Positions 1-35,321 of a stretch of 35,321 nucleotides of DNA are shown here, piece after piece. The position numbers and the translations under genes were made by a program. Within the stretch, counting starts at the first letter, position 1, and every line of letters begins with the position of its first letter. The notes beneath the pieces were generated by a model. The model was not told the DNA's origin and searched no databases. It worked only from the letters and a program-made list of their open reading frames with translations. Source of the DNA: Candidatus Cybelea palsarum (lineage in GTDB: Bacteria > Vulcanimicrobiota > Vulcanimicrobiia > Vulcanimicrobiales > Vulcanimicrobiaceae). The stretch covers positions 1 to 35,321 of the forward strand of contig PMUK01000071.1 of assembly GCA_003166915.1 (NCBI GenBank). The letters run 5' to 3'.

Positions 1-149
1 GCGACGCCGCGCGGCGCCCCGTTGTAGCCCGTCGTCAAGATGCGGTGGGCGCGCATTAAAACGCAACCAACCGAAGCTCGCGGGCAGGTCGCGCGCGTGC
101 TGACGGTATGCGCGATCTGCATAAAATACTCGTCCCAACCCGGGCGCAC
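1..149 (-). CDS. dCMP deaminase (ComEB type), partial, runs off left edge
   Basis: Deoxycytidylate deaminases convert dCMP to dUMP for thymidylate synthesis and act in the cytoplasm as zinc enzymes. Only the first 49 codons are present. They start at a GTG 2 bp after the glyA stop and read [12 protein letters not shown], then [11 protein letters not shown], then [10 protein letters not shown]. This is the family's N-terminal signature, ending just before the zinc-binding PHC/HAE region, which lies outside the window. The reading frame continues upstream into glyA, but the family's typical N-terminus and the 2-bp spacing favour this GTG. The tight spacing implies co-transcription with glyA, a sensible pairing because both feed one-carbon and thymidylate metabolism. 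Cysteine and histidine zinc ligands cannot be checked. Confidence 0.85.
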
Positions 150-151
150 GG

Positions 152-1399
152 CTAAGGGACGTCGTAGCGCGATGTCAATTCGCGAACCCGTCCCCCAAGC
201 CGCGCAATCTCGCGACGCTCTTCGATGTCGCCCAGGGCGTCGCAAATGATGCGGGCCACTTCGCGACAATCTTGCGCGCCAAAACCCCGCGTCGTGATCG
301 CCGGCGTGCCGATTCGAATGCCGCTGGCGACCATGGGCTTTTGCGTATCGAAGGGAATCGCGTTCTTGTTGACCGTGACGTTGATCTCGTCGAGGTAGGC
401 CTCGACCGCCTTTCCGGTCAGACCCTTGACCGAGACGTCGACGAGCATGAGATGCGTGTCGGTTCCTCCCCCGACCAAACGAAGTCCGGCACGGATAAAC
501 TCCTCAGCCATAACGCCAGCATTTTCCACGACCCGTTCTTGGTACGTCTTGAAATCGGGCCGCAGCGCCTCACCGAACGCCACCGCTTTCGCGGCAATCG
601 TATGCATCATAGGGCCGCCTTGAATCCCGGGGAAAACGCTCTTGTCCAAGGGCACGGCCCATTTCTGCGTGCATAGAACGAAGCCGCCGCGCGGACCGCG
701 CAGCGTTTTGTGCGTCGTGGACGACACGAAGTCGGCCAGCGGTATCGGCGAGGGATGGAGCCCAACCGCGACGAGTCCCGCGACGTGCGCAAAATCGACG
801 AGGAGCGCCGCGCCGATCTCCGATGCGATCTCGCGAAACGGCTCGTACTCCATCACGCGGGGATACGCGCTCGCGCCGGCGACGATCAGTTTCGGCTTAT
901 GTTCGCGGGCGAGCGCTCGAACTTCGTCGAAATCGATTAGCTCGGTGTCTTTACGGACCCCGTAGGCGATCGCATTGTAGAGCTTTCCCGAGAAACTGAC
1001 CTTTGTTCCATGCGTCAAATGGCCGCCGTGGGCGAGCGACATTCCAAGAACCGTGTCGCCGGGTTGTAGGATGGCCATGAAGACCGCCATGTTCGCTTGA
1101 GCGCCGGAGTGCGGCTGGACGTTGGCATGATCTGCGCCAAAGATCTGTTTGAGCCGCTCTTGCGCGAGCGTTTCGGCGACGTCGACCCACTGACAGCCTC
1201 CGTAGTATCGCTTGCCCGGATAACCTTCCGCGTATTTATTGGTCATCACGCAGGCGTTTGCTTCGCGTACCGCCCGGCTCGTATAGTTCTCCGAAGCGAT
1301 CAGCTCGAGGTTCTCTTTTTGCCGGCGCTCCTCGCCTGCAATGGCGGCAAAGACTTCGAGATCGCCCGCTTCGATGCGATTCGGCGTTAGAATGTCCAC
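152..1399 (-). CDS. glyA: Serine hydroxymethyltransferase
   Basis: PLP-dependent cytoplasmic enzyme that interconverts serine and glycine while charging tetrahydrofolate with a one-carbon unit. The predicted protein is 415 aa, normal for bacterial SHMT. It shows the N-terminal [13 protein letters not shown] segment, the HSGAQAN segment near residue 97, DFAHVAGL near 212, and the PLP-lysine motif [14 protein letters not shown] with K231. I chose the GTG at 1399 ([13 protein letters not shown]) because the reading frame extends about 50 codons further upstream with sequence unlike the family. The gene is divergent from the TIM-barrel gene at 1491 across about 90 bp, which should hold both promoters, although I see no convincing -35/-10 pair there. 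The dCMP deaminase gene follows 2 bp downstream. Confidence 0.95.
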
Positions 1400-1490
1400 T
1401 GCCAAAGGTCTTTGGGGATTTGCGCCCCGGTGACCTCCGGTATCCACCGATGAGGGTGAGCAACGGCGAGCGGTCGAAAATCCGAGGCCG

Positions 1491-2225
1491 ATGAAGCTTG
1501 CCTGCGCGAGCGGTGCCCTCCACCGCGAGATAGAGAGCGGCGAGCTCACGCAACTCGAGTTCTTGGACCTGTGCGCGCGCGAGTTGGGTTGCGACGGCGT
1601 CGTCTTAGACGTGCGCCATTTTCCGCGACCCGACGACGACTACCTCGCGCAGATCAAGAAGATGGCGACCGACTGGGGTCTCTCGATTGCAGCGCTGAGC
1701 GACTCGAGCTTCTTTTGCTCGGAACGAGGGCACGTGACGAAGGTTCTTAGCGATGCGGCCTTACTCGGCGCGCCGGTGATCGCGGCCCCGCTCGCACTCC
1801 AGACCGAATGCTCCTGGAGCGAACAGTTAGAGCGGCTCGCCTTCGCCACGTCCCTGGCAAAGCGCCTCAACGTCACGCTGGCTTTGCGTAATGCCCCGAA
1901 CACGTTCGCGGCCGGGACTCAAGATTGCAAGCGCGTCGTCAAAGAGACTGACTCCGCCTGGCTGCGGTACGGGCCCGATCCGCAGGAGCTCGACGCCGCC
2001 AGCGACGCGCAAGCTCTCGCGCCCAACACCGTCTTATTGTGGAGCGGACTGGGCAAACAAACAGAGCAAACGGTCGCCGCCGCGACGCACGCTTTCGCAG
2101 CTTTTCGCGGATACGTTGCCATTGACGAGGCGTTTGGCGCGGCTACGACGGACGGGCTTGCGGCCGCGATCGCTACGTGGCGCAACGCGCTTTGCGCCCA
2201 ATACAAAGAACTCAACCACAAATAG
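1491..2225 (+). CDS. Sugar phosphate isomerase/epimerase-like TIM-barrel protein
   Basis: The 244-aa protein looks like the AP-endonuclease-2/xylose-isomerase-like TIM barrel family. It opens with KLACASGAL, has the strand-like [12 protein letters not shown] segment near residue 35, then [23 protein letters not shown] and LNVTLALRN at roughly barrel-strand spacing, and ends with a strand rich in aromatic and acidic residues ([11 protein letters not shown]). Substrate cannot be told from the sequence, and the metal-binding Glu/His set of the family is not clearly complete. The start ATG follows a GAGG-type ribosome site. It is a single-gene unit: divergent from glyA, with a probable 6S RNA on the opposite strand just downstream. 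The family call is by overall pattern, not by an invariant motif. Confidence 0.6.
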
Positions 2226-2237
2226 CGTCTTGCGTAC

Positions 2238-2412
2238 GCGGTACGAACCTGCATTCTCGCAGGTGGGTGCGGCCCGGGCGCCGGTTTGGGGCAGGCATCT
2301 CGAGCCCGCCGCTCCGTCGTATCCGGAGCTGATGCTCCCTAGGTTGTATAAGTCGGTTCGGTACCTACGTTCGCTGCGCGCTAAGCGCAGTCGAGCCCCT
2401 CTACCGTACCAC
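2238..2412 (-). ncRNA. ssrS: Probable 6S RNA (SsrS), alphaproteobacterial-like
   Basis: 6S RNA binds the housekeeping RNA polymerase holoenzyme by imitating an open promoter. Read on the minus strand, this 175-nt stretch closes with an 8-bp stem: 2405-2412 pairs with 2238-2245, including one G-U pair. Its 3' arm holds GCACCC and then a 6-bp hairpin, ACCTGC (2259-2264) with GCAGGT (2247-2252), followed by TTCGTACC. As I recall the family, this layout matches the 3' arm of alphaproteobacterial 6S RNAs (GCACCCACCU, short hairpin, AGGUUC). The 5' side carries CCGAACCGACTTATACAA, similar to the central-bubble strand (CUGAGCCGAUAUUU...), followed by GGGAGC, which can form an apical hairpin with GCTCC. 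Length fits the family. It lies between two plus-strand genes with no plausible reading frame. Exact ends are inferred from the stem. Confidence 0.55.
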
Positions 2413-2483
2413 CGTGAGTCAAGTGCCTGGGGCTCCGAAGGCCAAGCCGGTAGAAGCCGGCGCGCCCACGAAGTGCGAGGCCG

Positions 2484-3503
2484 ATGTCTTCGCTCTCGAT
2501 CTCGGTCTGCGCGATGGAGCTGCCGCTCGTACACGTCTTCAAGATCGCGCGCGGTGAAGAAGCAATCGCGCGCACCGCAGTCGTCCGCGTTCGAGGAGCC
2601 GATCTCGAGGGTATCGGCGAGGCGACGCCGATCGAACGCTATGGGGAGTCAGTGGAGAGCGTCATTGCGTATTTCGCAGCGCATCCGCTCGCCTGCGACG
2701 ATCCCTTCCGCCTCGAATCGCTGTTGCGCGCGGAGATCCCCGCAGCGGCGCGCGCGGGGCTCGACCTCGCGCTCCACGATCTGATCGGCAAAGAGCTCGG
2801 CAAACCGCTCTACGCGCTGCTTGGTCTGGATCCGTCGCGCGCGCCGTTGACCTCGTTCACGATCGGCATCGCCGACCCGCAAGTGATGCTGCACAAGGTC
2901 GACGAGGCCGCGCACTATCCGATTCTCAAAGTCAAGCTCGGAGCCGGCACGCTCTCCGAACAGGTCGAGATCGTCGCGGCAATCCGGGGACGTTACGGCG
3001 GCGCGCTTCGTCTCGACGCCAACGAAGGTTGGAACGTCGACGAGGCGATTACGATTTTGCGCGAGCTGCAACGCTACGAGATCGAGTTTTGCGAACAGCC
3101 GGTCGCCGCCGGCAACCCGCAGTGGCTGCGAGCGATTCGCGACCGCGTCTCCATACCGATCGTCGCCGATGAGGATTGCCTCGTTGCAAGCGATCTTCCG
3201 CCGTTATACGGTTGCATCGACGGCGTCAACGTCAAGCTCGCCAAGGCCGGAGGTATTCGTGGCGCGCTGGCGATGATCCACAGCGCACGCGCGATGGGTT
3301 TGAAGGTCATGATCGGCTGCATGGTCGAGAGCGCAATTGCCGCGACGGCCGCAGCACACGTCTCGCCGCTAGCGGATTGGGCGGATCTCGACGGGCCGCT
3401 CTTGATATCACGCGACCCATTTACCGGAGTGCGCTACGAGGCGGGCAAAGTACTGATTCCCGATGCGCCCGGGCTGGGTGTCCGCGAAGGCGCGCTGCGG
3501 TGA
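2484..3503 (+). CDS. Dipeptide epimerase (L-Ala-D/L-Glu epimerase or DgcA-like), enolase superfamily
   Basis: 339-aa muconate-lactonizing subgroup enolase-superfamily enzyme, cytoplasmic and Mg-dependent. Visible landmarks are the KVKLG motif with catalytic lysines K139 and K141, then metal ligands D168 (LDANEGW), E194 (CEQPV) and D219 (IVADED), and the C-terminal lysine segment VKLAKAGGI near 240-247. These fit L-Ala-D/L-Glu epimerases used in murein peptide recycling. The same fold includes DgcA, an N-acetyl-D-glutamate racemase that works with a DUF1611 partner, and a DUF1611 gene follows here with a 4-bp GTGA overlap. The start ATG at 2484 has a GCGAGG ribosome site; an internal ATG at codon 11 is possible. 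Dipeptide versus N-acetyl-glutamate substrate cannot be decided from the sequence. Confidence 0.85.
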   Translation: MSSLSISVCAMELPLVHVFKIARGEEAIARTAVVRVRGADLEGIGEATPIERYGESVESVIAYFAAHPLACDDPFRLESLLRAEIPAAARAGLDLALHDLIGKELGKPLYALLGLDPSRAPLTSFTIGIADPQVMLHKVDEAAHYPILKVKLGAGTLSEQVEIVAAIRGRYGGALRLDANEGWNVDEAITILRELQRYEIEFCEQPVAAGNPQWLRAIRDRVSIPIVADEDCLVASDLPPLYGCIDGVNVKLAKAGGIRGALAMIHSARAMGLKVMIGCMVESAIAATAAAHVSPLADWADLDGPLLISRDPFTGVRYEAGKVLIPDAPGLGVREGALR

Positions 3504-4567
3504 CGCGACGTTACGCGATTCTCGCTCCGGATCGCTTCGAGCACGATGCCAAGACCGCGCACGGCGTGATTCGCTATGGAAGTGACGAGGTGGTGGCGGT
3601 AATCGACCCGACGCACGCCGGGCAGCGCGTGCGCGACGTGCTTGCGTACCTCGACAGCGACGTTCCCATCGTTAGCAGCGTCGCGCAGGCGCTGGAGCAC
3701 GCCCCGACGTCGCTGCTCATCGGAACGGCGCCCAAGGGCGGCGGCCTTCCACCCGATTGGCGCGCGGCCGTCGCGCACGCAATCGCCGCGAAACTCGAGA
3801 TCGTCAGCGGCCTACACGAGATCCTCGGAATCGATCGCGAGTTTCGAAGCGCCGCGCGCGCCGCAGGCACGGCGATCTGGGATGTCCGCGAGCCTCCCGA
3901 CGTTCCGCTTTTTTCCGGCGACGCCTACGATGTGCAAGCGCCGGTTCTTCTCACGGTCGGCAACGATTGCGCGGTCGGCAAGATGACGGTCGCACTCGAG
4001 CTCGTTGCGGCCGCATGCGCATCGGGAAGGCAGGCTCGATTTGTGCCGACCGGTCAGACCGGTATCGTGATTGCGGGATGGGGAATCTCGGTCGATCGCG
4101 TCATTGCCGATTTCGCGGCGGGCGCCGCAGAACAACTCGTGCTCTACGCGGCGCACGAAGGCGCCGATCTCATCGTCGTCGAGGGACAGGGCGCGATCAA
4201 CCACCCGGCCTATGCACCGGTGACGCTCGCGTTGATGACCGGGTGCGCGCCGGACGCGTTGGTCCTCGTCTGCGATCCAAGCCGCACTCACATCGAATCC
4301 TATGCAACGCCGGTTCTAGGCTACAAAGAGCTAATCGCCGTTCACGAGGCATTGCTTGAGACGATCAAGCCCGCGCCGGTTGTCGGCATCGCGCTGAACA
4401 CGCGCGGCTTAAGCGAGACGCAAGCTCGCGCCGAAATCGCGCGGGCCCGCGACGAAACGCAACTGCCGGCCGGCGACGTCGTCCGCTTTGGTGCCGATGA
4501 TTTCTACTCGCAGATCTCCGCACGCATCGTCAAACGGCCGCCCTTGGGCGCGCGACACGAACCGTGA
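3500..4567 (+). CDS. DUF1611 P-loop protein, DgcN-like
   Basis: 355-aa protein of the DUF1611 family. An N-terminal Rossmann-like part (VVAVIDPTHAGQ near residue 33) precedes a C-terminal P-loop domain with GNDCAVGKMT at 154-163, then FVPTGQTGIVIAG and the acidic strand LIVVEGQGAINHPAY, which is typical of the family. DUF1611 proteins commonly sit beside an enolase-superfamily epimerase. In the D-glutamate catabolic pair DgcN-DgcA the DUF1611 member is reported as the N-acetyltransferase. The start is taken as the GTG that overlaps the epimerase stop (GTGA). The reading frame is open far upstream, but inside the epimerase gene. The stop again overlaps the next GTG, so the three genes are translationally coupled. 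The DgcN role is inferred from neighbourhood and fold. Confidence 0.8.
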   Translation: MTRRYAILAPDRFEHDAKTAHGVIRYGSDEVVAVIDPTHAGQRVRDVLAYLDSDVPIVSSVAQALEHAPTSLLIGTAPKGGGLPPDWRAAVAHAIAAKLEIVSGLHEILGIDREFRSAARAAGTAIWDVREPPDVPLFSGDAYDVQAPVLLTVGNDCAVGKMTVALELVAAACASGRQARFVPTGQTGIVIAGWGISVDRVIADFAAGAAEQLVLYAAHEGADLIVVEGQGAINHPAYAPVTLALMTGCAPDALVLVCDPSRTHIESYATPVLGYKELIAVHEALLETIKPAPVVGIALNTRGLSETQARAEIARARDETQLPAGDVVRFGADDFYSQISARIVKRPPLGARHEP

Positions 4568-6186
4568 ACTCCGGCCGCATCGCGGCGGTTGCGCTGGCGA
4601 TGCTCGTCGCGGTTTCCGGTTGCTCGAGAGCGGCTGCGCCGTCGAAGGGCGAACGGAACTCCTGGACGATCCCCGGCGTCGTGCGCATCGGTGAAGACGA
4701 AGAGCCCGACAGCCTCAACCTAATGTACGCGCACAGCGCCGCCAGCGACGCGATCGTCGGCCTGCTCTTTTCGTTCATCCTCCGTTACGACGCGCAGGGA
4801 AACTACATTCCCGATCTGGCAACGCAGGTGCCGACGCTGCGCAACGGCGGGATCAGCCGCGACGGTAGAACGATTCTCGTGCATCTGCGTAAAGGCGTCG
4901 TATGGGCGGACGGCGCGCCGCTAACGGCGGCCGATTGGCTCTTCACCTATGACGCCGTCCGAAATCCGCTCAACGCCGTCAAGACGACGTACGGATGGGA
5001 CGACATTGCCTCCGCGCGCGCACCGGATCCCTACACGATCGTCATTGCGCTCAAACGGCCGAACGTGGCAGTCCTAGGAATTCTCGCGATCGGCGGCGCC
5101 GCGTATCCGCCGATGCCCGCGCATCTGCTCGCGAAGGCCGGCAACCTGCGCCGGGCGAGCTTCAACGAAAGCCCGCTCTCCAGCGGACCGTTCGTGCTCG
5201 AGCAATGGAACCACGGAAGCTCGTTAACCTTCGTGCCGAACCGCCGCTATTTTCGCGGGCCGCCGCACCTCAAAGAAGTCGTGTGGAAGGTCGTTCCCGA
5301 CGTCAATACCCTCTTTAACGAGCTCGTAACGCACGAGGTCGACGTCTATCCGACCGTCAACGTGAACGATGTCGCCCGACTGCAAAGCATCTCCGGCATA
5401 ACCGTGAAGCGCCGGACGATCGCGAACTGGCGACACCTCGGACTCAACCTGAGCCGTCCGCAGCTGGCCGACGCGCGAGTACGCCGCGCAATAGCCGAGG
5501 CAATCGACTGGAGGCGCATCGAGGCGACGGTGTATCACGGGCTCGACTCACTGGGGGTCTCGGATATCTACCCCGAACTTTGGGCCGCGCCCACGCTACC
5601 GCCGTACCGCTACGATCCCGCCGATGCGAAGCATCTGCTCGCGGCGGCCGGATGGAAGCCGGACGCCGGCGGCACTCTTCGCAAAGGCGCGATCGCGATG
5701 CATCTGAGCATCTACGCCACGACCGGCCATCAAGAGAACCCCGAATCGCAAGTGCTGATCCAATCGATGCTGCACGCCGTCGGCATCGACGTCGCGGTTC
5801 GTAACTATCCCGGAAGCTATCTCTTTGCAATGGACGGGCCGCTGTATACGGGCAAGTACGATCTCGAGTGGTCCGTCGAAACGAACGGACCGGATCCGGA
5901 TAACTCCGGGAGCTGGTCCGGTGCCTTCATTCCGCCGCACGGGGCGAACACGTCGTGGCTCGACGATCCCATCGTGAACGCGACGAGCCTGGCAGCGGCG
6001 AGCACGTTCGACCTCGCGGCGCGCAAGCGGCTCTATCAGCGCGAAGAGGAGCGCATCCGGGAACTGGTACCAGCCGTCTTTTTCAGCTGGGAGACCGATT
6101 ACACGGCGATCAACGACGACCTGAAGAACTACGTTCCGGCGGCGTTCATCGGGGACACGTGGAACGCGTGGCAGTGGCATATTTAA
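4564..6186 (+). CDS. Peptide/oligopeptide ABC transporter substrate-binding lipoprotein (SBP family 5)
   Basis: 540-aa extracytoplasmic binding protein of the DppA/OppA family. A lipoprotein signal peptide is visible: a short N-region, the hydrophobic IAAVALAMLVAV, then lipobox VSGC with C20. The mature part shows the family's early region (EEPDSLNLMYAHSAASD), the VHLRKGVVWADGAPLTAADW signature near residue 110, and the VRRAIAEAIDWRRI segment near residue 310. No permease or ATPase genes are nearby, so transport may use components encoded elsewhere, as with the murein tripeptide binder MppA. The GTG start overlaps the stop of the DUF1611 gene. The genomic setting suggests its ligand is a peptide, perhaps a cell-wall fragment, but ligand identity is an inference. 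Confidence 0.88.
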   Translation: MNSGRIAAVALAMLVAVSGCSRAAAPSKGERNSWTIPGVVRIGEDEEPDSLNLMYAHSAASDAIVGLLFSFILRYDAQGNYIPDLATQVPTLRNGGISRDGRTILVHLRKGVVWADGAPLTAADWLFTYDAVRNPLNAVKTTYGWDDIASARAPDPYTIVIALKRPNVAVLGILAIGGAAYPPMPAHLLAKAGNLRRASFNESPLSSGPFVLEQWNHGSSLTFVPNRRYFRGPPHLKEVVWKVVPDVNTLFNELVTHEVDVYPTVNVNDVARLQSISGITVKRRTIANWRHLGLNLSRPQLADARVRRAIAEAIDWRRIEATVYHGLDSLGVSDIYPELWAAPTLPPYRYDPADAKHLLAAAGWKPDAGGTLRKGAIAMHLSIYATTGHQENPESQVLIQSMLHAVGIDVAVRNYPGSYLFAMDGPLYTGKYDLEWSVETNGPDPDNSGSWSGAFIPPHGANTSWLDDPIVNATSLAAASTFDLAARKRLYQREEERIRELVPAVFFSWETDYTAINDDLKNYVPAAFIGDTWNAWQWHI

Positions 6187-7070
6187 ACGCTCCCGCTTTC
6201 GCGCAGACGCTTGGCGCGCAAGGCGGCGCGACGCTCTTCTTCGAACCCACGCGGACCGGCGTGTTGAGCTGGAACACCCTGGCGCCCAAAGGGCGGATCG
6301 CATTTCGTCTGCTGCGCGCGCATCAAACCGACGGCGATTGGCTCGATCATTCGGAGTGGCAAAGCGATGCCGCTACGTCATTGAGCCCCTCGCACGCCGG
6401 CACGAACGTGGAAGTTGATGTCATCTCCACTTTGCAGCCCTTCGACGGGATCGAAGTGCGTGCGCCCGGCGTCCGATTCGAGCTGCTCGCATTCTCCGCT
6501 CCCGTGCATTCGCGCCCGTCGCTCCCCTACGCGCGAGACGCGCTCATTCTCGACGTACCGGCGCGCTCGCAATACCCTTCGACGAAGCCAATAAAGGAAG
6601 AGCGGGGATGGTGCAGCCCCGCCAGCCTTTCCATGATTCACGCCTACCACGGCATCGATCTCCCTCTCGAGCAAGCCGCGCTCGGCGTTTTCGATCGCGC
6701 CTATAACGGAACGGGAAACTGGGCCTTCAACGTTGCCTACAGCGGCAGGCTCGGCTTTCGAGCGGTCGTAGCGCATCTGCGTAATCTCGACCACGCCCAG
6801 CGATTGATCGAGCGTAATCTCCCGCTGGCCATTTCATACTCGTGGGGTCCCGGAGAGCTGCCCGGCGCGCCGTTGCCTCACTCCGACGGTCATCTCGTCG
6901 TGCTCTGCGGATTCACGCGCAACGGCGATTGCGCGATCAACGATCCTGCCGCTCCAAACGTGCGCGTCGTCTATCCGCGCGCCGCAATCGAGCGGATTTG
7001 GCAACGTAACGACGGCATCGCCTACGTCGTGGCGCCGGTCGGCGTCGAGTTCGCCGACGTGCTGGCCTAG
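6159..7070 (+). CDS. C39-like cysteine peptidase with N-terminal beta domain
   Basis: About 303 aa. The C-terminal half matches peptidase C39-like (papain-fold) proteins: ERGWCSPASLSMIHAYHG with catalytic Cys near residue 152, HSDGHLVVLCGFT with His near 245, and INDPA with Asp near 262. The first 130 residues are beta-rich (ATLFFEPTRTGVLSW, VEVDVISTLQPFDGIEV) and may be a binding domain. No signal peptide is seen, so location is unclear. The start is uncertain: GTGs at 6159, 6168 and 6174 all lie inside the end of the binding-protein gene. I chose 6159 because a GGGGA lies a few bases before it. Coupling with the peptide-binding protein suggests it cleaves imported or captured peptides, but no substrate can be read from the sequence. 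Confidence 0.75.
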   Translation: MERVAVAYLNAPAFAQTLGAQGGATLFFEPTRTGVLSWNTLAPKGRIAFRLLRAHQTDGDWLDHSEWQSDAATSLSPSHAGTNVEVDVISTLQPFDGIEVRAPGVRFELLAFSAPVHSRPSLPYARDALILDVPARSQYPSTKPIKEERGWCSPASLSMIHAYHGIDLPLEQAALGVFDRAYNGTGNWAFNVAYSGRLGFRAVVAHLRNLDHAQRLIERNLPLAISYSWGPGELPGAPLPHSDGHLVVLCGFTRNGDCAINDPAAPNVRVVYPRAAIERIWQRNDGIAYVVAPVGVEFADVLA

Positions 7071-7081
7071 GGACCGAAACC

Positions 7082-7867
7082 GTGCGAGACCTCGCCGCGA
7101 TTGCGGCCGCCGTCGTACGCTGCCGGCGCTGCCCGGAGCTCCGGGCCTATACCGCGCAAGTCGCGCGCGAAAAGAAGCGCGCGCATCGCGACTGCAGCTA
7201 CTGGGGGAAGCCGGTACCGGGCTTCGGCGACTCGCATGCCGGCATGGTCTTGGTTGGGCTCGCTCCTGGAGCTCACGGCAGCAATCGTACCGGGCGCCCC
7301 TTTACCGGTGACGCGTCGGGCGACTTTCTCTATCCCGCGCTCTATCGCGCGGGTTTCGCCTCCGCGCCCGTTGCACGCGATCGCAACGACGGCCTCGTGC
7401 TTGCCGACTGCTACATTACCGCTGCGGCGCGTTGCGCGCCGCCTGGGAACAAGCCGACTCCCGGAGAGCTAAAGAACTGCTTTCCCTACTTGCTCGAAGA
7501 GTTCGACGCCCTCGATCGGATCGTGGTGATGGTCGGCCTTGGAGCGATCGGCTTCAACGCCGTTCTGCGCGTGCTCGACCGGCGAGGCTTTGCGTTCGGG
7601 CCGCCCAAGCCGGTCTTCTCGCATGGCGCGCAGTACGTCGCTCGCAACGACCGGCGAACGATTTCCGCGATCGCCTCCTTTCATCCGAGCCGGCAGAATA
7701 CGAACACGGGCAAGCTGACGGTTGCGATGTTCGACGCGATTTTTACCCTCGCGAAGGAGATTCTGGCGCGCGCCGGAGGTGCAGATCGGCCATCAGCTGA
7801 TCCGGTACCGAGCTCGGCGCATCCATCATCAAGTCCCGAGCGCCTTGATTCTTCGGGAACGCGATAA
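7082..7867 (+). CDS. udgB: Family 5 uracil-DNA glycosylase (UdgB)
   Basis: 261-aa base-excision repair enzyme that removes uracil (and in this family hypoxanthine and related bases) from DNA. Motif A reads GLAPGAHGSNRTGRPFTGD and motif B HPSRQNTNTGKLT, which is the family 5 pattern. An iron-sulfur cluster is expected from C14-x2-C17 and later cysteines (RCAPPGNKP, LKNC). The GTG start lies 11 bp after the C39 peptidase stop, preceded by AGGGACC. The last 25 residues (rich in Ser, Pro and Asp) lie beyond the conserved domain and are encoded opposite the 3' end of aspS: the two genes overlap tail-to-tail by 125 bp. Its presence at the end of the peptide cassette looks incidental. Confidence 0.9.
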   Translation: MRDLAAIAAAVVRCRRCPELRAYTAQVAREKKRAHRDCSYWGKPVPGFGDSHAGMVLVGLAPGAHGSNRTGRPFTGDASGDFLYPALYRAGFASAPVARDRNDGLVLADCYITAAARCAPPGNKPTPGELKNCFPYLLEEFDALDRIVVMVGLGAIGFNAVLRVLDRRGFAFGPPKPVFSHGAQYVARNDRRTISAIASFHPSRQNTNTGKLTVAMFDAIFTLAKEILARAGGADRPSADPVPSSAHPSSSPERLDSSGTR

Positions 7868-9512
7868 CCTCGCGAATGTTCTCCTCGCCGCATGCAATCA
7901 TTACGATGCGATCGATGCCCAGCGCCATGCCGCCGTGGGGCGGCGCCCCGTATTCGAGCGCGCGCACGAAGAATCCGAAACGCTCCTCGATCTGATCCGC
8001 GCTCAAGCCCAACATTTCGAAGATTCTGCGCTGCTCCTCAGGCTTGTGGATTCGGATCGAGCCCGAACCGAGCTCCCATCCGTTGAGCACGAGATCGTAA
8101 TGCTGGGCGCGCATCTCCATCGGAGCCCGATCGATCAGTGCCCAATCGCCCGGCGCCGGCGCCGTGAACGCATGATGCGCGGGCGCCGGCTTTCCGCTCT
8201 CCTCGTCGATTTCCAGATACGGAAAGCCGGTCACCCAACCGAAAGCAAAGGTCTGCGGGTCGCGCAAACGACATCGCTCGCCGACCTCGTTGCGCATCTT
8301 CCCGGCGACCGCATGCGCGAGCGGAACCGCGTCGGCAAAGAGCAGGATCGCGTCCCCCGGTTCGGCTTCGACCGCCGCGGTCACGGCGGCAACGTCGGCG
8401 TCTGCGAGAAACTTTGCGGCTGAGGATTTCATTCCATCGGGCGCAAGCGAGATCCAGACCATCCCTTTGCCGCCGAACTGTTTGGCGATCTCGGTCAAGT
8501 TGTCGAAGTCGCGCCGCGAGAGCGCCGCGCCCCCAGGATAGCGCAACGCCACGATCGAGCCGCCGCTCTCGATAGCCGATTTAAAGACTACGAACTCCGT
8601 GGCGGCAAAGACCGCGTCGACATTTGCCAGCTCGAGGCCGAAGCGCAGATCCGGCTTGTCGAGCCCGTATTTCGCGATCGCTTCTCGATGCGTCAGGCGC
8701 GCGAACGGCGACAGCTCGATGCCGAGCACCGTTTGCCACACGTAACGCATGCACGATTCCATCGTCTCGAGAACTTCCTCTTGCGTGCAGAACGACATCT
8801 CGACGTCGAGCTGCGTGAACTCGGGCTGACGATCGGCGCGCTGGTCCTCGTCGCGCATGCATCGCGCAATTTGCATGTAGCGGCCGAAGCCCGCAATCAT
8901 CGAGATCTGCTTGAGCATCTGCGGCGACTGCGGTAGCGCGTAGAACGACCCAGGATAGAGACGGCTGGGAACGAGGTAGTCGCGCGCGCCTTCGGGCGTC
9001 GACTTGATGAGCATCGGCGTCTCGATTTCGACAAACCCGCGCTCGTCGCAGAAGTCCCGCATCGCCTTGATGATGCGGTGCCGCAAGCGGATGTTCTCCT
9101 GCATCCGCGGACGGCGCAGATCGAGGTAACGATACTCGAGGCGGAGGTTCTCGTCCACGGCCTCGTCGGCGTTGACTTGAAATGGGGGAACGAGCGAGCG
9201 ATTGAGAATCTCCAATTCTTCGATCGCCGCTTCGACGTCGCCCGTTGCCAGTCGCGGATTCTCCGTTCCGGCCGGCCGGGTGCGAACCGTACCGCGAACT
9301 CGCAGGACGTCTTCGTTGCGCAGATGTTCGGCCTCCGCAAAGCTCGGATGCGCCGGATCGAAAACGACCTGCGTTACGCCTTCGTGGTCGCGGAGGTCAA
9401 CGAATATCAAACCCCCGTGATCGCGACGGCGATTGATCCAGCCGCAAAGCTCGACCATCTTGCCCGCATCGGCGGCGCGCAGGGCGCCGCACGAAAGCCT
9501 ATCTCTCGTCAC
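7743..9512 (-). CDS. aspS: Aspartyl-tRNA synthetase, probably non-discriminating
   Basis: 589-aa class IIb synthetase of the bacterial type. It has an N-terminal OB anticodon-binding domain (VELCGWINRRRDHGGLIFVD), catalytic motif 2 (QIARCMRDEDQRADRQPEF), the bacterial GAD insertion domain, and motif 3 (MALGIDRIVMIACGEENIRE). Residues H32 and G82 match the pair found in non-discriminating enzymes such as that of Pseudomonas aeruginosa, whereas discriminating enzymes carry Leu and Lys. The protein would then also make Asp-tRNA(Asn) for conversion by the GatCAB amidotransferase. The GTG start lies 14 bp inside the end of the upstream glycosyltransferase gene. It is the last gene of the hisS-heptose run, and its 3' end overlaps udgB by 125 bp. 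Confidence 0.95.
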   Translation of the reverse strand: MTRDRLSCGALRAADAGKMVELCGWINRRRDHGGLIFVDLRDHEGVTQVVFDPAHPSFAEAEHLRNEDVLRVRGTVRTRPAGTENPRLATGDVEAAIEELEILNRSLVPPFQVNADEAVDENLRLEYRYLDLRRPRMQENIRLRHRIIKAMRDFCDERGFVEIETPMLIKSTPEGARDYLVPSRLYPGSFYALPQSPQMLKQISMIAGFGRYMQIARCMRDEDQRADRQPEFTQLDVEMSFCTQEEVLETMESCMRYVWQTVLGIELSPFARLTHREAIAKYGLDKPDLRFGLELANVDAVFAATEFVVFKSAIESGGSIVALRYPGGAALSRRDFDNLTEIAKQFGGKGMVWISLAPDGMKSSAAKFLADADVAAVTAAVEAEPGDAILLFADAVPLAHAVAGKMRNEVGERCRLRDPQTFAFGWVTGFPYLEIDEESGKPAPAHHAFTAPAPGDWALIDRAPMEMRAQHYDLVLNGWELGSGSIRIHKPEEQRRIFEMLGLSADQIEERFGFFVRALEYGAPPHGGMALGIDRIVMIACGEENIREVIAFPKNQGARDLMMDAPSSVPDQLMADLHLRRAPESPSRG

Positions 9513-10392
9513 GAGCTTCCTTTATCCCGGAGACGTAGTGGTACTGCAGCAAAAGCTCGCGCGCGAGCCGCGAGCGTTCCGCGCTGCGCGCGACGACGCC
9601 GAGCAGAAGCGGCATCCGCGTAAGCGCGGAGTGCGCCCAAAGCGATAAAGGAGTCATGCCCAGATTGAACATTACATTTACGTGCGGGTGCTTGCGATAG
9701 AAGCGCGCGGTCGAACGTCCGGCCAGCCGCATTTTTTCCTTTTGATCCCCGTACGCAACGTCTTGACAATGGTAGTTCACCGCAAGCGGCTCGTACGCGA
9801 TCTCGATCCCGAGCCTTTGCAAGCGGTAGCCGAGCTCCAAGTCCTCGTGGCCGTAGCCGGTGAAACTCTCGTCGAAGCAGCCGGCGCGGAGCAGATCCTC
9901 GCGTCGCACGGATGCGTTGCCGGTAAGAAAATAAAGCCACGAAAGTTTTCTTCGCGACGGCGGATGCAGATGCCCGCGCGCAGCGGGATGATCTCGCTTG
10001 TACTCGTACTCTTCGAAATCGCGAACTTGAACCTCCAATCCGACGACGGCAATGCCGGTTCGTTTCCCATGCCGCCGCAGATGCGTCGAGAGGAGATTGG
10101 GCGACGCGAAGATGTCGGCGTCGTTGAAAAGGACGATGCCGGCGCGCGCCTGCGCGATGCCCGCGTTACGGGCCGCTGCCCGGCCGCTATACGGCCCCGC
10201 CAGGTGACGGACATTCCCATGCGTTTGCACGATCCCGGCAAGAAACTCGGCCGTGCCGTCGGTCGAGTTCGAATCGCAGACGAGCAGCTCGAACTGCGAA
10301 GGCTCGAGGTCCTGGTCGAGGAGCGTCGGCAACACGCGCGAGAGCGTGTCGAGACGATTGTAGGTCGGAATGACAACCGAGATATCAGGCAT
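9499..10392 (-). CDS. Glycosyltransferase family 2
   Basis: 297-aa GT-A fold enzyme that would transfer a sugar from a nucleotide donor onto a surface glycan. It shows the N-terminal VVIPTYNRLDTLSRVLPTLL start, the LVCDSNSTDGTAEFL region, the metal-binding NDAD motif near residue 92, and the C-terminal acceptor/catalytic region GNASVRREDL and GYGHEDLELGYRL. No membrane segment is obvious, though the C-terminus has a hydrophobic stretch (LGMTPLSLWAHSALT). The start overlaps the stop of the preceding GT9 gene (ATGCCTGA), and its own stop overlaps aspS. It is the last of three GT2 proteins in the operon. Donor and acceptor are unknown. Confidence 0.88.
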   Translation of the reverse strand: MPDISVVIPTYNRLDTLSRVLPTLLDQDLEPSQFELLVCDSNSTDGTAEFLAGIVQTHGNVRHLAGPYSGRAAARNAGIAQARAGIVLFNDADIFASPNLLSTHLRRHGKRTGIAVVGLEVQVRDFEEYEYKRDHPAARGHLHPPSRRKLSWLYFLTGNASVRREDLLRAGCFDESFTGYGHEDLELGYRLQRLGIEIAYEPLAVNYHCQDVAYGDQKEKMRLAGRSTARFYRKHPHVNVMFNLGMTPLSLWAHSALTRMPLLLGVVARSAERSRLARELLLQYHYVSGIKEARDER

Positions 10393-11365
10393 GCATCAAC
10401 GCAGCGACGCCAGCCGTGATTTCGTGGCGAAATCGTTCGAGCAGATCGGGATCTGCGCGTGCCGGTTTGCGCACCAAGACGTGAGGCACGCCGTACGGCG
10501 ACCACTCTTGAGAGTTTAGCCGGAAGTACGCGTGTTCGAAGGCGACCAGCGTTGGCCGATGGACGGCGCTTGCGACGTGCGTAGCACCCGTGTCGACGGT
10601 TACGACCACTCGAGCGCGTTCCAGCACGGCGGCCCATTGGTGGAAGGGCAGGCCGCGCAAACAATCAGTGATGTTGCCGCTGGCTTCAAAAGCCGAAGCC
10701 TGCGGCTCGCATTCGCGCGCACAAGTGATGACAACCGGGGCAAGCGAGGCCAGTTCCTTCACCATCGCGAGCGTTCCCGCCAACGTGCTGCCGCCGGTAA
10801 ACCATCTTGGAGCCAAGTGAAGCACGATGGGACTCTCGGGAAGCGTTCGCGCGATCGCTCGATCCGCATCGACCAAGTCGAGCCGCAGCGACGTGACGCG
10901 GCGGTGCGCGCCGGCGAGCGCGACGAGATCGAGCAGCTGCAAGACCTCATGGCGCACCGTGCGGCGCGGCTCGCGATCGCACAGGTCGGGGTCCGCCTCG
11001 GAGACCATGATCCTGTTGAGGAACAGACGAGCCGTCAGCCGCGCAAACCAGCGGCGCTCGTACGTATAGCCGATTCGAAGGGGCGCACGCGTTCCTCCCA
11101 CGATCTGCAGGTCTATGAAGCGCGGCGCCAGCGCAACCGCAACGTCGTACCCGGTCAAGGTTGCGCCGAACGCGCGGGCCTTTACGCCGCGCGGCAGCAC
11201 GATGAGCTCGTCGATGTCGCGGTCGCGCTCCACGACGACGCGGTTGTATTCGCTGGTCACGATAGCGAGGTGCGCGTCGGGAAACGAGGCTCGGACCGTC
11301 GCGATCGCCGGCGTTGAGAGTACTAAGTCCCCGATGCGATCGGTTCGAGAGAGCAGAATCCTCAC
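10385..11365 (-). CDS. Glycosyltransferase family 9 (heptosyltransferase-like)
   Basis: 326-aa GT-B protein of the ADP-heptose:LPS heptosyltransferase family. The N-terminus RILLSRTDRIGDLVLSTPAI is the family signature. The C-terminal donor-binding half has VVVTVDTGATHVASAVHRPTLVAF, equivalent to the conserved segment that binds the nucleotide sugar. The run also encodes GmhA, RfaE1 and RfaE2, so ADP-heptose is the expected donor. It is flanked by two GT2 genes with short overlaps and lies in a strict GT2-GT9-GT2-GT9-GT2 order. The first methionine at 11365 is right at the family start and needs no adjustment. Acceptor specificity cannot be seen. Confidence 0.87.
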   Translation of the reverse strand: MRILLSRTDRIGDLVLSTPAIATVRASFPDAHLAIVTSEYNRVVVERDRDIDELIVLPRGVKARAFGATLTGYDVAVALAPRFIDLQIVGGTRAPLRIGYTYERRWFARLTARLFLNRIMVSEADPDLCDREPRRTVRHEVLQLLDLVALAGAHRRVTSLRLDLVDADRAIARTLPESPIVLHLAPRWFTGGSTLAGTLAMVKELASLAPVVITCARECEPQASAFEASGNITDCLRGLPFHQWAAVLERARVVVTVDTGATHVASAVHRPTLVAFEHAYFRLNSQEWSPYGVPHVLVRKPARADPDLLERFRHEITAGVAALMHA

Positions 11366-12267
11366 GAACTCGCGGCTCGCAGCGCGTGCTCCAGCTCTTC
11401 AAAATAGGCTTCGTTCGCGAGCGCGCGCGACAGTCGTACTTCGCGCGACGTGAGTTCTCGCTCGCTAAGGCCGGCGAGCCGGCCGCGCAGGCGATCCGCC
11501 AATCCCAGCCGGCGACGCCACGCCGCAAATCGCCGTTGTGCCGGATTGATTCCGGTCGCGAGATACGCGCGCCAGTGAGGATGAAGCCGCGCGAGCGCGA
11601 CGGCGGTACGCGCCTTGGCCCTCGCCTGCGCCACCAAGCCCTCGATGCTGCTTACCCGAGGGCGCGGTTTGAAATGATAGACGAGGGCGCGCGGATTGAA
11701 GACTGCCTTAACGCCGGCGGCGCGCAGCCTCAAGCCGACGTCGATATCTTCCCAGCCGTACTCGGAGAACGACTCGTCGAATCCGCCGATCGCGCGCATC
11801 GTCGCGAGCGGCGCGGAGACGTTCGTCGTCCAAAAGTAGTTGCCGCTGTAGTTCTTGATGCTCCAGACGGGCGGCGGCAACTCGTCGAGCGATTCGACTT
11901 CGATGGCGCCGCCGCGCACGATCGCGCCGGGACGCGCCGCGGCGCTGCGCATATGCTCCTGCACGAAGTTAGGAAGCACGAGTACGTCGTCGTCGATAAA
12001 AATGATGCGCTCGCCGGCCGCACGCGCGATTCCGGCGTTCCGAGCGGCGGCAAGTCCGCGGTTAGCTTGGCTTACGACGGTAAACGGACACGCCGCGCGC
12101 GAACGTGCGCGCTCGATGACCGACGGTGTTTCGTCGCTCGAGCCGTCGTCGACTAGCACGACTTCATACGCATCGTCAGGGGCCGTCTGATCGAACGCGG
12201 CCTCCAGCACCCGCTCGAGCAGCGTCGCGCGATTGTAGGTGCAAAGCTGGATCGTCGTCGCAATCAT
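11362..12267 (-). CDS. Glycosyltransferase family 2
   Basis: 301-aa GT2 enzyme. The chosen start gives MIATTIQLCTYNRATLLERVLEAAF, the normal family beginning, and overlaps the stop of the upstream GT9 gene by ATGA. The frame is open for 158 further codons, but inside that gene. It carries VVLVDDGSSDETPSVI, NRGLAAARNAGI, the DxD-type metal motif FIDDDVLVLPNF and the C-terminal FSEYGWEDIDVGLRLRAAG region. The end of the protein is strongly basic (RRRLGLADRLRGRLAGLSER), which could aid membrane association. The stop overlaps the next GT9 start by 4 bp. Likely adds one sugar to the same surface glycan as its neighbours; donor unknown. Confidence 0.88.
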   Translation of the reverse strand: MIATTIQLCTYNRATLLERVLEAAFDQTAPDDAYEVVLVDDGSSDETPSVIERARSRAACPFTVVSQANRGLAAARNAGIARAAGERIIFIDDDVLVLPNFVQEHMRSAAARPGAIVRGGAIEVESLDELPPPVWSIKNYSGNYFWTTNVSAPLATMRAIGGFDESFSEYGWEDIDVGLRLRAAGVKAVFNPRALVYHFKPRPRVSSIEGLVAQARAKARTAVALARLHPHWRAYLATGINPAQRRFAAWRRRLGLADRLRGRLAGLSERELTSREVRLSRALANEAYFEELEHALRAASS

Positions 12268-13274
12268 GCGATCAACGAGTCGAGCGCGGCGAGGATTCGG
12301 GTACGATCGAGGTTCGCGATGCAAGCGTAGTCGCGACAGCGTTCCTTCGTATCGCCGGGGTGGCAAGGATACGAAGCCCGCACGACAGCAGTTCGCTCGC
12401 CCAGCGGTGCCCATCGTTCGGGGAAATCGGATTGAAAGGGAAAGATACCCACCGTCGGGCAGCCGACGGCGGCGGCAACGTGCATCGAGCCGGTGGTTAT
12501 TCCCACGAACGCGCGCGCGCGCCGTGCGAGCGCGCCGAAGGCGCCCACGCTCGTGCGCCCCGCGATCGAATCGATTCCTTCCCGACCATCGAGGAGACGA
12601 ACGATGCCTTCCGTCGAGCGCGCATCCGCCGGCGAACCGCTCACGAGCACGCGCGCGTCGTAGCGCTCGTGAAGCGCGCGCGCCAGCGCCGCCCAGCCCT
12701 CGAGCGGCCAGAGGCTGCGTCGCGATGCAATCGCGTTGCACGGATTGAGGATGATGAAGCGCTGGGAGCCGGCGAGAAGTTCTGCGGCCTCGCGCTCGTC
12801 ATCCGCCGTCGGCACGAAACGATAACGATGGTCCCCGGTGTCGCAGCCGATCGCACGCGCAAAATCGAGCAGCACATCGGACCAGTGAGAGGTAACGTCG
12901 CCTCGTTCGCTTCGAACCACGACGCGGTTGGTGAAGCGAAACGAGTAGAATCGGCGCGCCTGGCCGACTCGAACGGGAATGCCCGCTCGCTGCGGAACTC
13001 GTGCCGCTCTGGAAGTCGCCCACGTGACGACGCAGGCTTCGTATCCCCAACGCGCGAGCTCCGTCGCGACCGCGCCATCCTCGCCCGCATCGACCAAAAC
13101 ACGATCGACGTCCGGCACCCGTTCGAGCAGCTCGCGATGCGAGGGCAGCGTGAGCGCGTCGACCTTTGCGAACCTCTGGTGCAACGCACGGGCAACAACG
13201 GAGGCAACGAGCGAGTCACCGATGCCGCCGCCGGCGCAATACAGCAAGGCTCGCTCAGCGTTCATCGCCGGCAT
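12264..13274 (-). CDS. Glycosyltransferase family 9 (heptosyltransferase-like)
   Basis: 336-aa GT-B protein. N-terminal ALLYCAGGGIGDSLVASVVARAL is the GT9 pattern, RFIILNPCNAIASRRSLWPLEGW marks the start of the C-terminal domain, and FVGITTGSMHVAAAVGCPTVGIFP is the donor-site segment. It has a Cys-rich tail (PCHPGDTKERCRDYACI) also found in several heptosyltransferases. The start at 13274 overlaps the upstream GT2 gene by 20 bp; a second ATG at 13265 is equally plausible. Second of two GT9 genes in the operon, consistent with two successive heptose additions to a core-like oligosaccharide. Confidence 0.87.
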   Translation of the reverse strand: MPAMNAERALLYCAGGGIGDSLVASVVARALHQRFAKVDALTLPSHRELLERVPDVDRVLVDAGEDGAVATELARWGYEACVVTWATSRAARVPQRAGIPVRVGQARRFYSFRFTNRVVVRSERGDVTSHWSDVLLDFARAIGCDTGDHRYRFVPTADDEREAAELLAGSQRFIILNPCNAIASRRSLWPLEGWAALARALHERYDARVLVSGSPADARSTEGIVRLLDGREGIDSIAGRTSVGAFGALARRARAFVGITTGSMHVAAAVGCPTVGIFPFQSDFPERWAPLGERTAVVRASYPCHPGDTKERCRDYACIANLDRTRILAALDSLIA

Positions 13275-14133
13275 CGAGCGCGCGAACGAGCTCTCGGGCG
13301 TACAGCCCGTCCAAGAGTTGCCCGCGGCTTACGCGCCGCAGCCAGCCAGGCGCATCGCTGGTGGAAAGACCTGCATAGAGCGCGAGAAGGCGGTCGGGCA
13401 AGAAATAGCGAGCCCGAAGAAGATTCAGCGCATGGGCGCCGGTCGCCAAGCGCGCCCGGCGTGAAGGATGCTTGGTGAGAAAGCGCCCCGCCATGCGCGC
13501 CTTTTCAATCGCTTTTCGGCTTTCGATTTCGAGTGTGTTCTCAGCGGGTGGCTTGACGTGCCAAAGAAATGCATCCCAGGCAAACTTCCAGCGGCACTTT
13601 GCTTGGCGCAGGCGCACGCCAAGCTCGGTATCTTCCCAGCCGTAGAGATCGAACGTTTCGTCGAATCCACCGGCACGGAAAAAGGCCTCCCTCGAAAGCG
13701 ACGCGTTGCACGTGCAGAGAAATGCGCGCGAATAGTTGGCGAGTGTGGGCAATGGTCTCGCGTCGTACGACGGCACGTTGAGAATCGGCCCGTTGACGAC
13801 CTCGTCGTCTCCCCGTTGCGCCGCCCCGTGCGCGGCGACCCAAGCCGGCGGCAGCCAGACGTCGTCGTCGCAGAACAGGAGATACCGGCCAGCCGCGACC
13901 TGCGCGCCGCGATTGCGCGCCTTTCCGCGATTGGGCTGCGGCTCGGTAAGGTAACGCACCGGAATGGAGCGCCCAGCGCAGGCTTCCACGACAACTTTCG
14001 TCTCGTCGGCAGAGCCGTTGTCGACGACGATCACCTCGAACTGCGGCGCGTGCGTTTGACCCTCCAATGATTCCAGCGTGCGCCTGAGATACTCTTGCCG
14101 GTCTTTCGTCGCGATCACGACCGAAAAGTCCAT
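13255..14133 (-). CDS. Glycosyltransferase family 2
   Basis: 292-aa GT2 enzyme opening with DFSVVIATKDRQEYLRRTLESL. It has VIVVDNGSADETKVVV, NRGKARNRGAQVAAG, the metal-binding LLFCDDDVWLPPAWV, and the C-terminal FDLYGWEDTELGVRLRQ region. A hydrophobic patch near residue 150 (YSRAFLCTCNASLS) corresponds to the acceptor-site loop of the family. It starts 7 bp after the LpxB-like gene ends and its stop overlaps the GT9 start. It is most similar in layout to the GT2 at 11362-12267, so the two may be ancient duplicates. Donor and acceptor unknown. Confidence 0.88.
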   Translation of the reverse strand: MDFSVVIATKDRQEYLRRTLESLEGQTHAPQFEVIVVDNGSADETKVVVEACAGRSIPVRYLTEPQPNRGKARNRGAQVAAGRYLLFCDDDVWLPPAWVAAHGAAQRGDDEVVNGPILNVPSYDARPLPTLANYSRAFLCTCNASLSREAFFRAGGFDETFDLYGWEDTELGVRLRQAKCRWKFAWDAFLWHVKPPAENTLEIESRKAIEKARMAGRFLTKHPSRRARLATGAHALNLLRARYFLPDRLLALYAGLSTSDAPGWLRRVSRGQLLDGLYARELVRALDAGDER

Positions 14134-14140
14134 TTCTGTT

Positions 14141-15355
14141 CTACGCCGCCAAGCGGAGCAGCGAATCCGCCATCCGATCGGCCGCCCCGATATGGTCGCG
14201 ATAGAGCGCCCCCAGCGCGGCCCCGGATGCCGAAATCCAGGCCTGGTCGTCGTACGAGTCGAGCGCGATCCGCGCGATTCGACCGGGCGTGACCGTTCCG
14301 TGCACTTCGCGCACGAGCGCGCAACCCGCGTCTATGTTCGGCTGCGTGTGAAAAGCGAAGCGGCGAGCGACGGCAACCGCTGCCGCGCGTTTGAGCGGGA
14401 CTCCGACGAGCGGAATGCGGTTGAGATAGGTGAGCGGGCCGTTGATGGCAACGAGCTCCGGTGCGTTGAGCGGCGTGATCGCGATCGCGGGCTTACCGAG
14501 CACCGCCAGCTCGATCGTTTTCGTCCCCGGAATCGTCAAGACCAAACGCGCGCCGCGGGCTGCTGCCAGAGCGTTGTTGAGAAGGGGAATGCGCACGTCG
14601 TCGGACTCCGTCGCGAGGAAGTCGCGTCCGGCCTCCGTTACGAGCCGTCCGCTTCGACCGAACATCCGGGGATGGCCACCGCCTTCGATCGCTGCCGCGA
14701 CCTGCGCGCGCGTCGTAAACGGCGAAAGGGCAAAGGCAATCCGAAGCTCGGGGCGCTCCCGCAGCATGCGCAACGCCACCGCAAAATAAAATGGGACGAG
14801 ATTTTCGATCTCGTAGGATCGAGATCCGGGCATGATCAGCACTCCGTCGGACGGCGTCCCCGGTTCTCGTTCCAGACCGGCCTCGAAGAGTGCGCCGTCG
14901 ATTGCCAAGTTTCCGACTCGCTCGATTCGCTGCGGCGGAGTTCCCCACGCAGCTAGCTGTTCGACGTTACGCGCGTCCACCGCGAAGGCGCGATCGAAGA
15001 GCGAACGATACGATCGGCGCGAAAACTTATAGGTCGCGGCGCGCCCCTTCAACCGCGCGTGAACCCGCGCGGCGTGCACGAGATCTCCTCCGATGTACTG
15101 CACCAGATCCGCGCGAGCCGGGAGACTCTCCAGTCGCGCGCCTAACGCGAACTTCAAGTACTCTTTCGGAGTGAAGACGCGTGCCGCCGGAAACGAGTCG
15201 CGCACGATTTTCGCTTCGAAGCCGGTAGCATAATCGTCGGGCACGAGAAAGACCAGCGCCTCCAAATCCGGTTGCCGCCGGTAGAGAGCGCGCAGCAGTG
15301 GCCGCAGCCACCCGGCAACCTCACCGGGACCGTTAGCCGTGACGGCTATACGCAT
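14141..15355 (-). CDS. Lipid-A-disaccharide synthase-like glycosyltransferase (LpxB family)
   Basis: 404-aa GT19-like protein. It begins MRIAVTANGPGEVAGWLRPL, matching the glycine-rich start of LpxB relatives, and has VQYIGGDLVHAARV near residue 86, the conserved LIMPGSRSYEIENLVP with PGSR at 176-179, and LTIPGTKTIELAVLGKPAIA, which parallels the LpxB segment SGTATLEALL. True LpxB joins two acyl-glucosamine units of lipid A. Here no lpxA, lpxC or lpxD is nearby, and the motifs are looser, so it may use a different substrate. The chosen start overlaps the rfaE2 stop by 23 bp; the frame is open further upstream within rfaE2. Confidence 0.7.
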   Translation of the reverse strand: MRIAVTANGPGEVAGWLRPLLRALYRRQPDLEALVFLVPDDYATGFEAKIVRDSFPAARVFTPKEYLKFALGARLESLPARADLVQYIGGDLVHAARVHARLKGRAATYKFSRRSYRSLFDRAFAVDARNVEQLAAWGTPPQRIERVGNLAIDGALFEAGLEREPGTPSDGVLIMPGSRSYEIENLVPFYFAVALRMLRERPELRIAFALSPFTTRAQVAAAIEGGGHPRMFGRSGRLVTEAGRDFLATESDDVRIPLLNNALAAARGARLVLTIPGTKTIELAVLGKPAIAITPLNAPELVAINGPLTYLNRIPLVGVPLKRAAAVAVARRFAFHTQPNIDAGCALVREVHGTVTPGRIARIALDSYDDQAWISASGAALGALYRDHIGAADRMADSLLRLAA

Positions 15356-15836
15356 CGAGGATGCGGGCGATCGTCTCCGTCGTGCTCTTCCCAGCCGCGT
15401 GCGGCGCGAGCGCGATTCGGCCGCCGTACGCAAGCACGACGCTTCGCTCCGGAAGTTCCTCTTCACGGTACTGGTCGCTCTTGACGTGGACGTCGGGCCG
15501 AATGCGATCGAGTAAGACCTCAGGCGTACGCTCCGGAAATCCCACGACCGCGTCAACGCTGCGCAACGCCAGCAGCAGTTCGGCTCGGTCCCGGAACGGA
15601 ACTATCGGCCGGGCCCGGCCTTTGATCTGGCGCACCGAACCGTCTTCATTCAAACCGACGATCAGGGCGTCGCCTTGTGCGCGTGCCCATGCAAGATACT
15701 CGACGTGACCTGCATGCAGCACGTCGAAGCAGCCGTTGGTAAAGACGACGCTGCGGCCCTTGGCGCGCAGCTCTTCGCGCCAGTCGACCGCCTCCTGCGT
15801 GCGCAGCAGCCGGCCAAAGAAGAGCGCCGCGTTCAT
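15333..15836 (-). CDS. rfaE2: D-glycero-beta-D-manno-heptose 1-phosphate adenylyltransferase (RfaE2/HldC)
   Basis: 167-aa nucleotidyltransferase that activates heptose 1-phosphate with ATP to ADP-heptose. It has the VVFTNGCFDVLHAGHVEYL segment with the HxGH motif at 41-44, GLNEDGSVRQIKG, and VHVKSDQYREEELPE, which holds the second nucleotide-binding lysine region. E. coli carries this activity fused to the kinase as HldE; here it is a separate gene whose ATG overlaps the kinase stop (ATGA). That arrangement keeps the two activities coupled and argues for functional pairing. A short N-terminal extension of about 25 residues precedes the core. Confidence 0.93.
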   Translation of the reverse strand: MNAALFFGRLLRTQEAVDWREELRAKGRSVVFTNGCFDVLHAGHVEYLAWARAQGDALIVGLNEDGSVRQIKGRARPIVPFRDRAELLLALRSVDAVVGFPERTPEVLLDRIRPDVHVKSDQYREEELPERSVVLAYGGRIALAPHAAGKSTTETIARILDAYSRHG

Positions 15837-16819
15837 CCCGGGGCCGTCGCCGGCTCGACGAGGGCCACGATCTCTTCGGGCGATGCGGTTGCAGTTCCGA
15901 GCTTCTCGACGACGACCCCGGCGGCAAAGTTGGCGAGTTGCATTGCCTGCTCGATGGCCGCGCCGGCGGCCAGCGCCAACGCCAGCACGGCAATAACCGT
16001 ATCGCCCGCACCGCTCACATCGTAAACGGTCCTCGCGACTGAGGGAATTCTCAAACGCTGACCGTCGCGTCCAAAGAGCGCCATGCCGTGTTCGCCGCGG
16101 GTAATGACCGCGTACCGGCAATCGAGCATCTCGAGGAGGCGCACGCCGGCCCGTTCTAGGCTCGCATCGTCGACGATGGAAATGCCCGTCATCGTGGATG
16201 CCTCGGCCACATTCGGCGCGACACACGTGACGCCGCGCAGCAATTCTACATTCTGCGGTTTGGGATCCGCCAGTACGAGGGGGCAGATCGACGTCGCCTC
16301 GACGATTTCCCTACAGAGCAACCCTTTGGCGTAGTCGCTCAAAATAACGGCGTCGCAATCCGCCGCGCGCCGGCGAACGAACGCGGCAATCCGTCCGCGG
16401 TCGTCGTCGGGAGGCGGCGCGGTGGACTCCCAATCCGCGCGCACGACTTGCTGATTGTGCGCCACGACTCGAGTCTTTCGCGTGGTTGGCCGATCGGCCA
16501 ACGTGAAGATTCCCGAATCGTCCACGTGCTGTTCTTGCAGCAGGCTACGAACCTGCACGCCGAACGCGTCGTCACCGATCGTTCCCGCAAAAACGACGCC
16601 GGCGTGCAAGGCCCGCAAATTGCTGGCGACGTTACCGGCTCCGCCGAGCGTGAACGAATGGTCGGCGACGGCGACGACGGGCACGGGCGCCTCGGGTGAG
16701 ATGCGCGTGACCGTACCCCAAATCCATTCGTCGATCATCAGGTCGCCGATGACGAGAATCCGGCGTCCCCTCGCACGTTCGAAGAGCGTTCGCGCGTCGG
16801 GTGCCATCAGCGAGGTCAC
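15833..16819 (-). CDS. rfaE1: D-glycero-beta-D-manno-heptose-7-phosphate kinase (RfaE1/HldA)
   Basis: 328-aa PfkB-family sugar kinase, the step before adenylylation. Landmarks are RILVIGDLMIDEWIWG with the substrate-binding Asp, LGGAGNVASNLRAL, and the PfkB signature DVSGAGDTVIAVLALALAAG with the catalytic Asp of GAGD. I took the GTG at 16819, which overlaps the gmhA stop as GTGA and follows AAGGCGG. The ATG at 16807 would give a protein four residues shorter. The frame is open upstream inside gmhA. It lies between gmhA and rfaE2, so the order follows the pathway. Confidence 0.93.
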   Translation of the reverse strand: MTSLMAPDARTLFERARGRRILVIGDLMIDEWIWGTVTRISPEAPVPVVAVADHSFTLGGAGNVASNLRALHAGVVFAGTIGDDAFGVQVRSLLQEQHVDDSGIFTLADRPTTRKTRVVAHNQQVVRADWESTAPPPDDDRGRIAAFVRRRAADCDAVILSDYAKGLLCREIVEATSICPLVLADPKPQNVELLRGVTCVAPNVAEASTMTGISIVDDASLERAGVRLLEMLDCRYAVITRGEHGMALFGRDGQRLRIPSVARTVYDVSGAGDTVIAVLALALAAGAAIEQAMQLANFAAGVVVEKLGTATASPEEIVALVEPATAPG

Positions 16820-17421
16820 GGCAAGCCGCCTTCGAAGATCAAGCGCTGCTCTACTAAGTCGCAGACGATGTGCGCCATGACCTGATGGACTTCTTGGACG
16901 ATCGCTGCGTATCCATCGGGGCCGAGCAGGGTAAGATCGGCATATTCGAGGACCTCGCCGCCACCGTTGCCGGTAAACGCAACCGTCACCGCGCCGCGCC
17001 GCTTCGCGGCTTGCAGCGCGAGCACGACGTTGCGCGAGCTGCCGCTGGTCGTCATGCCGATCAGGACGTCGCCCGGTTGCGCAAACGCTTCCACCTGGCG
17101 AGAGAAGACGAAGTCGTATCCGTAATCGTTGCCGATGCACGTCAGCGTTGACGAGTTAACCGAAAGGGCTTCGCTGTTCAGGCCCGGCCGCTCGCGCAAG
17201 TAACGCCCGGAAAGTTCGGCAGCCATGTGCTGTGCTTCGGCCGCACTGCCCCCATTGCCGCACCACAACACTTTCTTGCCCGCTCGAAGGGCCGCAACGA
17301 CCGCATCGACGATGGCTTCGACTTGCTCGCGATACTGCGGCAGATCGAGAAGCCCGCGCCGGTCGGCGAGCAACTCGTCGAAACCGCGGCGTCCGTGGTA
17401 TCGCGCCATCTGCTCGTTCAC
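16816..17421 (-). CDS. gmhA: D-sedoheptulose-7-phosphate isomerase
   Basis: 201-aa SIS-domain isomerase that makes D-glycero-D-manno-heptose 7-phosphate, the first committed step toward ADP-heptose. The sequence has WCGNGGSAAEAQHMAAELSG near residue 54, TCIGNDYGYDFVFSRQVEAF, and MTTSGSSRNVVLAL, the phosphate-binding loops of the family, with the catalytic Glu and His in AAEAQHMAAEL. A GTG start at 17421 overlaps the accB stop (GTGA). The phosphatase GmhB and the epimerase HldD that would complete the pathway are not in the window. Confidence 0.94.
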   Translation of the reverse strand: MNEQMARYHGRRGFDELLADRRGLLDLPQYREQVEAIVDAVVAALRAGKKVLWCGNGGSAAEAQHMAAELSGRYLRERPGLNSEALSVNSSTLTCIGNDYGYDFVFSRQVEAFAQPGDVLIGMTTSGSSRNVVLALQAAKRRGAVTVAFTGNGGGEVLEYADLTLLGPDGYAAIVQEVHQVMAHIVCDLVEQRLIFEGGLP

Positions 17422-17852
17422 GATTGCTCGATCCAGAAAAGTTCTTCACCCTGGGAGACCAGCTCGCCGTTGCCGGGCACGACGCGCACGATCGTGCCCG
17501 AATAATCGCTCTGAATTTCGTTGAAGAGCTTCATCGCTTCGAGCACGCACAGGACGTCGCCGGTCTCGACCCGGTGGCCGACTTCGACATACGGCGCGGC
17601 ATCGGGTGACGATGCAAGATAGAACACGCCGGTCAATGGCGCCAGCACTTTGGTAACGTTCGGCCCCGCTGCCGGCGCGCTTTCGCCGGCCGATGTGGAG
17701 AAGCTGTCATCCGGCGCCGGCTCGGAACTCGCGCGCGAGAGCTCGTAGATTGCGTCGCCCAGTCTTACCTTAATCGTGTCGAGGGCGTGCTCGTGCATGA
17801 GCGCGAGCAGCTCGTGTAACGTTTGCGTCTCTTCGGCATAGCGCTCGTCCAT
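17418..17852 (-). CDS. accB: Biotin carboxyl carrier protein of acetyl-CoA carboxylase
   Basis: 144-aa carrier protein of fatty-acid initiation. A charged helical N-terminus (residues 1-45) is followed by an Ala/Pro/Ser linker (46-64) and the biotinyl domain, with VLAPLTGVFYLASSP and the target motif EAMK at 105-108 (K108 is biotinylated). The domain is complete through GELVSQGEELFWIE. The expected partner accC (biotin carboxylase) is absent from the neighbourhood, where accB sits between hisS (start TAATG overlap) and gmhA. This separation is unusual but does not affect the call. Confidence 0.93.
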   Translation of the reverse strand: MDERYAEETQTLHELLALMHEHALDTIKVRLGDAIYELSRASSEPAPDDSFSTSAGESAPAAGPNVTKVLAPLTGVFYLASSPDAAPYVEVGHRVETGDVLCVLEAMKLFNEIQSDYSGTIVRVVPGNGELVSQGEELFWIEQS

Positions 17853-19126
17853 TACAGTCCGGCTTCTACGAGGAGCTCGACAAGGACTCTTATCGAACCG
17901 AATGGCACTCGGCGATCGCTTCGGTGCTCCAGGTCCCGCAACACCGCCTCGCCCGCGGCGAGCTCGTCGCTCCCGAGAATCAACGCATAGCGCGCCCGGT
18001 TACGGTCCGCGATCTTCAACTGAGCGAGCAGCTTACGCTCGAGATAGTCGGCATAGGTAGGCGCCTCAAGCGTACGACGCAGCTCCGCGACGATCGGCGC
18101 CAGGACCGTGCGCGCTTGCGCTCCCAGCGCGATGGCTTGGAGGCCGCGTCGCGGACCTTGTGCTTGCGCGTCGCGGGCCTGCAGCATCATGAGGAAGCGT
18201 TCCATGCCAAGAGCGAAGCCGACCGCAGGCACCTCCGGGCCGCCAAGCGATTGCACTAAGCCATCGTACCGGCCGCCGCCGCAAACGCTGCTTTGCGCGC
18301 CGAGTACGCTCGATGTGATCTCGAAAACGGTTCTTCCGTAGTAATCGAGTCCGCGCACGATGCGCGGGTTGATCGTATACGGAATGCCGGCCAAATCGAG
18401 ATACGATTTGAGCGCGTCAAAGTGCTCCCGGCAGGGCGCGCAGAGAAACGATTCTAATGCCGGCGCGCTTTGCACGTACGGAACGTCCGCCGGATCCTTG
18501 CTGTCGAGCAAACGCAGCGGGTTGCGCTCAATCCGCAGTCGCGATTCCTCACTGAGCCGCGCCAAGTGCGGACTGAAGTGCGCGACCAGCGCGTCGCGAT
18601 AGGCCGGCCGGCAGCGCTCGTCACCGATCGAGTTGAGGTTGAGCACAGCGTCGCCGATCCCATATCCGCGCACCAGCTCCCATGCGAGCGAGATCACTTC
18701 CAAGTCCGCTTCGGGACCCGGAAAACCAAAACACTCGACGCCGAACTGATGCGATTGGCGGTAGCGGCCCTTCTGCGGACGCTCGTAGCGAAAGATCGGT
18801 CCGATGTAATAGAGGCGCAGCGGCCCGAGCGCAAAGAGATGATGTTCGAGCGCGGCGCGGACCACCGGCGCGGTCCATTCCGGGCGCAGCGTCAAACTAC
18901 GGCCGGAGCGGTCGGCGAACGTATACATCTCTTTTTCCACGATGTCGGTCTGCGCGCCGACGCCTCGGACGAAGAGGTCGGTCGACTCGAAGACCGGCGT
19001 GCGAATCTCGCCGTAGCCGAAACGCGCCGCGAGAACGTGTATCCGTGCTTCGAGCTCGTTCCAGCGCCCCGACTCGGGAGGAACGAAGTCCTGGGTGCCG
19101 CGCGGGGCGCCAAAGTTATCCGGCAT
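17852..19126 (-). CDS. hisS: Histidyl-tRNA synthetase
   Basis: 424-aa class IIa synthetase. It contains GAPRGTQDFVPPESG, motif 2 (YYIGPIFRYERPQKGRYRQ), HQFGVECFGFPGPEAD, the histidine-specific RGLDYYGRTVFEI and the GGGRYDGL motif, then a C-terminal anticodon-binding domain from about residue 325. I chose the ATG at 19126 because it places MPDNFGAPRGTQD at the N-terminus; a GTG at 19174 would add 16 residues with little family likeness. It is first in a long minus-strand run that ends in aspS, and it is divergent from the membrane protein at 19190, so the 63-bp gap should contain both promoters. Confidence 0.94.
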   Translation of the reverse strand: MPDNFGAPRGTQDFVPPESGRWNELEARIHVLAARFGYGEIRTPVFESTDLFVRGVGAQTDIVEKEMYTFADRSGRSLTLRPEWTAPVVRAALEHHLFALGPLRLYYIGPIFRYERPQKGRYRQSHQFGVECFGFPGPEADLEVISLAWELVRGYGIGDAVLNLNSIGDERCRPAYRDALVAHFSPHLARLSEESRLRIERNPLRLLDSKDPADVPYVQSAPALESFLCAPCREHFDALKSYLDLAGIPYTINPRIVRGLDYYGRTVFEITSSVLGAQSSVCGGGRYDGLVQSLGGPEVPAVGFALGMERFLMMLQARDAQAQGPRRGLQAIALGAQARTVLAPIVAELRRTLEAPTYADYLERKLLAQLKIADRNRARYALILGSDELAAGEAVLRDLEHRSDRRVPFGSIRVLVELLVEAGL

Positions 19127-19189
19127 GCCGCCGACCGGTTCGCCGGGTCGATTGACTAGCCATTGCGGCGGCACGCGTGATGGTTGCCA

Positions 19190-20323
19190 GTGCGTATCGC
19201 ACTCTATGCAGGCGCACTACTCGCCCTTGCAACCCTCTTCACGCCGGACACCCTGCGCTGCGCGCTGGCAACGTCGGCGAGCGCTCTTTTTGAAGCCGCA
19301 CCATTCTTGCTCGCCGGCATCATTGCCGGACGCCTCTTACGCCATTCCAATGCGATGGCGTATCTCGGTTGCGGTTGCGCGGCCGGACCATCGGCCCGCT
19401 CACTTCCCGCGGCCGCGGCGACGTGGCTACTCTTCGGTCCGCTCGTCGCCGCCGCGCGGTTTGGCGCCGGGGTCGCGGTTGCGCGTTTGCTTCGCCACGT
19501 AGATCGCCGGCCCGGCTGCCCGCAACCGGCGGATCTGCTCGGTGAGTTTGCCACGCTTCTTCCACCGGCAATCCTCGCCGGTGCCGCGACGCAGTTCGCG
19601 GCCGCAGTTGACCCGGCAAAGCTTCCACCGATGCTCAGCGCAGCGGCAGGCGCGATGCTCGGCTTTACGACGGCGCCCTGCGGGCTTGGGGCCATAGCGG
19701 TGGCGGGCGCATTGCGCGTACAAGCTCCAATCGCGGCGGCGGCCTTTCTCTCCGTGGCCGGAATCATCGACCTGCGTGCGTTTCGGCGGCAGACGCACTC
19801 GGACAAGGGCCACGATGCGCTCGCCTACGCGCTCTTAGCCGCAGCGTTTACAATCGTCGCGTCACGGCGCGGAGACGCGCTCGTCCATCCCGCAATCGCA
19901 CCCCTGATGGCGGCGTGCGCCGCCGTGGCACTGATCTGCGCGATCGCGTATCGACGCGAGCAAAGCCCGGCGCGGCGATGCGCGCCCGTTTTGATGCTGG
20001 CCGGCGCGATGATCGGCGCTCCGCCGCCGCAATACCACGCCACCGAAACGACGCTCGCCGATCTCTTTGCGGGCGAGCACTTGACGTTCACCGGAACGCT
20101 CGCGCGCAGCGGGGCGGAGAGCGCTCTGGTGCGTTACGCAATAACGTGCTGTCGCGCCGATGCGGCTCCCGTCGTCGTCCGTCTCGATCGCGCCCCCCGC
20201 TTCGCGACGGGCAGCTGGCTGCGCGTGGACGGACGGATCGAGAGCGTCGGGGGGAACCTTCTTCTGGTTGCCGGCAGCGCGCAACGCATCGCGCCGCCTA
20301 CCGATCCCTTCATCTATCGCTAA
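19190..20323 (+). CDS. Permease-like membrane protein with YcgQ/DUF1980-like C-terminus
   Basis: About 377 aa with seven to nine hydrophobic segments. The first 260 residues resemble DUF318/ArsP-like permeases: LFEAAPFLLAGIIAGRLL near 35, YLGCGCAAGPSARSLPAAAATW near 60, and GFTTAPCGLGAIAVAGAL near 160, at the places where such permeases keep their Cys/Pro motifs. The last 110 residues, after the final hydrophobic stretch, include ALVRYAITCCRADAAPVVVRL and GSWLRVDGRIE, very like the C-terminal domain of YcgQ (TIGR03943). In Bacillus the two are separate neighbouring genes, ycgR and ycgQ. A TTG two codons earlier is an alternative start. Substrate, possibly a metal or metalloid, is unknown. Divergent from hisS; its stop overlaps the VOC gene stop. 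Confidence 0.5.
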   Translation: MRIALYAGALLALATLFTPDTLRCALATSASALFEAAPFLLAGIIAGRLLRHSNAMAYLGCGCAAGPSARSLPAAAATWLLFGPLVAAARFGAGVAVARLLRHVDRRPGCPQPADLLGEFATLLPPAILAGAATQFAAAVDPAKLPPMLSAAAGAMLGFTTAPCGLGAIAVAGALRVQAPIAAAAFLSVAGIIDLRAFRRQTHSDKGHDALAYALLAAAFTIVASRRGDALVHPAIAPLMAACAAVALICAIAYRREQSPARRCAPVLMLAGAMIGAPPPQYHATETTLADLFAGEHLTFTGTLARSGAESALVRYAITCCRADAAPVVVRLDRAPRFATGSWLRVDGRIESVGGNLLLVAGSAQRIAPPTDPFIYR

Positions 20324-20703
20324 CGAGGCTCCAAGAGCTCGACCGGGATGCCGTTTGGATCCTCTACGAAGGCGATCGCGCGGGTACCGCCGGGAGATTT
20401 GTAGACGTCTTTGAGAATCGTCACGCCTTTGGCTCGCAGTGCATCGACGTACTCGCGAAGGTTGCCGTCGGCTTCGAGGGCCAGGTGTTCGTAGCGGTTG
20501 CCCAACGCATACGGAGGATGCTCTTCCAAGTCGTAAACGAGCTCGATGTACGAGTTCCAATCGTTTCCCACAAACGCCATGTCCGCATTGCCGGGATAGT
20601 GAAACGGGCCGTCGAGTAAGCGCAATCCGAGCTTCTCCGTGTAAAAATCAATCGACTCTTTCATGTCATTGACGAAGATCGAAGTGTGAAGGAAACGCGG
20701 CAT
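20320..20703 (-). CDS. VOC-superfamily protein, lactoylglutathione lyase-like
   Basis: 127-aa single-module metalloenzyme of the glyoxalase I fold. The sequence has FLHTSIFVNDMKESIDFYTEKLGL at the N-terminus (metal His6), YIELVYDLE with a metal Glu, RYEHLALEAD with a second His, and FVEDPNGIPVELLEP with the last Glu. Together these make the usual four-ligand set of glyoxalase I (GloA). It would detoxify methylglyoxal conjugates, but the thiol used by this organism is not known. The start ATG follows AGGAG at 8-bp spacing and is 18 bp downstream of purH, so the two are probably co-transcribed. Stop codons of this gene and the plus-strand permease overlap by 4 bp. Confidence 0.82.
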   Translation of the reverse strand: MPRFLHTSIFVNDMKESIDFYTEKLGLRLLDGPFHYPGNADMAFVGNDWNSYIELVYDLEEHPPYALGNRYEHLALEADGNLREYVDALRAKGVTILKDVYKSPGGTRAIAFVEDPNGIPVELLEPR

Positions 20704-20721
20704 TCAAAAACTCCTCGTGAC

Positions 20722-22305
20722 CTAGTGTAAGAAGTAGCGGTAGCTCGAAAAAACTAGCGCGACGTCGAGGCGATCGGCCGCCGAGACCACTTCACCGTCT
20801 CTAACCGATCCGCCAGGCGCAATAATCGCCGCGCATCCACCGGCAACGGCCGCTTCCAAACCGTCGGCAAACGGAAAGAACCCGTCGCTGGCGCACGCGG
20901 CGCCTTTGGCATGGTCGCCGGCGCGCTGCGACGCGATCTGCACCGCGCTCACCCGGTTTGTCTGCCCCGCGCAGATTCCACGGGTCGTTCCGCCGTCAAC
21001 GATCACGATGCCGTTGCTTTTTACGTGCCGCACGACATCCCAAGCAAACGCCAGATCATGCCATTGCTGCGGGCTTGGTTGCCGCCGGCTGACGACGCGC
21101 CATTCTTCCGCTGGTGCGGCCGGATCGTCGTTTTCCGCGAGAACGCCGCCAAGCGCACTTCGGAGGCGCAGCTCGTGCGCCAGCTCGTCGGGGAGCGATT
21201 TCCCAAAGCGCATAATTCGAAGGTTCTTTTTTTGCTTGAGGAGGTCGAGCGCATCCGAATCGAAGTCCGGCGCGGCGACGATCTCGAGAAAGTACCGGCC
21301 GAGCGCTTGCGCAGCAGCGGCGTCGATTGGAGCGTCGGCTGCAACGATTCCCCCGAATGCCGAAACCGGATCGGCCTCGAGCGCTTCTCGAACGGCCAAG
21401 CCGACGTGCGAACGTTGGGCGACGCCGCAGGGAACGGTATGCTTCACCACGGCCGCGCGAATGAAGCGTTCGCGATCGCTTCCGAACTCGGCGCCGAGCG
21501 GGGCCCGGGAGAGGAGCCGCAACGTCGCATCGAGATCGAGTAAATTATTATAGGAAAGCGCCTTTCCGTGGAGCTGCTCGGGCAGACGCTCGGGCCGGTC
21601 GAGGTAGAACGCCGCGCGCTCCTGCGGATTCGTGCCGTACCGCAAACGTTTGGCAAGGGGCAACGTCAGCGCCAGAGCGCCGGGGAGCTCGCTGGGCAAG
21701 ATTTCCCCCGCTGCCGCCAGGTAGTGCGAAATTGCAACGTCATACTCCGCGGTTCGTTCGTAGGCCGCGATTGCATACTTGCGGCGCAGCGCCGGCGGCA
21801 GGTCGCCCGACTCGATCGCGACTCGATATTCCGCATACTGTGAAGGATGCGTTAGGACGGCGACGTGCTTGAAGTTTTTGGCCGCAGCTCTCAACAACGC
21901 AACGCCCCCGATATCGATCTGCTCGATCGCTTCTTCTTCCGTCGTGCCGGGGCGCGCGACCGTCGCTTCAAAAGGATAGAGGTTCACGACGACCGCGCAG
22001 ATTTCCGCAATCGCGTATTTTTGCGCTTGTGATTTGTGCTCGCGATCGTTTCGATCGAAGAGTATCGCGCCGAAAATCTTGGGATGCAGAGTCTTGACGC
22101 GGCCGCCAAAGAGCGCCGGAAAACCGGTGACGTCCTCAACGTCTCTGGCCCGTACGCCCTGCTGCGCTAAGAATGCTCGCGTTCCACCCGTGGCGTAAAT
22201 TTCGATGCCGAGCCGCTCGAGCGCACGGGCCAGCTCCGCCGAACCGGTCTTGTCGAAAACAGAGATGAGTGCTGCGCGTCGCGTCGCCGCCGGGGCGTCA
22301 GGCAA
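20722..22305 (-). CDS. purH: Bifunctional AICAR formyltransferase / IMP cyclohydrolase
   Basis: 527-aa enzyme for the last two steps of IMP synthesis. The N-terminal cyclohydrolase domain has ALISVFDKTGSAELARALE, ATGGTRAFL, GGRVKTLHPKI and DIGGVALLRAAAKN. The C-terminal transferase domain has RYGTNPQERAAFY, YNNLLDLDAT, AVVKHTVPCGVA with the catalytic Lys-His pair, and SAFGGIVAA. I chose the TTG at 22305, which overlaps the smc stop (TTGCCTGA) and puts RRAALISVFDKTG at the normal distance from the N-terminus. The frame is open for 83 further codons inside smc, which are unlike PurH. Expression therefore likely depends on coupling to smc. Confidence 0.94.
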   Translation of the reverse strand: MPDAPAATRRAALISVFDKTGSAELARALERLGIEIYATGGTRAFLAQQGVRARDVEDVTGFPALFGGRVKTLHPKIFGAILFDRNDREHKSQAQKYAIAEICAVVVNLYPFEATVARPGTTEEEAIEQIDIGGVALLRAAAKNFKHVAVLTHPSQYAEYRVAIESGDLPPALRRKYAIAAYERTAEYDVAISHYLAAAGEILPSELPGALALTLPLAKRLRYGTNPQERAAFYLDRPERLPEQLHGKALSYNNLLDLDATLRLLSRAPLGAEFGSDRERFIRAAVVKHTVPCGVAQRSHVGLAVREALEADPVSAFGGIVAADAPIDAAAAQALGRYFLEIVAAPDFDSDALDLLKQKKNLRIMRFGKSLPDELAHELRLRSALGGVLAENDDPAAPAEEWRVVSRRQPSPQQWHDLAFAWDVVRHVKSNGIVIVDGGTTRGICAGQTNRVSAVQIASQRAGDHAKGAACASDGFFPFADGLEAAVAGGCAAIIAPGGSVRDGEVVSAADRLDVALVFSSYRYFLH

Positions 22306-25300
22306 CCGACATCTCCGCTTGCGCCGCGAGCTCTGCGGAAACGATCGCGCTGACTCCGGCTTCTTTGGTCGTGACGCCGTACAGACGATCGGCACTCTCC
22401 ATAGTCTTCTTATTGTGCGTGACGATGAGCATTTGAGACTTTGCGGCGAACTCGCGCACCATCTGGCAGAACCGCTCGATGTTCGCATCGTCAAGGGCGG
22501 CGTCCACCTCGTCGAGCAGATAGAACGGCGCGGGCTTGATCTCGATGAGGGCAAAAATCAAAGCCGCAGCGGTCATGGCGCGCTCGCCGCCCGAGAGCGC
22601 GGCCAGCGGCATCTGTTTTTTGCCCGGCGGCTGCACCGCGATCTCAATGCCGGTTTCCGAAAGGTTGGCGGGCTCCGTCTGCCACATCTTGGCCTGGCCG
22701 CCCGCAAAAAGCCGTCCGTACATTGTCGAGAAGGCGGCGGCCACACGCTCGAAGGTCGCATTGAACTGCGCTTGACTCTCCCGTTCGATCTCTTGGATTG
22801 ACTCGAGCAGCGTCGCTCGCGCTTTTGCGAGATCCTCGAGCTGCACGCGCAGGAACTCCTCGCGTTGCGCGACGTCGTCGCGCTCGGCCTCCGCGTTGAG
22901 GTTGACGTTCGATTCCAAACGCGCGAGGTCGTCGCGCAGCCGTGGGAGCTCTTCGACGACCGCATCGGCTTCGTCCCGATACCGGCTCTCCACGTCGGCG
23001 CATTCTTCATTCGTGGCCGGATGCTGCGCGAACTGCGAGACCAGCATTCCGAGTTCGGCTTCGATCTGCGCCAATCGCGTGCGGTGACGCTCGCCGCCGG
23101 CGGCGGCGTCGCGCTCTTCCTGTTCGGCCAGCCGCAGCTCCGATTCGACGCGAGCCTGTCCCGTCACGAGTTCTTCACGCTCTTTGCGAGATTGCTCGAG
23201 CCGCGCGTCGAGCGAAACAACGCCGCGCCACAAACCTTCGAGATGAAGGTGCGCGCTGCGGGTTTCTTCCATCAGCAAAGCGATCTCGGCCAGCATGCGC
23301 TCCCGTGCCGAGCCGGCGCGCGCGCGATCCTGATCGAGCATTCCGAGCCTCGCATTGGCCGCATCCCTTTCGGCGGCGAGCCCGCCGGCTCGCTCGCGCA
23401 AATCGGCGGCGTGCGCGCTCGTCGCGGTCTGCGCCGTTTGCGCGGCCGCAATCTCCTCACGGACGCGTGCAAGCTCGGTTTCCAAGCGTAGCCGTTCGTC
23501 GTCGCTTTTCTGGGCTTCTGGGTCGCTGCGCTCGTACTCGCGCTGCAACTCTCGAGATCGCAGGACCTGCGCGTGAAGGGAAGCCGTCGCGGCGCGCGCC
23601 GTTTCGAGCTCGGCCTGCGTGCGCTCGACCTCTTCGGTAAGGGCCGCGGTTTGCGCGCGCAGGCCGACGAGTTGCGATTCTGCGCGCGCCTGCCGCTCGC
23701 GCGCCGCGTCGCGTTCTCCAATGGCAGCGTGGGCTCGAGCCTGAGCTCCTCGCAGGGCCTGCTCGGACTCGTCGAGTCGCAGCCGCATGTCCGCCAACGC
23801 TTCGCGAAGACTCGCAGCCAGAAATCGCCGGGAAAGGATTGAGCGCTCGCGCGCAAACCGGCCGCCGGTAATCGCACCGCCTCCGGTGATTTGCTCGCCG
23901 CTCAGCGTCACGATCGTGTCTCGCACGCCGCGCTCTCGGACGAGCTCGATGCCGGTCTCGAGCCGATCGACGATCAAAACGTTCCCAACCAAAAAGTTGA
24001 CGATGCTCGCGTAGCGCGGCGCCGTCTGCAGCAGCGTGTGCGCGTAGCCGAGAACTCCGGGCACGGCGGCCAGCCCAGATTCGAGATTTCGGCCTTGGCG
24101 ATCGGAGAGCGTATCGAGCGGCAGAAAAGTTGCGCGGCCGGCCTCCTTGCGATTGAGAAATTCAACGCACCGTTCGGCATCCTCCGAGGTCGTCGTGACG
24201 ACGTTGGAAAGCCGAGCGCCGAAAGCAACGTCCATCGCGCGAGCGTACCGCTCTTGCGTCGTAATGAGATTCGAAACGATGTCCTCGATCCCGTGCAGCT
24301 CGCCGCGTTGCCGCGCTTCGACGACTGCGCGCGTTCCGGGAACGTGCCCCTCGAGCGAGTTTTCCAGCTCTTCGATGGTGTGCAGGCGCGATTGCGCCGC
24401 TGCGACGTCGCCGGTTTGATCGCGATGAGCGCCCAGCGCCGCCACGACTTCCTCTTGGGCGGCAGCGGCCTGGAGCTCCGCATTCTCCGCGCTACCGCGC
24501 GCATCGAGCAACTCTCCTTCGAGCGCTGCGATGTGGCGGCGGCTTTCGCGGTGACGGTGTGATGCCCCACCCGCCGCAATCTCGAGTTGCTCTGCGCGCT
24601 CGCGGGCAGTCTGCTCTTCTCGCTCGAGGCGCTCGACTTCGGTGCGACGCGTTTGTGCTTGAACTCGCCGCTCCGCCTTGCGGGTTGCCAGCTCCGTCGC
24701 GCCGGCTTCGACCTCGCGCAGCTCGGTAAAAACCTTTTCGAGCTGCGCGCGAGCCTGCGAGAGCGTCGCTTGCGCCTCGAGCTCGCGCTCGCGCGCTTCT
24801 TCCAACGCGTGCGATAGCGGCGCGAGCCGTGCCTCCAGCTGATCCATCGCCGTAACGAGCAGCGCGCGCTCTCCAAGCACCCGCGCGGCGTCCTCCGAGG
24901 TTTGCGTCGATTGTCGCTCGAGCGCCTCGCGGCGCGCGAGCGCGGCGGCGTACTCTGCTTCGACGCGTGCGACGTCGTTGCGCTCGCTTTGTGACTTCGA
25001 GCGCAACTCTTCGAGCTGCAGTTCGCACCGGTAGAGCTGGGTTCGCAGGCGCGTGATTTCCGCGCCTAGCGTTGCAGCCTTTGCGGCGGCCGCCGCGCGC
25101 TGCTCCTCGCCTCGCTCTAGCTCGTCACGTAACGAGACCCTTTCGGCGCGGCGCGACGCGCCGGCCCGCAGGTAACCGAGGATTTCCAGATCGCGCAGAC
25201 GCGCGCTGACGCGGCGGTAGCGCTTCGCCCGGCGAAGTTGACTCTCCAACTCCGGAATTCGACGTTCCAGCTCCGCAATAAGATCGCTGATGCGAATGGC

Positions 25301-25861
25301 GTTCTGCTCGGTGCGATCCAAGCGGCGCATCGACTCGTGTTTGCGCGCCAGAAACTTGCCGATGCCCGCGGTCTCTTCGAAGAGCGAACGCCGCTCGGCC
25401 GGCTTGCTGACGAGGATTGCATCGATCTGTCCTTGCGAAACGATGGCATAGGAGCCGGGTCCCAGACCTGTCCCCATCACTAAGTCGAGCACGTCGCGCA
25501 AGCGTACCTGGCTGCGGTTGATGAAGTATTCGCTCTCACCCACGCGATAGGCGCGCCGGGTAATTTCGACTTCGTTGAAGTCGATCGGCAACGCACCGTC
25601 GGAGTTATCGAACAGAATCGAGACTTCGGCGAGACCGAGCGGCTTGCGGCTTTCGTTACCGGCGAAGATGACGTCTTCCAACCGCCCCGATCGAATGCTC
25701 TTGGTCGACGTTTCTCCCAGCACCCATCGAAACGCATCCACGAGGTTGGACTTTCCCGAACCGTTCGGACCGACGATCGCCGTGACGCCGTCGCCGAACT
25801 CCAGCGCCGTCGGTTCGGCAAACGTCTTGAAGCCGAACGATCTAATCTTCTTGAGTTTCAC
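22298..25861 (-). CDS. smc: Chromosome segregation protein SMC
   Basis: 1187-aa condensin ATPase. Walker A GPNGSGKS is at 31-38 in the N-terminal head. Two long coiled-coil arms rich in Glu, Arg, Ala and Gln run from about 165-490 and 675-1000. The hinge region lies near 500-660, with LEGHVPGTRAVVEARQRGEL and the paired glycines around GVLGYAH and GGGAITGGRFA. The C-terminal head carries the signature LSGGERAMTAAAL and Walker B FYLLDEVDAALDD. Length is normal for the family. A GTG start overlaps the rnc stop (GTGA). Together with a parS site at the right edge this fits an SMC-ParABS origin segregation system, though kleisin genes (scpA, scpB) are not in the window. Confidence 0.96.
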   Translation of the reverse strand: MKLKKIRSFGFKTFAEPTALEFGDGVTAIVGPNGSGKSNLVDAFRWVLGETSTKSIRSGRLEDVIFAGNESRKPLGLAEVSILFDNSDGALPIDFNEVEITRRAYRVGESEYFINRSQVRLRDVLDLVMGTGLGPGSYAIVSQGQIDAILVSKPAERRSLFEETAGIGKFLARKHESMRRLDRTEQNAIRISDLIAELERRIPELESQLRRAKRYRRVSARLRDLEILGYLRAGASRRAERVSLRDELERGEEQRAAAAAKAATLGAEITRLRTQLYRCELQLEELRSKSQSERNDVARVEAEYAAALARREALERQSTQTSEDAARVLGERALLVTAMDQLEARLAPLSHALEEARERELEAQATLSQARAQLEKVFTELREVEAGATELATRKAERRVQAQTRRTEVERLEREEQTARERAEQLEIAAGGASHRHRESRRHIAALEGELLDARGSAENAELQAAAAQEEVVAALGAHRDQTGDVAAAQSRLHTIEELENSLEGHVPGTRAVVEARQRGELHGIEDIVSNLITTQERYARAMDVAFGARLSNVVTTTSEDAERCVEFLNRKEAGRATFLPLDTLSDRQGRNLESGLAAVPGVLGYAHTLLQTAPRYASIVNFLVGNVLIVDRLETGIELVRERGVRDTIVTLSGEQITGGGAITGGRFARERSILSRRFLAASLREALADMRLRLDESEQALRGAQARAHAAIGERDAARERQARAESQLVGLRAQTAALTEEVERTQAELETARAATASLHAQVLRSRELQREYERSDPEAQKSDDERLRLETELARVREEIAAAQTAQTATSAHAADLRERAGGLAAERDAANARLGMLDQDRARAGSARERMLAEIALLMEETRSAHLHLEGLWRGVVSLDARLEQSRKEREELVTGQARVESELRLAEQEERDAAAGGERHRTRLAQIEAELGMLVSQFAQHPATNEECADVESRYRDEADAVVEELPRLRDDLARLESNVNLNAEAERDDVAQREEFLRVQLEDLAKARATLLESIQEIERESQAQFNATFERVAAAFSTMYGRLFAGGQAKMWQTEPANLSETGIEIAVQPPGKKQMPLAALSGGERAMTAAALIFALIEIKPAPFYLLDEVDAALDDANIERFCQMVREFAAKSQMLIVTHNKKTMESADRLYGVTTKEAGVSAIVSAELAAQAEMSVA

Positions 25862-26586
25862 GTCCCGACCGCGCGCCGCAAGTCTTCGTCGCTTGCCGGA
25901 GTGAGCGAGAGCAGTGCGGCCTGAGCCGCCGCTTGCTGCGCGGTCTTTTTCGAGGGCCCGTGCCCCTTGCCCAGGAGCTTACCCTTGACGGTGACCCTGG
26001 AATGGAAGGCGGGGCGCTGCGCTGTGCCGCGACTGGTCTCCCGGTAGACGGGGGTCGCCGCCAAATGTTCCTGTGCGTAGTGCTGCAAGCGCGTCTTGGC
26101 GTCGAGCAACGCATCCGCGGAGTGATCCAACAGCTCGACGTGATATTTAACGACGAACGCGCGCGCCTTTTCGAGCCCGTAGCTGAGGTAGAGAGCGCCG
26201 ACAAAAGCTTCGAAGGCGTCGGCCAGTACCGACGTATTATCGCTTCCGCCTGCGGCCCGCATTCCGGCCCCGAGCAGCGTGAGCTCTGAGAACCGTAGCC
26301 GTCGCGCCGTTCGGGCAAGCTGCGCGTCGTTGACGATGGCGGCTTTGCGCAACGTCAGCAATCCCTCGGACTCGTCGGAGAATTGCTCGAAGAGCCATCC
26401 CGCCGTGATGCAACCGAGCACGGAGTCGCCAAGAAACTCCATTCGGTCGTTCGAGCTCCCGCCCCGCTCTTTTGCATAGCTCTGATGAACGAAGGCCATT
26501 TCGAATACGCTTAATTCGTCACGCTTGCGAATGCCTGCAAGACGAAGCAGGGCGCGCAACCGCCGCCGATACGCTTCGCCGCTCAC
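25858..26586 (-). CDS. rnc: Ribonuclease III
   Basis: 242-aa double-strand-specific endonuclease for rRNA processing. The catalytic signature NDRMEFLGDSVLG gives E50 and D54, and LADAFEAFVGALYLSYG gives D123 and E126. The dsRNA-binding domain follows (TRLQHYAQEHLAATPVY, then GKGHGPSKKTAQQAAAQAAL) to the end. The GTG start at 26586 is 1 bp from the fabF stop and has a GGGGCG-type ribosome site; the frame is open upstream inside fabF. The fabF-rnc-smc order is a common bacterial arrangement, so the three are one transcription unit. Normal length, nothing missing. Confidence 0.95.
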   Translation of the reverse strand: MSGEAYRRRLRALLRLAGIRKRDELSVFEMAFVHQSYAKERGGSSNDRMEFLGDSVLGCITAGWLFEQFSDESEGLLTLRKAAIVNDAQLARTARRLRFSELTLLGAGMRAAGGSDNTSVLADAFEAFVGALYLSYGLEKARAFVVKYHVELLDHSADALLDAKTRLQHYAQEHLAATPVYRETSRGTAQRPAFHSRVTVKGKLLGKGHGPSKKTAQQAAAQAALLSLTPASDEDLRRAVGT

Positions 26587-26587
26587 G

Positions 26588-27850
26588 TTACGCCCCGGGA
26601 CGAACTTTGCCGAGGACGATGACGCTGTTGTGGCCGCCGAAGCCGAACGAGTTCGAGAGCGCAACGCGGATCGGCGCATGGCGCGCGACGTTGGGCACGT
26701 AATCGAGCCGGCACTCGGGATCGGGGAACTCGTAGTTGATCGTCGGAGGCATGATATCGTTGTACACTGCCAGCGCCGTCGCTACGCCTTCGATGCCGCC
26801 CGCGGCGCCGAGCGCGTGCCCGTGCATCGATTTGGTCGAACTTACTCCGATTTTGGCGGCATGCTCGCCAAAGGTTTTCTCGATCGCACTAGATTCGGCA
26901 GGATCGCCCATTGGCGTCGACGTCCCATGCGCGTTGATATAATCCACGTCCTCGGGGGCGATGCCGGCGCTTGCGAGGGCGCGAGCGAAGGCCAAGTGGA
27001 CGCCCCTACCCTCGGGATCCGGCGCGACGAGATCGTAGGCATCGGCCGATTGGCCGTAGCCGAACAGCTCGCAATAGATCTTGGCTCCGCGAGCCAGTGC
27101 GTGTTCGTACTCCTCGAGAACGAGGATGCCCGCGCCCTCAGCGAGGACGAATCCGTCGCGCTCGCGATCGAACGGGCGGCTCGCTCTGGCCGGATCCTCG
27201 TTACGGGTCGACATCGCTCGCATCGAGCAAAAGCCGCCGATTGCAAGCGGCGATACCGTCGCCTCGCTGCCTCCGGCAATCATGGCAATGGCATCGCCAT
27301 ACGCGATGGCATTGTATGCGGTGGCGATGGCATCGTTGCCGCTTGCGCAAGCGCTTGCGGCCGCGAAGAACGGTCCTTGAAAACCGAAGGCCATCGAGAT
27401 GTGCGCCGTCGCCGCGTTGGCCATGAGCATCGGAATGAAGAAGGGCGTAACCTTCGACCACGTTCCGTTTTCGTTGGCTTTATCGGAGTTAAGCCAGAAG
27501 GTAATGATCCCACCAATGCCCGTCCCGACGACGCCCCCGACTTGCTGCTTGAACTCCGGATCCTCGGGCAGCTTGGCATCCTCAATCGCTTCCCGCGCGG
27601 CGACAAATGCGAACTGCGTGAAGCGATCCATGCGGCGCGCTTCTTTGCGTCCGATGAGCTGCTCGGGATTCCAGTCCTTTACTTCGCCCGCGAAACGCGT
27701 ATCGAAGAGGCTGGCGTCGAAAGCGGTAATTGGAGCGATTCCAGATTCGCCGGCAATCAGGCGTCTCCAAAAATCCTCGCGGGTGTTTCCGACCGGAGTA
27801 ACCGCTCCCAGACCCGTCACGACGACTCGTCGGCGGGCGGGCGGCTGCAT
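26588..27850 (-). CDS. fabF: Beta-ketoacyl-ACP synthase II
   Basis: 420-aa condensing enzyme of fatty acid elongation. The thiolase-fold catalytic triad is C168 (AAASACASGN), H308 (NAHGTSTPMGD) and H345 (SMHGHALGAAGG). RRVVVTGLGAVTPVGN at the N-terminus and NSFGFGGHNSVIVL at the C-terminus are the standard family ends. I used the ATG at 27850; a TTG at 27865 would add five residues. No acpP gene precedes it: the region upstream is the 161-bp divergent spacer shared with rpmH, so the usual acpP-fabF link has been lost here. Confidence 0.94.
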   Translation of the reverse strand: MQPPARRRVVVTGLGAVTPVGNTREDFWRRLIAGESGIAPITAFDASLFDTRFAGEVKDWNPEQLIGRKEARRMDRFTQFAFVAAREAIEDAKLPEDPEFKQQVGGVVGTGIGGIITFWLNSDKANENGTWSKVTPFFIPMLMANAATAHISMAFGFQGPFFAAASACASGNDAIATAYNAIAYGDAIAMIAGGSEATVSPLAIGGFCSMRAMSTRNEDPARASRPFDRERDGFVLAEGAGILVLEEYEHALARGAKIYCELFGYGQSADAYDLVAPDPEGRGVHLAFARALASAGIAPEDVDYINAHGTSTPMGDPAESSAIEKTFGEHAAKIGVSSTKSMHGHALGAAGGIEGVATALAVYNDIMPPTINYEFPDPECRLDYVPNVARHAPIRVALSNSFGFGGHNSVIVLGKVRPGA

Positions 27851-27925
27851 TCTGGAGGGGCTCAAAACTTCAGCAAGTTACGGCGGCATTGGGGTGGTTC
27901 CCCCTGCCTTTCGCCGAGCACCGCC

Positions 27926-27954
27926 TTGCGCTGACCCCTCGCGCCGGATATAAT
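27926..27954 (+). promoter_or_regulatory. Predicted sigma-70-type promoter of the rpmH operon
   Basis: A perfect -10 box TATAAT at 27949-27954 lies 17 bp downstream of TTGCGC at 27926-27931. The start would be about 7 bp after the -10, giving a leader of roughly 50 nt before rpmH. The leader ends with GAAGGGA ahead of the ATG. The spacer between fabF and rpmH is divergent, so a second, minus-strand promoter is expected, but I do not see a clear one. Confidence 0.7.
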
Positions 27955-28011
27955 CAGGGGCTGTCTGCCGCATAGGGGTGTGGGGCACTACTCGATCACC
28001 GAAGGGACGTT

Positions 28012-28146
28012 ATGAAGCGGACTTTTCAGCCGCACAATCGCCGGCGCAAGCGCGTGCATGGATTCTTAGAGCGCATGAGCACCAAGGCCGGGCGTAAGGT
28101 GCTGGCGCGCCGCCGGAAGAAGGGACGCCATCGTCTCACGGTCTGA
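28012..28146 (+). CDS. rpmH: 50S ribosomal protein L34
   Basis: 44-aa ribosomal protein with the family sequence [18 protein letters not shown], then [19 protein letters not shown] and a short end HRLTV. It is very basic and of the usual length. The ATG has a GAAGGGA ribosome site. It precedes rnpA with a one-base overlap (TGATG), the usual pairing for coordinated ribosome and tRNA-processing genes. In many bacteria dnaA lies divergently just upstream; here that place is taken by fabF. Confidence 0.97.
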
Positions 28147-28472
28147 TGCCCCGCGTGGCAAGCCTGCGCCGGCAAGTGGATTTTGCTCGGTTGCGCCGCC
28201 AGGGCCGTCGCGTTTCGACCAAGAGTCTGACCATTTACCATAGTGGTGCCCCCACGGGCGACGCGTGCTCGCTCGTCGGGATCACCGTCAGCAAGTCGAT
28301 CGGAAAGGCCGTGGTCCGCAACAAGCTGCGCCGGCGTTTGTCGGCAATCGTTCGGGAAGCGCTCGCGTCGCGTGTCGCGATGCGGCTGCTCGTCGTCGCC
28401 CGACCCGTGGCCGCCGACGCGCAGTTTTCCGATTTACGGGCCGAAGTAACTTCGGCTCTGGGACCCGCGTAG
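28146..28472 (+). CDS. rnpA: Ribonuclease P protein component
   Basis: 108-aa protein partner of the RNase P ribozyme that trims tRNA 5' ends. It contains [20 protein letters not shown] near the start and the invariant RNR-type segment [20 protein letters not shown] around residue 50, which binds the RNA subunit. The start ATG shares its A with the rpmH stop. The C-terminus is normal for the family. yidD follows 8 bp downstream. Confidence 0.95.
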
Positions 28473-28480
28473 TAGATCGC

Positions 28481-28729
28481 ATGCGAGCCGCCGTCTTGGG
28501 ACTCATCCGCGCTTACCAGCTCGTCATTTCCCCGCTGCTTCCTCCGGCATGCCGTTTCTACCCGAGCTGTTCCCAGTACGCCGCGATCGCGGTGCGGGAG
28601 CACGGGATTGTTAGAGGTGGCTGGGTAGCCCTCTCTCGCCTTGCTCGCTGCCATCCGTGGAACCCGGGTGGCGTCGATTTCGTGCCCGCCGCCGCGCCAC
28701 ACGGCGCGCGCCGCTTGGAATCGAGGTAA
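28481..28729 (+). CDS. yidD: Membrane protein insertion efficiency factor YidD
   Basis: 82-aa short peripheral membrane protein that assists YidC-dependent insertion. It has the family core [29 protein letters not shown] with three conserved cysteines in the CRFYPSCS segment and a later [14 protein letters not shown]. The ATG at 28481 gives the normal length; the open frame extends upstream inside rnpA. The gap to yidC is 3 bp, the standard rnpA-yidD-yidC order. Confidence 0.95.
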
Positions 28730-28732
28730 TCC

Positions 28733-29605
28733 GTGCACTGGCTCGATCCCTTCGTTAGCTTCATTTGGTGGGTCGTGTTGGCGATCAACAAGCCGATCGG
28801 AAATCTCGGCTGGAGCATGATCATTCTGGCGGCGTTGATCAGGCTGGTTTTTTGGCCGCTCAATACGGCGCAGTTCAAGGCGTTCTTGAAGATGCAGAAG
28901 ATTGCGCCGATGCTCAAACGAGTTCAAGAGCGCTTCAAGGACGATAAGCAAAAACAGCAACAGGAAACGATGGCGCTCTATAAAGAGCAGGGCGTCAATC
29001 CGTTTGCCGGCTGCTGGCCGATGCTCGTACAGTATCCCGTCATCATCAGCGTCTACTACGTGGTGCTCAATCACAAGACGCAGTTTGCTAATCAGAACTG
29101 GATGTGGATCGGGAGCGCTTTCTCCAAAGCAATCTCGTCGCCGTCGCTCTTCGGGACGCACGTCTTCGCCGCGAGCCTGGCGCTCCCCGATCTCTTTTTG
29201 ATCCTGGTCTATGCGCTCTCGATGTATCTGAGCGTTCGCTACGTGAGCATGCCGGCAACCGATCCGCAGCAGGCTCAGATGCAGCGATCGATGGCGATTT
29301 TCTCACCGCTCATGCTCGGCTTTCTCGGCTGGCGCTATCACTGGCCATCGGCGATGGTCCTCTACTGGTGCTGCTACAACATTTTCACGATGGCACAGCA
29401 GTTCTATCTGCTGCGCCGCTACCATCAGCCGTTGGCATTGATCGACAGCGAGCACGTCATCACCGAAAGCGTTTCCGGCGGCAACGCGACCGGCAAGGCA
29501 GCCTCCCGAAAGGCTTTGCCGAGCAGCAACGGCGCCGCGCAGCCAAGCCAGCCTCGCGCCGCGCGCTCCTCGCGATCGAAGCGAAAGAACAAAAAAGGTA
29601 ACTAA
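28733..29605 (+). CDS. yidC: Membrane protein insertase YidC, short form
   Basis: 290-aa insertase of the YidC/Oxa1 family. The conserved groove arginine is R37 in ALIRLVFWPLN, followed by the cytoplasmic hairpin MQKIAPMLKRVQERFKDD and KQKQQQETMALYKEQGVNP, CWPMLVQYPVIISVYYVV, and SMAIFSPLMLGFLGWRYHWPSAMVLYW. The C-terminal 45 residues are Ser/Ala/Lys rich and basic (RSSRSKRKNKKGN), likely to bind ribosomes. It lacks the large periplasmic P1 domain of Gram-negative YidC and shows no lipobox. The GTG start follows yidD by 3 bp. Confidence 0.94.
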   Translation: MHWLDPFVSFIWWVVLAINKPIGNLGWSMIILAALIRLVFWPLNTAQFKAFLKMQKIAPMLKRVQERFKDDKQKQQQETMALYKEQGVNPFAGCWPMLVQYPVIISVYYVVLNHKTQFANQNWMWIGSAFSKAISSPSLFGTHVFAASLALPDLFLILVYALSMYLSVRYVSMPATDPQQAQMQRSMAIFSPLMLGFLGWRYHWPSAMVLYWCCYNIFTMAQQFYLLRRYHQPLALIDSEHVITESVSGGNATGKAASRKALPSSNGAAQPSQPRAARSSRSKRKNKKGN

Positions 29606-29606
29606 C

Positions 29607-30218
29607 ATGCTCTACGAAGACGATTTCGAGTTCGAGGAACAGCCAGCCGACGTGCGCGACCGCCCAATTCCGGGCAAGTCGGGGGGCGGAAGAAACGGCG
29701 GCGGCACTCGCCGGCGGCGCGACCCACGCCCCAGCCATACCGCGCCGCGCGATCGGCAAGATCTCCCCGATGAGGCAAAACCGGCGCGCGATTTTCTTGC
29801 CGAGTTACTCGAGCGAATGGGCGCCGGGCCGATCGACATCGAGTATATCGCGCGCCCCGAGGGTGAATATCTCGAAGTGACCGGCCCCAACCTCGGCATG
29901 TTGATCGGTCGCCACGGCAACACGTTGGAAGCGCTCAACCTCGTCTTCAACAACGTGCTCAACGCCGGTGTTCGAAACAATCGCCGATACTTTACGATCG
30001 ACGCCGAGGGTTACCGCGCCGCGCGTGCCGACCAGCTGAAAAATCTCGCGATTGCAACGCTCGAGCGCTGCGTCCGCGAGCGCTCGCCGCAGAAGCTCGA
30101 GCCCATGCTGCCGTCCGAACGGAAGATCGTTCATCTCGCAATCGCCGATTCGGAGTTGGTGCGCACGGAGTCGGAGGGAGAAGAGCCCGAACGCCGAGTC
30201 GTCATCTTTCCCCGTTGA
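29607..30218 (+). CDS. khpB: RNA-binding protein KhpB (Jag), KH and R3H domains
   Basis: 203-aa RNA-binding protein that usually works with KhpA. The KH domain spans about 65-130, with LGMLIGRHGNTLEALNLVFNN. The R3H domain is about 145-200, with EPMLPSERKIVHLAIAD containing R-x3-H. The first 60 residues are acidic then Gly/Arg rich (GKSGGGRNGGGTRRRRD) and look disordered; the folded Jag-N domain found in many relatives is not apparent. The ATG is one base after the yidC stop. Its TGA lies inside the first copy of the tandem repeat at 30212. Confidence 0.92.
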   Translation: MLYEDDFEFEEQPADVRDRPIPGKSGGGRNGGGTRRRRDPRPSHTAPRDRQDLPDEAKPARDFLAELLERMGAGPIDIEYIARPEGEYLEVTGPNLGMLIGRHGNTLEALNLVFNNVLNAGVRNNRRYFTIDAEGYRAARADQLKNLAIATLERCVRERSPQKLEPMLPSERKIVHLAIADSELVRTESEGEEPERRVVIFPR

Positions 30219-30425
30219 GCTCGCGCTCCACGGGGACCCCGAAATTTCAAACGGCGCGTCGCCCTTCGGGCTGCGCGCCCCCCAGCGGCAAAGCCGCCGG
30301 GGCCCCTCCGTTGAGCTTGCGCTCGACGGGGACCCCGAAATTTCAAAAGGCGCTTCGCCCTTCGGGCTGCGCGCCCCCCAGCGGCAAAGCCGCCGGGGCC
30401 CCCCGTTGAGCGAATGCTCGACGGG
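30212..30425. repeat. Tandem direct repeat, two full copies of about 96 bp plus a 23-bp partial copy
   Basis: Copy 1 is 30212-30307 (96 bp) and copy 2 is 30308-30402 (95 bp); they differ at four positions plus one extra base. A partial third copy is 30403-30425. Each full copy contains the near-palindrome CCGTTGAGC...GCTCGACGG, the palindromes GGGGACCCC and GAAATTTC, GCCC-TTC-GGGC, and GCGGC-AAA-GCCGC, so the RNA would fold into three or more stable hairpins. The khpB stop lies within copy 1 and the mnmE start codon lies in the partial copy. The partial copy pairs 30403-30411 with 30416-30424, putting A and U of the start codon in a four-base loop. No transposase is present. It may be a small mobile or regulatory repeat of unknown family. 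Confidence 0.9.
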
Positions 30426-31769
30426 TCTTCGACGACCATCGTCGCCGTCGCGACGCCTCCGGGAAAAGGCGCGATCGCCATCGTCCGAGCCAGTGGTCCG
30501 TCGGTCCCCGAACTCGTCCGCCGCCTAGTTCAAACGAAATCTCGCTTGCGACGCCGTGTGGCGACGTACGCGACAATCGTTGACGAGAGCGGCGACCTGC
30601 TCGACCGCGGGCTGGCGATTTTTTTCGAAGCTCCGCACAGCTACACCGGCGAGGATTTACTCGAGCTTCAGATCCACGGCTCTCCGGTGGTCGGCCGCGA
30701 AGTCGTTCGCGCGATGCTCGCATGCGGCGCTCGGCTAGCCGAGCCGGGCGAGTTCACCCGTCGGGCGTTTTTCAACGGAAAAATGGCGCTGCACGCTGCG
30801 GCCGCCGTTGCCGACATCATCGACGCGCAGACGCGCTGCGCGGCGCGCGCCGCGCTCGCGAACTTTGAGAGCGGCCTGGCGCAGGAGATTCGCGCGGTGC
30901 GCAGCGCTCTAGCGACAATCCTCCAAGACCTGGAGGGTGCGATCGACTTTCCGGACGAGGTTCCCGAGCCCGACCGTGGCGGACTCAAGGAACGGCTGGC
31001 GCCGATTCGCGCGCGTTTGGAGAGTCTTGCGCGAGACGGCGAACTCGGCCGGCTCGTGCGAGAGGGTCTCGGCGTCGCGATCGTCGGCCCACCGAACGCC
31101 GGAAAGTCGTCGCTGCTCAACGCGCTGCTGGGTACCGAACGCGCGATCGTCTCCGACATCCCAGGAACGACCCGCGATACGATCGAGGAAAGTGTGGTAG
31201 TCGACGGAGTACCGGTGCGGCTGATCGATACGGCCGGCATCCGATCCCACGCCGACCGCCTGGAGGCCCATGGCATCGCCCGCACCGAGCGCGCGCTCGA
31301 CTCGGCCACCATCGCCCTCGTCGTCGCCGATGGCTCACAACCGCCCGACTCGGCCTCAAGCCAGCTGCTCGAACGCACCCGAGACCGGCCGCGTATTCTT
31401 TTCTTAAACAAGGCCGATTTGGGAACGGACCCGGCGTTCGCGACGGCATGGCCGCACGCAATCGTTGGAACCGTACGGAATCCCGAGACCCTGGAGCGGG
31501 TACGCGACGCCATTGCCACGGCCGGCTGGAACGCCCAACGCTTTGACGCGACCCGGCCTCACCTGGCAGGGCTTCACGAGTTCGAGGCCGCGTACGCCGC
31601 GATCGCGGCGCTCGGGCGCGCCTGCGGCGCGCTTGACGCGTCCGAGCCGATCGATTTCGTGGCGACCGAGCTGGCGCACGCGTTTTCGCAACTCGGGCAT
31701 GTAAGCGAGCAGGTTGCCGCCGAAGAGATCGTCACCGGCATCTTCTCCCGGTTTTGCATCGGAAAGTGA
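30414..31769 (+). CDS. mnmE: tRNA modification GTPase MnmE
   Basis: 451-aa GTPase that with MnmG adds the carboxymethylaminomethyl group to wobble uridine 34. It has an N-terminal folate-binding domain (TIVAVATPPGKGAIAIVRASG), a helical domain, an inserted Ras-like G domain with GPPNAGKS at 225-232, GTTRDT, DTAG at 272-275 and NKAD, and the C-terminal CIGK tail with the essential cysteine. The family segment DLxQAEAV is ALHAAAAV here. The ATG lies in the loop of a repeat hairpin and has only a weak GAGCG site, so translation may be governed by that structure or by coupling with khpB. Confidence 0.94.
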   Translation: MLDGSSTTIVAVATPPGKGAIAIVRASGPSVPELVRRLVQTKSRLRRRVATYATIVDESGDLLDRGLAIFFEAPHSYTGEDLLELQIHGSPVVGREVVRAMLACGARLAEPGEFTRRAFFNGKMALHAAAAVADIIDAQTRCAARAALANFESGLAQEIRAVRSALATILQDLEGAIDFPDEVPEPDRGGLKERLAPIRARLESLARDGELGRLVREGLGVAIVGPPNAGKSSLLNALLGTERAIVSDIPGTTRDTIEESVVVDGVPVRLIDTAGIRSHADRLEAHGIARTERALDSATIALVVADGSQPPDSASSQLLERTRDRPRILFLNKADLGTDPAFATAWPHAIVGTVRNPETLERVRDAIATAGWNAQRFDATRPHLAGLHEFEAAYAAIAALGRACGALDASEPIDFVATELAHAFSQLGHVSEQVAAEEIVTGIFSRFCIGK

Positions 31770-31794
31770 CGCACCAACTCACCCGGAGATCGAT

Positions 31795-32163
31795 ATGCAA
31801 CGCATTCTTCTAATTGGGCTTATCGCTGCCGCCGTAACGCTACCGTCCGCCGCTTCGGCAAGGCTCATTTCCGCCCTCGGCATCACTATTCAAAGCTGCA
31901 ACGCCAACGTGAACGGAAACGTTACCAACGGCATCAACGTCGTTTACTACAACACGCATCAATCTCCGGCGACCGAGGTGGATTTCCTTGTACGGTATCG
32001 CGGACACAAATACGTGCTCATCGATCGCGGGACGTTCTCAGTCGGAGCCCAGATCAATCATAATATCAACAACGCGCTTGTCGGCGCACCGTGGCAGGGC
32101 CCCAATGTTAAGCTATGCACGCCGCAGCGCGTTATTCTCGCCAACGGAAAAGTGTTTCAATAG
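31795..32163 (+). CDS. Small secreted protein of unknown function
   Basis: 122-aa protein with a clear signal peptide: basic MQR, hydrophobic ILLIGLIAAAVTL, then PSAASA with likely cleavage after residue 22. The mature part has two cysteines, C35 and C108, which could form one disulfide, and is beta-rich with many Asn residues (NANVNGNVTNGINVV, INHNINNALVG). The start ATG has GGAG 8 bases upstream and lies 25 bp after mnmE. I do not recognise the family. It sits with the HdeD-like gene between mnmE and mnmG, where the two tRNA genes are often neighbours. A surface or periplasmic role is inferred from the signal peptide only. Confidence 0.75.
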   Translation: MQRILLIGLIAAAVTLPSAASARLISALGITIQSCNANVNGNVTNGINVVYYNTHQSPATEVDFLVRYRGHKYVLIDRGTFSVGAQINHNINNALVGAPWQGPNVKLCTPQRVILANGKVFQ

Positions 32164-32166
32164 CTC

Positions 32167-32742
32167 ATGCATTCGATCGAAATGGTCGGCGGCGTCGCGC
32201 GAAACTGGTGGCTGTGGCTAATCCGCGGAATCGTTGCGATTCTCTTCGGGGTGCTAGCACTTCGGTGGCCCGGTGACACACTCGTCGTCATCGGGTTTCT
32301 CTTTGGTGCCTACGCGCTTGTTGACGGCATCCTAGCGATCCTTGCGACGATACGCGCCGTAGAGACGCATCAGCGCTGGTGGCCGCTCTTGTTCGAAGGC
32401 GTCGTGGGAATACTCATCGCCGCAATAACGTTTTGGGATGTCCGGATCACGTTGCTCGCCCTCTATTTCACGATTGCAGCGTGGGCTTTCATTACCGGAG
32501 TTCTGGAGATCGTAGCGGCAATTCATTTGCGCTCGCACTTGACCAATGAGTTCTGGCTCATCACCGGTGGAATTGCTTCGATTCTCTTCGGCGTTTTGAT
32601 GATTTGGTATCCACTCGCCGGCGCGCTGGCGCTCGTTTGGCTGATCAGTGCGTACGCGATCGTTTTCGGCATTATAATGATGGCTTTTTCGCTCCGCCTG
32701 CGCGGACACTCCGCTGCTTTAGCAGCCGAGTCGACGCGCTGA
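32167..32742 (+). CDS. HdeD-like (DUF308) integral membrane protein
   Basis: 191-aa membrane protein with six predicted segments: [97 protein letters not shown] and [20 protein letters not shown]. This regular repeat of paired helices with RGI..IL.G motifs is the HdeD/DUF308 pattern, linked in E. coli to acid resistance. The ATG is 3 bp after the secreted protein gene and mnmG follows after 5 bp, so all are likely co-transcribed. Function here is unproven. Confidence 0.85.
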
Positions 32743-32747
32743 GCTCT

Positions 32748-34610
32748 ATGTTCGACGACGCCGGCACGATCGTCGTAGGCGGCGGCCATGCCGGCGTCGA
32801 GGCGGCGTTAGCGGCGGCGCGTCTCGGCGTTCCAACCATGCTCGTGACCGGCGATCCGCAGAGAATCTGCACGTTGCCCTGCAACCCGTCGATCGGCGGG
32901 AGCGCGAAAGGGCAACTGGTTCGCGAGATCGACGCTCTCGGCGGGGCGATGGGCAGCATCGCGGATCGCTGCAGCGTTCACGCTCGCTTTCTCAACGAGA
33001 GTAAGGGGCCGGCGGTGCGGGCCCTACGCCAACTGATGGATAAGCCCGCGTACGGCAAGCTCGCGACGGCGCTGCTGCAATCGCAGACGAATCTTACGAT
33101 CGTCCAGGGTCTGGTCGAAGGGCTGATCGTGGAGGGGGGCGCGGTTCGTGGCGTCGTCTGCGCCGGCGGCGCCAGCTATCGCGCTAGAAGGATCATCCTT
33201 GCGACCGGCACTTTTCTTGGCGGAAAGTCCTTTTGCGGGAGCGTCGTGCGCGCCGAGGGACGCTTTGGCGAGGCGCCGGCGCGCGGCCTAGCCGCTGCGC
33301 TGCGCCATCTCGGTTTTCCGACAGCGCGACTAAAGACCGGTACGCCGCCGCGCATCGACCGGCGCACCGTGAACTACGATGCAATGACGCTGCAGCCGCC
33401 CAGCTCGCATCCGTTGCTCTTTTCCTACGCGAGCGAAAGAACGTTCGCAGGACCCCAACTGCCGTGTTACCTCACGCAAACCAACGCGCGCACGCATGCA
33501 TTAGTGCGAGAAAATCTTGGCAAGTCGCCACTCTACGGACTCGATTTGATTCGAGGAATCGGCCCGCGATATTGTCCCTCGATCGAAGACAAGGTCGTAA
33601 AGTTCGCGCATAATCCGGCGCATCAAATTTTTGTCGAACCGGAAGGCTGGGACGAGCCCACGCTGTACGTGGGCGGCTTTTCGACGTCGCTGCCGGCCGA
33701 GATCCAGCTCGAGATGCTTCACACGCTGCCCGGCTTGGAGGCGTGCAGCATGCTTCGAGCCGGCTACGCCGTCGAATACGACATGGTGCCCCCGACGGAG
33801 CTGCACGAGACACTGGAGACCCGCCGGATCGCCGGACTCTACCACTGCGGGCAGCTCAACGGCACGTCTGGTTACGAGGAGGCCGCGGCGCAAGGACTCG
33901 TCGCCGGCATCAATGCCGCACGGGCGGCCCGTGGCGAGGAACCGCTTCGGCTGAGCCGAGCCCAAGCCTACATCGGCGTGCTGATCGACGACTTGGTCAC
34001 CAAAGGCGTCGACGAGCCCTATCGTATGCTCACCTCGCGTGCCGAGCACCGGGTCCTGCTGCGGCACGATAACGCCGATCTGCGCCTGACGCCCGTTGGC
34101 CGCGAGATGGGCCTCGTCGACGATCCGGCTTGGGAGTGTTTCCAGCGGCGACGCGAAGAGCTCCAGCTCGCGCGCACCCAAGCGGAGAAGACTCGCATCT
34201 CGGACGAGCGTATCGGCGAGGAACGCTTCGCCGCAGGGAGCACGATAGCGGACGTCCTGCGCCGGCCGAGCCTCGAGTTCAGCGACGTCGCCAGCCGATT
34301 TAACCCGGCGCTCGATGACGAGGTCGGCAAACGGCTAGCAATCGAGCTCAAATGCGCGGGGTACGTGCGCCGTCAAGAGCTCGCGATCGAGAAGGCCTCG
34401 AAGACCGAGAATGCGATGATACCAGCCGATTTCGACTACCAATCGATTGCGGCGCTCTCGGCGGAGGCGCGCGAAAAATTTACTTCGCAGCGACCGCGAA
34501 CACTTGGGACGGCGGGGCGAATTCCCGGCATCACGCCCTCCGACGTCGCCATCGTCGGCCTCTTCGTCCATAAGGGCTGGCACGAGAGCATCTACGTTCC
34601 GACGGCCTGA
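32748..34610 (+). CDS. mnmG: tRNA uridine 5-carboxymethylaminomethyl modification enzyme MnmG
   Basis: 620-aa FAD/NADH enzyme that partners MnmE. FAD-binding [17 protein letters not shown] is at the N-terminus, then [18 protein letters not shown] with the conserved cysteine, [35 protein letters not shown], and [20 protein letters not shown] with the second FAD-site region. The C-terminal helical domain for tRNA and MnmE contact ([20 protein letters not shown]) is complete. The ATG at 32748 is 5 bp after the HdeD-like stop; the frame is open upstream inside that gene. rsmG follows after 3 bp. Confidence 0.96.
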
Positions 34611-34613
34611 GCA

Positions 34614-35282
34614 TTGATTGCCCTTGAAGAGCTTCTGACAGGACAGGGGCTCGATGAACGCAACGTCGCGGCCCTGGCGCTCTACGGCCGGCTCGTTCTC
34701 GAAGCCAATCGCCACTTCAACGTGACGGGAGCCCGCTCGCCCGAAGAGATCGCGCGCCATATCACCGACAGCCTTTCGGTCGTCCCGTATCTAAGGGAGC
34801 CGTATGTGGACGTCGGATCGGGCGCCGGCTTCCCGGCGATTCCGGTCGGAATCGTGACCGGGATGCCGGTCACGTTGATCGAGGCCACGCAGAAGAAGGC
34901 GCGCCTGCTCGAGTCGCTCTTGGAGCGGCTCGAGCTCCAGGGGGTCGTCATCGCGGAACGCGCCGAAGCCGCCGGCCATCGGCCCGATTTGCGCGAGCAC
35001 TTCGCGACCGGCACCTGCCGAGCCGTCGCTAGCGCCCCAGCGGTCGCGGAGCTCCTTCTGCCCTTGATTGGAATCGGCGGAGCGGCGGTCTTGCAGCGCG
35101 GCAGCGTCGACGACCGCGAACGGAGCGCGCTCGAGGACGCTTCCTTGATGCTGGGAGGCTCGGTCGAACGCGAGGATGAGATTGGCGGGGATCGCCGCAT
35201 CGTTCTTTTGCGCAAGCAGCGGGCGACCCCCGGCCGATTTCCGCGCCGCACCGGGGCGCAGAAACGCCCGCTCTGCGAGTAG
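34614..35282 (+). CDS. rsmG: 16S rRNA (guanine527-N7)-methyltransferase RsmG
   Basis: 222-aa SAM-dependent rRNA methyltransferase. It contains NRHFNVTGARSPEEIARHITDSL, the SAM-binding motif I YVDVGSGAGFPAIPVGIV, TLIEATQKKARLLESLLERL, and the CRAVASAPAVAELLLPLI segment. The only plausible start is TTG at 34614, 3 bp after mnmG. The last 25 residues are basic and end RTGAQKRPLCE, matching family tails that carry PRRxGxxxxxPL. Loss of this gene is known to give low-level streptomycin resistance in other bacteria. The order mnmG-rsmG usually continues to parA-parB, which would lie beyond the window. Confidence 0.93.
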   Translation: MIALEELLTGQGLDERNVAALALYGRLVLEANRHFNVTGARSPEEIARHITDSLSVVPYLREPYVDVGSGAGFPAIPVGIVTGMPVTLIEATQKKARLLESLLERLELQGVVIAERAEAAGHRPDLREHFATGTCRAVASAPAVAELLLPLIGIGGAAVLQRGSVDDRERSALEDASLMLGGSVEREDEIGGDRRIVLLRKQRATPGRFPRRTGAQKRPLCE

Positions 35283-35298
35283 TCAGGGATTTCCGGAT

Positions 35299-35314
35299 TG
35301 TTTCCCGTGAAACT
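35299..35314 (+). promoter_or_regulatory. Probable parS (ParB-binding) site
   Basis: TGTTTCCCGTGAAACT matches the 16-bp parS consensus TGTTTCACGTGAAACA at 14 positions. Within the 14-bp core GTTTCACGTGAAAC, only the central A is changed to C. It is 16 bp after the rsmG stop, near the origin-side block where parS sites cluster and just before the place where parA-parB are expected. Function as a ParB nucleation site is inferred. Confidence 0.65.
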
Positions 35315-35321
35315 TTGGGCG

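Follow-up and report, generated by a model that had tools for sequence, protein, structure and literature searches.

The window, a stretch of 35,321 nucleotides from the genome of Candidatus Cybelea palsarum (G000), carries the genes khpB and mnmE one after the other on the same strand. Pfam searches recovered the R3H domain of KhpB above the cut-off (8.9e-16) and a KH_KhpA-B match slightly below it (3.6e-07), as well as TrmE_N, MnmE_helical and MMR_HSR1 in MnmE, all above cut-off. The junction of the two genes is spanned by the strongest tandem array in the window (30210-30425; TRF period 96, 2.3 copies, score 367, with the runner-up scoring 54), composed of two 95/96-bp units and a 23-bp partial unit. 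Aligned without gaps, units 30212-30306 and 30308-30402 are 96% identical (4 substitutions in 95), and one extra base, T30307, separates them. The khpB stop codon falls inside the first hairpin of the array and the mnmE ATG inside the last. That such an array bridges the stop of one gene and the start of the next had been proposed in a first-pass annotation, and TRF, unit alignment and folding agree that it is real. The same annotation described the hairpin of the partial copy as having a 9-bp stem, one G-U pair and a four-base loop with the A and U of the ATG: RNA folding of this unit (30403-30425) returned the loop (GAAU, holding A30414 and U30415, with the G of the ATG paired) and the single G-U pair, and gave a stem of 10 bp in place of nine.

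Table 1. Genes and element parts at the khpB-mnmE junction.
Feature	Position	Strand	Basis or remark
khpB (KH/R3H protein)	29607..30218	+	ORF; stop TGA 30216-30218 in H1 of copy 1
Element copy 1, orientation A	30210..30306	+	TRF, direct and inverted repeats, covariance model
Copy 1, H1	30210-30235
Copy 1, GGGGACCCC end	30232-30240
Copy 1, A/T-rich linker	30241-30252
Copy 1, H2	30253-30279
Copy 1, H3	30280-30302
Copy 1, GGGGCCCC end	30299-30306
Element copy 2	30308..30402	+	96% identical to copy 1; covariance model R1
Copy 2, H1	30308-30331
Copy 2, linker	30337-30348
Copy 2, H2	30349-30375
Copy 2, H3	30376-30398
Copy 2, GGGGCCCC end	30395-30402
Partial third copy (H1 only)	30403..30425	+	stem 30402-30411/30416-30425, loop GAAU 30412-30415
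mnmE	30414..31769	+	ORF; start ATG in loop of partial copy

Read in orientation A, the ~96-nt element consists of hairpin H1, an ACCCC spacer, an A/T-rich linker (GAAATTTCAAA), hairpins H2 and H3, and a terminal CCCC. H1 and H3 each take the form CCCC-palindrome-GGGG, and the conserved H2 comprises GGCGC, an internal loop, a variable inner stem, another internal loop and GCGCC. The element ends are GGGGNCCCC and GGGGCCCCC, neither of them a GTAG or CGTC tag; the 9-nt ends GGGGACCCC and GGGGCCCCC pair mutually, yet are also self-complementary. Minimum-energy folding of copy 2 reproduces all three hairpins (z = -3.6), and at 82 bits this copy is the top match to covariance model R1 across 99 genomes; copy 1 matches with 72 bits at 30249-30307. 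Across 28 copies of the H2 + H3 core, 92% of cells were paired as compared to 79% in shuffled and 30-54% in slid controls, and two-sided changes numbered 65 versus 24 in shuffled alignments; pairing and two-sided counts can be inflated by sequence relatedness, an effect that the slid controls do not carry. In this comparison, the stem sequences drift while predicted pairing is kept in H2 and H3. An Rfam search of 14 loci (E ≤ 1) returned the host RNase P RNA and, beyond it, no more than two chance-level matches (mir-5583, 0.88; NrsZ, 0.8).

The unit had been suspected to be a miniature mobile or REP-like element, and searching the genome and its relatives for it revealed wide dispersal. One more clear copy lies in the same genome (C38:11070-11146), between genes that we take from their sequences to be paaA-like and to encode an enoyl-CoA hydratase. 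A covariance model of the H2 + H3 core found copies at E ≤ 1e-5 in 69/99 genomes of the family and 28/38 genera, with a maximum of 34 per genome (35-36 at E ≤ 1e-3), and, among 23 genomes from other families, a single weak match; most of the genomes in these searches are metagenome assemblies. When the named genome collection was scanned by pattern, at least 120 stretches were obtained, which among the matches listed stemmed mostly from Candidatus Eremiobacterota, with some from WPS-2 and Vulcanimicrobiota and a few from ‘bacterium’ MAGs; from this distribution we take the host to be a member of the same phylum. Carriage by phages was considered and dropped, there being no exact match to the pattern in IMG/VR. 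Further tandem pairs, spaced 57-127 bp apart, occur in six genomes (G077, G084, G085, G034, G020 and G117). Old, degenerate copies are numerous, and two species of genus g9 (G111 and G117, ~80% protein identity) have about 11 of 35 sites in common, at homologous genes, implying that many copies were inherited rather than newly moved. We found no description of Eremiobacterota repeats in the literature searched, coverage of which was incomplete.

Comparing the khpB-mnmE gap across relatives of the same genus revealed zero, one or two copies, remnants and one reversed copy. Compared with the two copies of G000, there is one element with a hairpin on either side in G010, and none in G003, which retains CCCCGTTGAGC-CC-TTGAGCGAATGCTCGACGGG as a remnant; MnmE is 94% identical in both. 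G016 likewise holds a remnant, G001 a copy lacking H2 and G004 a hairpin alone. In G005, the element is reversed, and a GTG-start open frame would make an N-terminal extension of MnmE. No recognisable element was seen at this junction in G002, G007, G008, G012, G013, G014 and G017. Outside the genus, G077 (L382) has the element in the same gap, as judged by the adjoining MnmE reading frame. Copies 1 and 2 differ from each other at 4 positions and from the G010 copy at 8-9, so the duplication probably occurred after the split of G000 and G010; gene conversion is another process that could produce this pattern.

Could the number of copies act as a switch on MnmE, as the first-pass annotation had offered? 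Copy number in the gap does differ among relatives, and the ATG does sit in a hairpin loop. A hairpin equal or similar to the partial third copy also adjoins mnmE in G003, G010 and G016. When natural leaders were folded, however, the same start hairpin was predicted with no copies (G003) and with two (G000), bases 1 and 2 of the AUG being open and base 3 paired, and that of G010 folded slightly differently. The predicted start pairing thus speaks against a copy-number switch, as do the many relatives devoid of a start-codon hairpin, and the divergence of the units (4/95) gives no sign of rapid copy-number cycling. We regard such a switch as very unlikely; the effect on MnmE would be near-neutral, and the element at this locus seems to be a passenger that was duplicated locally.

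The annotation had also envisaged that a native start-codon hairpin was duplicated. This stands in so far as H1 proved integral to the element, abutting its end in 29 of the 33 copies with both ends, and appears here to be built on host sequence from the khpB 3′ end. The four exceptions all belong to the paa-ech site, where the stem encloses a long loop. H1 folds far more stably than shuffled sequence (mean -17.0 versus -6.3 kcal/mol), and its sequence varies between sites. At khpB and dxr, its outer arm corresponds to one fixed native position in element-free relatives, and its inner arm mostly lacks a native match. We had considered that the inner arm might in every case be newly copied from the outer arm of the host; this was only partly borne out, since some dxr relatives match it weakly. 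Together, these patterns suggest that host sequence at the landing site completes H1, either by being copied or as a weak palindrome that is corrected by a template switch, a process described for palindromes elsewhere (PMC8794818). Template switching could likewise explain how stems change sequence with near-perfect pairing, but it would account for the upkeep of H1 and H3 and not for the dispersal of a conserved H2 core.

Alternatively, H1 might not be element DNA at all, but a native hairpin into which the element inserted and which then became duplicated on both sides. The hairpin-element-hairpin order in G010, a comparable hairpin pair in the rnpB P12 helix of G016 and G008, and the element-free hairpin of G004 are what this scenario predicts. 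Yet H1 is one-sided in most of the 33 full copies: a copy on the far side accompanies about 5/33 and is clear solely at khpB-mnmE, rnpB P12 and the paa-ech gap, and perhaps at one G034 site. For this reason, duplication of a native-hairpin target site was dropped as a general rule. Most element-free relatives lack the hairpin at khpB-mnmE as well, and that of G004 may itself be a remnant. We therefore deem insertion into a native hairpin an unlikely origin of H1 and continue to treat H1 as a part of the element that host sequence would complete.

The element has also entered genes for structured RNA and protein. In G016, G008 and G012, the RNase P RNA gene is ~100 nt longer than in sister genomes, and an alignment placed the element in P12 of G016 and G008 and in the P3 region of G006, with sister genomes devoid of it; the helices are named, presumptively, after the common architecture of class A RNase P RNA. 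G012, which is outside this alignment, has the element within its RF00010 match. Loci with the element in a peripheral helix of the RNase P RNA include L069, L072, L074 and L079, and the rnpB loci L141, L151 and L164. In dxr of G017 (L252) and G004 (L181), the reading frame remains open through the element, with the DXPR_C domain on either side, and G002 dxr has a decayed-looking copy. In dnaE of G026 (L172), a short form separates the PHP domain from the NTPase domain and keeps the reading frame. At L279:4840-4950, an orientation-A copy seems to encode the N-terminus of a permease resembling LptF/G. The starts of glmS and ruvA carry the element in either orientation, depending on the genome (L086 (G016), L294 and L347; L078 (G017), L178 and L283). 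It seems that the element is tolerated wherever function is left unbroken, be it in operon gaps, hairpins of structured RNAs or in-frame protein positions.

Given the observed dispersal, the polymorphism of the khpB-mnmE gap, the covariation and the insertions in frame and within rnpB, we consider it probable (roughly 0.8) that the array represents a small palindromic element, mobile and non-autonomous, in two tandem copies and a partial one, and that this element, dispersed in one Candidatus Eremiobacterota family, was inserted, then duplicated, at this locus. The insertion would have hit the khpB 3′ end, where host CCCCGTTGA would have come to serve as the outer arm of H1. Movement would depend on a mechanism supplied in trans, and a later local duplication in the G000 lineage, through slippage or unequal exchange, would have produced the second unit. 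Comparison of empty with filled sites gave no perfect pair in which the target was duplicated exactly.

One candidate for such a mechanism would be the RAYT tyrosine transposases that move REP and REPIN sequences. Like these sequences, the element is short, palindromic, dispersed and mostly extragenic, and it resembles REP, BIME and REPIN sequences in that palindromic repeats of small size occupy operon gaps, at times in tandem (PMC3733652). However, it is longer (~96 nt) and folds into three hairpins, its ends bear neither a GTAG nor a CGTC tag, with no GTAG at the hairpin foot, and Y1_Tnp (PF01797) is present in only 4/99 family genomes, being absent from the element carriers G000, G022, G026, G111 and G117. 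Lacking both RAYT and the tag, the unit does not qualify as a REP, strictly speaking, and we attach hardly any credence to mobilization by a RAYT; the miniature mobile, REP-like nature suggested in the first-pass annotation is supported nonetheless. The search for a mobiliser, which covered the Y1 transposase, gave no candidate. The stretch flanked by two cores in L279 likewise yielded no autonomous parent, holding just an ordinary operon gene.

With respect to the reverse orientation (B), H2 carries a GGAG Shine-Dalgarno sequence in its 3′ strand, and an ATG follows GCGCC (..GGAGCGCC) at exactly 6 nt in 55/183 copies as compared to about 2 per offset; these 183 are retrieved loci, and the proportion applies to this set, not to whole genomes. 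Orientation and position relative to the start codon are fixed in roughly one in three of these copies, mostly of other genera, but not in the genus of the window. Orientation-B elements of G022, G025 and G036 contain ..GGAGCGCC followed by ATG, and are preceded by an extra, structured-looking domain of two types. Copies that fill whole operon gaps, with GGAG and an ATG ~6 nt on, were noted at L171 and L194-L220 (G022), L177 and L221-L228 (G025), and L178, L229 and L230 (G036). Within 95 nt upstream of the core, one type of this domain resembles GAGCCC CCTCGGGGAAT .. GGGCTC and the other GGTGATGGACCGAGCGCAG .. GTTGCGAGGTCGGACC, and to the eye both seem paired and covarying. From their N-termini, we take the genes that follow to include ValS, AlaS, AtpA, NadD and YebC, unrelated housekeeping genes.

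These features raise the question of whether the element acts chiefly in cis as RNA, being a structured intercistronic leader that sets translation of the downstream gene through the GGAG in the H2 3′ strand. The 6-nt spacing, the operon gaps wholly filled by element and additional domain in G022, G025 and G036, and compensatory changes that preserve pairing all point in this direction. In other genera, moreover, ATG is favoured more strongly than would be expected of a random selfish element, which counts against the mobile-element reading. Against a primary leader function, the window copies lie in the opposite orientation, which takes the GGAG off the mnmE mRNA; further copies reside within dxr, dnaE and rnpB; the same gene (mnmE, ruvA or glmS) can harbour either orientation; and the downstream genes are functionally unrelated. 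We thus find it rather doubtful that the element is a leader first and foremost. The comparisons instead suggest that orientation-B copies of a mobile element may have been co-opted as leaders in other genera. More tentatively, and with doubt outweighing confidence, one could propose that a mobile hairpin element builds one of its hairpins by pairing with the host landing sequence and, when reversed, brings along a Shine-Dalgarno sequence, so that, time and again throughout the family, it would have come to serve unrelated housekeeping genes as a ribosome-binding leader within operons.

Turning to known systems, the mobile element recalls bacterial MITEs (Correia/NEMIS, ERIC, RUP) in being short and non-autonomous with ends that may count as inverted repeats, and in-frame fusions are known for them (PMC2229807); it differs by lacking TA ends and, as it seems from the full copies, a general target-site duplication, and no parental insertion sequence was found when the Y1 transposase and the L279 stretch were inspected. 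Rickettsia palindromic elements (RPE) are ~100-150 bp long, palindromic, non-autonomous and dispersed; their landing sites comprise conserved protein genes, where they keep the frame, and RNA genes such as that of RNase P (M1) RNA, and they have no known transposase (PMC2229807) and bear a CGTC tag at one end (PMC3733652). The present element shares the palindromic, dispersed and non-autonomous character, being slightly shorter at 96 nt, the in-frame insertions in dxr (G017, G004) and dnaE (G026) with domains continuing on both sides, and the insertions in rnpB (P12 in G016 and G008, the P3 region in G006). It departs from RPE in its ends (GGGGNCCCC and GGGGCCCCC, without CGTC), in forming three separate hairpins as opposed to one long stem-loop, and in its G+C richness, its orientation-B Shine-Dalgarno sequence and its unrelated phylum, and the likeness drawn here is one of features. 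On this analogy, the best reading is that the element would be closest in behaviour to RPE; without the CGTC tag and the single stem, we do not file it as a member.

Palindromic elements that insert in frame and are tolerated in RNA genes are familiar chiefly from Rickettsia and Wolbachia. A family behaving likewise in uncultured Eremiobacterota, some genomes of which hold dozens of copies, would make an RPE-like way of life more general. Differences in presence, absence and orientation at the same site provide natural pairs for studying how such elements arrive, and the start-codon-linked copies in sister genera may represent a selfish repeat that was turned into a translation leader.
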